Source: Chalara sp. BL73 (lineage: Eukaryota; Ascomycota; Leotiomycetes; Helotiales). Taken from it: DNA of 64,000 nt. The notes under the pieces were generated by a model. It was given only the letters and a program-made list of their open reading frames with translations. It had not been told where the DNA came from and did no database searches. Below are positions 1-64,000 of the stretch, one piece after another. Position 1 is the stretch's first letter; every line of letters begins with the position of its first letter. The DNA is taken from positions 310,001 through 374,000 of the forward strand of contig CAKJVC010000065.1 in assembly GCA_918026815.1 (NCBI GenBank). The letters are read 5' to 3'. A program made the position numbers and the translations under genes.

Positions 1-776
1 TCACGTCGACTTTAGACTCGAATCGATTATACCAGTTGGATTACTTCATTTCCCGTTGTAGATTGTTCTTCGGTGACCACTATCTCGATCACTTCGGTCA
101 GCTCAAAACAACATTATTCCTTAACCGATCGGGAGCCGACTGGCGGACCCTCGTCGCTGGCCGAACCGTAGCCCCTGACGGAGACCTCCAGCCTTCAACA
201 TATGGGTCGGACGGGCCAACACCTGACCCAAGTGATGCGCCTCCTGTGCCATGGCGTTCGTTTCCGGAGATGTACGAGGCTCTTGTTAAGGGCAAACCGG
301 TTCCTGCTAACTTCGCGCCGCTCTCCGTGGCCGACGATTCGGCGACAAGTGGGGTGGCTGAATGGGACAGGGTTCTCATCCAGTTGTTTGCATACGAAGG
401 GGCAGATAGGGAACAGCTTCTCTTGCTCGAATACACACGACCGTTCTGGAAGCAATGCAGACCAGCAACGGCAAACCGGACAGCATTTACGACGCGAGCA
501 GGATTTGTAGGACTCGGCCCGCTAGATACAAATGAGGGCGATGTGGTTGCCATCCTCTTTGGAGCGGATGTGCCCTTTATAATGAGACCGTCATCGCCAT
601 TCCCAGAGGCGGGGGAACCTCAGGGCAGCCAAGAGTCAAGGTGGAAGAAGAGGTATTCATTGATGGGTGATTGTTATGTCCAGTCGATTATGGCTGGCGA
701 GCTGATTGATTTATTGGACCGGTTCGGGTGGGAGAACATGAATGGTATCGAGGTTGGTGACTTTCGGATCGATTAA
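1..776 (+). CDS. HET-domain protein, C-terminal part (5' end outside window)
   Basis: An open frame runs in from the left edge without a stop and ends at TAA 774-776. It gives about 257 residues and has no convincing internal ATG start, so it is the 3' part of a longer gene. The block around nt 480-690 carries the typical tail of fungal heterokaryon-incompatibility (HET) proteins: a Phe-Thr-Thr stretch, GLGPLDTNEGDVVAILFGAD, a PFIMRP stretch, then YSLMGDCYVQSIMAGE. In this family the segment follows the N-terminal HET (TIR-like) domain, which would lie to the left. HET proteins act in the cytoplasm and trigger cell death on non-self fusion. That is family knowledge; the specificity of this one is unknown. 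No frameshift is seen in the visible part. Confidence 0.85.
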   Translation, partial: TSTLDSNRLYQLDYFISRCRLFFGDHYLDHFGQLKTTLFLNRSGADWRTLVAGRTVAPDGDLQPSTYGSDGPTPDPSDAPPVPWRSFPEMYEALVKGKPVPANFAPLSVADDSATSGVAEWDRVLIQLFAYEGADREQLLLLEYTRPFWKQCRPATANRTAFTTRAGFVGLGPLDTNEGDVVAILFGADVPFIMRPSSPFPEAGEPQGSQESRWKKRYSLMGDCYVQSIMAGELIDLLDRFGWENMNGIEVGDFRID

Positions 777-1994
777 GCAAGCGGCTGTCGAGGAAATTAT
801 GGATTGTATTCGGGGTGTGGGATCAGCTGATCTGCGCTATAAGCTTCTTCAATGATTTCGTAGTCTAGCCAAAACACGTTTTTGTATATAACTACCTGTA
901 GCACGTAAAATTTTTGTAGTCTCACGATCCACCAAGGGTCGGTGGGTAGTGTACCGGATAAAGTTCGTGTTCTTCAAACGCATTGAACACCGAATCTTTA
1001 CCCGGGCTACCGAACGCGAGAATCTCCTTTGTTCTCCAACCGGGCGCAGTTCAAATTGACCGTATTCTTGGTGATCCTGTCGAAATTGCCACGATCCTAA
1101 TACAGGCGCCAGTGATAGCTGTTTGTAAAGTATCAAATACGAAGATTCTAAAGAAAAAAAGTGTAACTGTTGTTGGTGTGTTTCCAGAAAGAGGCTAGAG
1201 GCATGGCACCAGGAGTGGGCGAAAGCCGCAGATGTGGCTGTGGAAAAGTGCTTGCGCCACAGTGAGAATCTCAAGAGCCTGAAGGTGCCGATCGGATCCG
1301 AGGCAATGCCTGCATAAAAAACTATGCTGTGCCAGACGGACGTCAAGAGACAATGCGCTGCTGTGGCACGAAAAGCGAGTTCAGGTCACTGTCAACATGC
1401 AAGCTCCAAAATCATTTCCGAAGTTTGCATCAGAAGGTCCAAAATCCCATGAAACGAGCAACGAACTGGACCATGATCGCCAAAGCACAGTCGACGCTAA
1501 TGCACCCCGCAACTTACCCCGGCCCATTACGCTGGCTGGTAGTGCCCACCCACCCATGTTACTCTAGTAAAGTGTTGGCTTGGCTCATGGCCTGTGCTGA
1601 GCTATTAGCCCGGATCGCTCCACAACTTCTCGAGACATACTTTTGCAATGCCTAAACTGTACTTCAAGGCGTCCTTGGGCACCACCCCACCGTCTTTCCA
1701 TAGAATCAGCCTTCGAAACACTCCATCAGCACAACCCAGCCTCCGTCCCTTTCAACGACCCCTTCGCTAGCTCGACGCGTGATCCAGCACCATCTGCATC
1801 TCTCTGTAAAGCCATTTTTCTCACGCCTATTTCTTGCTCTCACGACTCGCCGCTAATTCTTTCTAGCATGGCATTCCCCTATCGCAGCCTTTGTTGCACG
1901 CTAAGTTACCTGCTTCTCGCCTCGTAGTTCATGAATTATCACGATCCGCCTTGCCTCTTCCCTCAGGACAAGTCTCCCCGTTCTACCACGATAA
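777..1994. other. Intergenic stretch with one LTR-A fragment
   Basis: About 1.2 kb lie between the HET fragment and the phosphotransferase. Apart from the LTR-A fragment at 1088-1165, I see only short ORFs with no recognisable protein similarity. The last 300 bp are pyrimidine-rich and probably hold the promoter and leader of the gene starting at 1995. Confidence 0.5.
1088..1165 (-). repeat. Solo LTR family A, 3' fragment
   Basis: The reverse complement matches the 3' half of the LTR found at 6428-6646, 32910-33116 and 58549-58669. The shared core is caggcgccagtgatagctg followed by a tttgtaaagtatcaaatac stretch and gattctaaa. It has no intact ends here, so it is a degenerate remnant. Confidence 0.7.
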
Positions 1995-3747
1995 ATGACC
2001 AGCCCAGCGCCCCTTCCCCTTTTAATGGGGACAATCCTTCTTGAAGACGCATTGGGCGATGATGATAATGCGCTGCCTCAGCTGAGATATCCGGGACACA
2101 AGAAAGAATTTTGGGATTATCTTATGGCCCACAATGCTGAGATTGAGGCTCTGGTCCGCTATCATTTGAACATTAATTGGTGCCATGTCTGTGTCATGGA
2201 GACGTGGAAATCAGGTAGTTTCAACGTTTGTATCCCGGTCCTGATACCTGCAATCGGCCGCCGAGGGAATGATAGAATATTTGTTCGCTTTCCGCTTCCG
2301 TATAAAATTGGGGAGGCAGGCTGTCCAGGAAATGTGGAAGAAAAGCTCCGGACGGAAATTGCAACTTATATATGGCTTGAAGAACAGTGTCCCGATGTGC
2401 CTATTCCAACTTTATACGGCTTCGGGCTTCCTGGCGGGGAATGCGTAAGTTGAGTGTAGATTTACCCACCGCTTCGTCTAACGTAGACAGTTCACACATC
2501 CTCGGAAAGCATCGCTCTTTGGATGGGTAGTGTGGGAAATAAAACGCCACGTTTTGTCCTGGCTCGGCTTTCCAACGCCATGTAAATACGTTCGACGGCG
2601 ATTACAGAATTCAATCAAGTCAGGATACATTATTCTCAGTGAAGCTAAAGGCGAGCCCCTTCATCGGTCATGGGAGGATCACCGACATGATGAATCTTAT
2701 CGATCGCGGCTTTTTTGTGGCCTTGCGCGTGTTTTTCTTTCAATCAACAAAACACACTTCTCGCGAATAGGGTCTTTAACGATTGATTTGAATGGCGTTA
2801 TCACGTTGTCCAACCGACCTCTTACTCTCTATCTTCAGACGTTAGAGAATGAAGGAATGCCGTCCGGTATATCTCGGGAGAGAACTTACACTTCTGTGGA
2901 ACCATATATTTGCGACCTTCTCAATTTTCAGGATTTCAAGATTTTGCATCAGCCAAATTCCGTTCTTGACCAAGACGATGGCGAAATGCAACTTGCAACC
3001 TTGACAGCTCTGCGGGCCACTATGCACCGCTTTATTCGTCGCGAGTATCACGATGGCCCTTTCTTCTTTACCTTAACTGACCTTCATCGAAGCAACATCT
3101 TTGTCGATAATCAGTGGAACATCCAGACTATCACTGACCTTGAGTGGGCGTGCTCACAACCAGTGGAAATGCAAATACCGCCGTATTGGCTTACGTCCAA
3201 GTCCGTTGACGGTTTTAAAGATCCTAAATCTGTTGCTGAGCTGGACAACTTGTTGAAAGAGTACTTTGAGATATATGCTGTAGAAGAAAAGACGCGGAAT
3301 GGATCTCTTTACCAAGCACCTATAATGCAACATGTCTGGGAAACCGGGAGCTTCTGGTATTTTCAAGCGGTGACAGTCCCAAAAGGCATGTATCGAGTGT
3401 TCAACTCTAATATCCGGCCCTTATTTAATAAGAAACACTGTGAGACATTGATATTTGATCAAGTTTTTCGGTGGCATTGGGGGGTCAACGCTCAGGACGT
3501 CATGACGAAGAAGATCAAGGATAAGGAGGACTACACGATGCTGCTAAAGCAGGCTTTTGGTGCCAATTCACAAAATATGCCAGCACATCTCACGGTAGAC
3601 CAGAGAAACAGCCGAACTCCTGTAAAGATCGATGTTGAGTGTGCGAGGGAAGCTTCAAAAAGCAACTCCTACCTATCCCAAGCGCCTTTCGCATTGTCTG
3701 GATTGTATAAAATCGATTTATGTAATGTGATGTTACCTGGGAACTAA
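1995..3747 (+). CDS. APH/choline-kinase-like phosphotransferase family protein
   Basis: Two exons, 1995-2444 and 2491-3747, are joined across a 46-bp intron (2445-2490: GTAAGT donor, TCTAAC branch, ACAG acceptor) and give 568 aa. The catalytic block lies near residue 340: TLTDLHRSNIFVDNQWNIQ followed by TITDLEWA. This corresponds to the APH/protein-kinase-like loop (HxDxxxxN equivalent, here DLHRSN) and the metal-binding Asp of the DxD/E motif. The N-terminal half has a phosphate-binding-like region around 'GSFNVCIPV'. Ascomycete genomes hold many such members of unknown substrate. It is probably a small-molecule kinase or kinase-like regulator rather than an antibiotic-resistance enzyme. The frame is intact, unlike the other kinase-like genes in this window. 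Confidence 0.85.
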
Positions 3748-5142
3748 TACCAGTATGTGAGGTGGATTTAAGATGGCTTAATACTTTGGAATTATTGTAT
3801 GGGGAGTGCAGCTCGGTGTTCGCAATAGTATTTACATAATACCAAGTAGCCTAAAAAATACCAGTATAAGGACCACGTACGATAGATGTTGTGGTATTAA
3901 TACAAGTAACATAGCAACGCAATATATAACTTTGCCGTCAAAACTATTTTATTAGAAGAATTATATTGCATAGAAGGAACCATGAGCCCCACTCCCTGGA
4001 GAGCAAGGTGCTGACTTCTTGGCAAGTACCAACAAGCAGCAGATAACCGAAGTTGGGACACAAATGTGCACAGTTTGACGCGCAGGGACCTGAATTGAGG
4101 CTTCTCTGGCTACTGGGTACATATTCTTGTTCCTTAGATATAGCCCAACCTTTCGTAGCGCGACACACAGCACTTGAAAATTATTTGCACCATTCCTCTA
4201 TAGCCAAAGATATGAGAATGAAGAAACCTGCATGCGAAAGAAGTTTAAAGATTGACGTTCTCGAGCGTCTTACAGATATTACCACAGCAGCTGTGACGGC
4301 CAGGATCCGTCAAACCAGTTCAGGGCCCCGGATATGGAATAAAAGTCCTTGCTGGAGAAATTAAGGCTTGCGGCCGCTACAAAGGCACATAACCCACGCC
4401 ACAACACGCGTATGGAAGTACCTCAGGCACCGAGCCCAAAGCGTGCAGACTTTTCCCGAAATATTTCGAGAAAAAAGGAACACCTTGGGCTTACTTTTTA
4501 TCCAAAACCACGCACAACCATTCGGCGTCTCTCTACTGTCCTACAAGTGACCGGATTTGGATAATGCTGCCCCAAAGCCAGCGCCGTCAGGGCGGAGGCA
4601 ATATGAGAAGATCCCCCAGCATCAATACTCGAAATTAACGAGCCCAAATCATTTTAGAGTCTTGAAGCTTAAACACCGAAAGACACCCTTGCCTTCAGCC
4701 GAGAAGAGGCTACATACGATGCCCCGCCAGCCTACCGCGCGATGTCCTCTTCTTGGCGTATAGTGGCTTCCATGTGAACAAAGGGCCGGCTGCAAGGGTT
4801 AGTGGTTCGCTCACAGCCCGTAGCCGACCTAAACCGACCTGTGCTTGCTGTAAACCATCCCTAACCGACTCTGGCTGTTACAGCGTTCGAATTTAGGGCT
4901 CAATATATCGTGATATTACTGGTGCTTTCACTGCTTTCAACGCTTAATCCCGAAATTCAGCAAGCAAAAACACAAGAACTTTTTATTGACAAAAGATAGA
5001 AAACCCCAAACTCCTCAACGCTCATCACCCTGCTCTTGCTTCCTTTTGAACCCACCCGTTTTTGTTCCGTTTCCAGGAACGCAGAACAGAGCACCAATCG
5101 CAAACAGAAGACGCGCCAAAAAGGGTAGAGAGAATACCCCGT
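3748..5142. other. Gene-free stretch with degenerate repeats
   Basis: No ORF here looks coding. Positions about 4780-4882 resemble the reverse complement of the LTR-C 5' end (ctctggctgttaca). Positions 4890-4945 share an AT-rich stretch (tcaatatatcgtgatat, then ctttcactgc) with 37375-37415. The rest shows nothing recognisable. Confidence 0.4.
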
Positions 5143-5715
5143 CTAGTTGTTCAGCAGCCCTAACTTGAAAGGAACGCTCTGCGATACGCTGGGCAAATAG
5201 CGGTCACAATTTTTCGCTTTGCATATGTTAAATTTGGACCTCCGAGTCGGCATCACCTTTTCTGCCCTCCCCGCTCCAGGTTCCTCCCCGGCGCCACCAT
5301 CCCGCTTCCCCTTTTTATCCTTAAGTGTGGTGAGGCGTGTCGGTTTTCTGGGCATTTCATTCACCTCCCCTATTGACTTGGGTAGCGTAATTTTTATTGG
5401 CGAAGCGCCTGATAGACTTGACATTAATGCATCAATTGGATCTATTCCGGTCGTTTTTATTCCCGCTGGCCCTGGCCTTGATATTGGTGTCTTTGGATCC
5501 CTTCGCTCGATATCCAACCCGGCGCCGACGTCGCGCGTCGGCTTTGCCGCAGAGAAAGGAGCACGGCCGTAAGTGCTTGGAAAGTGATCAGGGCTGGTTA
5601 CGGACTTTGGGCCATCGAGGGGGGAAGCGCCGTTGGGGATGGATGGGAGCGGTGCGCTGAGGGTGAGAGAGGGCAACGCGAGGATGTATGCCACGGCGTA
5701 TTGCGTAAAATGCAT
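5143..5715 (-). CDS. Small secreted protein, unknown function
   Basis: 190 aa. The open frame extends further upstream, but I place the start at the ATG at 5715 because a clear signal peptide follows it (MHFTQYAVAYILALPSLTLS, likely cleavage after Ala21). The mature part is rich in Pro, Ser and Lys. It has a dibasic Arg-Arg at residues 71-72 that could be a kexin (Kex2-type) processing site, a basic stretch near residues 125-155, and only two cysteines close to the C-terminus (FNICKAKNCDRYLPS). No domain is recognised. A secreted effector-like or cell-wall-associated role is only a possibility. Confidence 0.55.
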   Translation of the reverse strand: MHFTQYAVAYILALPSLTLSAPLPSIPNGASPLDGPKSVTSPDHFPSTYGRAPFSAAKPTRDVGAGLDIERRDPKTPISRPGPAGIKTTGIDPIDALMSSLSGASPIKITLPKSIGEVNEMPRKPTRLTTLKDKKGKRDGGAGEEPGAGRAEKVMPTRRSKFNICKAKNCDRYLPSVSQSVPFKLGLLNN

Positions 5716-6427
5716 GGTGACTGCTGGGTCAGAGGAAACCCTTTTTTGAAGATTCTTTGCGTTGCGTAGGGTTGAAGGCAGGTTTGAAGTGAAGTTGATA
5801 GTTGGATCGGAAGGGCCGAGTAGGGAGGAGGTACTTTTCTGCTGCGCTGAAAATGTTTTGAAGATTGAATTAACACCAACAGAATTCGGGGAAGGTACTT
5901 TTATATCTTCAATCTGGCCTTTCGACTGTTTATCGGCCAGTCCATGTCTCGGTAGATGCACGCGCGACAGACACCCATCATCCTCCCCGACCTCAAGAAT
6001 AGCTCTGTTCCTCGAGGCGAAGTATAGCGATATCCAAATCCTTCATAGGTAAACAGAACATGTCAGCTTCGTTGCTTGTAAAGAAATAAGAGGCGAAGAT
6101 TTGTTTTTTAAGCCCCCTCCCTGAACGGAGAAGGAAGCTTGGACAGATAAACTCATGTATACAGATATAACTAAAAAGGAACAGAAACAGCAGATACACG
6201 CATCTGGCCAAGAGAAATAACAGCCGGGATACTCCAAAGCCACTTGGAAGCTCCTTCAACGTTTCATATGCTTACATCTCATGGCAATACTTAAATACCA
6301 TAAGGCGTAAATCAGGCGTTGGTTTGGCTTCGCCTCGCTTGATTAGGGCGGTGCTGCCAAGCTCGCAAACCAAGCTTCAAATGAGTCTAGTGCAGACCTT
6401 GCCCCTAACGTCACTAATCCCTGTATG
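5716..6427. other. Upstream region of the secreted-protein gene; no gene seen
   Basis: This 0.7-kb segment contains the continuation of the secreted-protein frame upstream of its signal peptide and then AT-rich sequence without credible ORFs. It probably holds the promoter of the minus-strand gene. It ends at the TG start of a solo LTR at 6428. Confidence 0.4.
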
Positions 6428-6646
6428 TGTCATGGCCCTAGAGATCACGTGCACAATGCACTGACCATTTCTGGCATTCACCCCAGACGTCGCGCCACAA
6501 CCGCGAACGCTCATTGGTTCGCTTAGCAAGGACCGTGGAACTGGTCATGGTTATATAAGGGCAGTTCCAGCAGTAGTTACACCTTTTCTCTTTAGTTTAG
6601 AATCTTCGTATTTGATACCTTACAAACAGCTATCACTGGCGCCTGT
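6428..6646 (+). mobile_element. Solo LTR, family A, 3' end cut by LTR-C
   Basis: It begins TGTCATGGCCCTAGAGATC, has a TATA-like tatataagg near 6550 and carries the conserved 3' block tcttcgtatttgatacctta. It stops at GCGCCTGT, where another LTR (family C) begins. The missing tail (to GTGACA) is present in the copies at 32910-33116 and 58549-58669. No internal retrotransposon sequence adjoins it. Confidence 0.7.
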
Positions 6647-6993
6647 TGTAACAGCCAGAGCCGGTTAGAGACGGATATCATAACAGCTTATGAGTTGAAG
6701 GGCTGCAAGCGGCACGCCCCGCCCATGAGCAGCCACAGGCATACAACTACAGCAGCCACAGGCATACAGCTACAGCAGGCATACAGCTACAGCAGCTACA
6801 GGCTGACAGCTACAGCACAGTTGGAAGGATATAAGGAACAGCTAGAGCTTTCAGGAGGAAGGCAAGCTTGAGTTTCTCTGCTAGACTGACAAGCATACTT
6901 TTGATATCAATACATCACTGTTTCTATTACATTGCAGTCACGTGTTCTTACCTGTTATATTGCAATCCCTCCTGTTGCCCTCTATTTGTTACA
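6647..6993 (+). mobile_element. Solo LTR, family C
   Basis: It runs from TGTAACAGCCAGAGCCGG to TCTATTTGTTACA (TG...CA ends). It is 347 bp long, against 311 bp for the copies at 22809-23119 and 23515-23825. The extra length is a small internal expansion of a cacaggcatacagctacag unit near 6725-6810. It sits at the broken 3' end of LTR-A. Confidence 0.7.
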
Positions 6994-7325
6994 CCGGGTC
7001 AGAACCAGTTCTACTGGTCGGCTTATTAAAACACTACAACGTGAAGTATATAAATAGTAATATTTAATTGGATAAGTCTCCTTCTATTTCTCTACATAGA
7101 TATATACTTTTTATTTGAATCGAATCAGGGGTTGTTGAAATATTGACGATTTTAATAAGTGAGCGATTTTGGTAGGGTGCGAGCTTTTATCTGGGGTGAG
7201 CTTTTATCCGGGGACTCGATTAAGGCCACATGCACATGGTGACGTGTCTGATGTCTAAGACTCAGCCGCAATTCTCGCATTAAAAATCACCTCTCAACCT
7301 CCATATCATCGACAAATTTTCAACG

Positions 7326-10300
7326 ATGGCATCAAGTGCTCCTCTTGTAATCCAAACAACGGCTAGCAGCCCAGTTGCGCCTGCCGCGCAAAAAGCAGAC
7401 AATGAGGACCTTTGGGGCGAGGCTGTAAAATTGCTTAGTCCCGACGATGGAGAGCAAATCCGCTTACGAAAAGCTGATAAGCTCACTGTGTTGAGCGAAG
7501 TACTCGCTGCTGCAACTGAGAAAAGAGATCGCTGCAAAGATAGGCAGTGGAAGTTCAAGAAGAGAGATGGTACTGTTATCGTGCTACGCGACGTGTTTGA
7601 CAAAGTCATCACCTGGTTGAACAAATTGCAGAAAGTGGGAGACTTCGTTGCTCAACTCGATCCAGTCCATTTAGCTTTGCCTTGGTCTATCATCAAGTTC
7701 TTTTTGCAAGTTGAGTTCCTTCTTCATTCGAAGGTCACATGAAATATATTCTGACGAAGAGGCAACTAGCTCTCGACAGGCGACTCTGAAAAGTTAGGCA
7801 CTGTCTACGATGGAATAGAAAAGATAACAAATCTCATGGGCCGCTATGCTATCTTTGAAGATCTCTACTTGCGAGAATCGTCCAAGGCGTCGACCATGCT
7901 CAAAAATGCTATTGTGAAGCTCTACGCCTCCGTCTTGACATATCTAGCTGGGGCAAAACGATATTATATGCAGAGTACTGCAAGTGCGCCAAATCACCCT
8001 TCTTGTATTCTTCATGATACTGACCTCAACCGTAACTAGAGAGGATGGCAAAGAATGTTCTCCAAATCTCGGATTTGGATATAGACAAACTAGAAGAAGA
8101 TATTCAAGGCGAACAGATCAGTGTTGATGAGTTTGCTAGACTAATTGATGCTGAATGTAGGTTATTACCTTGGTTGTCTCATATCCTAATTGCGCCTTGA
8201 AAATACGGAAGTCTTGAGCCCTAACAATGTGGAATGATAGCCCTGCGGAACGCGAACGAGAGTATGAATCGTTTATCTAGTGAAGCTCGCGAACACAAGA
8301 AAGAGTTGAGGAAAGCTCTAGCCGACCTTAATATTCAGATAATTAGTGACCAGATATCCGATCTTACAAAAGAACTTGAATGTATGCTGGCAACGTCTTT
8401 GATCGAATCTGGGTCAATGCTGACAATTTTCTAGCCTCAACGAAGCGGGATTTACTCAGATGGATCTCCAAAATCCCCTACCTGGAACATCACGAGAATG
8501 TTCGAAAGGATCGATTGGAAGGCTCTGGCATCTGGTTATTCGATCAGCCACAGTATATGCAATGGAAGAGGTCGAAGTCTTCGTCGTTGCTGTGGCTTCA
8601 TGGGATACGTTAGTTGTCCCCGTTATTGGTTATTCACGCAAAGTTGCGCCTATTAACACCCTTATCTAGCTGGTTCTGGTAAGAGCAGACTTGTGTAAGT
8701 TCATACAGGAAACGCGTGATTAGGTGATGGATTACAACTAATTTTCCAATAAATACTAGATCACTACTCATTGATACCTTAAGGGAGAATCCCATCAACC
8801 CACAAGCTGAATCATTGGCCTATGTTTACTGCGCGAGAAATGCTACTGAACCGGAGAGGGGCGAACCGTTAACAATTCTCCGTAGCATCCTGCGACAGCT
8901 GTCCTGTCCAAAACCGCATTTGGGTGTTCACGACGTCGTCTTGAAAAAGTATCAACAGTTACAGCAGGAAGGATTCGATGCGAGGGATTTATCCTTAGCC
9001 GAGACCAAAGGCCTAATTCTTGAGCTGTTGGAGCATGACAGAGCAACTATTATTATCGACGCCCTCGACGAGTGCGTCCCAGATAGAAGGTATCAGCTGC
9101 TTGCCAGCATCGAGGAGCTCGTGGAGAAAGCATCCTGCCCAGTGAAGATAATTGTTTCCAGTCGCGATTATGAAGACATTGCCTCTCGATTGTCTAAGTT
9201 GTCGAACTTCAAAATTGACGCAGGCAACAACAAAGGGGATATCGAGAGATTCGTTCGGCTTGAAGTAACACGATCTGTACGAGAGTCGAGACTTCTAGGT
9301 GGCAGAGCGTCTATTCCGCTCCAGGAAAAGGTGATCCGAACTTTGATCGAAGGTGCTCAAGGAATGTGAGTGTCAAATTCCAAATGCCAAGGAATATTTT
9401 CAACTGACTGCCACTAGGTTTCTCTGGGTGGCTCTCCAACTTCAGAATCTCTGTAATCCCCAGAGAATGAAATTCGAGAAGGACATCATTCAAGAGTTAG
9501 GAAGACTTCCCACACAGCTCGCAGATATATACAGTACCATCTATAAAGAGGTTCAATCTGCCGGGGATACGTCTTTCAAAGTTGCTGACACAACACTACA
9601 GTGGCTACTTTGCGCACAAGGTCGTTTGTCAGCAGCAGACTTTGTCAAGGCAGTTTCGTTTGACGGTACAGGACAAGTTCTTGAAGTCTCTCCATCTACA
9701 TTATTGGATATTTGCGGAAATCTTGTGGTTCTAGATACCGAACTTGATGTCTTCAGATTTACACATTTGTCGGTACGAGAGTTTCTCGAGAACCGGCCGG
9801 ACTTCAGCCCAAAGCTGACGCATGCAACCGCCGCTGAGATATGCCTCAATACTCTTCTCACGAGAGACTGGCTTTCATCAGAAATTACATGGGAGAAGGC
9901 AACTCTTTATCAGTATGCAACACTCTACTGGGCGTCTCATATTGAACGTTGCGGTACAGAGTATCGCAAAAATAAGATCGGAGAGACTCTCGCCCAGCTC
10001 TATGCAAGAGATAAGCCAGTCAAGCCTTGGTTTGCCAAATGGCTTTTACAAGTTGAGTCTGCTTCCCAAACACTGGGATGGGATGACCCCTTGAAAGACA
10101 AGATTGAACAATCTCTTTGTAACCCCGAGACCTGTCTCTTCACGGCTTGTACATTTGGATTCTCGGAAGTGGTTGAACTACTGAACAAAGATAGTCCTTC
10201 TGCAGTCAAAAGAGTGAATGTCAGACAAGCGACAGGCTTACACTTAGCAAGCCAGTACGGCCACATTGACATAGTTAATATCCTGTTAAATGCTGGAGTG

Positions 10301-13300
10301 GAAATCGACGCAAGAGATGACAGCATGGAGACTGCTTTGGTTCGTACATGTTCCGCCGGACATTCTGAAATTGTCAAACTCTTACTCGGCCAAGGGGCAG
10401 ATCGAAATGTTCAAGGAGCAAAGTTCGGCACTGCATTACAAGCAGCCTCACTCCATGGGCATAGGAGAGTCGTCGAATTGTTGGTTGACGGCGCAGATCT
10501 GAATGCCGAGAGTGGCCAATTTGGAACCGCTCTACAAGCTGCCTCGCTTCGGGGGCACCACGACGTTGTTAGAGTCTTACTTGCTACCGGTGCTGATGTC
10601 AATGCGCTGGGGGGAGAATACACTAAAACATCCGAACTAACTACGGGCAAGAGCAGATCCGACGGTGTGGATAGAGTTGTTGAGTTTCTGCTCCAGCAGC
10701 AAAGCTGGCTTGATGCTCGTCCTCCTGGATCACCAGTGTCACCCCCGTTCCGTCATGAAACAATTGTCCAGTTGCTTCTAGATGGCGGACTGGATATCAA
10801 CATACAAGTCGGAGGGTTTGGGCCTGCCCTCCAAGCAGCAGCCCGTGGCGGCCATCTCGAGGTTGTTCGCATACTATTGGATGCTGGTGCTGATTTAAGC
10901 GCCGAAGGCGGGGCTTATGGCACTGCGCTGCAAGCAGCAGCGGTCAGTGGGAGTGATGAGATTGTCCGTCTCCTTCTTGAGTCAGGGGCATACGTGAATA
11001 CCGAGTCAGGAATTTATAATACTGCGTTACAAGCAGCTTCTCGTCGCCAGCACATCAATGTTATCCGGACATTGCTCGAGAACAAAGCTGATGTCAATAC
11101 TCCAGGAGGAGTGTATGGTTCTGCCTTACAAGCAGCTGCCCGAACAGGGTCTGTCAAGACCGTGAAAGTTTTACTGGAACAAGGGGCAGATGTCAATGTG
11201 CAGGGCGGAGATTATTGCACTGCGCTGCAAGCAGCTGCAGCTAAAGGCTATCAGCAGATAGTTCAGATGTTGCTTGATAGTGGAGCAGAAGTTGATCTCC
11301 GTGGAGGAAAGTATGGTACAGCGCTGCAGGCAGCTGCAGGCGCTGGACATACGGAGGTTGCTCAGTTGCTCGTCGAGTGCGGTGCTAAGTATAATTGTGC
11401 GCTTCAGATCGCAGCTGTTGGCGGACACGATGATGTAGTAAGGTATCTTCTCGAAAAAGGGGCGGATCCTAATGAAAACGGAGGGAGTTTTGGTACAGCA
11501 TTGCAGACTGCTACGGCCGCTGGTCAAGATAAAGTGGTACAAATACTGCTGGACAATAATGCAGATACCAATAGTGAAGGGCAGCATTTTGGGACCGCTT
11601 TGCAAATCGCAGCGGCAGCAGGGAACAAGGAGTTGGTGCGGCTCCTTCTTGAGAAAGGTGCGGACCCAACAATGCTTGGTGGGATGTTTGGAACTATATC
11701 ATCCAAACTGTTAGAAGGAGAAAATAATGAACGAGACGACCGAACGAGCGATATGTGTTCCGCACTGGAAGCTGCTTCAGCGGCTGGCCATCAAGACGTA
11801 TTGCAGATGTTGATCGACGCGATTCCAAAATCTGGAAGGCAACCCGACATCAGAACATTTGTTGGCCCCTTGAGAGTGGCTGCAGGAAATGGGCATGTTA
11901 ATATCGTCCAGTTACTTCTCGACAACGGTGCAGATGCGAGTCCCAAGCAAGAACAGACACCGCTGCAAGTTGCAGCTCAAAATGGACATGAAAATATTGT
12001 TCGTTTATTGCTGACAAGAAGGGCGGACTCGAATTTCGCTAGGTATTACTTGCCCCCTCTTCACGCAGCCACAAAACGCAGTCATGAGGTTATTGTACAG
12101 CTCCTTCTCGAAAGGAATTCAAATGTGACATTAGATACTGAATATGGCACTGTGGTTCATATAGCAGCTCATGGGGGATTTGAGAACCTGCTTCGTATCT
12201 TTCTCAACAGAGGTGTTTCCGCCAACATGATAGGGGAGTCGAAAATAACTCCTCTTCTATTGGCCTCGGTTGGTGGGCACGATGTGGTAGTGAAATTGTT
12301 ACTTGATCATGGGGCTGATCCTAACACCATCGTAGAAGGCTACTCATCAAAATATTGGGCTGAGATGCAGCACGGGACGGCATTGTGTGCTGCGGCAGAT
12401 GGAGGCCATGTAAAAGTACTCCAACTACTCCTTGATCATGGGGCCATCATTGATACCTCCCCTCATTCTTCTGGTACAGCATTGCAAGTGGCATGTCTCA
12501 AAGGGAACGATGATATTGTTCGGATTCTACTTGAGAAAGGGGCCGATACTAATGTTGAGGGGGGCATTACGGCATTGCAGGCCGCTGCATACAATGCATC
12601 TGAGGATATTGTTCGACTACTGCTTGCCAATAGGGCTAATGTCAACGATGAATCAGGCTGGTACGGTACGGCATTACAAGCTGCGGCAGCCCGCGGGGAT
12701 GAGAATATCGTCCAGTTGCTTCTTAGTAACGGAGCTGACGTTAAAAGGGAAGGTGGACCGCCAGAAGAGCGAGAGGATCCGTATGCTAGAATGTTTGGAG
12801 GACAGAAAACCCCAGTAGCTGCTAAATTGGACCCCAAAGGGAAACGCCAGAAAGGGATGTATGGAACCTCATTACAAGCCGCTGCCTTCTCTGGGAACGT
12901 AAATGTTGTGCGTATGCTACTGGACAGTGGTGCAGATATCAAAGTCAGAGACGAGCACGGACAAGGTCCTATTCATCGTGCTGCTTACCATGGAAATACC
13001 GCCGTTGTTGACCTCCTTCTGACAAGGGGAGCATCTGTGAATGAAGCAGACGATTATGGCCGAACTGCTCTTCGATGGGTAGCTAACTATGGCTACGACA
13101 AGCTCTTTGGCTTCTTGGCATCAAAAGGGGCTCGAGTTGATATCGAGGATAGCACCGGTCAGACAGCAATGCACCGTGCAGCCTTCAATGACCACATATC
13201 AGTTGTTCAGAAACTCATTGAGAAGGGACTTGATGCGGACGCCATGGACCACGAGCGGCGTACTCCCTTGTTCTCTGCCGCCCAAAACGGAAAATTGAAC

Positions 13301-13780
13301 ATGGTCCGTTTTCTATTATCAGCTGGGTCACGTATTGACCGCCCCGACAGCGGTGGGTCTACAGGACTCCATTTAGCTGCGTCCGCCAAACATCATACTG
13401 TCGTGCGACTCCTACTAGAGAATGGAGCCAACGTAAACGCGAAGAATGACAAGGGGTACACGCCCTTACATCTTGCCGCAAAATCAACGTGCTATGAAGT
13501 TGCATATATTTTGTTAGCACATGGTGCTGAAATCGAAGCGCTGGACTCGGCAGGCCAGACAGCGCTGCATCTTGCAGCAGCTGAGGAGGAATCTGCTGCT
13601 ATGTTGGCGCTCTTAATCGTCAAAGGGGCCAACATCGATGCCAAAGATAGATGGGGGCGGGGACGTACTGCGTTAGATATCGCAACCGCTGCTGGTGAAA
13701 TCAAGTCACAAAAAGTGTTGCGTGATAAGGCTTTGATATCGAGGCACAAGATTCCAAAAAGAGGCCTTCATGAGACCTAG
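7326..13780 (+). CDS. NACHT-ankyrin NLR (STAND) protein, eight exons, about 2007 aa
   Basis: Exons: 7326-7709, 7770-7983, 8040-8156, 8241-8381, 8435-8608, 8670-8694, 8760-9365 and 9418-13780. They total 6024 nt, exactly 2008 codons, and every intron (52-84 bp) has GT...AG ends and most a CTGAC/CTAAC branch. Residues 1-240 form the N-terminal domain that precedes NACHT in many fungal NLRs (LWGEAVKLLSP, LDPVHLALPW). The NTPase has Walker A GIPGSGKSRL (about residues 342-351) and Walker B ATIIIDALDEC (about 445-455). From about residue 826 to the end there are some 32 ankyrin repeats, many with the consensus GTALQAAxxxGH and LLLxxGAD. Such proteins oligomerise on ligand binding and signal cell death or defence (family knowledge). 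The 25-nt exon 6 carries most of the P-loop. No defect is seen. Confidence 0.92.
10234..13740 (+). repeat. Tandem ankyrin-repeat coding array
   Basis: About 32 units of roughly 99 bp encode ankyrin repeats. The central ones share a GTALQAA core and the C-terminal six have a more classical TPLHLAA core. Two units are interrupted by longer non-ankyrin inserts (near 10620-10780 and 12755-12860). Divergence between neighbours is much greater than in the WD40 and TPR arrays of this window. Confidence 0.85.
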
Positions 13781-14473
13781 GACCTTGCAACAACAAACAC
13801 CTAACTATGCCATATTGATAAATTGTGGAATGATCTAGATGCGAAGGCCCCAGATGGAGACCTGGCAGTTTCTGATCGCTTGGCCATCAAAGACTATAGT
13901 TGAACAAGGATGATGGGTTATGTGTGGTACAAAGTAGGAAGTTGTAGCAGACCTAGGCCTTAATTTTCTGCATAGGTTGGCGGCAGCTTTGAAGGATCTG
14001 GGGTACGTTCACCTGCTCCAACATTAGCGGGCTCTGCAGAGGAACTCAACATTTCTTCTCATTTTATTGCGACTTTTTTACGTTTTCAGATCTTTCCATT
14101 GGAGAATTTCATACATCCGTTTTCACATCGAGGCACTGAAGCAAATGGCTATATATGGAATTTGTCTCGATAACTCAAGAACGTTTCTTATTTGTTAGCA
14201 TCAACTGGCAATTAATGATATTTTCCACCAAAACCTCTACATGGAATAAGTGCATTCGATGAAGCCCCTATCCTCTTTGAGACTATTTCAAAAACTCATA
14301 CCCCATTTTCTCCGCCCCTCATTTTTCTTTCCACACATTTGCCGCGGCCGGAAACATATCCACACCACCAACCAGAGATAAGGTATACACAATGATCGTG
14401 AAAATATTTTCATCGTCATTGAATTCCTCCAATTTCACAATGCTTTAAGCGCCTCTTCGACTGTACCGCGGGT
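13781..14473. other. Intergenic region, nothing recognised
   Basis: About 0.7 kb of AT-rich sequence downstream of the NACHT-ankyrin gene. It has no ORF of note and no match to the repeat families of this window. It ends where the duplicated HET upstream region begins. Confidence 0.4.
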
Positions 14474-15134
14474 GATTCTGTGTCCTAGATTTCTGCTACC
14501 CACTTTCCAATTCTTTCAGCTTCCCCTTCAGCGACAAGAACAAATCATACTCAGTCGAGCGTGACTTCGAATATGTTATGCCGCATATGACTTCCAGAAT
14601 TCCCTGCGGCGAACCTGAGCGATTGGCCGGTTTTGCGTGCTTCCAGTGATGCACGGCGATGCCATTGCCGCTCAGCTGCCGCTCAGCTGAATGCGCCAGC
14701 CTCAACCCGACGTCCTTTTCTCAATCTTCGCCGCACTTTGCATTTATGCTATTTCGACGACTTAACGACTACCGAAAACTTTTTTTTTACGAGCCTCGAA
14801 CTTGCTCGAATAATGCGTCTGCTGCAATACAACAACGATAGCGGATTCAGCCTGACCGAGTTTTTTAAAAGCGACATCCTTAAGTATACAATACTTTCAC
14901 ACAAGTAAAGAACAGAAAAGGTTACTTTCAAGGATCTGCTAAACAGTAAAAGCAAAAGCAAGGCTGGCTATAGCAAGATACAGTTCTGCGGAGAACAAGC
15001 AAAGCGCGATGATTTGCAATACTTTTGGATAGACACCTGCTGCATCGATAAATCGAATAACAACAGGCTTGCAAAAGCCATTAACTCTATGTTTCGCTGG
15101 TACCAGAAAGCGGCTAAATGCTACGTTTATTTGT
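14474..15134 (+). pseudogene. Duplicated, mutated 5' end of the HNWD gene (promoter plus HET N-terminus)
   Basis: This segment is a copy, in opposite orientation, of 55490-56150, the upstream region and first about 108 codons of the HET-NACHT-WD40 gene. The ATG at 14813 starts MRLLQYNNDSGFSLTEFF and the frame continues to CYVYL at 15134, where a 173-bp LTR-like insert begins. Codon 32 is a stop: the HRWG of the intact gene has become His-Lys-stop. Nearly all differences from the intact copy are G to A or C to T in this copy (for example tgggg to taaag and cggaggagg to cagaaaagg), as expected for RIP. The 340-bp upstream sequence is also conserved. It cannot encode a functional HET domain. Confidence 0.85.
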
Positions 15135-15307
15135 TGTCACGACACGCGCTGTGGATCTACAGATACAGAGGGCAACGGTGGTATCATACGAGAATCTATA
15201 GCTAAGGAAGGAAGAGGAGCCCGAGAAGAGCAGGCTATATATACATGCGGCGCTCGGAGAGCTCGGCTAATGTAGATCACGTGTGCTTGGGAACACGGGA
15301 CGTGACA
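15135..15307 (+). mobile_element. Short LTR-like insertion truncating the HET duplicate
   Basis: 173 bp starting TGTCACGACACGCG and ending GGGACGTGACA, with short inverted ends (TGTCACG / CGTGACA) and a TATA-like tatatatac inside. It starts exactly where the HET duplicate stops matching its source. The 5-bp flanks do not match, so either a deletion followed insertion or the boundary is not exact. Confidence 0.5.
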
Positions 15308-16073
15308 TAAGTGCTTTGCAAGTGCTCATGGCCCCCTAAGCTCCGAAACCGAAGAAAAGACGCCGGAGGATGGGCCTTCGGTAAGGTATAGTCTTTCGAC
15401 TTTGGGTATATACAGATACTAGCGTTGTGCCCTAACTGCTGGCATAAAAAGCGATAAAATAGAAAATCTAAGTAAAATACAAAAACAATCTAAAGCATTT
15501 CGGCGCCAGCTGTGCTCCCCTGCTTAATCGCGACGGTCAAAGTCTCTTCGAATTTCGGAGCGTATAGGGAGAGGTTCCATGAAGAAATAATATGGCTCTA
15601 AGTTTGTAGACAATTAGAGAGGAAAATAAAGAAGTTCGGGAGTTACTCCGTGCGAGGAGAGTATAAAACGTCGTAGCTTCGGGATTTAGTGCTTATTAAC
15701 GTGTATTAGCCTAATTAGCCTGATTGTATTGATACTGTATCAAAGCTAGAATCGCTATATTTTACTCGCCTGCTATTCCAAAATTGGTCAAGCGTGTGGC
15801 GTATAATAACAGGTTTCTCAAACTTTTTATACACACGTGCCCGGTAATACGCCTAACCGCCGCCTCTCACTTGACTCCTTCCGCATCGCCATCACGACGG
15901 TAGGCTAATATGGACAGAGCCAGCTAAGAAATTTAACGAATTGATCGCTGATCAATTCCTATGCCTTTTTGGCCAGATGATGCAGCGGTTAAAGTTATTC
16001 AAAGCACAGGTCGTCGCAACCACGTATTATCTGCGAACTTTTTTATGTTATCATTCCCATCTGGCTAATTATA
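15308..16073. other. Intergenic, degenerate repeat sequence
   Basis: No ORF is recognisable. The HET duplicate does not resume after the insertion. A possible tRNA-derived repeat lies at 15958-16030 (listed separately). The rest is AT-rich and unidentified. Confidence 0.35.
15958..16030 (+). repeat. Possible tRNA-like / SINE-like repeat, copy 1
   Basis: It shares cctttttggcc, then gcagcggt.aaag, and gtcgt with 37126-37190. The gcagcggt part resembles a tRNA D-arm/A-box, but I cannot fold a full tRNA or find a clear B-box. It is treated as a weak candidate only. Confidence 0.2.
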
Positions 16074-19000
16074 TTATTCTCTATCAGCCAGGGTACTAAT
16101 CTCCAGTTTCTCTGCCTCCCACTCAAGTAACGTTGCTGAGGAAGACAGAGTATCCGGGTGATTAGACCCTAAGATCCTAGCCTGTACCTCTACACATTGC
16201 TTCATTAGCTCAAGAGCATCTATATCTCGGCCATGTCCTTTCCATATAAAGGCAAGATTAGCTATGCTGGTTAGCGTGTTGGGATGCTCCTGCCCAAGCA
16301 CCCTTTTCATCGTTTTCATCACTTGCACCTCCAATTCCTCAGCCTTTGTCCATCGTCCCTGATTATGGTATGTCGAAGCCAAGTTGACCATGCTGGCTAG
16401 CGTGTCAGGATGCTCCTGCCCAAGCACCCTTGAGCATATTTCTAGTTCTGTTGCTTGCAGTTCCTCAGCCTCTGTACATCGTCCCTGATTACGATATGTC
16501 GAAGCCAAGTTGGACATGCTGGTTAGCGTGTCGGGATGCTCATGTCCAAGCACCCTTTTACTCGTCTCCATCACTTGCACCTCCAAGTTTTCGGCCATTT
16601 TCCAGTGTCCCTGATTCTGGTATATCGAAGCCAAGTTGGCCATGCTGGTTAGCGTGTTAGGATGCTCCTGCCCAAGTACCCTTGAACATATTTCTAGTTC
16701 TGTTGCTTGCAGTTCCTCAGCCTCTGTCCATCGTCCCTGATTCCGATATGTCGAAGCCAAGTTGGACATGCTGGTCAGTGTGTCAGGATGCTCATGTCCA
16801 AGCACCCTTTTCATCGTTTTCATCACTTGCACCTCCAATACCTCAGCCTTTGTCCATCGTCCCTGATTCCGGTATGTCGAAGCCAAGTTGGCCATGCTGG
16901 TTAGCGTGTCGGGGTGCTCATGTCCAAGCACCCTTTTCCTCGTCTCCATCACTTGCGCCTCCAAGTCTTCGGCCATTTTCCAGCGTCCCTGATTCTGGTA
17001 TGTCAAAGCCAAGTTGGACATGCCGGTTAGCGTGTCAGGATGCTCCTGTCCAAGCACCCTTTTCATCGTCTCCATCACTTGCACCTCCAAGTCTTCGGCC
17101 ATTTTCCAGCGTCCCTGATTCTGGTATGTCAAAGCCAAGTTGGACATGCTGGCTAGCGTGTCGGGATCCTCCTGTCCGAGAACCCTCTTGTGCCTCTCCA
17201 TTACTTCCACAAAAGGTGCCTCAGCCTCATTATATCGTCCATCGCTGAACAAACACCGCCCATATCTCTGCGATAAAGCAATTCGGGTTTTTTCATCTTT
17301 GCCAGCTTCATCGGACATTAGCGCACGACATACGTGTGGCAAGTACTTCCTCCACTCAGTTCTATTTTGGTGGTTATCGTCTGGAAACACTTCCTCTAAT
17401 CGTATAATCGCCTTTTCGGTCCATTGAGCTATCAAATCCTTTTCCCGAAGCCAGTTTCTTGTCGCGAGATGCACTAGTCGGTGAAGATCAAGAGCGAGGT
17501 CTGCCGCTCGCTTAATAATAAACGAGTAGGCTTCGAGTGTTCCAATTGCATCTATTTTCTTCTTTCGAGACACTCCTGTCGGAAAAAGAGACTGGGGAAT
17601 GTCCTTGGGATCTATACAGGCAATAAATGACAAGTAGTCAGCTGCGAGAGGGTCGCGATACCGAATCTGTTCAAACGAAATGAACCACGTTGTAGCCACG
17701 GGGTTCTTTATATTGTTATATCTCCCGTCATCTTCAAATTCCTCGCTAAGAAGATCAATAACGGCCTTTTCTTGATCTGCAAAAAGAGATAAATAGTCTA
17801 CGAACGCGATTTTATTCTCGTTAATGTATGCTGCTGCCTGAACAATAGCGAGTGGAAGATAGGTGAGCTCTTTTAGTAGAGCTGTTGTATCTGGTCTATT
17901 ATTAACTAGATCAGGGTTAACCAAATACTTCTGTAGCAGCTCTATCGCTACGTCTTCGTCCATCACCGGAACCTCTACAATATTCCGGTGTGCAAGCTTG
18001 ACGGCCGTCTTCCTGTCGCGTGTCGTGAAGACGATGCATCCTTGCTCACTTCGTGGGAGGTAGTCAATTAGATGGCCGGATCTTGGCCCGCCGAATTGGG
18101 TGGTCCACATATTGACATCATCAGCATTGTCAAATACCAGGAGCCACCGGCCTGCGCTTCCTTTGCTCAAGTACCCTTGCACAAGTTTCTTTGCATCCGC
18201 ATTATCCTCGTCCGAACCGGGGATCTTGAGCTGTCGGGCAATGTCTAGATATGCTTGATGAAGACTTTCTATATTAGTCGCGGGTATCCAGATCACTAAG
18301 CAATTCTCATATCTATCTCTTATTCGGTAGACAAGTTCGAGCACCAGCTGGGTCTTGCCTATCCCCCCAAGCCCTATAATTCCAACTTTTGTAGTTCGGC
18401 CTCCCACAAATAGCTTTTCTTCAACCTCGGCAAGCTGGGTTCTACGACCTACAAAGTTAAGATTTCTGTCAAATGGGATGATAAACGGAACGATATTATC
18501 TATAGAATAGAACTCAGCATATGTTACATCACGTTAGATCTACCGTACCTTTTGGGTCTTTTGGATCGCTGCTGTCCTTAGAGAATTCTTTGACGGTCAT
18601 TTGGAGCCGTTTCAGTGCTACTGCCTTCCCCTCGCCGTATATAGGCGGCATAGACACCTCACAAAGGCCTAATAAACAGTATACCAGGTCTTCTTCTTCG
18701 GTTGTCTGACGTTGTGCTGCCCATCCTTTCCGCTCAGCTATGCTGAAATCAGAGAAAGGATTCCCTCGCAGGGCCTGAATTGGAATTTGGGTAATCTCTT
18801 GAATTGGCTTTTCGAGTGACTTTTTGTCCCCTAATAGCGTGCGCTCCTTAGAGAAGAATTCGACTATTGCCGGAGCAATAAGTTCTTGAAGCGTCCAGCC
18901 TCGAGTAAACCACTTGCTATCCCGGAAAGCCGCTTCCCATGTGCTCTGGCTTGGCTGAACGTCTCCGTCATGACTAGGTGCTGATACATCCGTGAGGTAC

Positions 19001-19314
19001 ACGTAGCATTTCTTCGCATTTCGATACCAGCGGAACATAGAATTGATAGCCGTCGAAAGCTCAGCAGAGTTGGACTTATCAATACAACAAGTGTCTACCC
19101 AGAAATATTGTAGGCCATCTCTAGTCGCTTGTTCTCCACAGAACTTGATCTTTTCATAGCCGGACTTGCTTTTCCCGGCACCACTGATTAGGTCTTTATA
19201 TGTGACCTCTTGATCTGTCCAAGTGTGCGAAAGTATTGCGTAGGGAAGGGTATTATGAGTGGCAACTTGGATTAGGCTGAATTCGCCAGGGTATTTCATC
19301 TCCAAAAGACGCAT
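16074..19314 (-). CDS. HET / NB-ARC / TPR NLR protein, about 1063 aa
   Basis: Two exons on the minus strand, 19314-18549 and 18499-16074, are joined across a 49-bp intron (GTACGG donor, CTATAG acceptor) to give 1064 codons in frame. Residues 1-255 are a HET domain (MRLL start, YAILSHTW, then QYFWVDTCCID and FTRGWTLQELIAP). NB-ARC follows, with P-loop GLGGIGKT (about 298-305), LLVFDNADD (about 375-383), FTTRDR, and LPLA in the position of GLPLA. The rest holds about nine 42-aa tetratricopeptide repeats of the NLASTYRNQGRW...VLGQEHPDTL type. Fungal NLRs of this layout are sensor-effector fusions: the TPRs bind a ligand, NB-ARC oligomerises, HET kills. The repeats are nearly identical, a mark of recent expansion or concerted evolution. 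The frame is intact. Confidence 0.93.
16170..17240 (-). repeat. Near-identical 126-bp TPR-coding units
   Basis: Eight to nine 42-codon units with the shared core VLGQEHPDTL / NLASTYRNQGRW. Two sub-types alternate: one ends in EVQVMET(M/R/S)KR, the other in QATELEICSR. This points to duplication of multi-unit blocks. Confidence 0.85.
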
Positions 19315-20194
19315 GATTTCGGACGGCTTAGGATCTCATGTGTCTGTAGCGCGTCTGAAGAAGTCAAGGTAGGATGAAATTCCACGATTCTAGTGCAGAG
19401 TAGGGTGTGGAATGAGAGTGTTTAACATGGGTCGCCCTTTACAGGTGCGGGGACATCTGTAGCATGTGATTCTTTTCGTGGCGCAGCGCAGCGGGAGCCT
19501 GCCTTCGGATTGTGGCTTGAATTATAGCCACAATTTAGACATCTCCGTATCCCCCCCGCTAGTAGGGAGGTAGCAGACCCGTTCCCGCCATTGGTTGTTG
19601 CGAGAGGTCTGGTGGTTATTTTGCGCGGATGGCGAGTAGTTGGGGAAGAAGCCTTTCCGCCACAGGAGGGCATATCAACATGAGTTTGGGCAGGCCCATC
19701 GGTAACTATTGGTATCGTTTGCTGATCACTTGGCTAGCGCCCAAGTGAGGGGCAGCTCCAAGCTAGGACTATGGGTCCCGAAACAGGGCCAGGCCCAAAA
19801 CTGGGCACCCAAATGAAAGCCCAGAACCGGACCTATAACTAAGGTAGAGCCGCACAAAGCCATACTGTCTAAGCTATATGCTCCGCATGGTCGCCAGCCA
19901 GCTCCTCTTATTTGGAGCGTGCTGAACACTGCTCCGCTAAGCGAAGGACGCTGAGAAATAGTTAGGATAATAACTAGTGGAATATCGTCAACGGCGAAAT
20001 TGTCAACAATTTAGACGTAGCCGCTCTCAGTGGCTGCTGCCCCGCCGTTGGCAATCTCCCCCGCGTAACTGTAGAGAGTGCATAATAAATAGTCTTATGC
20101 ACGCCAACACCGTCACACTCTTTGTATGCAGTCAAGTTAGGAAAATACGGCATGCTTTCTATAACTCCTGAGTTAAGATTCACCAAATTAGCTC
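19315..20194. other. Intergenic; no clear gene
   Basis: A minus-strand frame at 19422-19673 contains a CLNCGYN...C cysteine cluster resembling a knuckle. It is only 83 codons long and isolated, so I do not call it. The segment from 19740 to 19930 is GC-rich with short internal repeats of ggcccaaa/gggccag type and may be an old transposon. The 300 bp next to 19315 probably hold the promoter of the NLR gene. Confidence 0.35.
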
Positions 20195-22294
20195 TCAAAC
20201 TATCTTAATTTCTTCCCAACATTGATCAAGAAGGCTCCCGACCGGCCCATCCAACAGACGTAGAGCTTCCCCATCCATGAATCCATGAGCATACGCCTCT
20301 CCTAAAAACACAAAGGAATAGGCGATATCAGAAAACCGCATAAGAGGGCCTTCTTCGCGATCTCTAAGTACTATCCTCACTCCGTTATTCGGATCTTCGC
20401 CGATTACCACTTCATCGGCCCTGGCCGGGGTTCTAGTTTCCTTGAGCACATAACAAACCGATCCGTTCTTCAGAATGAATATTTCATCGCCCTCTTGAGC
20501 AATCGAAGGAACTAGTGCAATTATGCCACCTTCCGTGTACGCCAGTCGTCGGCCTCGCGATGCGACTTTTAAAAGTCCACGATCTTTGGATAGGATTTGA
20601 TCGGTTTCAAATGGATCGTAATCCGAAGGAAATCCCCGCTCGATGGCTAGATATGGCGTGAACCCGTACGATTTCATGTCGGCATGAATGGTGCGACGAT
20701 ATGCCGCCCTCATCGTTTCGCCGGTGTACTCGTATAAGCTGTCCGGATTCTCTGGCGCCCATGATTTCTCAATAGAGACATCAAGGTCATTGCTATCACA
20801 TTGCGGTTTTGTGACTTTCGCAATGCGATCAAGCCTGAAACCAACACACGTAAGACCAGCTTCATTCCGAGCGTCGTCGAATGTAAAGTCAATATGAAAC
20901 CCAGAGTCCGATTGGAAATCTGCCGATGCACTATATGCTCTTCGGGGGGTGCCGTTCTCGGGGGAAAGCCATTTGAGGAATGGCCGGCGAACGCTAGCAC
21001 AGGACCATTGCGGCACCCATGATGACAAAGCCAACCTGATATCTGGTTGAAAACTGCTCTCGTGATCGACGTAGCCCAGAGCGTCCAGAGTCTTGTCGGT
21101 TGATATACACCAGCGTGCCGTCAAGGCGTAGACTTGAGTTGCTGACAGCCGATAATCGGCAGCGAATCCAACCAGGGGCTTTCCGTAAGCTTTGAGGTAG
21201 TTTTCGGCCAAAGATGGGAGCATTGCAAAAACCTTGTCCTTTATATCGCTCGCGAAAAGCCCCCGGGATGCGTGTAGAGCCTCCATGAAATAAGTCACCC
21301 CTTGGTCTTTGAACCCTACGCTCTTGCTGTGAACCTTCATAGGCGTATAATTCAATACAGCACTGACGGTTATTCTTTCCTTGATTAAATTGCCTGTGCC
21401 CATTTCGTACTGCAACAGAAGCATGCAGACGGATGTTAACTGCAATTTCCTAATAATTTTGCTGCCACAATAAACAGCCGTGTTGGTATCCGTGCCGAAC
21501 TCCTGCTGAATCCAGACGCGAGACCAGTATGGCCTTTGACAGATGTCCTTGAGACCAAGAACCGCAGAGTCTCCTAAATCCGTCCTTGGATTGAAACCAG
21601 AAGTTGCCACGAACTCCTCCGGGCGATCTTGAAATCGCTTCACATCCAGAGGGAAGCTCCCAGCAACCTTTTCGATGGCCTCAAAAGCGTCGTCTGTATG
21701 CTTTGTGGACGCACCTAAGAACGCGATGATTAACGTTGCGGAGAGATAAATTTTTCTCATAAGAGCAACCTGCTGACTTTTCTCAACATCGTCTTTTTGG
21801 TTAATGCAGATTGCATCAACCCAGACAGTATATGAGCTGGACTCATCGCGAATGGCTCTCAAAGCGTCATAGAGATTGCGCGTGACCGGAAAAGCATAGC
21901 AGTTTACAAAGATAGTTTCCGTTGCTGTTGGATCACCCCAGACATAAGAGAGCGCATTGTATACATTCTTGCCGTTTTGGTCACGGTTGTGAATAAGGCG
22001 GGCTTGCGTTTTTTCTTTCGTTAGAATGAGCTGCTCGAAATACGCGCCACCATCTCGAAACCCGGCGGGAGCGAGAACGCACTCGAGCGGGCAGTCGTAT
22101 GCCCCAGGGAAAATGTAAAGAACTCGAGTTTGGCCAGGAGACAAAGGTTGGTAGGTGAGCTCCTCGCGTCGCGGAATGTCCGCGTTTCTAACCAACGTTC
22201 TGCACGAGCTGTCGCCGAAGATGTATTCGGTGACTGGCTGTAGGAGTAATTCGGAACTCACCGAAGAATTATCATCAGTTAAAGAGGATGCCAT
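20195..22294 (-). CDS. HET-domain protein, 699 aa
   Basis: A single uninterrupted minus-strand frame from ATG 22294 to the stop at 20195. The HET domain is clear: NALSYVWGD at residues 113-121, then a stretch on naming residues YDAL, VWVDAICINQ at about 157-166, the YLSATLIIAFLG strand, and ICQRPYWSRVWIQQEF near residue 250. The C-terminal 400 residues match the usual shape of this large HET subfamily, ending with a region like FVFLGEAYAHGFMDGEAL. It would act as a cell-death effector in non-self recognition or defence. No nucleotide-binding or repeat domain is attached, so it would need a separate sensor. Confidence 0.93.
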   Translation of the reverse strand: MASSLTDDNSSVSSELLLQPVTEYIFGDSSCRTLVRNADIPRREELTYQPLSPGQTRVLYIFPGAYDCPLECVLAPAGFRDGGAYFEQLILTKEKTQARLIHNRDQNGKNVYNALSYVWGDPTATETIFVNCYAFPVTRNLYDALRAIRDESSSYTVWVDAICINQKDDVEKSQQVALMRKIYLSATLIIAFLGASTKHTDDAFEAIEKVAGSFPLDVKRFQDRPEEFVATSGFNPRTDLGDSAVLGLKDICQRPYWSRVWIQQEFGTDTNTAVYCGSKIIRKLQLTSVCMLLLQYEMGTGNLIKERITVSAVLNYTPMKVHSKSVGFKDQGVTYFMEALHASRGLFASDIKDKVFAMLPSLAENYLKAYGKPLVGFAADYRLSATQVYALTARWCISTDKTLDALGYVDHESSFQPDIRLALSSWVPQWSCASVRRPFLKWLSPENGTPRRAYSASADFQSDSGFHIDFTFDDARNEAGLTCVGFRLDRIAKVTKPQCDSNDLDVSIEKSWAPENPDSLYEYTGETMRAAYRRTIHADMKSYGFTPYLAIERGFPSDYDPFETDQILSKDRGLLKVASRGRRLAYTEGGIIALVPSIAQEGDEIFILKNGSVCYVLKETRTPARADEVVIGEDPNNGVRIVLRDREEGPLMRFSDIAYSFVFLGEAYAHGFMDGEALRLLDGPVGSLLDQCWEEIKIV

Positions 22295-22529
22295 TTATAT
22301 CGCTACTCTGTTTCTTTGAAGCCAATCCTGAGATACTTTGCGCTGGATTTATAGTCGTTTAAGAGTAGCCGGTGGTAAGGGCAGGCTGTGTCATTCGGGT
22401 GCGATTGAAACGGCACCCATTAGCGCCACCACACCAAAAATTATGGCATGCCGCTTTTATTTCGCTGGCGCGGGACTTGGTGAAAATTATGTGTTGCGAT
22501 TTTATGCAACTTTACAACACAACATTTAC

Positions 22530-22732
22530 TGTAACAACTCAAGGCGAATGTCACGAACGCGGTCCTATATGCCTGGAAAGGCGGGTTGTAGGTGCTTCAA
22601 TACGAAAATACTAAACTAAGGACAAGAGGTGGAGCTCTGGAAAAAACTCTCAGCTAAGTCTGGTTCTCCTGTCAGGAGCTACTAGTCCCAATTAGGGAAC
22701 ACACGCGAGCTGGTCATGTAATAACCGTGACA
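22530..22732 (-). repeat. LTR-B scrap followed by an LTR-A-like element
   Basis: 22530-22548 is the first 19 bp of LTR-B in reverse orientation (tgtaacaactcaaggcgaa). From 22549 (TGTCACGAACGC) to 22732 (CCGTGACA) there is a 184-bp element with LTR-like ends that shares the caatacgaaaatactaaact region with LTR-A but is strongly diverged. The 5-bp flanks do not match. Confidence 0.45.
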
Positions 22733-22808
22733 GTTTAGTGTAAATAGAATTCTTTATAAAGTATATATATACCAGACAAATGCGCTAAGATTATATTGAG
22801 CATATGCC

Positions 22809-23119
22809 TGTAACAAATAGAGGGAAACAGGAGGGATTGCAATATAACAGGTAATAACACGGGACTGCAATGTAATAGACACAATAATGTATTGATGTCA
22901 AAAGTATGCTTGTCAGTCTAGTAGGAAAACTCAAGCTTGCCTCTTTTCAGAGAGCTCTAGCTGTCCCTTATATCTCTAACTGTGCTGTAGCTGTGAGCCT
23001 GTGGCTGGCCGGGGGCAGAGTGTGCCGCTTGCTGCCCCGAAAGTACTACAGCTGAAAAGCCTTCGGCTGGTTGTTAGGCTGTCACCATGGCCGTCTCTAA
23101 ACCGGCTCTGGCTGTTACA
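22809..23119 (-). mobile_element. Solo LTR, family C (inverted partner)
   Basis: 311 bp, from TGTAACAAATAGAGGG to CTCTGGCTGTTACA, nearly the exact reverse complement of 23515-23825. It is followed at once by ATCTCGATCCG, an interior position of LTR-B, so this copy sits at a break in an LTR-B. The left flank (atgcc) does not match the right flank. Confidence 0.85.
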
Positions 23120-23401
23120 ATCTCGATCCGTAGATCTAGGTAGAAGGACTCAAAAGGTGTGAACAACTATCAATTATCATAACTAAGAGAACAAGCTACC
23201 GGCAGAAGGGAAGGAAAGCAGTGCTTTATATATGGAGGCTGGCTAGGGGCCAGTGTAAGCGAGCCCTGTAGAGTCGCTCGCCAAGCTCTAGGATGCCGAG
23301 CCCTGTGGTAACAGGGGCCAGGCTCAACCGAGCTCTGCAGTGTTAGGCGCCAAGCTCGAGATAGGGCCAGGGCGGTGACATAACTAGCCCTGGCTGTTAC
23401 A
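23120..23401 (-). repeat. 5' part of an interrupted LTR-B
   Basis: In reverse orientation this reads from gatccgtagatc through the TATA-like tatatggagg region to ggccagggcggtgaca near 23382, the 5' end of LTR-B. Its missing 3' tail is found at 23826-23854. 23383-23400 looks like a scrap of the LTR-C end (ccctggctgttaca). Confidence 0.7.
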
Positions 23402-23514
23402 GTCCGTTAGGAGAGTTGCTTTTTTGCTCTAAAGAAGTTCGAATGCTTTTATGGTTTGGGCTGGTATTAGTAACTGCGTTACTATGCATTATTGTAAAAA
23501 AGTTGTTGACAACT
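23402..23514 (+). pseudogene. Relic of a HET gene exon (matches 36032-36146)
   Basis: 113 bp align without large gaps to codons of the HET gene at 34484-36561. The relic reads roughly VRRVAFLL-KEVRMLLWFG, against the KEVRTPSWSWAGLDNCVTMH region of the intact gene. Most differences are C to T or G to A in the relic (ctccctcgccccaagg to cttttttgctctaaag), the pattern of RIP. The right end is cut by LTR-C at 23515. Confidence 0.75.
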
Positions 23515-23825
23515 TGTAACAGCCAGAGCCGGTTTAGAGACGGCCATGGTGACAGCCTAACAACCAGCCGAAGGCTTTTCAGCTGTAGTACTTTCGGGGC
23601 AGCAAGCGGCACACTCTGCCCCCGGCCAGCCACAGGCTCACAGCTACAGCACAGTTAGAGATATAAGGGACAGCTAGAGCTCTCTGAAAAGAGGCAAGCT
23701 TGAGTTTTCCTACTAGACTGACAAGCATACTTTTGACATCAATACATTATTGTGTCTATTACATTGCAGTCCCGTGTTCTTACCTGTTATATTGCAATCC
23801 CACCTGTTGCCCTCTATTTGTTACA
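23515..23825 (+). mobile_element. Solo LTR, family C
   Basis: 311 bp from TGTAACAGCCAGAGCC to CTCTATTTGTTACA. It is followed by GAGATCCCTG, the 3' tail of an LTR-B. With 22809-23119 it forms an inverted pair around a 395-bp spacer. Confidence 0.88.
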
Positions 23826-23854
23826 GAGATCCCTGTTCAGCTTGAGTTGTTACA
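23826..23854 (+). repeat. 3' tail of the interrupted LTR-B
   Basis: gagatccctgttcagcttg continuing to TTGTTACA. This is the LTR-B end missing from 23120-23401. The first five bases (gagat) duplicate the bases at the other break, read in the opposite sense. Confidence 0.75.
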
Positions 23855-23992
23855 CTGAATAGCCACAGGCTTGGCAAATAATTACTATTATTGTTGATTG
23901 ATTATATTTTAGGTCTGACAGGTATTTAAACTGAAGTTGTACAATAAGCTTTCCTTATGCTTTAGCCCTTTTACGCCTCGTGGCTTTCACAG

Positions 23993-24174
23993 TGTAACAA
24001 CTCGAGCCGAACAGGGAATTTCGATCCGTAGATCTCAGGTAGAGGGACTCAAAAGTGTGAACGACCGTCAATTGTAATAACTAAGAAAAGAAGCTACAGA
24101 CAGAAGAAGGGAAGGAAAGCAATGCTTTATATACAGGGGACTGGCCGAGCCCCAAGCGAGGTAGGGCCGTGACA
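23993..24174 (-). mobile_element. Solo LTR, family B
   Basis: 182 bp in reverse orientation, from TGTAACAACTCGAGCCG to GTAGGGCCGTGACA, with the TATA-like tttatatac inside. It is shorter than the 219-223-bp copies because of an internal loss. It lies 14 bp from the stop codon of the caspase-like gene. Confidence 0.75.
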
Positions 24175-24187
24175 ATGTCGACCCTTC

Positions 24188-26207
24188 CTAGCTCCCACCC
24201 TCCATTCTAGGCGATCTTTTCTGTGGCGATAAAGACCGCAATTTGTGCTTCAGCTTGCCCACAGTGTTATACAGCCGTCCTCGCATAGTTTTAATCTCGG
24301 GCTGATTGAGAACAGCTACTCCAAGATGCGAGCGAGCTGCGCGTCTTGCGTCTTCTAACTTATCTACACAAGAGTTAGAAAATGCCAGAATAACTATTTA
24401 GCAAAGAATACGTACATTGCAAGAGATCCTCCAACTTCTTGTGGATCTGCTGGATTGGCATCGAACTCTCCGCTAATCTAGCAGCCAGATATGCCGTAGG
24501 CTTAGTATAGTCAAACCCTTGCTGACGACCCGGAGAGTCGAAGATGTCAAGTTGAATCACCCAACCTCTAATGGTATTATATCTCTCTAAGAGGTCAATG
24601 GCGACTTTCAAATGCTCTGCAGATCTTCCGTGTTTTTTTTTGAGATGGGAACCCACCCATTCGAATTCATCAAATTGGTCCACCTGTCGATCTTCTGGCA
24701 TACCTATTTCCAGGGCGTAACAGTAGATTTCTGCAAGCCCTATTTGACCCTGTCTGTAGTCTAAGATTTCGTTGAGGCGATAAAGCTCGTCAAACTCTAA
24801 ACGAACTCCTTCGACCAACTTGTAGAACCCTGGATGGCAGTCGGTGTTGCAACCTCCATTATCAGGGCCCGGATTCGAGTTCATATATCTGGTTGCTTTA
24901 ACTTTGACTATATTATAGAGAGCTCTGGGGCTTTTTGACATGATAGAGCCAGCAAGGGGACTAGCGGGTGGGTATATATTCTTCATCACTGGAGCTTCTG
25001 GCAGGCTTTCCCACTTCTCTTTGTAATTCAAAAGAGGAAGTCCGGTCCTCGTCCCCCATGCTTTGGCCCAAAGGTCGTCTTGAGCGGCAAATGAAAAATT
25101 GTGTATGTCCCATAGTGAACCATATCGTGCTTTGCATTCGTAGACGATCTGTTGTGTCAAAGCGACCATCGAAAGAGAAATCTCTTCTCCCTCGTCATCT
25201 TCTTGTACTTTGATGAGTTTTTCCTTCTTGCCTCCAGTAGGTTGTCCCTTATCGTTCAATTCCTCGAAGCAAACCTCCTCCCCGCTGTAGAAGCCCTCTG
25301 TTCTATCAGAGGCCGTAATGATGGAATTAAGAAGACATGTTGCAAAGACACTTCCTCCAGCTTGTCGTCCAACGGTCTGGCTTAACGGCCAGGAAAGACT
25401 CATATCCTTGAACCCCGCTGCTGTGAGAAAGGAGTGATTGAACGTAGGTTTGACGTCGAAGTGTTCGTTCAAATTTGGCTTCATAATCCAGCCGCCTGAG
25501 TAGCACGATGTCAAAATCATAGTCGTTTGAACCTCTTTTTGCAACACAGAAGCGAGCCTCTCCCGAGTCAATTTCAAGACGCCGCCTTCATCACAACCAA
25601 TAAAAATTCCCGAAGTTTTCTTTTCTCCATGCCCAAAGATAAGTACCAGAACCGGCTGCTTGGTTCGAGCAGCTTCTTTGATCTCAGATTTAAGAGTTGC
25701 AAGAAATCTCTCAAGAAGATCTTTTGGCTTGAAAACACGAAAGCCGGCCTTCATTTCATCTTTCGGAAGCATTTCTTCGTTCATGACAACTCTTCGATCC
25801 CCTGCGATTCCATTTGCAGGTCCGTGGAGATAACTTTCGTATTTACGGATAAGATCACTAGGCGAGCAGCTTGAAAGCCATAGTTGGTTAGGTAGTTCAG
25901 CTACGCTTATATTAGTACCAATAGAAGGGAATATAAAGATAAGGGGAAAAATGTTGAACTTGCACCCACGTCGAAAGCCTAACATCTGATAAAATAAGAA
26001 AAAGTCGGAAAAGAACCATCCATCTTCCTGTGGAGCCGCGTTGAGAGCCGGTATTCCGCAGACCGCAACAATTCTTGTGTCTTTCTGGACATCTGGAGGA
26101 CATCTAGCAGCGAACTCGACACCTTCAAGTCCTCCGTAAAGACCTGTCTGCCTGCCGTATCCTCCAAAGGAAGCAGGTTGCAGCATCGAAGTTGAGCTGG
26201 ATGCCAT
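24188..26207 (-). CDS. Caspase-like (clan CD) cysteine peptidase homologue, about 655 aa
   Basis: Minus-strand exons are 26207-24416 and 24363-24188, joined across a 52-bp intron (GTACGT donor, TTCTAAC branch, TGTAG acceptor) to give 656 codons. Residues 186-196 read VLVLIFGHGEK (candidate catalytic His193) and residues 231-240 read ILTSCYSGGW (candidate catalytic Cys235). These match the His-Gly and xC-x-G/S signatures of caspase, metacaspase and legumain-like folds. The C-terminal 350 residues are not recognised. A 60-bp segment at 25906-25965 has donor GTGCAAG, a perfect GGTACTAAT branch and an AAG end. It could be an in-frame intron (removing 20 hydrophobic residues), which would shorten the protein to about 635 aa. 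Located beside HET/NLR genes, it may take part in programmed cell death, though substrate and activity are unknown. Confidence 0.75.
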
Positions 26208-27098
26208 TTCACTGACGGTTGTGAGTGATGAGAAGTGCTGAAAAGAAAAGACCTAGAACAGTTGAGGGGTGCGTTTCCAAAGCGTTGTGAATGGGACAGG
26301 TGGAAGATGAAGAAAGGTGGAATAGATTTGGGGGGGAGGAAGGATCTCTTAAATAGGAGCATGAATCAGGTTCCACAGCTTAGTATGACTCACAGTTATG
26401 TGGGATATGAAAATAAGATTGGTTCTAAAATAGTGTCATGGTCCTAGAGATTAGGTGCACAGCGCATTTGGCCCCTACTTAAAGCCTTCCCCCGAACCCA
26501 CTTTAATATCTTCTCCCAACAAGCTAAAAAGCACACCAGGCTCTCTTCCCAGCGTAGATTCTACTCGTGCCATACCTACGTATGCGAACGCTGCAAAAAG
26601 GCCACTACGCTATCAACAACCCCACAAAAACCTTTGAAACTTTCTCCGAAACAAAAGCTTCAGCAAGATAGCAAGCTTTTCCCCCGTTTACACCCAACCC
26701 GCCCGTTCCGCCAGCTTTCAAGTTATGCAATTCTCGACATTATTAAAAAAGCCGGCTTCTCAAAGAAATACGCGAAGTGCAACAGTTAACTCCGGGCTCG
26801 CTATTTGCCTCGCATCCCCAACTACTCGTGCTGTTAGTATTCTCGTAATAGAATCACCTATTAGCCGCCTCAACGGGCCTCAGGATTTGGCTTCGTGACT
26901 CGTTACTCGAATCCAAGAACTACAAAACCTTTTCTCTTCCGCCAGCGAGTGCTAAGTCGAAGAAGCTCTAAACCTTAAAAGCTACAGGCTCACGTCAGCC
27001 TCTAGAGCTTACACAGGCTTAAACGGCACCAACATTTCCAACATCCCAGTTACGGCCGAAGCTTTTTCACAAGCTTTACTATCTACGCTTGAGTTTTC
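26208..27098. other. Intergenic; possible relic of a retroelement ORF1
   Basis: No intact gene. The plus strand at 26480-26880 reads in shifted pieces as a Ser/Pro/Ala-rich start (IPTYANAAKR) followed by IREVQQVNSGLAIC, which reminds me of ORF1 of Tad-type LINEs. The similarity is from memory and weak. Frames are broken throughout. Confidence 0.3.
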
Positions 27099-27605
27099 TG
27101 TCACGGCCCTGGCCTCTTCTCGCTTGGAGCATGGCACCGGACACCCCAGAGCTCGCTTATCCTGACCTCCGGCCAGTTTCTGTATATAAAGCACTGCTTT
27201 CCTTCCCTTCTTCTGTCCGTAGCTTGTTTTCTTAGTTATGACAATTGATAGTTGTTCACACTTCTGAGTCCTTCCACCTGGATTTTGTCACGGCCCTGGC
27301 CTTCTCTGGCTTGGAGCTTGGCACCGGATGCCCCAGAGCTCGGACGGAGCTCAGCACCGGACACCGCAAAGCTCGCCTATACTGGCCTCCGGCCAGTTCC
27401 TGTATATAGAGCACTGCTTTCCTTCCCTTCTTTTGTCTTTTCGTCAGTAGTTCTCCTGTACAAATGCATTTACGTTATCAGCTTTCTCCCATTGATGTAA
27501 CAACTCAAGCTGAACAGGGATCTCGATCCGTAGATCCAGGTGGGAAGACTCAGAGGTGTGAACAACTATCAATTGTCATAACTGAGAGAACAATCTACGG
27601 ACCAG
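27099..27605. repeat. Cluster of three truncated LTR-B pieces
   Basis: 27099-27285 and 27286-27440 are consecutive plus-strand 5' parts (both start TGTCACGGCCCTGGCC or gtcacggccctggcc). 27497-27605 is a minus-strand 3' part starting tgtaacaactcaagctgaa. The arrangement suggests nested or recombined insertions. Confidence 0.7.
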
Positions 27606-27913
27606 AACTGCTCTGGGACACATTGCTACTACGACTACTTATTTTACTAGTGTACGAGGAGAGAGAAAAAGACTGCCTCGAACTGCTGGGATTGCTTTTA
27701 CTATGTCTGAAGCTCGTAATGCAAGAATGCTGGGAAGCTTGCTGAAAGTGAATTGCTAGTAGGAAAGCTAAGTGAGAAAAAGAAGAAGTAAACGCACTGT
27801 TTCTTTTTCACAAGCTATTCTCTGAGCACGCTCTTTTTTATCCCGATGCTCTCTTTTTAACTGTTCCTTCCATTCTTCTTCAGTGTAAAGAGGCATAATA
27901 ATGATGGAGTAGT
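27606..27913 (-). other. Unidentified, possible transposase C-terminus relic
   Basis: On the minus strand 27770-27900 reads TEEEWKEQLKREHRDKKER, then AQRIACEKE, a charged helical stretch like the C-termini of fungal DDE transposases. It is short, broken downstream and not assignable to a family. Confidence 0.25.
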
Positions 27914-28107
27914 TGTGACGGAGCAAACCAGAGCTGTAGAATAGTCAATCAGGTGAGTGAAGTGATATAACACTATTGTAGAATACACGCTTGTAGAACA
28001 CAAAAGAAAGGGAACGCTCAGGTCCCGTACAGCTAGGATGCGCGCCAAGCGCTCCTAGCTACATATGGAATGCTAAGCGAGACTCGGCTGCTCGCATTCC
28101 CGTGACA
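27914..28107 (+). mobile_element. Solo LTR-like element with 5-bp target duplication
   Basis: 194 bp from TGTGACGGAGC to TTCCCGTGACA. It is flanked on both sides by GTAGT (27909-27913 and 28108-28112). The exact duplication and TG...CA ends support a complete solo LTR of a family not otherwise seen intact in the window. Confidence 0.7.
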
Positions 28108-28253
28108 GTAGTTCAATGGTAGAAAGCAGCAACTGGAGCTATAATAGTAATGGTGAAAGTGTTGTTGTTGTTGTTAAGAAAAAGAAGTTGGAAACAGGAA
28201 ATGCCAATTTATACTGTGTGATACACTTAAGCAAGAAAGTAGTGACTAAATAA

Positions 28254-28471
28254 TGTTGAATAGGTTAGGTCTAAGGATCATACCTAGTCTATTGTAGACA
28301 CCAGTAGGCACCAGTAGGCAACAGTAGGTATCAGTGTGATGACACGTGAGTATTACACCTCTATAAGTAGAGGGATTCTCTCCTGTAGTTTAGATTCTAC
28401 AACCTTCAGCAATTGACACTGTTTGCCCTATACTCTCTGAAGGCCACGTGACTTCTTCTTCTATTTGAACA
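28254..28471 (+). mobile_element. Solo LTR, family F, with target duplication AATAA
   Basis: 218 bp from TGTTGAATAGG to CTATTTGAACA, flanked by AATAA at 28249-28253 and 28472-28476. It contains a short tandem of caccagtaggcac units and a tataagtag box. Other copies: 29378-29576, 31297-31545 and about 44483-44640. Confidence 0.82.
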
Positions 28472-28970
28472 AATAAACAAAAGTCAATGAATCACAACCT
28501 GCTCGCTAGGAGGCTGAATGCCTATAATATCGCGTTCAGGATTCTAAACTCCGAAATCAACTTTCTCCAAAACAACACCAACACGCTCCTGCCATACGAA
28601 AAATGATCGCGCGCAACTTGGGACAATACAAGAAACAGTATCTCTGCGAGCTATTCCTTGATTGATAAAATCACAGCACGAAAAGATAGAGGGTGTCTCA
28701 CAGAAAAGACCCGCGTTGAGGGTTATTGGACGGATACGCGAGCACGCGAAGGGAGGCTAAGGAGTTGGTATTTATGATAACAACTCAACCGTAGATAACC
28801 TGTTCTTTAAGCGTGTATACCTACAAAAATATCACTTCGCTATTTGGGACTGTCAACCATCAATTAGCTGTTCGCTGCACCATTGAGGACTCTCCGTGAT
28901 AAGATCTGTATGCTTCACACACGTGCTATGGAGACAGCCAGAATTGCGTCACCAATATTCCTCCTGATCG
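28472..28970. other. Unassigned sequence between LTR copies
   Basis: About 0.5 kb without ORFs of note. It lies between an F-family and an E-family repeat and probably belongs to older decayed insertions. Confidence 0.3.
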
Positions 28971-29202
28971 TTATTGGTTGTATCACTCTCTGTGATACTT
29001 CTTCGTATTGATGACTTGCAATTGCTTTAGTCGGTTACCCACGGGGCACATAGCACCGCAATCTCAGCGCAGTGCTATATATGCTCGTTGCAGGTGGTTG
29101 GCTTGTTCTTGATTTTTTTTAGTGCTAATCTACGTACGAGAGCTATAATACATCCATGTGGTCCATGCGTCGCGGGGTGTGCTATTCACTCATACCAACA
29201 GT
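28971..29202 (-). repeat. Repeat family E (LTR-like), copy 1
   Basis: It matches the reverse complement of 33878-34109: tcggttacccacggggcac, ctaatctacgtacgagagc and ataatacatccat are shared. The ends are less clear than in copy 2. A third diverged copy lies at about 56600-56770. Confidence 0.7.
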
Positions 29203-29377
29203 TATTGTGTATTTCCATGTTCTATCAGGGTCGAGGGTGCGTGTCGAGCTCCCCCCCACCCAGCTACAAGGTTTCGTCTCTAGGCGACACATACTGTAGC
29301 AGGTGCGCCAAGGCTCTACGCCACAAAGTAAACTTGTGTGGCCAGCACTAACCCAATCTGCAGTCTAAGAGGGACGA

Positions 29378-29576
29378 TGTTCAAATAGAGAGAGTCACGT
29401 GGCCTTCAGAGAGTATAGGGCAAACAAGTATCAATTGCTGAAGGTTATAGAACCTAAACTACAGGAGAGAATCCCTCTTACTTATAGAGGCGTGATACCC
29501 ACATGTCAACACACTGATGCCTACAGGTGCCTACAATAGACTTTAGGTATGGTCCTTAGACCTAACATGCTCAACA
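29378..29576 (-). mobile_element. Solo LTR, family F, with target duplication GACGA
   Basis: 199 bp from TGTTCAAATAG to CATGCTCAACA, with GACGA at 29373-29377 and 29577-29581. It is inverted relative to 28254-28471, so the two are independent insertions rather than the two ends of one element. Confidence 0.82.
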
Positions 29577-29908
29577 GACGAGGCGCTCGTTGACCCACCA
29601 AACGATTACCTAAGACCATTTAGTACCATCGCAAATATGAAAAATCGGTCGGATGTAAAATGTATAATGCATCTGCTAATCAATTGTCGTCTGCTGCAAA
29701 CTTCAAACGCGGTGATTAAATTGGCCGACTTTCCGTGTCTTCCAACCCTTGGGATCGAGGCTTTCGACAGGCTACGATTTCGGTCAGGAATTTGTGGCAT
29801 GCAATTGCCCAATATGTGCAAGGCGACGCAGCCCCGCAATTTCTTGGTTTTCATTTCATCAAGCAGCTCTCCATTTGAAATTTCCTCGAGTATCCTCTCG
29901 AATTCGAA

Positions 29909-29923
29909 CCCCCCCCCCCCCCC
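29909..29923 (+). repeat. Poly-C tract
   Basis: Fifteen consecutive C residues, 36 bp before the ATG of the kinase pseudogene. Length is likely polymorphic and prone to sequencing error. Confidence 0.9.
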
Positions 29924-29958
29924 TCCACAAATTCAATTATGGGATCAGCATCCGTGAA

Positions 29959-30757
29959 ATGGAAATAGTCCATAGGGCGGAGTTATATGACAACATCAAC
30001 GGGGACGCGGTTTACGAGTACCAGTACACGGTGGTTGTTTACAAGCTTGAGGACAAATTCTATCGTGGGACCTGCCAAACTCGTATTTTTGGGGACTTCA
30101 ACCTCAAACTCGAGGATATCTCAGATGTTTGTCTTGATACCTACTGAAGCCTACTGTCCACTGCTCCCTCCAAAATTCACGATAGCTCCTGAAAACTTGC
30201 CTAAAAGTTACTCTATCAAGCGGCCACGGCTGTTGCTTACACACGATCCGAGCCGACAAAAATAGGTGACTGGGTTCTCAGAGAAGTCGCAGTTCTGGAA
30301 ACCCTTAAAACCCATCCGCATCTAAACATCGCAGAATATATCGGCTGCCAAGCCCGTGACGATCGGATCGTTGGAATTTGCTTTGTCAAATACCGTGACA
30401 CCGTGAAGCCATGGGAAAGTCGCTTTCAGGTACGCGGATTCGAAGCACCCACTTGAAGATCGTGAAGGATTCCTGTCTGGAGTCGAAAGTGGCATTCATC
30501 ATTTGCATTCACTTGGTCTGATTCATAGTGACGTTAAACCTGCTAATATTATGTTGGATGGCGACAACCCCATTCTTATCGATTTCGATAACTGCTGCCC
30601 TGATGGACAGGACTTGGAAGGAATGGGTGGCATGTGGCCATGGGCTGACGAGGGTACGAAAACTGCCCTGCCTAGCAACGATTTGGATGCTCTATGGGAC
30701 ATTCGGGAGTGGTCGAGTGATAGTGGCATCAAGAATTTTAAATTTAAAGAAGGATGA
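29959..30757 (+). pseudogene. Kinase-like pseudogene with several frameshifts
   Basis: The coding sense can be followed through at least four frames. It starts MEIVHRAELYDN at 29959, then reads PTEAYCPLLPPKF (30140s), WVLREVAVLETLKTHPHLN (30270s) and VKYRDTVKPWE (30390s). It ends with SGIHHLHSLGLIHSDVKPA (catalytic-loop equivalent of HRD) and PILIDFDNC (DFG equivalent) at 30490-30600. This order matches a small fungal protein-kinase-like family. The shifts near 30145, 30260 and 30430 exclude a full product. It is a different gene from the kinase-like pair at 58827 and 63026. Confidence 0.75.
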
Positions 30758-31296
30758 GTCGGCACCTCTGAATGATCAGAACTTCCGCATGGCATCCAGC
30801 CTTACCACTTGCGAAGCCCCTTGTAAACCACCTCACTCTCTTTTACCATCCAGCGAGGGTCGGCTTTTCTATCGATTCAGGGAGTTCACAAAGTATGCAA
30901 TGAACGATTAATTGATCTCTGAAGTTTTCTACACACAGGAAGCAAGCTTTTCTTATATGTAAGAGGAGTGCGTAAGTCATTACGAGTAGTGACGACTCAG
31001 CTCTTCGGAGCCGCGTAAGGAGAGTAAGTGGCAACTATAGATCCTGATTCGGCAATCATAATCTAACTGTCGCATAGGGCAGCTCTCCGCGAAGGGGTAG
31101 TCGGGGTCTCAAACTTTTCTTTAGTGTAGGGGCAGTTAAAGGGTTCAAATTTTGGCGGTCAGACAAGAAGGATTTGCACTTTTATTGTCGCTTCTGGGAG
31201 GAGATAGATGCTGAGCAATGTATCAGGACCGACAGATGGACATTCAGTGCAAATAATGGAGAATGAATCTTCAACCTATAATTATGGTACAGAGAG
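30758..31296. other. Intergenic, nothing recognised
   Basis: No ORF or repeat family was identified between the kinase pseudogene and the LTR-F copy at 31297. Confidence 0.35.
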
Positions 31297-31545
31297 TGTT
31301 GAAATAGAAAAAGCCACGGAGCTTTCAGAGAGTATAGGGTAAACGAGTGTCAATTGCTGAAAGTTGTGGAACCTAAACTGCAGGAGAGAATCCCTCTACT
31401 TATAGAGGTGTGATACTCACACGCGAGTATCACATACGTAAGTAGATTCATCATCGTAGGCAAAAGTACGTATGCTTCTTGCGCAAGCATACTTACAACT
31501 TCCCCAATAGGCTAGGTATGATCCTTAGGCCTAGCCTGTTCAACA
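31297..31545 (-). mobile_element. Solo LTR, family F
   Basis: 249 bp from TGTTGAAATAG to GCCTGTTCAACA. The flanks GAGAG and GAGTG differ by one base, a decayed target duplication. It is longer than the other copies because of a region around 31438-31490 rich in cgta/tacgta. Confidence 0.72.
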
Positions 31546-31612
31546 GAGTGTTCTATTTGGGTGACTCATCGAGCGTTTCTACAGATTGCTGATGACCAGA
31601 CTAATGACGCAG

Positions 31613-32348
31613 TTAGGTTTTTTTTTTCAACAGAAAAGGGCAACAAGAACTAACTGCGAGAAATTCTAGTATCTCAAGTGTATCGTCAATCTCTTCTTCA
31701 ACAGCGACTGAAGGATCAGGCCTCGCGTAAAAACGCCGCTCAAATTTCTCGGGCCAGTAGCCTGAGAATTCAAAATCGACGATAGCCTTTATTTTCAATG
31801 TTTCTGGGTCCACGATGACGTCGTCCTGGGAGAGATCCATGTGGCAGAAACCATATGTACGGTCTTCTGTCGGTTGGTTCCACATCTCGTCCTCCGTCTC
31901 TCTTATGACACGGCGAGGAGGGATAATAATGCCCGATGGTCCACCGATCTTGTTCGATTTTAGATTATGCATTGTTGAAAGATGAATTTCAAGCTCCTTC
32001 TTAACTTGCTCCTTTTGATCCTCACTCAGTTTGGACATATTGTCTCCTTCCACGTATTCCATAGCAATATAGTAAGCGCCATCATGCCCAAAATGGTCGT
32101 ATACTTTCGGAACGGGAACATTTGTGGATTCCTGAACAAATAGCAGAGACGCTGCCTCGTTCCTTAATCTTTCTTTTGCAAGTTTTGGTATATATAATCC
32201 GTGATAGCTCATCCGATACTCTGATTCTCGTAGGCTCCATCTTGACAAAGATGACCTCCTCCTCCTCAAACTTCTTATAGTATTTTCTCTCGTACGTGCC
32301 ACTAAACAATCCTTCATTGCTCACGATGCTCGGTCGAATATTATCCAT
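31613..32348 (-). pseudogene. APH-family phosphotransferase with one frameshift
   Basis: The minus strand starts MDNIRPSIVSNEGLF at 32348. Near 32235 the sense frame moves from VKMEPTR to RESEYRMSYHGLYIPKLA and then runs open to the stop at 31613. The core features are intact: NVPVPKVYDHF, AMEYVEGDNMSKLSED, the catalytic loop YGFCHMDLSQDDVIVDPET (the usual Asn appears as Asp) and IVDFEFSGYWPEKFE. In all it would be about 245 aa. One frameshift in an otherwise open gene means either a recent pseudogene or an assembly error. Confidence 0.8.
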
Positions 32349-32909
32349 TGTAAGTGTCCGTAGTCGTGCTTGTCCAGGTTCGATTCCCAATAGTAATGAT
32401 ACCGTGAGATGCCCACTCGGATTTCAGTCGATGCGTCGTAATGTATTTGTTATGTGGTTGTTGGTAAGTAGAATGTAGTAAATTGTTCATGGTTGTTGCT
32501 GCTACTACAATGCGCTCTTTTATATGCTACAGGTGGGTTATTGACCAGAATCCTTTATTCACTCCTCCATTCACTCCCCTATTCACTCCCCTTTTCACTC
32601 AGGACCTAACATACCAACAATTAAAGTTGCCGGAGACGCCTCGTTTCGCGGCGAGTGAGGTAGAAAGTCACGTCTAGCTCGATATATTCATGAACGAGGA
32701 CGGGAAAGAGGGTGAATCAACTACGGAAAACCGGCTCCAACTTTGCCTCGGCAAAATAGAGGCGCAAGCGGACTTGTATTGCAAAATAAATAAACCAAGG
32801 GGGAACGCCTCGTCGAAGTAGCGGCATGACGGACGAGGCAGGGTGATGCCGGCTTCCCAACAACCGACGAACCTATCGGACACAAAGCTTCACTAACGCG
32901 CCTAGCAGA
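32349..32909. other. Intergenic with a short cactccc tandem
   Basis: 32558-32600 contains three to four imperfect copies of ttcactcccct. Otherwise nothing is recognised. This segment probably contains the promoter of the minus-strand APH gene. Confidence 0.4.
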
Positions 32910-33116
32910 TGTCACGATCCCAATACAGGCGCAAGTGATAGCTGTTTGTAAGGTCTCAATACGAGTATTCTAAACTAAAGAGAAAAGGTGTAACTACTGC
33001 TAGAACTGCCCTCATATAACCATGGCCAGTTCCAGGGTCCTAGCTAAGCGAACCAATAAGCGTTCGCGCCTGTGGCGCGACATGGCCAAGCGCACATGAT
33101 TTATAGGACCGTGACA
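32910..33116 (-). mobile_element. Complete solo LTR, family A, with target duplication GCAGA
   Basis: 207 bp from TGTCACGATCCC to TAGGACCGTGACA, flanked by GCAGA at 32905-32909 and 33117-33121. This copy defines the full ends of family A. Confidence 0.88.
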
Positions 33117-33877
33117 GCAGAGGGCTTTCATAGCCAAATGTCGTTGTGTATCTGTATCTGCAGAATATTCCCAATAGGCGCCCAGTAGGTGCCTAGTAGA
33201 TGTCTAAAAAGTGCATAAAACGTTTATGGCAAAGGATGATTAGTGGTTTCGGGCAAAGCTGTTGTGTAACTTTCAACCCACAAATGTCAGCCGACCAGCA
33301 ACGGGGCATTCCTGTCACATCCGCATCCCAGTACACAGCCTGCAGCTTGCCGAAGGCCAACAAATCATGCATCCACTGTCAATCTCCTTTTGTTTCTCTT
33401 CTTTGTTTTCCTTTTCGTTTGTACTCTTGCAAAGATCACCGTACTCAGCAGTTCATCTTTTCTTTCCGGGGGTTGGTTCGGCGGGTCCCAGCCAACTATA
33501 AATGCATCTGTTTGTACGTAGATTAGCTATTGAATGGGGACAGGTCATGTGACACCGTCACATGACCCAGGAAGGGGCATATCCTCATTCCTCCATTCAA
33601 CCTTCAACAATTAATCACATTCAACCTAAGCAATCCACGTAAAGACGTGGTGTTGCCACAGGTAGAGTGATCCGACAGCATCTTTATATACATACATCTC
33701 TATTAATCCCAAGCCCTTTTCAAGATATTATAGTTGCATTGCCCCTCCTTATAACCAAAGCGCGTGGAAAAGTGCAAAACCATTCATGGCCTCTGGAATT
33801 CAGGTCTTGATTGACCCGGGGGAACGCAGCGTATGCGATGCCAGTCAAATAAAAGACGCAATTGAGTATGTGCAGTG
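33117..33877. other. Intergenic, no gene recognised
   Basis: It contains a run of related tagtaggtgcctag units near 33170-33200 and short ORFs with no similarity. It ends at the E-family repeat. Confidence 0.35.
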
Positions 33878-34109
33878 TATCTGTTGGTATGAGTGAATAG
33901 AACCTGCGACGCACGGACCATATGGATGTATTATAGCTCTCGTACGTAGATTAGCACTTAGAATGAACAGAAACAAGTCAACTACCTGCAATGAGCAGAA
34001 TAGCACTGCGCTGAGATTGCGGTGCTACGTGCCCCGTGGGTAACCGACTTAAGCAATTGCAAGTCATCATACGAAGAAGTATCACAGAAAGTGATACAAA
34101 CAGTTCCAC
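33878..34109 (-). repeat. Repeat family E (LTR-like), copy 2
   Basis: It runs from TGTTGGTATGAGTG to GTGATACAAACA, has LTR-type ends, and is the reverse complement of 28971-29202. No target duplication was found. Confidence 0.7.
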
Positions 34110-34483
34110 GACAGCCATGATTTTCGTCGTGTTGGCGCTGATGGGCGCCGTTTCAATCGTACCCCTCTTAACACGCCCCGTTAATTAGATGTTGTAGGGA
34201 TGTGTTTACCTTGACGTCCGACCAGCCTATAAAGAGGTCAGCCAATAGCCTGTTATCGCAAAGTTGCAAACCATGGATCACTCTTCGTGTGCACTGGTGG
34301 TCTATGCCAAAAAACCCAAACCACCCAAACCACCTCATTCTTCGTTCTGGCAATGTCCAGTGTGCAAAACCACGAATTCGTCGTCAATGGCAAGTTGTCT
34401 CTGTTGCGGATACGAAAGGCCCTAGATATTAGATCCTGCTTGGGGAAGACAGCAGCGGTCTGGAACACGCCTAGGCGGACGAA

Positions 34484-36561
34484 ATGGCAAAGGATGCGTT
34501 TCCAGCCGGTGAAAATTCACTACAACTGTCACCACATACTTGCAGCCACTGCAGTATTCCACTACAGTTTGCACCGTGCCTTCCAAAAGTCATATCGCAC
34601 GTTGCATTTCCCCAAAATTTGCGCCAGGCGCAGCGAGCGTCTAGAGATAAATGTGCGATTTTTCAAGAACTGCTACGCAACCACGATCGCCGAAACACTT
34701 GGCAGTTTTTAATTTCACATGCATTAAACAAAACAAGCTGCTGCAGTGGTGCCACTCAACGCCTAAGACATGTTCTCAGGAGTTTGAGCTCTAAGCCTTT
34801 TCAATTGATCTTGGTGGCGTATCCACTTAAAAACAGCTTTGGAACTACTTTACAGTCTTTTGCATACCTGGATAGCGGAGACGGTGGAACAGGGGAACGG
34901 TATAATGCATATACTTATTCTAGTCAGTGCCCGCAAGGACATAGAGCGTAAGCCATGCCTATATTGCCTATCGAAACTAACATCTAAAGCTAGATGATGT
35001 TGCTAAATCAATATTGCCTGCGATTGACATGCAGGTTAACCATGCACAAACAGTAGAGGATATTAAAAGTTGGTTATCGTCTTGCAGTTGTGGTTCGAAC
35101 ATGATGCAATCCAGACTTCTGTTACCTACCAGACTAGTTGACTTGGGCAATATCGCAATCCCGAAAACGTTTACTGTGACAAAAACGCAGGATTTACCTA
35201 CTATTCCGTACGTCTGTCTATCTTACTGTTGGGGAGGACGTCAAAGCCTCTGCTGTTCGTCTCAAATGTTCGATAACACTGGCAATTGGACATGTTCAAC
35301 CAGTCAGCTCCCGTCAACTTTCAAAGACGCTTTTGAGGTCACCCACCAATTAGGATTTCGATATCTGTGGATTGACAGCCTATGCATTGCCCAAGATGAT
35401 GACGAAGAACTCGAGAGAGAAATTCTGCATATGCCCCAAATATACAAGAATGCTACTGTGATGATTTGTGCATCGGTGGCGAAGTCGAGCCAGGACGGAT
35501 TTTTATACCCAAGAGATGACTACAGCGAGCTCCAGGTGTCTATTGACATTGGTGCAGCACAACATGGCACAATTTATTTTGACAAGCATATTTGGTGGTT
35601 GCCACCATCACAAGAATGCCTAGGGACACGTGCCTGGGCATTCCAGGAACGATTGTTATCGCCAAGGATATTGGAGTACGGATGGAGGACTGTACGCTGG
35701 AGTTGCTGGTGTCACAGTAGCTACAGTGGCAATCAAGATCTTCAGTTAGCCGATGCGAACCTTGGATTCAGTGGCTGCGCCTCTTACAATCTTTTCTTAT
35801 ACCTCAATCCCCTGGGTATCCGAAAGCTTCCAGCATCCCGAGATGACCTTTTTGAGTCCTGGGCATCAATTGTGAGACGGTATACAACCCTCGACTTATC
35901 GTTCGCACATGATCGCCTCGCAGCTATTGGGGGTATAGCACAATACCTGCAAGAAAGAACCGGAATACGATATCTTGCTGGCTTATGGGAATATGATAGA
36001 CTCCCGTCGCTTCTCCAATGGAAGGTAACATGTCCGTCAGGAGAGTTACTCCCTCGCCCCAAGGAGGTTCGAACACCTTCATGGTCTTGGGCTGGCCTTG
36101 ATAACTGCGTTACCATGCATTATAGTGAGGGAGTTGTTGACAACTTCGAGATACTGAAGGTAGATCTCGTCGGAGGATTCGGAAGGAAGGCTTACGGATC
36201 AATGGATCTCAAGGCTCCTACCAAAACTGGGGATTGGTGGCACGAAGACCTGGCCGTGCACATAGTGACAATGTGCGAGGATGAAAGTGCTTTTATAGAG
36301 ACAATTGAAGATCTGTCTGTCTGGCCAGATTGCCTTGATGAGATGGTCTCAGTTGAGGGCCATGCAGCAACAATTATACAGGCCAACTTCAAATTTGTAG
36401 CCATCGGTAGGGTAAAATGGGATAAAAAGCTGATACGAGGACTTATTTTGAGGTGGGAGGAGACCTGCAAGGCTTATGTTCGGCTAGGATTGTTCCAAGC
36501 CTTTGATGCCGGGTCGTTCGCTCTACAGGACTGGAATATTGAAACTGTTAGGATCTGCTGA
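34484..36561 (+). CDS. HET-domain protein, two exons, about 668 aa
   Basis: Exon 1 (34484-34922) encodes the N-terminal Cys-rich start seen in this HET subfamily (HTCSHCSIPLQF, then KCAIFQELL). Exon 2 starts at 34994 after an intron with a CTAAC branch at about 34977 and a CTAG acceptor. The donor GTCAGT at 34923 keeps the frame, but a GTAAGC at 34948 is an alternative that would not. The HET domain follows: VCLSYCWGG, YLWIDSLCIAQDD, KNATVMICAS, GTRAWAFQERLLSPRIL. Then come the usual C-terminal blocks (AAIGGIAQYL, YLAGLWEYDRL, TPSWSWAGL). The protein is full length for the family, so it is probably a functional cell-death effector. A fragment of a relative is preserved at 23402-23514. Confidence 0.88.
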
Positions 36562-37125
36562 ATTGTATATATTCTATGGTTATGAAAGACTTTTGCCATC
36601 GTGGCTCATTGCATGTTTGATTCATAGTAGGCATCAATCTCAGTGTAATAAATACTTCGGCAAATATCTGGGATACCACCACTTTATTTGGACGCTTTCT
36701 CAACGTACCACTTTTTTAAAACAGTAGTATATAAGATAGCTTCCAAAAATGGTGGTATCCCAGAAATACACATGTTTACCGCCTATCTTTCTGGAATACC
36801 ATTCATTTTACGTGATCGATTGGTAATAGAAAGTATCACCCCGCAATGCCTGCGCCACAATAGCCCAGTGAAAGCACTAGTATGGTGATATTTAGTGATA
36901 TTGTGGCTTGAGTCATATGAGATCGACTTTTTGATACTACACTAGTATTAATATGAAATTTTGATTTCATATTATATTGGCAATATACTATAATATCATG
37001 CCAAGGCTGAAATGCGGCTCTGCAGCTAAAACGTACTTAAATTGCCGAGGATTTTCTGCTCTTTGTCACGGTACACGTGACCTATATATAACGGAATAAG
37101 GAAATGACTTCTTGCTCAATTCTAG

Positions 37126-37190
37126 TACCTTTTTGGCCCTTTGGCGCAGCGGTAAAGCCTATTTCTATTGCTGTCGTTACAGTATTAGAA
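37126..37190 (+). repeat. Possible tRNA-like / SINE-like repeat, copy 2
   Basis: Shares cctttttggcc, gcgcagcggtaaag and gtcgt with 15958-16030. tttggcgcagcggt resembles an internal A-box of a tRNA gene. A complete cloverleaf is not visible. Confidence 0.25.
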
Positions 37191-37261
37191 AAGCAAATCT
37201 AGATGAAATCTCTCGAGATAGTTCATTACGTATTACTAATTAGGAATAGCTTCATTTTAGG

Positions 37262-37415
37262 TCGATATCGTAGTATATCACAGTGTAGTATGATATAATA
37301 TGATATTGCAAATTTGGCCGTGATACGTATACAATTTTCAAATCTCATATTGCGTGGTGTATAGTATTTGATTTTAGGGGTCAATATATCGTGATATCAC
37401 TAGTGCTTTCACTGC
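37262..37415 (+). repeat. AT-rich repeat family G, copy 1
   Basis: Reverse-complement match with 57985-58110: shared ccgtgatacgtat, caaatctcatattg and gtcaatatatcgtgata. The copies are strongly AT-biased, so RIP-like decay is likely. Confidence 0.55.
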
Positions 37416-38449
37416 AATAGCCACTTCAAGAGTTCTTCCCAGATTAAAGGTACCGTGGTGAGCTAGTTAAAACTTTATACATAATTTTATTTACTATTAT
37501 TGCAAAGGTACGTTGCCAACTGGTCTTGTAGCATGATATACCGTGGCTGGCGAAGGATTGGTTGGTCTGACGTATTTCATGCCTCTCAACGTACCTATCA
37601 CGAAAGCACTATGACTACAGCTCTGAGAATTGTACCTTTGACTCCTCATGAGCAAACTGCAGTTACAGAATGCATAAAATCGGTGGATAAAGCGCCACTA
37701 CAAGCAGGATCGGATTCAGAAGTCGATCTCCAAGGGCTGAATAGTGTATTTCATAGCTTTGTTACACAATTCGAGCCATGGGCAAAGGTGAAAATCAACT
37801 AAACTTGGTCTACAGCACTAACTAATATACATTCCTTGCACAGCTCGGCAATAGGCCTCCAAACTTACAGCACTACAAATCACGACGCCTAGAGTCTTAA
37901 CAGTCCCGAACAAAATAGTGTTGATCCCGTTTGCCTTCGACCCCACCAACCTACCATCGCAAAGCAAAAAACTTAGATACAAGATAATATGTGTACCTCA
38001 CAGAGAACGTGTTATTGGGACCTGGTCTTCGATGCCTTGCGATTCTGGCTCAAGAAAGGGATGGAGTGCGCGTGGCTGTGACTTTCCTGTGAGTTGATAT
38101 TGATTTGGTTTGAGGAGAGGGGACTGGCATTGCGTTTCCCCACGGATCGATTGGGCCCGGAAAAGGAATAAACATAGCGTTATTCCAGGGATTGATTAAT
38201 TGAAGATAGAAGCAGGATCAAAAATACTTTTCGCCATGGATCGATACTTTCATTTGTCCACGAAATTTCAGGTTCTTGAACAGCCGGAGATTCTAATTGG
38301 CCCTCGTCTATTAGTAGACCGTGTGAAAAGTGCTCACGTACTAATTAGCCATCATCCTGAGCTAAAACAATATAGTTCTAGGCATTATTCATATCCTTAG
38401 ACCCCATAGCCAGGTTATCAGGGCTAGATTGTAGCAGTAACGCTTACAC

Positions 38450-38610
38450 TAGCCCCTAGCCAGCCTCCTATATATAAAGCACTGCTTTCCTCCCCTTCTT
38501 CTGTCTGTAGTTTGTTCTCTTGGTTATAACAATTGACAGTCATTCACACCTTTGAGTGCTTCTCCCTGAGATCTACGGATCGAGATCCCTGTTCGCCTTA
38601 AGTTGTTATA
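38450..38610 (+). repeat. LTR-B, 3' three quarters
   Basis: From cctatatataaagcactgc to gatccctgttcgcctta and gttgttata. The 5' end is missing or too diverged to place (about 38390-38450). Confidence 0.65.
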
Positions 38611-41358
38611 TAGAGTGCTTTTCTGTTCTCGCGGTAATTGGTCGCTCGGTATCCGTGTTAAGACTATTTCGGCATTGATACTCGCATTTGGACGTTTGCG
38701 ACGTAGAAAAGCCGATGACTTCTTTCCTGCCAGCGCAGGCTGGACAAGCTCCCGAAAACGATCCATTATTTCTTTTTGCCTTGCGTTCGGCCGGGTTCCT
38801 TTTTTTCTCCAGTAGTAAACTCAAGCTTCACTAATTGTTTTCCAAACTGTTCGTGTTCATTTTAAAGGCCGCTCGAGCGAAACGCGGGAAAGTGTAACAT
38901 CGTTTTCTCGAAGTCGCTTTTGCTTCTCAACCTGCGCGAGGCTTCATCTGGGGGAAATCTTGAGTTCGTAAACGCTTCTTTTTAGGTTATTTAGTTAACA
39001 GGTTTTCGAGGTCTCGAATACGCCTTCTTGACTTAACGGCTTTTTCGTGGACTTGTTGAGAATTCGAAAGATTCTTCGCCATGTTAGATCATTAGCACTA
39101 ACGAAAGATAGCGCACATATGCCTTTGCCTTATTAAGTATAAAGCTTGCTGTTCAGTATCCGTCCGAAGTTTAGAGCCTTCCTCAACCGCTGCTCGTATG
39201 CGATCGCTGCGTCGCATGGCTTTGCTGATAGCCTGCACTGTGAAAGTCAGAATAATCATGCAGTATGACAAAAGTCGCAACGACATACCTTTTTTCGTCT
39301 GGGGTGGCATACGCCGTCTCTTCTGAGCGGTTAGAGGTACCGAACTACCGGTCATGCTGGCTGGAATCGTAGGATCGAAACGCTTATATGTTGCCACCGA
39401 GTTTAAAGTGGAGGGTTGGCTAAGGAAAACGCCAAGCAAGAGAAACGCGCTAGTCCAGATACGTTGCTGCCACCGCCTGCCTCTCATAATTATGGATCTA
39501 CGAAGGTACTTGTACCTGATCCACATAACGGGCCGGCCCGCAAGTCTAAATGATAAGCTAGGACCTAATAGTCGACTGATTATCATTATTAGAATAATGC
39601 ATTTAGATTCAGAGTTTATCACTGTAACAATATACTGGTGCCAATGCGTTGGTTGCATCAATATCACGAAGCCACAGATTACTTCATATAGACGAAAAAT
39701 GATCTTTTTGTTTGTCTTTTGAAATCGAAAGGCCTTTTAGAGTTTTGCATACTTCTGCTTTGACTTGTCGCGCTAAGTCTTGTATATAGAACCACTAATA
39801 GTTATTCGATCAAGCCTTTACATGTAATCTAGATGCGTTTAGCACAATATGAATGCCGGTACAGTTGTACTGAAATGGCGTGCTGGGACTTTTCATCGCG
39901 TTGTGAGTCACGTGTTTGACCCCGAGTAAGCGTTTGCTCTGGTTCCCTACAGGCCTCGGCTTCCAATAAATAATCCTCACTTATATGCTCCTATCCTAAA
40001 CCTTACAACAACTCTACTACAACTACAACCACAACTACAGCTATTGCAAGGATCCGAATCTCCTATATTCGATTCTTACCCTCCTAGATCCTTTCGCAAG
40101 ATCCAACTGACGGTTCACCTTTAAGGCAGTTTTCGAACATCATACCCCTCCTCTCTGCTTCGAACCTTTCAATACCACGTCGAATACACATGAAGCAAGG
40201 CAGTCAATAGGCTTTCAGCGTAAGGAAATTAATAGTATTCCCTTCTGAAAGTATCCGCTCTGCTGACGTTGTATAGATTTCCAGATATGCTTTCTCACCT
40301 TAGACTTCCTTCGGACCTCGAGCCAAATTAATTCGCCATACATTCCGGCGAGTATCAGGTCTTTAGTATACAAGAACCGAAAGCATCTATTTCTAAAAAG
40401 CATCTCCGTGTTGTTGACACTGTGTAGTTCTTTGCTCGGCTTTTCCTTTCGCCTTTGAATCATAGGCTCTCCGAATAACCTTTCGCTTTTTCAAAGCAGA
40501 ATAAGCTAAGTTGCCTCCTTCTTTCGTTCATATTGCCGCTTGCCGAGCCTAAACATGGTTTCACTTTCTTTCGACATGCTTTCGACAATCGAAATATAGG
40601 TCGGCGGCGTAAGGTCAAGCTGTGGTGTGGCAAGGCTGCGACGTAGGAATTACATGTAGATTGAAGTCCTCTCCTCTTTTGATCCTTATTGCTAGCTGTT
40701 ACGCTTAGGTACCTTCGAATCTCGACCCTCATTCTTATGCTCACAACCTTTCTTCATCAATTGAAAGCATCCTTTCCCCTAATGGTAGTTTCAGTACGTT
40801 GACGCAGTGCATGCCTCTAGGTTGCCTAAGCTTAGTGTTTCGGCGCTGAGTTGTAGAAATGTCCCATAGTTGCAGAGATTTTCTACTTGTAACCTACCCT
40901 CGGGCGGTTATACGGGAAAGTACACCACTTGTTAGTCTGTACAGTGCTTGCGCACTGTACCCAGCTTAGAGCAGCCCAACGTGTTGTCTGTGATAGCAGA
41001 GTTGAAGTTGCCCGACTCACAATCGCGCAATTGTCCCATACTTACACTAAGAGCCTTCCCCCTAAAAGTAGGAGTTCCAAATTAACCACTTCTAGCCCTT
41101 TAGGAATCTGAGAAGAGTGCAAGTAAAACCAAAAATGGGATGAGAATACAGGCAGTAATTTGTGCCGTGGTATTGCCGTAGACATCACTTTACACGGCCT
41201 GGCCGCCACGTGAACGTGCACGTAGCTCGAATTGCCCCGCATCCGACCGAACTAAATTTGATTCCGCAGTACGATACAAGAACTTGTGTCTCTTATGAAC
41301 GCCAGGAAACATTTCGAAAAGCATCTCTCCCAAACTTCCCCCTCTCCCCCTATCCTCC
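38611..41358. other. Gene-free stretch with decayed coding relics
   Basis: On the minus strand, 39080-38600 reads in broken frames as a basic, helical sequence (MAKNLSNSQQVHEKAVKSRR, later MDRFRELVQPALAGKKSSAF). 40744-40215 reads as two overlapping frames with basic stretches such as NMNERRRQL and LKKRKVIRRAY. Both look like transposase or other mobile-element relics, but I cannot assign a family. 39985-40050 has a tract of caactac repeats. Nothing intact is seen. Confidence 0.35.
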
Positions 41359-41733
41359 CTACGCAGAATCAACCCTGAAACTCATCCACCCGGCTCCTGA
41401 TGCCGCTCCGGTGGCACACCCTGAACTTCCATCCCCTTTTACCTCATCAGGCGTGCTGTCCGAGCACGCCGTATCGTCAAAAAGCCGCAACACCACACCG
41501 GGACTTGTGCTTGCGACTTTGGCGCTGAATGCCCCGGGGGCTTTGTACTCGCCGTCCGGGAAGAGGTTGACTCTCTGGCAGCCGGCGCCGGGCGAGGAGG
41601 TGTAAGAGACGTCTGCCTTGGCGTTGGACAGGCAGGTGGTGTTGCTGTGGTAGAGGGCGATGGAGATGGATTGTGCGGAGGCGGCGGCCGCGAGGAGAGC
41701 GAAAGCCGTCAGGCTCAGAAACTTAGGATACAT
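41359..41733 (-). CDS. Small secreted cysteine-containing protein, 124 aa
   Basis: The open frame extends to 41868, but the start is placed at the ATG at 41733. There the protein begins MYPKFLSLTAFALLAAAASA, a textbook signal peptide with cleavage after Ala20. The mature region has four cysteines (NTTC, GAGC, DTAC, SGC) suited to two disulphides, and no membrane segment. Such proteins are common in ascomycete secretomes. Whether this is an effector or a structural protein cannot be told from sequence alone. Confidence 0.7.
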   Translation of the reverse strand: MYPKFLSLTAFALLAAAASAQSISIALYHSNTTCLSNAKADVSYTSSPGAGCQRVNLFPDGEYKAPGAFSAKVASTSPGVVLRLFDDTACSDSTPDEVKGDGSSGCATGAASGAGWMSFRVDSA

Positions 41734-42650
41734 ATTGTTGTATGATAAGTAGAGTTTGATGGGATGGTTTAACGAAGCAGGTGCGCCGCGTATCGAGAAT
41801 CTGTATCTGAGAAGGGTTTTTCTTGGGGTGATTACTGAAGCAAGACGACGGGCTGGTCGTGCGAACAAGCAAAGTTACAAGTTATAGGAGTAAAGGCTGG
41901 AAGCTTGAAGGGAAACTGCTCTTCCGCAATTCCAATTCATTAATATCTAAACCGTCGTTTCGCTAGGATGTCACACAGGCACTGCGCCCCTAGACATATT
42001 GGCACGACATTCCTACAGCCACCCTTAAAAAAGAACTGCTTTGTTGGTGTGCCTTGGCAAAGACCAGACCTCTCTCTTAGGCGCCACTAAGCACTGGTGA
42101 TACGAGTAGGATGGATTTGATGTACAGGCTAGTGCGGCGGCCACTATGCCACACAGCACCTTACTCAGAAACTGATTCGTTGATTTGAAGGAAGTTTATT
42201 TAAATAGGGAGCCTCAGCCACAGGATTCTTTAATTTGGTAGCGAGGCGAAGGAAAATCTGCGGAGGAATTTGTAACGTCAGTTTAATATTAGTATACAAT
42301 ACTTTGGCGCTTCAGCCTTAGCTTGTCACTACAGTAACGGAGAAAGGAGGATACTGCTGGGGTTTAAATCCTTGACTAGAAGCAGTTTGACCCGAATCCA
42401 AAATACCGGTGTATCCTCCATCCTCGATTTGGGTGACGAGATTGGCGAAATGACAGGGGGGAACACCGGGAGCGTTGCACTCGCGCCTCAGCCCTGTTAT
42501 GCTCTGCTGGTAATTCAACAAAATGAATGCGCCGTAGGCCAAATAAAAAGCTAATTCTATTATACGATTGCCGATACAGAACTGTAAGAAAATAACACAT
42601 CTCAAGTAACGCCCCTGCCTAGTCGTCGCCCCTAAAACACTGCATATCCT
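41734..42650. other. Intergenic; one doubtful minus-strand frame
   Basis: A 95-codon minus-strand frame (42605-42318) includes GLRRECNAPGVPPCHFANLV and ends VTVVTS. It is preceded by an acceptor-like ttttcttacag, so it could be a terminal exon of something, but no donor that keeps the frame was found. It is not called as a gene. Confidence 0.3.
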
Positions 42651-43397
42651 CTACGGTCCCAAAAAAGCAGCCATCTCTGTGCACACCTGAATATTTTCAC
42701 AGAAACGACCGCCTAGATCCTTGATAACCTCGCACCTTTCGTCCATCGTAAGCGAGTTTCGCAGGCCCAACCTTTTCGGATACAGCCCACCCCATCCCTG
42801 ACTCGTATCGAGCGTCCACACACCACCGCTCGCCGGAAAGCCCACCTCGAGGCTCACCTTCTTCGTCGGCTTCACACAATCATCAATAGCCTCGCACCAG
42901 TTGACGTGCTCGGGCCAATGTGGCGGCAGCTCCCAGAAACTCGCGCCGTGCATGCGCAGGCTCGTGCAGAATGCGTCTTCGTCCGCCGGTTTGAGCGCGC
43001 GGTCTGTATCCTGGAAGCGGTCGACACCTAGAGAAGACATCTCAACGGGCGTGAGCTCTTTGATCCACACCCCATTGTCCTGCCAGCAAGCGACCTTGCC
43101 GTAGTCGAGGCTGTAGCGCTTGCGCGGCTCGAATGGCTCAACTGGGGCGGGGAGATTAGGGCCGGGGATCTTGGGGGTGGGGCATTCGAAGTCGTCGTTC
43201 CAGGAATGAGATAAGGTGGGTGTTTGGTAGAAGGGAATGCCGTTTCGGTAGAGGTAGAAGGCGGCGGCGGCGAGGGAGAGGAGAGTGAGCATAGCGAGAA
43301 GGGGTTTAGAGGTGCGTGCCCGGCGAGATTTGGGATCCGGGGTAAGAAGTGCAGGCGTTTCGGCCTTGGTAGATCTCTCATCAAGAAAGGAAGCCAT
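42651..43397 (-). CDS. Type II membrane protein of unknown function, 248 aa
   Basis: Single-exon minus-strand gene from ATG 43397 to the stop at 42651. A basic cytoplasmic N-terminus (SRRARTSK) is followed by one hydrophobic segment at residues 32-50 and then an extracytoplasmic or lumenal domain of about 195 residues. That domain has several cysteines (ECPTPK, VACWQDN, FCTSLR, WCEAIDDC, RCEVIKD, FCENIQVC) and many tryptophans. The topology suggests a Golgi or plasma-membrane anchored protein. I do not recognise a catalytic motif. The frame is intact and codon usage looks like a conserved housekeeping-type ascomycete gene. Confidence 0.75.
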   Translation of the reverse strand: MASFLDERSTKAETPALLTPDPKSRRARTSKPLLAMLTLLSLAAAAFYLYRNGIPFYQTPTLSHSWNDDFECPTPKIPGPNLPAPVEPFEPRKRYSLDYGKVACWQDNGVWIKELTPVEMSSLGVDRFQDTDRALKPADEDAFCTSLRMHGASFWELPPHWPEHVNWCEAIDDCVKPTKKVSLEVGFPASGGVWTLDTSQGWGGLYPKRLGLRNSLTMDERCEVIKDLGGRFCENIQVCTEMAAFLGP

Positions 43398-43842
43398 GAT
43401 TGTTTACCGCGATGAGAATGATATTAAAGTGAGCGTTTGTGATTTGGATGTAAGGACCAATGTCCAGAGAAAGAAGTATATCTGGTAGCTGGAGATTTGG
43501 ATTTGTGGCTTACCTCCGTAGATGTTTGTGTGAAGCGACCGGGAAATAAATGCTGCTGCAGGTACTGTAAAGTGGGGTCTCCTGCCCCCTGACTGGCTTC
43601 GCCTCGCCGCAAACCAGACGGCGCCACCTTGAACGCTGCAGCTTGGCGCGCGGCTTGTATTAATGATCTTCAAACATATCACGCTCAACGGTTCGTCCAA
43701 TCACCAACGCCTTGTGTTGAGATGTTCTAATACGATATAGCCGACATCTATGCACAATATGTTCTTTCCAAATATGTGCAAGGCAAGGTTGGCGGGTAAA
43801 TGAACGGAGCCCATGTGTGATGCCAATCATAAAATATTCACC
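43398..43842. other. Intergenic
   Basis: Upstream region of the type II membrane protein gene. No other feature is recognised. Confidence 0.35.
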
Positions 43843-44480
43843 TCATCAGGTATCCGTGGCTGCCAATAGCAAACAGCGATGCCATAGGAGAAGTTCATCC
43901 AAAGATTAGTCAGTTGGTCGTCACCAACGGTTCCGACTCGGGCTTGTTGGGCCAAAACTATGAAGATAGTTTGAAAGGCGATGACGATGATTTTACCTTC
44001 ACGTTCAGCAATAACAGTAACGTCGACGCTAGTGGTCTCAGTAATGAGGACACTCTTGCGCCTTTGACGAATCTAGAATGGACCAACGATAGCAAGTACC
44101 GCAACGATTATATCAAGCAATTAAAGGAATGGGCCAATAAGGCGCCTGATATGCCAACATCGACTGCAGCTCCATCTCCTACGCCAACTGCAGCACCACC
44201 TTCCGGACCTAAAAATAACTTGCATTGCAACGATCTCGGGTCGAAGAAATACATGTCCTTCACCACTCTTGCAGGCAACATCCAGGCCTTTTGCGAAGAC
44301 CGTAGTCCAAGGCGGCCAAGACAAAAACTCCGACTCTGTTTTCCGCAACTACAACCACGGCGTAAGTCAATTCTCCCATTCTTGCGTGACACGAGCCAGC
44401 ACTAACAAGCAACTCAGGCTCTCGGCCTGAAGCTTGGTTATGGCATGGGTGATGATGGTAGGGAGTGGAGTGCCCATAGG
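43843..44480 (+). pseudogene. Fragment of a secreted-protein gene, truncated by LTR-F
   Basis: The plus strand reads YPWLPIANSDAIGEVHPKIS from about 43849, then a Thr/Pro-rich linker (STAAPSPTPTAAPPSG) and a domain with LHCNDLGSKKYMSFTTLAG, NIQAFCED. One base is missing near 44300, after which the sense continues in the next frame as VVQGGQDKNSDSVFRNYNHG up to a GTAAGT donor at about 44365. The sequence is cut about 70 bp beyond the following acceptor by an LTR-F copy at 44483. The Cys pattern and linker look like the C-terminal part of an extracellular fungal hydrolase, but the enzyme class is not certain. Confidence 0.5.
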
Positions 44481-44482
44481 CA

Positions 44483-44640
44483 TTTTATTGAAATAGAAGA
44501 GAAAGTCACGGTGCCTTAACAGAGTATCGGGTAAACGAGCCAATTGCTAAAGGTTGTAGAACCTAAACTACAGGAAAAAATCTCCCTACTTATAGAGGTG
44601 TGATACTCACACGCGAGTATGAAACCCGTAGGGTACGTGT
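44483..44640 (-). repeat. LTR family F, diverged copy
   Basis: attgaaatagaagagaaag through gtgatactcacacgcgagta matches the 5' part of 31297-31545. The 3' end cannot be placed. Confidence 0.6.
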
Positions 44641-45524
44641 TGTGCTTAGCCAGAAACTTATTCCTACCCCCGGGGTAGGTGTATCAGAACCCTCAGCTAC
44701 CTGGATCCTCAAATCCTAACAACCGCTCCTAACTGACCTTGGTTGTTGCATCATTCTGGTAGGCAACGGGGAAAGACTCGCCAAGAAACGCGGTGGACCC
44801 TTTTCGTGGGATGGAGCAATCACTGCTATCGAGTCGTGTGGTGTTGCAACATCTAATTCATGCATATTGTGTCACCCGTCCTTCGAATAGGATGAGTGCC
44901 GATGCAGGCATTCTGCTAACAATTAATAGTTTGCTTTGCTTTTTCTTGGCACCCAGTTCTATTTTCGGCTTGTGCCAGTATTTTGACCTGGGTCATATCA
45001 TGGGCATCCATGTCCACAGCAGACCGCTTTACCCGTTATGCGGCTGGCATTATCCCCTGCTGCAACTGCCCGCACAAGATCTTATCATGCCCTGAGCTAC
45101 CCTGAAAGAGGAGCGTCCTGTTCCCACCACCTGAAGCACAAGCCGTGGCCTTGCTTCCGTGCAACTTGGAATGTCAAAAGAGAGGCATGCTTCTACCAAT
45201 TACTACTTGCCGAAAATGGTTTAAATACAGGGCTTCTCACCTCCTATATCTAGTAGTGCTTTGTCTCCGCTTAGCTATGGCCTTGAGGACTGCTACGGCA
45301 ACCAGAAGCGCATGAGATCGTGAAGCCTGTAATTTCTGAAAAACTACACCTTGGGTTACTTTTTCACTATGTGAGATCAGTCACTTCGCAATCCTTATCA
45401 GGCTTACATTGTTAGCTGATATATCCTGTTCTGCGACGTTTATAGGGATGGTAATGAAGAGCTTATGGCAACAAAACCTTTTTGTATTTCCGAGAGTGAG
45501 AAGGATCATGGAGAATATTTTTTT
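44641..45524. other. Region upstream of the intron array; possible exon remnants
   Basis: Short plus-strand frames at 44793-45095 and 45038-45253 have no recognised similarity. Just before the array, 45450-45524 is open in one frame (DGNEELMATKPFCISESEK, then DHGEYFF) and could be the exon feeding the first donor at 45525. It might itself be preceded by an intron with donor at 45371 and acceptor near 45445. This is speculative. Confidence 0.35.
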
Positions 45525-46739
45525 GTAAGTGCTACAATCTGAGGTTCTATCTGCTACTAATAAAGATATTGACAGGAAGTAAGTCTTGCTACGTCGACGA
45601 GATTAAGCGATGCGCCTGCTGACTTTGGTTGCGTTTGGTGATATAGCGTGTAAGTTTTGCTATGTCGACAAGGCAAAGCGATATGTTTGCTGACTTTGGA
45701 TGTATTTGGTGATATAGCGTGTAAGTGTATGACAAGACAAAGTGATGTGTTTGCTAACTTTGGCTGCGTTTGGTGATATAGCGTGTAAGTTTTGCTATGC
45801 CGACGAGACAAAGCGATGTATTCGCTGACTTTGGCTGTGCTTGGTGATGTAGTGGGTATGTTTTGCTATGCCGACAAGACAAAGCGATGTGTTTGCTCAC
45901 TTTGGATGTGTTTGGTGATATAGATGGTAAGTTTTGCTATGCCGACAAGATTAAGCGATGTGTTTGCTAACTTTAGCTGTGTTTGGTAATATAGTGGGTA
46001 AGTTTTGCTATGCCGACAAAACAAAGCGATATGTTTACTGACTTCGGCTGTGCTTAATAATATAGGAAGTAAGTTTTGCTATGCCGACAAGACAAAACGA
46101 TATGATTGCTAATTTTAGCTGTGTTTGTTAATATAGTGGATAAGTTTGCTATGCCGACAAGATTAAGGGATGTGCTTGCTAACTTTGGCTGTGTTTGGTG
46201 ATATAGGAAGTAAGTTTTGCAGTGATGACAAAACAAAACGATGTGTTTGCTGACTTTAACTGTGCTTGGTGATATAGTATGTAGGTTTTGCTATGCCGAT
46301 AAGACAAAGCGATGTGTTTGCTGACTTTGGCTGTGTTTGGCGATATAGTGGGTAAGTTTTGCTATGCCGACAAGATTAAGCGATGTGTTTGATAACTTTG
46401 GCTATGTTTGGTGATATAGCGTGTAAGTTTTGCTATATTGACAATACAAAACGATATGTTTGTTAACCTTGGCTGTGTTTGGTGATATAGGAAGTGAGTT
46501 TTGCTATGCCGACAAGACAAGGCGATGTGTCTGTTAACTTTGGCTGTGTTTGGTAATAAAGGCAGTAAGTCTTTTGTGCCAATACGATAGAGAAATATCT
46601 TCGCTGATAGTATATTTTAGGAAGTATGTATGACTTGTGAAACTGAGGAAATAGCTGACCCTATTGTTTTATTCTGCTAGTTTGTGAGCTGGCCTGTACG
46701 CAGTGTATTAGGTAATGCTGACCTCAATGAACAACCCAG
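45525..46739 (+). repeat. Tandem array of 18 intron-like modules with 3-nt spacers
   Basis: Eighteen consecutive segments each run from a donor (mostly GTAAGT) to an AG acceptor and are separated by exactly three nucleotides. Spans: 45525-45575, 45579-45646, 45650-45717, 45721-45781, 45785-45852, 45856-45923, 45927-45994, 45998-46065, 46069-46136, 46140-46206, 46210-46277, 46281-46348, 46352-46419, 46423-46490, 46494-46561, 46565-46620, 46624-46680, 46684-46739. Most of the central ones are 68 bp, so the DNA period is 71 bp. Each carries a branch-like GCTGAC/GCTAAC about 25 nt before an ATAG end. Seventeen of 18 donors keep GT (the one at 46140 is AT), and all 18 keep the terminal AG. Outer modules (first, and last three) are unrelated in sequence to the central 68-bp family but keep the same spacing rule. 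The array ends 6 bp before the ATG of the HET pseudogene. Confidence 0.85.
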
Positions 46740-46745
46740 TACGCC

Positions 46746-48779
46746 ATGGACGAATGGACCTACCCGGATAATGATGCATTTCCAGCATACTTGCTCCAGG
46801 AAAATCTTCGGTCATCTTATACGGCCTTTTTAAGATTATGCGATGACTGTCGCAGAATCAACCTGGCGAGCACCCTCTCTTCGTTTAATAACCCAAAGAA
46901 TAGCTGTACCCTCTGTCGAATCCTCTCCAAATGCCGCGAAAAGGCCGAGATCAAGAAGGCCGATCCGCGGCTTCTTGAAGCCCGATCCTACATAAGGGTC
47001 TGCACTATGCCAGGTATGAGACTGTTCCATTTGTGAAAGAAACTGGAATTGACTGCTGCTATCTTCAAAAGGACCCTCAAAGCTAATGCCATTCGGACTG
47101 CCTATATTCTTGAAATCGGGTAGCCCGAGTCATTTCCAGCTGATTAAAGAGTAGCTTCGACTTTGTGACGATGGCAAATGCGGGAGAGAGGATGGGTGCT
47201 GTCCTAAGCCTAATGACGCTTTGCCAACCAGGGTCATTGATGTAGAAGATAAGATTAGGCCCGACATCGTGCGCCTCATGTCGACAGACAAGATCACCTC
47301 GCCCACGAACGGACAAGGGTTACACTATGTTGCTCTGTCCCATTGCTGAGGCAAGCTAACGGAGGAACAGAGACAAAAATGGTGTACTACGCGTGAAAAC
47401 AACGAGAAGAGGGCTCAAGGATTCCTGGTTGCAGAATTGCCGGCATCATTTCAAGATGCAATAAAAGTCACTCGAGAGATCGGCAAGCGATACCTCTGGA
47501 TCGACTCGCTCTGTATCATTCAAGGGGACGATAAAGATTGGAGAACCGAATCCAAGAGGATGGAAACGGTCTTTAGGAACGCTTACTGCACGATTGCTGC
47601 CAGCTCCGCCGAAAACTCAACCAAAGGATTTCTCAACCGCTCAATTGGAGAGTCAGATTTACAATACGTGACAGTCCCCGAGTCCTTTCATGGCAAAGTC
47701 TACGTCTCCACATTTATTGATGATTTCCCTGGCGACGTGCAGAATGGTATCTTGAATACGCGGGCATGGGTGTTACAGGAACGAGCTTTGTCACGCCGAA
47801 CGATCCATTTCACAAAAAGGCAAACATACTAGGAATGTGGCGGTGGGGTGCGTTGCGAAACGCTTACTTATATGCGCAAGTCAGTCCCAATTTAAACGCA
47901 CCGCTTTGTCTTTATATTTCGCTTTTCTTTATTACCACCGACTACTTATTAATGAGCTTGCTTATTCCTAATTAAAATTAGTGCGAAATTTTCTTTTCGA
48001 AGTGACCCAGAATTCCCATATTCTATTAAAAAGCGTCATCGGGTAGCTCAAGTTAAGCTTTTTCAAGATCTGTTTGCGGAATACTCGAACTTAAGCTTTA
48101 CACAGAAAACAGACAGACATGTTGCGATCGACTCACTAGCCACGGAGTTAGCCAAAGCTTTCGGCACCAAAATCAAATACGGCATTTTTGAACACTATCT
48201 CCACAGAAGTCTCCTATGGCAACGGCGCCAGGAAATTTCGATGGAGTGGATATTTTATGCGGTTGGTCAGTCGCTTCCATCGTGGTCTTGGATGGCATAT
48301 TACGGGCAGATCGAGTATTTGGACACTGAGGGCGTAGAAGTGGAGTGGGATAATAGCGTTGCATTAGAGGACAAGGAGAGCAACAAGGCTAGCAATGCGA
48401 AGAATGATGGCTTTATCTTGAAGGCTCGAGTGAAACGGTGCCAAGATTGCAGAATCAACCCGATGACCTGAAGCATGTTATACGCGACGAGAACGACAAC
48501 GAAGTCGGGCGACTGTGGTTTGACCGCGACAGGGGGGACGGCGAATTCAAGATTTCGCATTTTGACAATGAAGCAGCAAAGGCTTCAACAGAAATACGGT
48601 GTGCTATAATAGGGAGAGATGCTAGAAGAAAGGATGGTGAACGGAAATATTACGTACTCCTTGTTGCTGAACGCACAAAGCGCCTGGAATGCGGGTTGTT
48701 CGAAAGAGTTGGAGTCGGTTGGATCCAGCAGCGTTTCATACTATTTAATGGTCAAGGCGATGAAGAGCGGATGTTATAG
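46746..48779 (+). pseudogene. HET-domain gene with nonsense and frameshift damage
   Basis: The sequence starts MDEWTYPDNDAF at 46746 with the Cys-containing N-terminus of this family (LRLCDDCRRINL). It then reads CDDGKCGREDGC and LPTRVIDVED (47165-47260) and the HET domain: VALSHC-stop-GKL (TGG to TGA at 47342), LPASFQDAIKV, YLWIDSLCIIQGDD, TRAWVLQERALSRRTIHF, and Y-stop-EC (TGG to TAG at about 47829). After a short unrelated or intronic stretch the frame resumes from 47978 (HVAIDSLATELAKAF, LPSWSWMAYYG) to about 48450. There a shift leads to the C-terminal DDLKHVIRDEN...WIQQRFILFNG. Both stops are Trp codons changed by G to A. It is not expected to give a functional protein. Confidence 0.85.
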
Positions 48780-49470
48780 TTTGTTCTTTTCGCGATTCGG
48801 TTTTTCTATTTCCGAATAAGGGGGTTGAAACCCTTTTTCTTCATCTCTTAGCAAACATACACTGCCACAATATACCAATTCTCGACATTCCTGTAACTGC
48901 CTTGATAGAATATGAAATACACAGTGATAATCAGAAGGTGTTGGAACTGCCGTTTAGGCTTTCTATTGTTGTCTATATCATACAGATCTGTAGTCATTTG
49001 TGTGTGAAAAGCCTTCAGCGCTAGCGCGGTCCCAATACGCAGACTCCCGGAGTCACGGGTTCCAATACGTTTACCATCCATGGTAGGTCACCAGTCGGTG
49101 TCAGGATTCGTTGCGGACCACTTATATAAGCGAAAACAAAAAGGGGCACCAGGTCATCAAATTCATTATTTTACAGCGCATCACCATAATGCAGTCTTAA
49201 TAGCCTTTCCACCGTTTTCTGTAAGGCGCTTAAATCTCCCAGGCATCGTACGGATGCGTTTACGGATCTCTTCTACTAGGTTATGGCTCCTCGCAAGCTC
49301 GGGGCTTGTGGGCGGCGCGTGTTACTGTCACGTGTTACTGTACAGCGCATTTGATTGGTTGGTAGCAAATAAAGCTTTAAACTAATACAGCTGCATAAAA
49401 TCAGAGGTTATATATTGTTTTAATCTCGAGATTTTTACAATTGACTTTACAATTGACTCTATAATTAACC
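48780..49470. other. Intergenic, nothing recognised
   Basis: No ORF or known repeat between the HET pseudogene and the minisatellite. Confidence 0.35.
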
Positions 49471-49919
49471 CGTATGCCTATAGCATGTAAACTTGTAAAT
49501 TTGTAGCATGTAGACTTGTGACCCGTAAATGTGTAGCATGTAAGCTTGTAAGCTCGTAGCACGTAGACCTGTAGCTTGTAGCATGTAGGCTGTAGACTTG
49601 TGTAGCTCGTAGCATATAGACTTGTAGCATGTAGGCCGGTAAACTTGGGTAGCTCGTAGCATATAGACTTGTAGCCCGTAGACGTGTAAGCCCGTAAACG
49701 TGTAGCACGTAAGCCCGTAAGCCCGTAGTGCGTAGACTTATAGCTCGTAGCATGTAAACTTGTAGCATGTAGACTTGTAGCATGTAGACCTGTAGCATGT
49801 AGATCGGTAGCATGTAAGCTTGTAGCATGTAGACCTGTAAACTTGTAGCATATAAACCTGTAGCATGCAAACTTGTAGTATGTAAACCTGAAAACCTGAA
49901 AACCTGTAGCATGTAGACT
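49471..49919 (+). repeat. 15-bp minisatellite
   Basis: About 29 imperfect copies of gtagcatgtagactt and variants (cgtag, cgtaaac). Because 15 is a multiple of three, the minus strand is open through most of it and would read as repeats of YMLQV, but there is no gene context. It ends directly at an LTR-B copy. Confidence 0.85.
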
Positions 49920-49927
49920 GTCACGGC

Positions 49928-50150
49928 TGTCATGGCCCTGGCCTCTTCTCGCTTGGAGCTTGGCACCGGATACCCCAGAGCTCGCTTACACCGGCCCCTG
50001 GCTAGTCTCCTGTATATAGAGCGCTGCTTTCCTTCCTTTCTTCTGTCCGTAGCTTGTTCTCTTAGTTATGACAATTGATAGTTGTTCACATCTCTGAGTC
50101 CTTCTACCTGATCTACGGATCAAGATCCCTGTTTAGCTTGAGTTGTTACA
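49928..50150 (+). mobile_element. Complete solo LTR, family B
   Basis: 223 bp from TGTCATGGCCCTGGCC to GAGTTGTTACA, with tgtatatagagc as TATA-like box. This copy and 58330-58548 define family B. No target duplication is visible because it lies between other repeats. Confidence 0.82.
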
Positions 50151-50533
50151 GTAATACTTCTAAGTTTTGAAGTACTTGGTTTTGAGTAGCAATTGAAACT
50201 CGAAGATTAATTGGGCAATTCCAGCATGTACGGGTATGGCCTTGGCTATAACATGCAGAACAAACTGGAAGTTGTTTTCCTGGCTGTAATTCTTCTACGG
50301 ATAGAATACAGCCTGTATTTCGGTCCGTAATAGCGGAACGGCCTGTTTTTTTAACACGTAAAGGATCTAAAAGTGGCAATTGAGTACTTTTACAGTTCCA
50401 GTACCTGTAGTTATAGAAATCTGCTGGAGTAAAGCCAGTAGGATTCTTTTTCATGTCACAAGTATATGCACAAGGTAATCCTATTGCTCGTATAAAGGCT
50501 CCAGTACACGGCTTTAACGGACGAGACACAGTT
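50151..50533 (-). pseudogene. Relic of a MULE transposase C-terminus (SWIM zinc finger)
   Basis: The minus strand reads LKPCTGAFIRAIGLPCAYTC, then DFYNYRYWNC and a tail with CSACYSQGHTRTCWNCPINL. CTGAF...GLPCAYTCD resembles the SWIM CxC...CxH zinc finger of Mutator-like (MULE) transposases, with the final His replaced by Tyr, followed by a CCHC-like knuckle. Only the C-terminal 125 or so codons are present, cut off by LTR-C at 50534. Confidence 0.6.
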
Positions 50534-50986
50534 TGTACCAAACAGAGGGCAGCAGGAGGGATTGCAATATAGCAGGTAAGGACATGTATGTTGTATAGGC
50601 AAGTAACTGGCAAATGCAAAAGTAATAACATTGTATTGATATGAAATATAGGTCCATGAATCTATGACAGACTCAAGCTTGCCCTTCCTCCAAGGAGTTC
50701 TAGCTTTTCTTTTGTATCTTTCGCCCCTCGACGGTGTCATACAGCGCCACAAGCTTGTGACTTTAGCATCCCCGAAAGTACGCTGGCAGTTGAAGCCCAC
50801 GACAGTCCAGGTCATACACCTTCATAGTGGCTGTAAGCCTGTAGCTGCTGTAACTGCAAGCCTGTGGCTGGCCATAGGCTGGGTACGCCGTTTGCGGCCC
50901 AGAAGGCACTGTAGCTGAAAACCATAATCCCTCTCGAAGGAAACTTATTCCATATCCAAAGTCTTGAACGGATCCTGGCTGTTACA
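50534..50986 (-). mobile_element. Diverged LTR, family C
   Basis: From tgtaccaaacagagggcag to ggatcctggctgttaca. At 453 bp it is longer than the 311-bp copies, with an extra segment near 50725-50830, and it is strongly diverged. Confidence 0.65.
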
Positions 50987-51145
50987 AAGATTCTAAACTA
51001 AAGAGAAAAGGTGTAACTACTGGTGGAACTGCCCCTAATGTAACCATGGCCAGTTTCAGGGTCCTAGCCAGGCGAACCAATGAGTGTTCGCGGCTGTGGC
51101 GTGACATGGTCAGTGTATTGTGCACGTGATCTCTAGGACCGTGAC
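50987..51145 (-). repeat. LTR-A, 5' three quarters
   Basis: Starts inside LTR-A at agattctaaactaaagag and runs to ctctaggaccgtgaca. It abuts the LTR-C end directly. Confidence 0.7.
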
Positions 51146-51146
51146 A

Positions 51147-51222
51147 ATAGTCGTTCACACTTTTGAGTTCCTTCTCCCTGAGATATACGGATCGAGATCC
51201 CTGTTCGTCTTGAGTTGTTACA
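51147..51222 (+). repeat. LTR-B, 3' quarter
   Basis: tagtcgttcacacttttgag to gtcttgagttgttaca, directly after the LTR-A piece. It lies 77 bp from the HNWD stop codon. Confidence 0.7.
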
Positions 51223-51298
51223 ACTCTCTATGAAATAGAGAAAAAAAGAAAAAGATAATTATACTTAAAGCTCCTAAATATACATAACAATTAGCAGA

Positions 51299-54200
51299 TT
51301 AGTCTATACTATAAACTTTCAACCCGTTTTGAAATCCAAGAAGTGAAAGTCGTCCTGATTGATACCCCATGACTAGGTTTCTATTCCAAACAGCTATACA
51401 ACTTGGTGACCGATAATCAGGAGGCAGCCAGAGAATTTTCACATCTTTTTCTACTATCCAATCATTTGACACAAGTAAAGGAGTGTTCGTTGCTTTGCCA
51501 TCGGGCGAGAAGGCTACGGAATGGACCCATTTCGAGTAGCCCTCGAACGTCTGCAGCGCTGCTCCCGTGGCAGCATCCCAGAGCCGCACCGTATAATCGC
51601 CTGAGCCAGAAATAACTTGCTTGCTGTCGGGTGAGAAAGCTACGGACTCGACCCATTTCGAGTGGCCCTCGAACGTCTGCAGCGCTGCTCCCGTGGCAGC
51701 GTCCCAGAGCCGCACCGTACAATCGCCTGAGCCAGAGACGATCTGCTTGCCGTCGGGTGAGAAAGCTACGGACTGGACCCATTTCGAGTGGCCTTTAAGC
51801 GTTTGCAACGCTGCCCCTGTAGCAGCGTCCCAGAGCTGCACCGTGCAATCGCCTGAGCCAGAAACAACTTGCCTGCGGTCAGGGGAAAAAGCTACGGACT
51901 GGACCCATTTCGAGTGGCCTTTAAGCGTTTGTAGCGCTGCTCCCGTAGTAGCATCCCAGAGCCGCACCGTGCAATCGCCTGAGCCAGAGACGATCTGCTT
52001 GCCGTCGGGTGAGAAAGCTACGGACCTGACCGATTCCGAGTGGCCTTTAAGTGTTTGCAGCGCTGCTCCCGTGGCAGCGTCCCAGAGCCGCACCGTGCGA
52101 TCGTCTGAGCCAGAGACGGCATGCTTGCTGTCTGGTGAGAAAGCTATAGACTGGACCCAATCCGAGTGGCCGTTAAGCGTCTGCAAGGCTGCTCCCGTGG
52201 CAGCGTTCCAGAGCCGCACCGTTTTATCCCAAGAGCCAGAGACAACCTGCTTGCCGTCGGGCGAGAAAGCTACGGATCTGACCGACCCCGAGTGGCCCTC
52301 GGGCGTCTGCAGGGCTGCTCCCGTGACAGCGTCCCAGAGCCGCACCGTACAATCGTCTGAGCCAGAAACAACTTGTTTGCCGTCGGGCGAGAAAGCTACG
52401 GACCTGACCGATTCCGAGTAGCCTTCGAGCGTCTGCAGCGCTGCTCCCGTGGCAGCGTCCCAGAGCCGCACCGTATGATCGCTTGAGCCAGAAACAACTT
52501 GCTTGCCGTCGGGTGAGAAAGCTACGGACTGGACCCATTTCGAGTGGCCTTTAAGCGTTTGCAACGCTGCCCCTGTAGCAGCGTCCCAGAGCTGCACCGT
52601 GCGATCACTTAAGCCAGAAACGATCTGCTTGCCGTTGGGTGAGAAAGCTGCGGACTGGACAAACCCCGAGTAGCTTTTAAACGTCTGTAACCCTGCCCCC
52701 GTAGCAGCGTCCCAGAGCTGCACTGTGCGATCGTTTGAGCCAGAAACGATCTGTTTGCCGTCAGGTGAGAAAGCTACGGAATTGACCAACCCCGAGTGGC
52801 CCTCGAGCATTTGCAGCGCTGCTCCCGTGGCAGCATCCCAGAGCCGCACCGTTTTACCCCAAGAGCCAGAAACGATCTGCTTGCCGTCAGGCGAGAAAGC
52901 TACGGAATTCGAGTGGCCCTCGAGCGTTTGCAGCGCTGCTCCCGTGGCAGTATCCCAGAGCCGCACCGTTTTATCCCAAGAGCCAGAAACGACCTGCTTG
53001 CCGTCAGGCGAGAAAGCTACGGAATAGACCCACGCCGAGTGGCCTTCGAGCGTCTGCAGCGCTGCTCCCGTGGCAGCGTCCCAGAGCCGCACCGTTCTAT
53101 CCCAAGAGCCAGAGACGACCTGCTTGCCGTCAGGCGAGAAAGCTACGGAATAGACCGATTCCGAGTGGCCCTCGAGCGTCTGGAGCGTCGCACTCCAATA
53201 CGCTTGAACTCTAGGCTTTCTTTTTATCCAAGTAGGGATACACTTCTTAAATGTTTTTCGAACAATACTCTTTTCTGGGGCAAAAATAAGGGCTGAACAA
53301 TATGATTGAAGGGGCGCTTGTTCAATAACTGATCGATTATATGTAGCGAAACGCCTCGCATCATGTATAAACGCATGTAAATCGGGACTTTCATCGACCT
53401 TCTTATATTTAGTAGGGCTGCCTTTAATAACTTTCTTAAAAAAACGCAGCATAACTTACTTGAAGCCAGTTCTCGAACTTCATAATTATAACAATGCCAT
53501 CTGGCAGGCTTTTCATTAGGCTAAGCGCTTCAAGCCAGTAAATATAACTCGTTTTTAAAAACTGATGGACTGAGCCATCGTCTTTAACGTCACTAGTAGT
53601 GTCCTCTCTATTACAGTCAAGTAGATGGTCAACCCAATAAAGACAGGAGTATTGTGCTGCGGCTAGTGGATCTGGAACCGGCGGCTCGACCTTCTCAATT
53701 GGGAATCCAGGGGCATGCAATCCGTATATATCGCGTCGAAGCGTTCTAGATATAACCTCGCGCGATCTCGAGAACATCGTGTAGTTCACCTTTGCCTTGC
53801 CAGAAGGAAATAATCTGTCAAATGCTTTTCCGAGCAAGAAATCTTTTGCCGATTGATGGATGAAATAAGTGCGATTTTCTCGTACAGTAAAAAAAGAACC
53901 ACATTTGTTAACAACTTTCGTAACTTTATCGAGATTGGTGGAGATTTGCTTAGGCAGATCAGAGAGGGCCCCTACTTCGAGGAGGTGGAGTGGGCGGTAC
54001 GCAAGAGTCATAGTAGAAAGGACGAGACGGCAGAACTCAGGATCTTTGCGCTGTAGTTGTTCAACTTGACGTAACATCCGATCGTAGAACGGTTCCAACT
54101 CGGGTGGCATGTCTTGAAGCACATCGAGCACGTCCCAGCTTTCTACAAGCTCAAGCTCCTTTAAAACAAGAGCCGCCCAGAGAAAGGTCCCACTAGCCTT

Positions 54201-55806
54201 AGCGTATATTTGATCTCGAACTGTTTTTTGTAGTACGCTGTCGTCCGCAATAAGTGGAAGTTTGGACACTTTAAAATCGATAAACATCTCGATAGCACGA
54301 GAAACATGCTTTTCGTTGAGTTCAAGGCTAAGTCTCATTTGTACATTGTCAAGTCTCAGCTGCGACTCGATATCGGGTTTGTTGCGGCTCGACACAATCC
54401 ATTTGACGCGAGGGGATATTGAAGCAGTTCGAGTAACCAGATTTAAAAGCTGGGGAAGGTTTGTTTCGCATTCGTCGAGCGCATCGACGATTAAGTAGAT
54501 GCTCTCCAAGCTTGGGTCTTGCAGAATGCTTGTGAAGATTTCAGACAACGCAACCCATGCATTTGCATCTTCAAAAAGGCCCTTGCCAGCGTGGTCGTAC
54601 TTTTTCCGCACGTGCGAGACAAGCAATGGTTGCTGGTCGATAAGCAAGTAGATAAGGCCGCGGAGCACGGCCGCCGCATTATTGATGCGCGGATCGGTGG
54701 CCTGGCAGAAAAAGTACGACAGCAGCGTGGTTGCTTCCTTGTCTCTTAGTCTCGCCAAGGGGCTCATTTCATCGAGGATGCCGCAAATAAGCATCGTCTT
54801 GCCTTTGCCAGGGTCGCCCTTGATCCAGAGCACCCGGCTCTGTTTGTCGTCGCGCCATTGATGGAAGTCGGGATGTTCGAAGATCCACTGGTAGGAGTCT
54901 CGCAGCAGCCCGCCTTTAGTATCCTCGATCCGCTTCTTGTCCTCGCGGGGATCTGTTGTCCGCAGGTCCTGTATGCAGCTTCGACTCTGGAGGTCGAGTA
55001 GATTCTGCTCGTTTTCTTGCAGAAAGTGGTTAGCGTATAGTCGACGAAGTATAAATTGTGTGCTCACCTGTTCGAGAGTTCTGTATCTCCTTTCTCAGTC
55101 TTTTGAACGCGTGCTCTCTTCCTTCGCCATAGATAAGCGGCAAATGAATGCCAAATATGCCTAATAGTGAGTACGCCTTGTCTTCTCCGCGTGTCGTCTG
55201 TCGATTCTCTGCCCACAACAATCGCTCCTCGACTCTAAATTGAGACAGAGGGGCTCCTTCGAGTGCTGAGATTGGAATCCCCGTGATCTCCTGGATGTGG
55301 CGCTTTAAAGTTCCCTTATCTCCCAGTCGCGTGCCATGTCGAGAGAAGAACTCAACTGACCGTGGGGCAAGGAGCTCTTGGAGGGTCCAGCCTCGTGTAA
55401 ACCATTCGCTGTTTTGGAAAGCAGATTCCCATGTACAGTCGGTAGATGTATCACTTGCTTTCCGCTTTCGCGTCGAAATATCTGACAAATAGACGTAGCA
55501 TCTGGCCGCTTTCTGGTACCAGCGAAACATAGAGTTGATGGCCTCTGCAAGCTCGTTGTTATTCGATTTGTCGATACAGCAGGTGTCTATCCAAAAGTAT
55601 TGCAAGCCATCGCGCCTCGCTTGTTCTCCGCAGAACTGTATCTTGCTATAGCCAGCCTTGCTTTTGCTTTTACCGTCTAGCAGATCCTTGAAAGTGACCT
55701 CCTCCGTTCCCCACCTGTGTGAAAGTATCGCATACTTGGGGATGTCGCTCTCGAAGAACTCGGCCAGGCTGAATCCGCCATCGTTGTTGAATTGTAGCAG
55801 ACGCAT
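51299..55806 (-). CDS. HET-NACHT-WD40 (HNWD) incompatibility-type NLR, about 1465 aa
   Basis: Three minus-strand exons, 55806-55068, 55015-53460 and 53401-51299 (introns 52 and 58 bp, GTGAGC/GTAAGT donors, GCTAAC and CTAAA branches), total 4398 nt, exactly 1466 codons. Residues 1-246 are a HET domain (MRLLQFNNDGGFSLAEFF, YAILSHRWG, YFWIDTCCIDKS, FTRGWTLQELLAP). NACHT follows, with Walker A KGDPGKGKT (about 312-320) and Walker B LIVDALDEC (421-429), then winged-helix-like regions. From about residue 838 come 14 WD40 repeats of 42 aa with core SVAFSPDGKQ-VSGS-D-TVRLWDAATGAA. This is the domain order of Podospora het-e, het-d and het-r proteins, where the WD40 propeller senses a ligand and the HET domain kills. 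Repeats 1-13 are nearly identical but vary at exposed positions (after GHS, and around SGS-x-D). Repeat 3 lacks three residues. The frame is intact. Confidence 0.96.
51480..53190 (-). repeat. Near-identical 126-bp WD40-coding units
   Basis: Thirteen units of 42 codons (one is 39) plus a diverged last unit. Differences cluster in a few codons, as in the hypervariable WD40 arrays of HNWD genes. Copy number is expected to vary between strains. Confidence 0.9.
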
Positions 55807-56150
55807 TATTCGAGCAGGTCCGAGGCTCGCAAGAGAGAGGGTTCTCGGTAGTCGTTAATCGCGTCGAAATAGCATAAATGCGGAGTGAGGCGAAGATTGA
55901 GAAAAGGACGCCGGGTTGAGGCTGGCGCACTCAGCCGAGCGGCAGCCTTGCGGCAATGGCATCGCGCCGTGCATTACTGGAAGCGCGCAAGACCGGCCAA
56001 TCACTCAGGTTCGCCGTAGGGAATTCTGGAAGTCATATGCGGCATAACATATTCGAAGTCACGCTCGATTGAGCATGATTTGTTCTTGTCGCTGAAGGGG
56101 AAGCTGAAGGAATTGGAAAGTGGATAGCAGAAATCTAGGACACGGAATCT
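55807..56150 (-). promoter_or_regulatory. Upstream region of the HNWD gene, duplicated at 14474-14812
   Basis: This 344-bp segment just before the ATG is conserved in the second copy, including tatgttatgccgcatatgac and catttatgctatttcgacg. It probably includes the promoter and leader. No specific factor site can be named. Confidence 0.45.
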
Positions 56151-56599
56151 ACCACTGACATTTATGTTCAATCCATCACTTAATTGCGTCCGTCATCAAA
56201 TGCGGGGGTGATGTACCCTAACCAAAACTCGTTAGAGGCACTATCCCACGTGGCGAGCTTGTACGAATCTTTGTAAAGCTGACGATTTCTGGCATAGTAA
56301 AGAGTCTTCAGAGCTTAGATATGACCCTTTGTTAGGTACCAAGAGTAATAAAAGCTCAATGGTTAAGCTATAGTGAAAGAATTCTGTTACAAGTGCTTCG
56401 ATTGGAGCGACCCCTTTGTTTAGCTAGTCTACAGCAATTCAACAACTCATTAAATGGCCCACCCCTGCTCACTTTTCTACGGCCATGTCTTGCTACAGTA
56501 ATGTGATGTGTCCTCCATCGTTGCTTCGCTGTCATTGATCAGCACTGAATGTGATGCGAGCCGAGAAGTCATGATGATTGACAGTCTGTCGATATGCAC
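56151..56599. other. Intergenic
   Basis: Nothing recognised between the duplicated HNWD upstream region and the E-family repeat. Confidence 0.3.
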
Positions 56600-56770
56600 A
56601 CAGCAAGGCCACGTGAATTACCCCGCGACGCTCGGGCCACATGGATGATTATAGCTCTTGCACTAGATTAGAACTCAAAAGAATACAAGAACAAGTCAAC
56701 CACCTGCAACGAGCATACCGGCACTGAGCAAAGATCGCGGTGCTACGTGCCTGGGTAACGGGCTTGAGCG
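56600..56770 (-). repeat. Repeat family E, truncated copy 3
   Basis: ccgcgacgctcgggccac, gattatagctcttgcac and gcggtgctacgtgcc align with 33878-34109. The match stops at 56770, exactly where the 28-bp direct repeat begins. Confidence 0.6.
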
Positions 56771-56798
56771 AATTACTACTACCCGGGTGTTCCGACAC
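56771..56798 (+). repeat. 28-bp direct repeat, left copy
   Basis: Begins aattactactacccgggtg and continues to tccgacac. It differs from 58290-58317 by one base. The pair flanks the LysM gene. Read in reverse, tgtcggaacacccgggt looks like the start of an LTR. Confidence 0.7.
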
Positions 56799-57089
56799 AA
56801 ATTTAAAGCAATTTAAAATAAAACTGATAGGAGCGGCGGTCTGAAAATCGGCTAATTTTAGGGGTCAAAATGGGGGCTCCAAATGGGGGCGCTCGGACTT
56901 ACAGGGGTTATATGAGATACGGCCTGTGATGACGACGACGTCTGGCCAAAAGTTTAATTAGCAACCCCTTGAATTGAATTACCTGCTAAATAAAATCGCC
57001 AAGCGTATTCGTTATTTGCTCGTTCATTCACTGTTCTAGCACTTCCTAATCCTCTTAATTTAGCTTTTTTTTTCTTGCACCCAAAAGTC

Positions 57090-57696
57090 ATGAAGCTCTC
57101 CCATCTACTTTCGTCAGCCGTTATTGCTCTCCCCCTCGTGGGAGCTTACTTGGTGTCTCCTGATGGGGCAGCCGCGCCTGGGGCAACTTCTGCTTGCAGC
57201 GAGTGGGTGCAAGATTCGTATAGTTTAACGTGCGCTATAATCGAGCGGTTTTATGGGATGACAGAGGCGCAATTTGCGGAATGGGTGAGTGGTTAATTGT
57301 TAACAGCTGTTTCTTGCTTTCTTTTCAATCCTATCCTATCAACGACAGGTTTATTATAATCGTCCCGTTTCTAACTTGAACCAGAATCCATCCGTCACCC
57401 AACTAGGCTCAGGCTGTACTCTTATCTCAGGCCTGTACTACTGTGTACAGATCAACTATTCGACCATGTCTACGCTGCCTACAGGCTTATCAACAACCAG
57501 CACCTCTGCTACACTCTCTACCTCAACAACGACCTCCTCAGTCCTTACCAATTCAAAGACCTCGACGACTTCGATGGCTTCGACCACTGAGCCCTCAGTG
57601 ACTCCAACAACAACTTCCTCCGGGAGCGGCATAACCACTCCTATTTGGTTGTTAGTGGTGACGGGTGCTATAATATCGCTACTGCCGCTGGTATAA
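57090..57696 (+). CDS. Secreted LysM-domain protein with GPI-type tail, 168 aa
   Basis: Two exons, 57090-57284 and 57385-57696, with a 100-bp intron (GTGAGT donor, TTCTAAC branch, ACCAG acceptor). A signal peptide ([20 protein letters not shown]) is followed by a single LysM-like domain at about residues 34-90: [47 protein letters not shown]. The intron splits the domain before NPSV. A Ser/Thr-rich stretch (about 90-145) and a hydrophobic C-terminus after SGSG suggest a GPI anchor, so the protein is probably at the cell surface. LysM modules bind chitin or related glycans. One LysM with a GPI-type anchor fits a wall-bound protein better than a diffusible effector. The gene lies between 28-bp direct repeats. 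Confidence 0.85.
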
Positions 57697-57984
57697 CGCT
57701 TGATAACTTTTGTGCGTGAAATCCCGCTATTGGTCTTCGCACTTCTCTTTAAGCGGGTTACTATAGTTGTATTGGTGTTTCATGGGCGGCGTGGAGATAT
57801 AGAAGAGTATTTTTATTCGAGTTGTAACGTAAACTTCTGTACAATTATAGCGGAATTACTTTTCGGCTTTTGGAGAAATGTTTGGAAATATTGTGCTTGT
57901 GTAAAGTTGATACAGGCATAATACGACATGGCACTAGTTTGTTTTGTAATATAACATAATAAGCCTGAGTCCAGCGGTTTGGGC

Positions 57985-58110
57985 AGTGTGGGCACGAGTA
58001 TTATCACGATATATTGGCCACTAAAATGGAATACCATACCCCACCCAATATGAGATTTAAAATAGCCATACGTGTCATGACAAAATTTGCAATCTTATTG
58101 TCAGTAGCTA
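57985..58110 (-). repeat. AT-rich repeat family G, copy 2
   Basis: Reverse-complement match with 37262-37415: tatcacgatatattgg, caatatgagattt, ccatacgtgtcatg. Confidence 0.5.
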
Positions 58111-58289
58111 TTTTTATGTAGTTATGATCGTTTTACCAGCACCTGAAACAGTAGACCTCGATCCTACTCAACTCCGTAGAAAGAGAGCTGAGAATCATCG
58201 AACAACAAACAACGAAGACTTATCCGCCAACCTCAATGAGCATTACACATGAAGCACATGTGTGCATGCCCTCAGGTTAGAGTATAAAT

Positions 58290-58317
58290 AATTACTACAA
58301 CCCGGGTGTTCCGACAC
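58290..58317 (+). repeat. 28-bp direct repeat, right copy
   Basis: Begins aattactacaacccgggtg and continues to tccgacac. It differs from the left copy by one base. Confidence 0.7.
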
Positions 58318-58329
58318 TTATATTATATC

Positions 58330-58548
58330 TGTAACAACTCAAAGCGAACAGGGATCTCGATCCGTAGATCTCAGGGAGAAGGACTCAAAGGTGTGAACGA
58401 CTGTCAATTGTTATAACTAAGAGAACAAGCTACAGACGGAAGAAGGGAAGGAAAGCAGTGCTTTATATACAGGAGACTTGTCAGGGACCAGTTAAGCAAG
58501 GCCCTGTGGTGTCAGGGGCCGAGCCCCAAGCGAGGTAGGGCAGTGACA
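58330..58548 (-). mobile_element. Solo LTR, family B
   Basis: 219 bp from TGTAACAACTCAAAGCG to GTAGGGCAGTGACA, with tttatatacagg inside. LTR-A sequence follows without a gap. Confidence 0.82.
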
Positions 58549-58669
58549 CTGGCTATGGTTATGTAAGGGCAGTTCCAGCAGTAGTCACACCTTTTCTCTT
58601 TAGTTTATAATCTTCGTATTTGATACCTTACAAACAGCTATCACTGGCGCCTGTATTGAGATCGTGACA
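58549..58669 (+). repeat. LTR-A, 3' half
   Basis: ctggctatggttatgtaag through ctgtattgagatcgtgaca. It ends about 160 bp before the kinase-like start codon and carries the LTR 3' region. Confidence 0.75.
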
Positions 58670-58826
58670 TTTGGTGAAGGTGTGTACAGAGTAACTAACA
58701 CCCACTATTGCCTGGCGGTCGAGTTGGATTACACAAGCAAAAATATACCTGGTGGGGAACTTGAACCTACCTGGTCACCCCTTCCACTTAACCGCGCTCG
58801 TCACAAGTACCAGCCAAGCAAGCACC

Positions 58827-59721
58827 ATGACTTCTCACAACCAACCACTCAAGCTGGAGGTTTTATCCTGGGGTGAAATGGGACTTGTTTACAAAGTCTC
58901 AGAGGATATTGTCTTGAAATATTCCATTAAAGATGACGACTCGCGGATTTGCAACGAGCATCATATTTTTGACCTACTCGAAATTCATCCCCGGTGTCCC
59001 GATCTCGTTCGGAGCTTTCTTCGTCTTCCAAACGCAAATTTCCTGCAGCTTCTCAGTGGTGGCACCCTCGATCAACGACTCCAGCCGCGAGAAACGAGAG
59101 ACCCAGCGACCAAGCGGGTGCTGGAGGTAAAGAATGGTGAACCGCGATGCTTGGTTTTGAGGTGGATGACGGAATTATCCAATGCTGCTGCTTGGCTCGA
59201 GTCTCTTGGGTATGCACATGGCGATATTCGGCCGCCAAACCTTCTCCTCGACAGAGAGGATCACCTGAAGTTGACCGACTTTGACAACACAACTGCCGTT
59301 GGTACCACTTTTGAAGTTGGCATCGCTCCTTACGCCAGAGTACTTGGCGATGAAGGTGGAGAGCAACGCGGAAGCTTTGGGTATTTTGGCCCTCGTACGG
59401 AGCAATTCGCCATAAGGTCAATCTTTTTACATGATCCATGGTTACGAGCCTTACAATAACGAGTGGTTTGGGGAACGTCATGGACCGGTAGTTGTCGACC
59501 TGCTTCAGGAAATGATGTTCCCAAAAACAGATGATAACAAAGTCGATACTATAATGCGAAGTTGCTGGCATAAGGAATACGATTCAATCCAGCGTTTGTC
59601 GGCGACAGTGGAATTGCTGGATTGTGTTGACAGCAGTAGATCAATAGTCATGATAGAAAAAGACTATAAGGCAAGGCAGGGAGAGTGCAAGCAACTTGTG
59701 GCAAATAGACTTTGGGTATAG
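58827..59721 (+). pseudogene. Protein-kinase-like gene with a 2-bp deletion
   Basis: From ATG 58827 the frame shows a glycine loop (SWGEMGLVYKVS), a VAIK-like Lys in DIVLKYS, a catalytic loop SLGYAHGDIRPPNLLLD (HRD appears as HGD) and LTDFDNT in place of DFG. At about 59425 two bases are missing compared with 63108-63116. The sense then continues in another frame (MIHGYEPYNNEWFGERHG) to a TAG at 59721. Restoring two bases would make the span an exact multiple of three (about 298 aa). A second small deletion near 59713 brings the stop forward. It was probably a functional pseudokinase or kinase until recently. Confidence 0.8.
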
Positions 59722-60309
59722 TAAAAAGAAATGAGGGGTGAAAACTTTCTAGAGCGAGGACTCTTTCAGCTCTATCGAAACTAGATCCCAGGGATTCCAT
59801 GCAAATCACGCCAAGGACAATCTCCTGACTCTACCTCGTAAATAAATATCAGTCTTATTTTCTCTTTATAAACCTTAACATAATCCCACAGATTTGGTCC
59901 GAACGAAGCCTGCTCTTCGAATATTTAAACGACTAATTTTGTTGGTATCGGGGTCTTACCTTCCACGGGGCAAAAGGCGTAGCTCTACTTTGTAGGCCAC
60001 GCTCTTGCTCTTGATGGATATGGTAATGATTGTTGTTGTATTAGGTTCTACTCTAGATTCTACAAAATGGGGGTTGTGCGGACCACGTGACCTTAGTGCG
60101 TCATCCGCCAAACCCCTACTTCCCTACAAATTTTAACGCACGGACGGGTTGAAGGCGGTGCGGATTAACTTTTATCCACACATGGTACTTCAGTGAGAAA
60201 TTATGACTAATCCGTGACTAATCCTAAACCATGACAATTATTTCTGCCTGCCCAACAGCCACATTTCCGGCTGTCTCCGCATCTGAGCCAATATATGTGA
60301 TAACCCTGG
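59722..60309. other. Intergenic; first 210 bp shared with the kinase duplicate
   Basis: 59722-59930 is duplicated downstream at 63390-63598 and is the 3' flank of the kinase-like gene. The rest contains the upstream region of the HET gene and nothing else recognised. Confidence 0.5.
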
Positions 60310-62499
60310 ATGCGAAGAGACCAAGACATGGACACGAAGGAGACAGCAAGATGTATTTTAGCAACGGGATGTCGCCCTTCTGAGGTCCATCCAATCCCAG
60401 GCTTTGAGCACCATCGAGGCCAGTTCTGCGAGGCATGTGAACAGTGGCTTGGAAACCCATTAGAGCACCTCCAATCTAAGTTAAGTTCTCCAAAGTCACT
60501 GGAATCTTATGCCATCACGCTTTCCATTGATCGTTGGAGTTCTGGTGCCAAGTCAGGATGCATCCTCTGTAGACTCGTGTGCGCGATATCAGACTGTCTG
60601 AAAAAGAATCCGGATCCCCTGCAGTTTGACCAAGTGCAAATCCTTGCTTCTCCAAAACGTGATGATTTTCCTCATCGAATTTGCGTCACGGTTCTTGAGT
60701 CTAGTACTATGTGCATCCAAAAAAGCTGCGGGGTGGAGCTTTATGCTTCAAGAGGTGAGTTTAACATTACGGCATCTCCTTAGGATGTAATATTACTTTC
60801 GTGGATGCCTAGTAGGGATCTACTAATTCAAGCTCGCCTTATAGAAACTCAGACTCCTCTTCCTGGCCTCCCCATGCGCCGCAGTCTGTCCTCTGATTTC
60901 CGATCAGTGGAGTGCCTCAATCTGATCCGGGACTGGATTTGGCACTGCAAGACAATCCACAGCAACCCCCACTGCCGTCCTCCTGCTGCGCTACATCTTC
61001 CGACACGTATCCTCGATATTAGTTTCGAGAACCCCAAAATAGTGGAAACTAGCGCAGAACGTGCCGAATTCGTGGCTTTGAGCCACTGCTGGGGTTGTCG
61101 AACGACAGGCTCCACGCCTCCTAGGACGCTAAGGTCTAGTCTCCAAGTCTATGCTACATCCGGGATTCCTCAAGCGGCTCTCTCAGCGTCCTTTCGAGAC
61201 GCAATCGCAGTTAGCAGATATCTGGGATACCGCTACCTCTGGATAGATTCGCTATGCATTATTCAAGACGACCAGTTAGACTGGGAACGCGAGTCTAGTC
61301 GAATGGCCGCCGTATATGGCAATGCCGACCTGGTCATCGGCGCGACGTCGGCAGAGGATGGGTCGCGAGGATTCCTGGGCTCGCGGTCTGGCTACTTCGA
61401 AGGCCAAGTCCGGCTCGACTACCCTTGTCCTGGATCTAGGAACATGACATGGATGGCGGCGTATCGTGCGGCCCTCCCACATAATTCCTGGATAATGAAC
61501 CAGGAGGCATTCCGATCCGCAGATGAAGGCCCACTCGAGTCACGCGCGTGGGCATACCAAGAGCGCGTAATGGCTAGACGATTTGTATCGTTCGGTAAAC
61601 ACGAGATCAGCTGGGAGTGCACGTCTATGCTTGACTGTGAGTGCTTCACGACACAGGATTGTGATGCCGGTGCGGCTGCCCATCCAGTGAGGACTAGATT
61701 ACTTCCTCCTCGAAAGTATAACTTGTACCGAAAACTAGCACAGAACGTTTCAGGCTCGCTGTTGCGTCACGCGTGGCGGACAAACGTTGTTGAGCCGTAC
61801 AGCAAGCGTGAGCTGACAATACCGTCTGACAGATTAGTGGCGCTATCAGCGATCGCGTTTGAGTGGTCGCAAAAGCTGAGTGAACAGTATCTTGCAGGAA
61901 TTTGGAGGGAGGACGTTACCAGAGGGGGGTTTCATTGGTACTGCGTTGGAACGAGGAAAGGCTTCGTACCTGAAGTGCCATCTTGGAGCTGGGCGTCTGT
62001 CCTCGGCGGAGTTTCCCATTTGCGCAAAAGGAAGCCTGACTGGTTCTATTGCCCGGAAATTGTGAACATCGACTATATTCCGTCGTTGGAAAATCTCTTT
62101 GGTAGCCCTCGGGGTGCATCCATACTGCTTCGGGGAAGGGTACTAGACGACGTGAAGATTGTGTACAGCTCAAATTCTGACTTCGAGATAAAACTTCCTG
62201 TAGGGGAGGTTTCGGAATTCCATATCGACGGGGATCTGGAGCTTACTGAAGTATTAAGTGAGGACGGCACACGCGCTATGTTAGTAAAGAGAAGAGGTGA
62301 CATCGACAGGAAATGCGAGGTAGAACAACAGCAATTCTCCGTAGTACGGAACCTATACTGCCTGTTGTTGGAACGACATACTGCGTTAGTGTTAGCCCTA
62401 GTAGCCCTGGAGGGAAAGCTCTATGAGCGACTTGGACTCTGTGTATTACGTAAGAATAACATTGATTCATGGAGGGACATGGAGCTAACGTTAGTCTAA
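60310..62499 (+). CDS. HET-domain protein, two exons, about 699 aa
   Basis: Exon 1 (60310-60754) carries the Cys-rich start (FCEACEQWLGN, SGCILCRLVC). A 90-bp intron (GTGAGT at 60755, perfect CTACTAAT branch, TATAG at 60844) leads to exon 2 (60845-62499), giving 700 codons. This reading skips an in-frame ATG at 60805 that lies inside the intron. The HET domain follows: FVALSHCWG, YLWIDSLCIIQDD, YGNADLVIGATSAEDGSRGF, ESRAWAYQERVMARRFVSFG. After that come DRLVALSAIAFEW, YLAGIWRED and VPSWSWASVLGG. Length and order match a complete HET protein of the same subfamily as 34484-36561. It is an intact, probable cell-death effector. The start could also be the second ATG at 60328. Confidence 0.92.
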
Positions 62500-62999
62500 T
62501 TCTCCAACTTTCATAACAGAAATTTCATGCTACTCCTCTTCTCACCTTCGCGCAATGTGCCTGTCAAATTTGTCAAAGAAACCAACTCCAGGAAATATTA
62601 ACTCTAAGCTATTTTCATGGCAAGTCGAAAAGAAAGTAACTAGCTCGACAACTACGAACGAGAAAACAAACGTCAAACCTAAGGCCTGCGTCTCGAGAAA
62701 GCCGGAAAACGACGCCAACTTAATCGCAGCAGGAAGAATCCGACAAAAAAAAATTCCATCGCGGCCACGGCGGAGCGTTGGTGACGACAGAGCCCACAGC
62801 TTGCTCGCCCGGGAACAGATCATCAAAGCAGGATTTCTTCCGCCGCATCGTATTATGCCGCTTATCCGCTCTCGAAATCACAGCCAGTCGGCCGCTCTTG
62901 AAGAGCGAGATGCGGAGGTAGATCGAAGCGACCAGCACGCGGACAAGAAGCGATAGCGCGTCCGCAAGACAGAACAGCAGGCTGCTGCAGAGATAGATG
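62500..62999. other. Unidentified segment
   Basis: It holds overlapping open frames on both strands: plus 62555-62956, very basic; minus with a hydrophobic stretch LVRVLVASIYLRISLFKSG. Neither has a recognisable domain, and the composition (GC-rich 62750-62990) differs from the neighbours. It could be a remnant of another gene or transposon. Confidence 0.3.
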
Positions 63000-63598
63000 T
63001 GACAACTCAAGCCGAACAGGGATCTCCGATGAAGGTGGAGAGCAATGCGGAAGCTTTGGGTATCTCGGCCCTCGTACGGAACAATTCGCGATAGGGTCAA
63101 TCTTCTATTACATGATCCGTGGTTACGAGCCCTACAATAACGAGTGGTTTGGGGAACGCCACGGATCGGTAATTGTCGACCTCTTTCAGAAAATGATGTT
63201 CCCAAAAACAGGTGATAACAAAGTCGATATTATAATATGAAGTTGCTGGCATAGAGAATACAATTCAATCCAGCGTTTATCGGCGACAGTGGAATTGCTG
63301 GATTGTGTTGACAGCAGTAAATCAATGGTCATAATAAAAGAAAACTATAAAGCAAAGCAAGGAGAGTGCAAGCAACTTGTGGCAAATAGACTTTTGGATA
63401 TAGTAAAAAGAAATAAAGGATGAAACCTTTCTAGAGCGAGGACTTTTTCAGCTTTATCGAAACTAGACCCCAGGAATTCCATGCAAATCATGCCAAGGTC
63501 AATCTCCTCCTGACTCTACCTCGTAAATAAATATCAGTCTTATTTTTTCTTTATAAACCTTACATAATCCGATAGATTTGGTCCGAACTAAGCCTAGA
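63000..63598 (+). pseudogene. Duplicate 3' part of the kinase-like gene, fused to an LTR-B scrap
   Basis: 63000-63025 is the tip of LTR-B in reverse (gacaactcaagccgaacagg). From 63026 the sequence matches 59353-59930. It keeps the two bases lost in the first copy (GSIFYYMIRGYEPYNNEWFG) but has a stop at about 63238 (CGA to TGA) and other C to T / G to A changes. Both copies are therefore broken, in different places. There is no promoter or N-terminal half. Confidence 0.8.
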
Positions 63599-63903
63599 CT
63601 TATCAGCAACACTTTTGTGAGAGAAAGCCAAAGCCATATAAAAAAAGTGTCTGGTCAATCTGGCGAACCAAAAGAACTTTAATTGTATACGAATATACTA
63701 AATATCTCCACTTTTACTACTCTTCTTACTTTTTACGCGCATTATTATTTTGCTTAGACACTGTGTGGTATTGCCGAACGCGGCATAGTTAGGTTCAGCC
63801 ACAATTGTCTCGCTCACTCGAACTTCCTTCCTTAACCTTTCTTCCCCAACCTTCCACTTTTCTGTACAGTTCAACTCCTCAACATTGATACTGATCTTAG
63901 ACC

Positions 63904-64000
63904 ATGGCAAAGCAACATATACCTGAGATGACAGAAGAACTTCGCGTAGCTATCCGTTATAATACAGTCGATGTTCCTGGTTTGTCAAGTAAAAGAGCGC
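63904..64000 (+). CDS. Start of a possible Tc1/mariner-type transposase (cut by window edge)
   Basis: The ATG at 63904 opens MAKQHIPEMTEELRVAIRYN, then TVDVPGLSSKRA to the edge. A TEELR-VAIRY helix followed by VPGLS looks like the N-terminal helix-turn-helix of fungal Tc1/mariner-like transposases. The 300 bp upstream (after the end of the kinase duplicate at 63598) contain agtgt-rich sequence that could be a terminal repeat. Only 32 codons are visible. Confidence 0.35.
   Translation, partial: MAKQHIPEMTEELRVAIRYNTVDVPGLSSKRA

Follow-up and report, generated by a model that had tools for sequence, protein, structure and literature searches.

Putative single-codon exons between tandemly repeated introns in HET genes of Chalara sp. 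BL73

Introduction

The stretch of DNA analysed here (the window; 64,000 nt, C59:310001-374000 of the Chalara sp. BL73 genome, which comprises 58.7 Mb in 199 contigs) carries at 45525..46739 a series of 18 intron-like modules, each separated from the next by exactly 3 nt. Duplication of a 71-bp unit would account for the central modules, and a reading of this DNA made from the letters alone (the sequence-only reading) had left it as a puzzle why the outer modules, which differ in sequence, keep the same spacing. The locus raises the question of whether the 3-nt gaps are exons of one codon each, and of what keeps them at that length. Single 3-nt exons are known, and schistosomes have micro-exon genes (MEGs), in which a large share of the protein is encoded by very small exons, each a multiple of three nucleotides long and hence skippable without loss of frame. 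We know of no gene with tens of 3-nt exons in a row.

Results

Layout of the Window Array

Segmentation of the window array, which used the gap list of the sequence-only reading as input, yielded 18 modules and 17 gaps, every gap being 3 nt long, with module lengths, in order, of 51, 68, 68, 61, 68 (five times), 67, 68 (five times), 56, 57, and 56 nt. GT donors were found in 17/18 modules, the exception being module 10, which starts with ATAAGT; all 18 modules end in AG, and 14 contain a branch-like CTRAY 10-50 nt from that AG, in agreement with what had been reported from the letters. The parses of the window and of the paralogous loci C9, C67, C7, C3, and C156 all seek the pattern AG-NNN-donor. 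The one test that does not presuppose the number three asked how far upstream of each strong donor hexamer the nearest AG lies. This distance was exactly 3 for 15 of the 17 donors in the window array and for 150/179 donors over six array regions (C59, C9, C67, C7, C127, and C3; gene strand, picked because they bear arrays), against a background of 2/117 across the remaining window on both strands. The modules and the gaps were confirmed.

All parts of the array lie on the forward (+) strand. Exon 1 (45465..45524; 60 nt, MATKPFCISESEKDHGEYFF) is in phase 0 at the first donor. Intron 1 (45525..45575, 51 nt) lies outside the repeat and is 86% identical to intron 1 of C9 and 69% to that of C67. 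Introns 2-15 (45579..46561) form the core, with a 71-nt period made of a 68-nt intron and a 3-nt exon; within it, intron 10 (46140-46206) has lost its GT donor. The 3' modules, introns 16, 17, and 18 (46565..46739; 56, 57, and 56 nt), are again outside the core; introns 17-18 correspond to the final two introns of C9 and C67, with 62-83% identity among the three loci, and intron 16 shows 58-70%. The 17 predicted single-codon exons (45576..46683) are 45576-45578 (GAA), 45647-45649 (CGT), 45718-45720 (CGT), 45782-45784 (CGT), 45853-45855 (TGG), 45924-45926 (ATG), 45995-45997 (TGG), 46066-46068 (GAA), 46137-46139 (TGG), 46207-46209 (GAA), 46278-46280 (TAT), 46349-46351 (TGG), 46420-46422 (CGT), 46491-46493 (GAA), 46562-46564 (GCA), 46621-46623 (GAA), and 46681-46683 (TTT). 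They read as the peptide ERRRWMWEWEYWREAEF, without stops and in frame with exons 1 and 2. Exon 2 (46740..47013, YAMDEWTYPDNDAF...) encodes the N-terminal part of a HET (heterokaryon incompatibility) protein with cysteines and shares 69% protein identity with the C9 exon. The HET domain exon (47086..47877) is 83% identical to C9 over 264 residues and has three in-frame stops (one TGA and two TAG) that are absent at that place in the relatives C9 and C67. By these three stops and the one lost donor, the window copy reads as a pseudogene, a decaying member of its family.

Around the array lie HET genes, an NB-ARC-TPR gene, a frame of NACHT type next to a long array of WD40 repeats, and a long ankyrin protein, a neighbourhood typical of a fungal incompatibility region. 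A WD40 array with a 126-bp period (51495-53187) and a TPR coding array (16264-17186) occur in nearby NLR-like genes; these are ordinary repeat sensors and possibly a functional parallel to the codon arrays. Just downstream of the HET pseudogene, at 49501-49919, lies a 15-bp minisatellite (TTGTAGCATGTAGAC) that gives chance AG-CAT-GTAG chains in the detector and has a period that is not intron-sized.

Paralogous Loci in the Same Genome

A related HET gene, C9, contains 36 introns with 35 single-codon gaps (peptide ERDQLKEERNEERQYLQELRRDRRNRRYYEWLDEF). A further array, C67, was located by a search with the exon that follows the array; it comprises 43 introns and 42 single codons (peptide EDDARFDLRYGAARYRYVLDDERFFLAFIAAGAYSDSDRDEF), and its repeat unit of 74 nt was missed by the DNA search with the window's unit. 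Exon 1 of C9 and C67 is also 60 nt long (MATKPSCTSDSKKDHGDYFS and MATKSSYTFDSGEDHGEYFQ), with 70-82% pairwise identity among the three copies; C9 and C67 share 53% protein identity in exon 2, and the HET domain of C67 is 72% identical to that of C9. A search of the genome for the HET domain gave at least 145 matches at E <= 1e-10, and a chain detector was run on 30 HET loci and additional stretches; together they added C7, C127, C3, and C156 to the array loci. Parsed single codons numbered 17 in C59, 35 in C9, 42 in C67, 51 in C7, 7 in C3, and 5 in C156, while the decayed array of C127, about ten codons by eye, was excluded from the codon counts. The run of C156 is the weakest, with one GC donor and extra AGs within an intron. 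All parsed introns were 51-77 nt long but one of 331 nt, so that elsewhere no module is likely to have been jumped by the parser. The 331-nt module (G000:C7:2159992-2160322, L082) contains, within one array intron, about 260 nt of inserted DNA; by eye, the ends of the insertion resemble TTGTAACAACAG and TTACAACAG, and it may be a small DNA transposon.

In a tree of 16 of the at least 145 HET matches, the array loci all fell in one HET clade (support 98/99). The same clade includes C175, C10, and C11, for which the detector reported no run over roughly 1.5 kb of upstream sequence (a shorter stretch for C11), and at 20 further HET loci (L060-L079, about 1.5 kb of flank each, both strands) it found no chain of three or more such gaps. 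Chance chains of three occurred three times in the window besides the array (one on the + strand and two on the - strand), and once each at L009, L044, and L080; chains were also seen on the reverse strand of the arrays, and one of seven, with a stop among its gaps, covers the - strand of the TPR repeat at 18 kb. A query with exon 2 of C7 for more members returned itself and two weak matches only. In C3 and C175, the exons upstream have a match to a protein kinase domain, and the upstream exon of C156, without a Pfam match, resembles those of C3 and C175 by eye only. Some further details of these relatives were noted. The HET pieces G000:C11:722-1507 and C156:6503-7288 are identical in the tree rows, and the upstream part of C11, near the contig end, appears by eye scrambled with many short deletions, as in a decayed or misassembled copy. 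At C175:258196-258930 (L056), a kinase-HET relative without a run, one exon of about 15 nt stands by eye between two introns in the same place, possibly the starting state of the layout.

Reading Frame and Stop Codons

In one frame, the array connects the open 60-nt exon (45465-45524) with exon 2 of the HET gene. In C9 and C67, exon 1, the single codons, and the HET exons are open throughout (674 and 664 residues, respectively), with C-terminal ends alike, and the C9 protein matches the HET domain PF06985 (E 7.3e-33; 114 bits versus a curated cut-off of 22.5), which places it in the HET family. Exon 2 of C9 and C67 contains no in-frame ATG, and its frame reaches only 5 and 0 codons upstream, respectively; if exon 2 is translated from an ATG, the start must therefore lie upstream of the array. 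A start at the ATG of exon 3, before the HET domain, would bypass both exon 2 and the array. The proposal that the array is a length buffer in the leader of a HET gene agrees poorly with these data, as the segment reads as coding, joins two open exons in frame, and is hypervariable.

An intact frame is not by itself proof of the use of every codon, because any subset of modules can be skipped in frame. Skipping between modules would give many isoforms with different subsets of codons, and since all gaps are 3 nt, any combination of donor and acceptor keeps the frame; competition among many similar strong donors and acceptors would favour it further. Where donors are strong and uniform and introns are short, removal of the introns in turn is favoured, and we regard skipping between modules as a rather unlikely alternative. 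The frame would likewise be kept if the whole array were one large intron holding a minisatellite, with the first donor and the last acceptor used and the 3-nt gaps never exonic: the direct splice from 45525 to 46739 is also in frame, and the core of the array is indeed a tandem repeat.

The stop codons speak against one large intron. No stop occurs among the 145 single codons of C59, C9, C67, and C7 pooled, whereas shuffling third bases within arrays gave a mean of 7.0 stops, and none of 5000 shuffles was stop-free. Taken singly, the four arrays are just suggestive (P = 0.038, 0.024, 0.73, and 0.051). A looser pattern yields eight overlapping AG-TAA readings in C7 and one in C127, which were left out of the counts. 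Those in C7 lie away from the unit's own acceptor: they arise 4 nt beyond it, at GAA or AAA codons whose final A adjoins the G of the donor. The TAA filter in the codon parse removed nothing.

Variability of Codons and Introns

Column diversity was calculated from 14/18 units of C59, 32/36 of C9, 39/43 of C67, and 36/52 of C7; outer modules and columns with more than 30% gaps were dropped. In the window copy, the codon columns were more variable than all intron columns. Codon positions 1 and 2 were more diverse than every intron column in C59, C67, and C7, and in C9, positions 1 and 3 topped all intron columns, with position 2 below one column. With columns taken as independent, positions 1 and 2 over the four arrays gave a product of about 8e-14, a rough value because the units of C59, C9, and C67 are related. 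A non-coding minisatellite, in which the spacer would evolve like the rest of the unit and stops would be allowed, should look different. In C67, diversity by codon position was 0.66, 0.76, and 0.10, position 3 being nearly fixed as T (38 of 42 codons), which argues that amino acids vary here and not merely a mutable site. A single large intron is hard to reconcile both with codon columns that, in four arrays, surpass every intron column or almost every one, and with the third-base constancy of C67.

Unit pairs of C67 with two or fewer intron differences (n = 19) showed an intron divergence of 2.3% and a codon divergence of 49%; the amino acid differed in 16 of these pairs, and none had a synonymous difference only. 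Such high codon divergence between units with almost identical introns could also be produced by a mutation process targeted to the codons, without selection. We consider this improbable: the third-base constancy of C67 points to selection on amino acids, and third bases other than T are tied to amino acids that have no T-ending codon in C59 (10/11), C67 (3/4), and C7 (13/19), with shuffle P values of <0.0002, 0.015, and <0.0002. In C9, the link was weaker (13/26, P = 0.13).

Compared by eye, the peptides of C59, C9, and C67 have in common just an E at the start (followed by R in two of them) and an EF at the end (preceded by D in two). Against C9, the HET domain shows 83% identity in C59 and 72% in C67, suggesting that the segment turns over much faster than the domain. 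Amphipathic order was sought in the codon peptides and rejected: hydrophobic moments at 100 and 170 degrees did not exceed those of shuffled peptides in the four arrays (p 0.12-0.95).

Splice Signals

GTAAGT donors were present in 12/18 modules of C59, 29/36 of C9, 38/43 of C67, and 42/52 of C7, and CTRAY in 14/18, 36/36, 42/43, and 45/52, respectively. By sequence, the modules have the GT..AG ends and branch site of spliceosomal introns, conserved in C9, C67, and C7 and not in C59. Preferential conservation of the splice signals, from which the sequence-only reading had suggested selection on them, was not detectable in the window copy, where donor, branch, and acceptor columns had a diversity of 0.152 versus 0.172 for the other intron columns (p = 0.36; 14 units, hence low power). 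It was seen in the other long arrays: signal columns were conserved above the remaining intron columns in C9 (p = 0.0056), C67 (p = 0.0031), and C7 (p = 0.0006), being 2.6-6 times less variable. Such conservation of internal signals is not expected of one large intron. The dinucleotide ratios of the arrays are RIP-like (TA/AT 1.1-1.7), and a RIP-like mutational bias may add to the conservation of the motifs; as to RIP as its cause, the indices are ambiguous, and the changes between the HET regions of C9 and C59 show no strong one-way bias.

Kinship, Origin, and Exchange of the Repeat Units

The sequence-only reading had raised the prospect of the 71-bp unit recurring as a non-intronic satellite in another phase. 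A DNA search of the genome with the window's unit found it, among the best candidates scored, in only one other place, C9, and there in the same intron-codon phase. In best-candidate searches, the units of C67, C7, and C127 were found only at their own loci, with C59 and C9 sharing one type. The C67 unit is 65% alike to that of C59 and 59% to that of C9, and none of 60 shuffles reached either value; the possibility that it is unrelated to the window's unit was thus rejected. As their units are distant kin, the arrays of C59, C9, and C67 are not fully independent. The C7 unit had a likeness of 0.40 to C59 (reached by 36/60 shuffles), 0.56 to C9 (0/60), and 0.46 to C67 (3/60); without clear kinship to the C59 unit, it may have had a separate origin. 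Intron lengths in the repeat core of C59, C9, and C67 were 61-73 nt.

The introns of C3 and C156 were no more alike than interior-shuffled ones (mean 0.371 versus 0.360, and 0.352 versus 0.387, respectively), and in C7, modules 41-51 were only 48% alike, compared with 83% for modules 6-16. A 71-bp period as the sole source of the 3-nt rule was therefore ruled out, since C3 and C156 have 3-nt exons between non-repeat introns. This also answers the puzzle of the dissimilar outer modules. Because the introns of C3 and C156, and modules 41-51 of C7, are so dissimilar, the single-codon exon appears to be the constant and the repeat the means by which some genes multiplied it. For one large intron holding a minisatellite, it is awkward both that 3-nt exons occur in relatives with non-repeat introns and that the layout is kept by units that have diverged by at least a third (C59/C9 versus C67) or lack clear kinship (C7 versus C59), and on all the evidence we judge that explanation quite improbable. 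The units of C59, C9, and C67 were more alike within than between loci, which suggests that multiplication and homogenisation proceeded locus by locus, with the C7 unit perhaps separate. Short non-repeat runs may have come first.

Identical introns with different codons on both sides were found in two pairs of units, units 30 and 39 of C67 and units 17 and 33 of C7. They look as if the introns had moved without their flanks, as would be the case for introner- or transposon-like introns inserted between pre-existing codons. Such behaviour, suggested in the sequence-only reading, is poorly compatible with the confinement of each unit to its own locus (one type being shared by C59 and C9) in the best-candidate searches; in addition, one phase-0 intron per codon is not expected from random insertion, and in C67, 38 of the 42 codons end in T, as if this T belonged to the duplicated unit. 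Insertion of this kind is very improbable in our estimation. Later exchange within introns is nevertheless needed, because duplication of units alone leaves no different flanking codons on identical introns. Linkage between codon positions and intron variants was at about the chance rate (15 of 264 tests with p < 0.05 in C9, C67, and C7), and linkage between intron columns decayed over about 5 nt in C67 and about 30 nt in C7, with hardly any seen in C9. As it falls off within about 5-30 nt, either the units are strongly mixed or sites recur; the rapid loss implies very short exchange tracts or recurrent mutation.

Discussion

With high probability, in our view, the array consists of real exons of one codon each within the coding sequence of a HET gene, with the introns between them removed one by one, and forms a frame-proof coding minisatellite that would diversify a peptide ahead of the HET domain. 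This interpretation is drawn from the DNA itself: the layout, the frame shared with the flanking exons, the lack of stops, the hypervariability of the codons, the persistence of the rule with non-repeat introns, and the open frames of C9 and C67. Together with the paralogous loci, these features support the long chain of 3-nt exons envisaged in the sequence-only reading.

Each unit would consist of a short canonical spliceosomal intron, with a near-perfect donor (mostly GTAAGT) and a CTRAY about 25 nt before TAG, and one codon. We infer that each intron is recognised by intron definition and that the introns are removed largely one after another, each step lengthening the growing exon by one codon in the manner of a recursive-splicing-like ratchet. 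Stepwise removal is probable because the 3-nt spacing should make complexes at a neighbouring acceptor and donor exclude each other. The full match of the intronic GTAAGT to U1 would require no exon bases and leave the codon free to vary. As the length of an intron has no bearing on the frame, units can be added, removed, swapped, or changed in length with no frameshift resulting. Exchange within introns would shuffle single codons, and selection for amino-acid change would keep the codons diverse while the introns homogenise within a locus; frequent exchange fits both the identical introns between different codons and the fast loss of linkage. The product would be a stretch of some 5-52 hypervariable residues that precedes the HET domain and, in the kinase-HET relatives, lies between the kinase-like and HET parts. 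By analogy with the gene family, it might take part in recognition specificity.

Several known systems resemble parts of this arrangement. The closest is that of the schistosome MEGs, with which the arrays share tiny exons, lengths that are multiples of three, frame-safe skipping, and protein variation. By sequence, consecutive micro-exons with lengths in multiples of three make up a micro-exon architecture, a description by which we do not count the arrays among the schistosome genes: the exons of MEGs range from several to tens of nucleotides and are unequal, whereas every parsed internal exon here is one codon, the introns of the long arrays are tandem copies, and codons vary between units far more than introns do. 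Fungal stwintrons and tandem introns are likewise closely packed and removed in sequence; stwintron behaviour had been proposed for this array, but no intron lies inside another, and every module is complete, with its own donor (one of them lost in the window) and acceptor, separated from the next by a codon. Recursive splicing at zero-length exons also removes a long stretch stepwise, with a donor adjoining an acceptor, yet here each step would leave one codon in the product. The hypervariable repeats of fungal NLR and HET genes, such as WD40, are minisatellite-like coding arrays with their diversity in few positions; there, the repeat is the protein, while here the repeat is the intron and one codon per unit is the protein.

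Going one step further, we lean somewhat towards the view that these loci are a generator of peptide diversity that works one amino acid at a time. Single-codon exons on recombination-prone introns would allow residues to be added, deleted, shuffled, or replaced without frameshift; within one HET clade, several loci would each have multiplied and homogenised their own run, and combinatorial isoforms may arise in addition through skipping. If so, this would be an extreme gene architecture, with about one exon per amino acid across a segment of a protein, in which the introns are the repeat that makes the coding array mutable and yet frame-safe. To our knowledge, gene finders normally do not allow 3-nt exons, so such segments may be missed in annotations. 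The finding would bear on the smallest exon that the spliceosome handles serially and on the uses to which introns are put, and it would bear equally on how fungal non-self recognition genes diversify.
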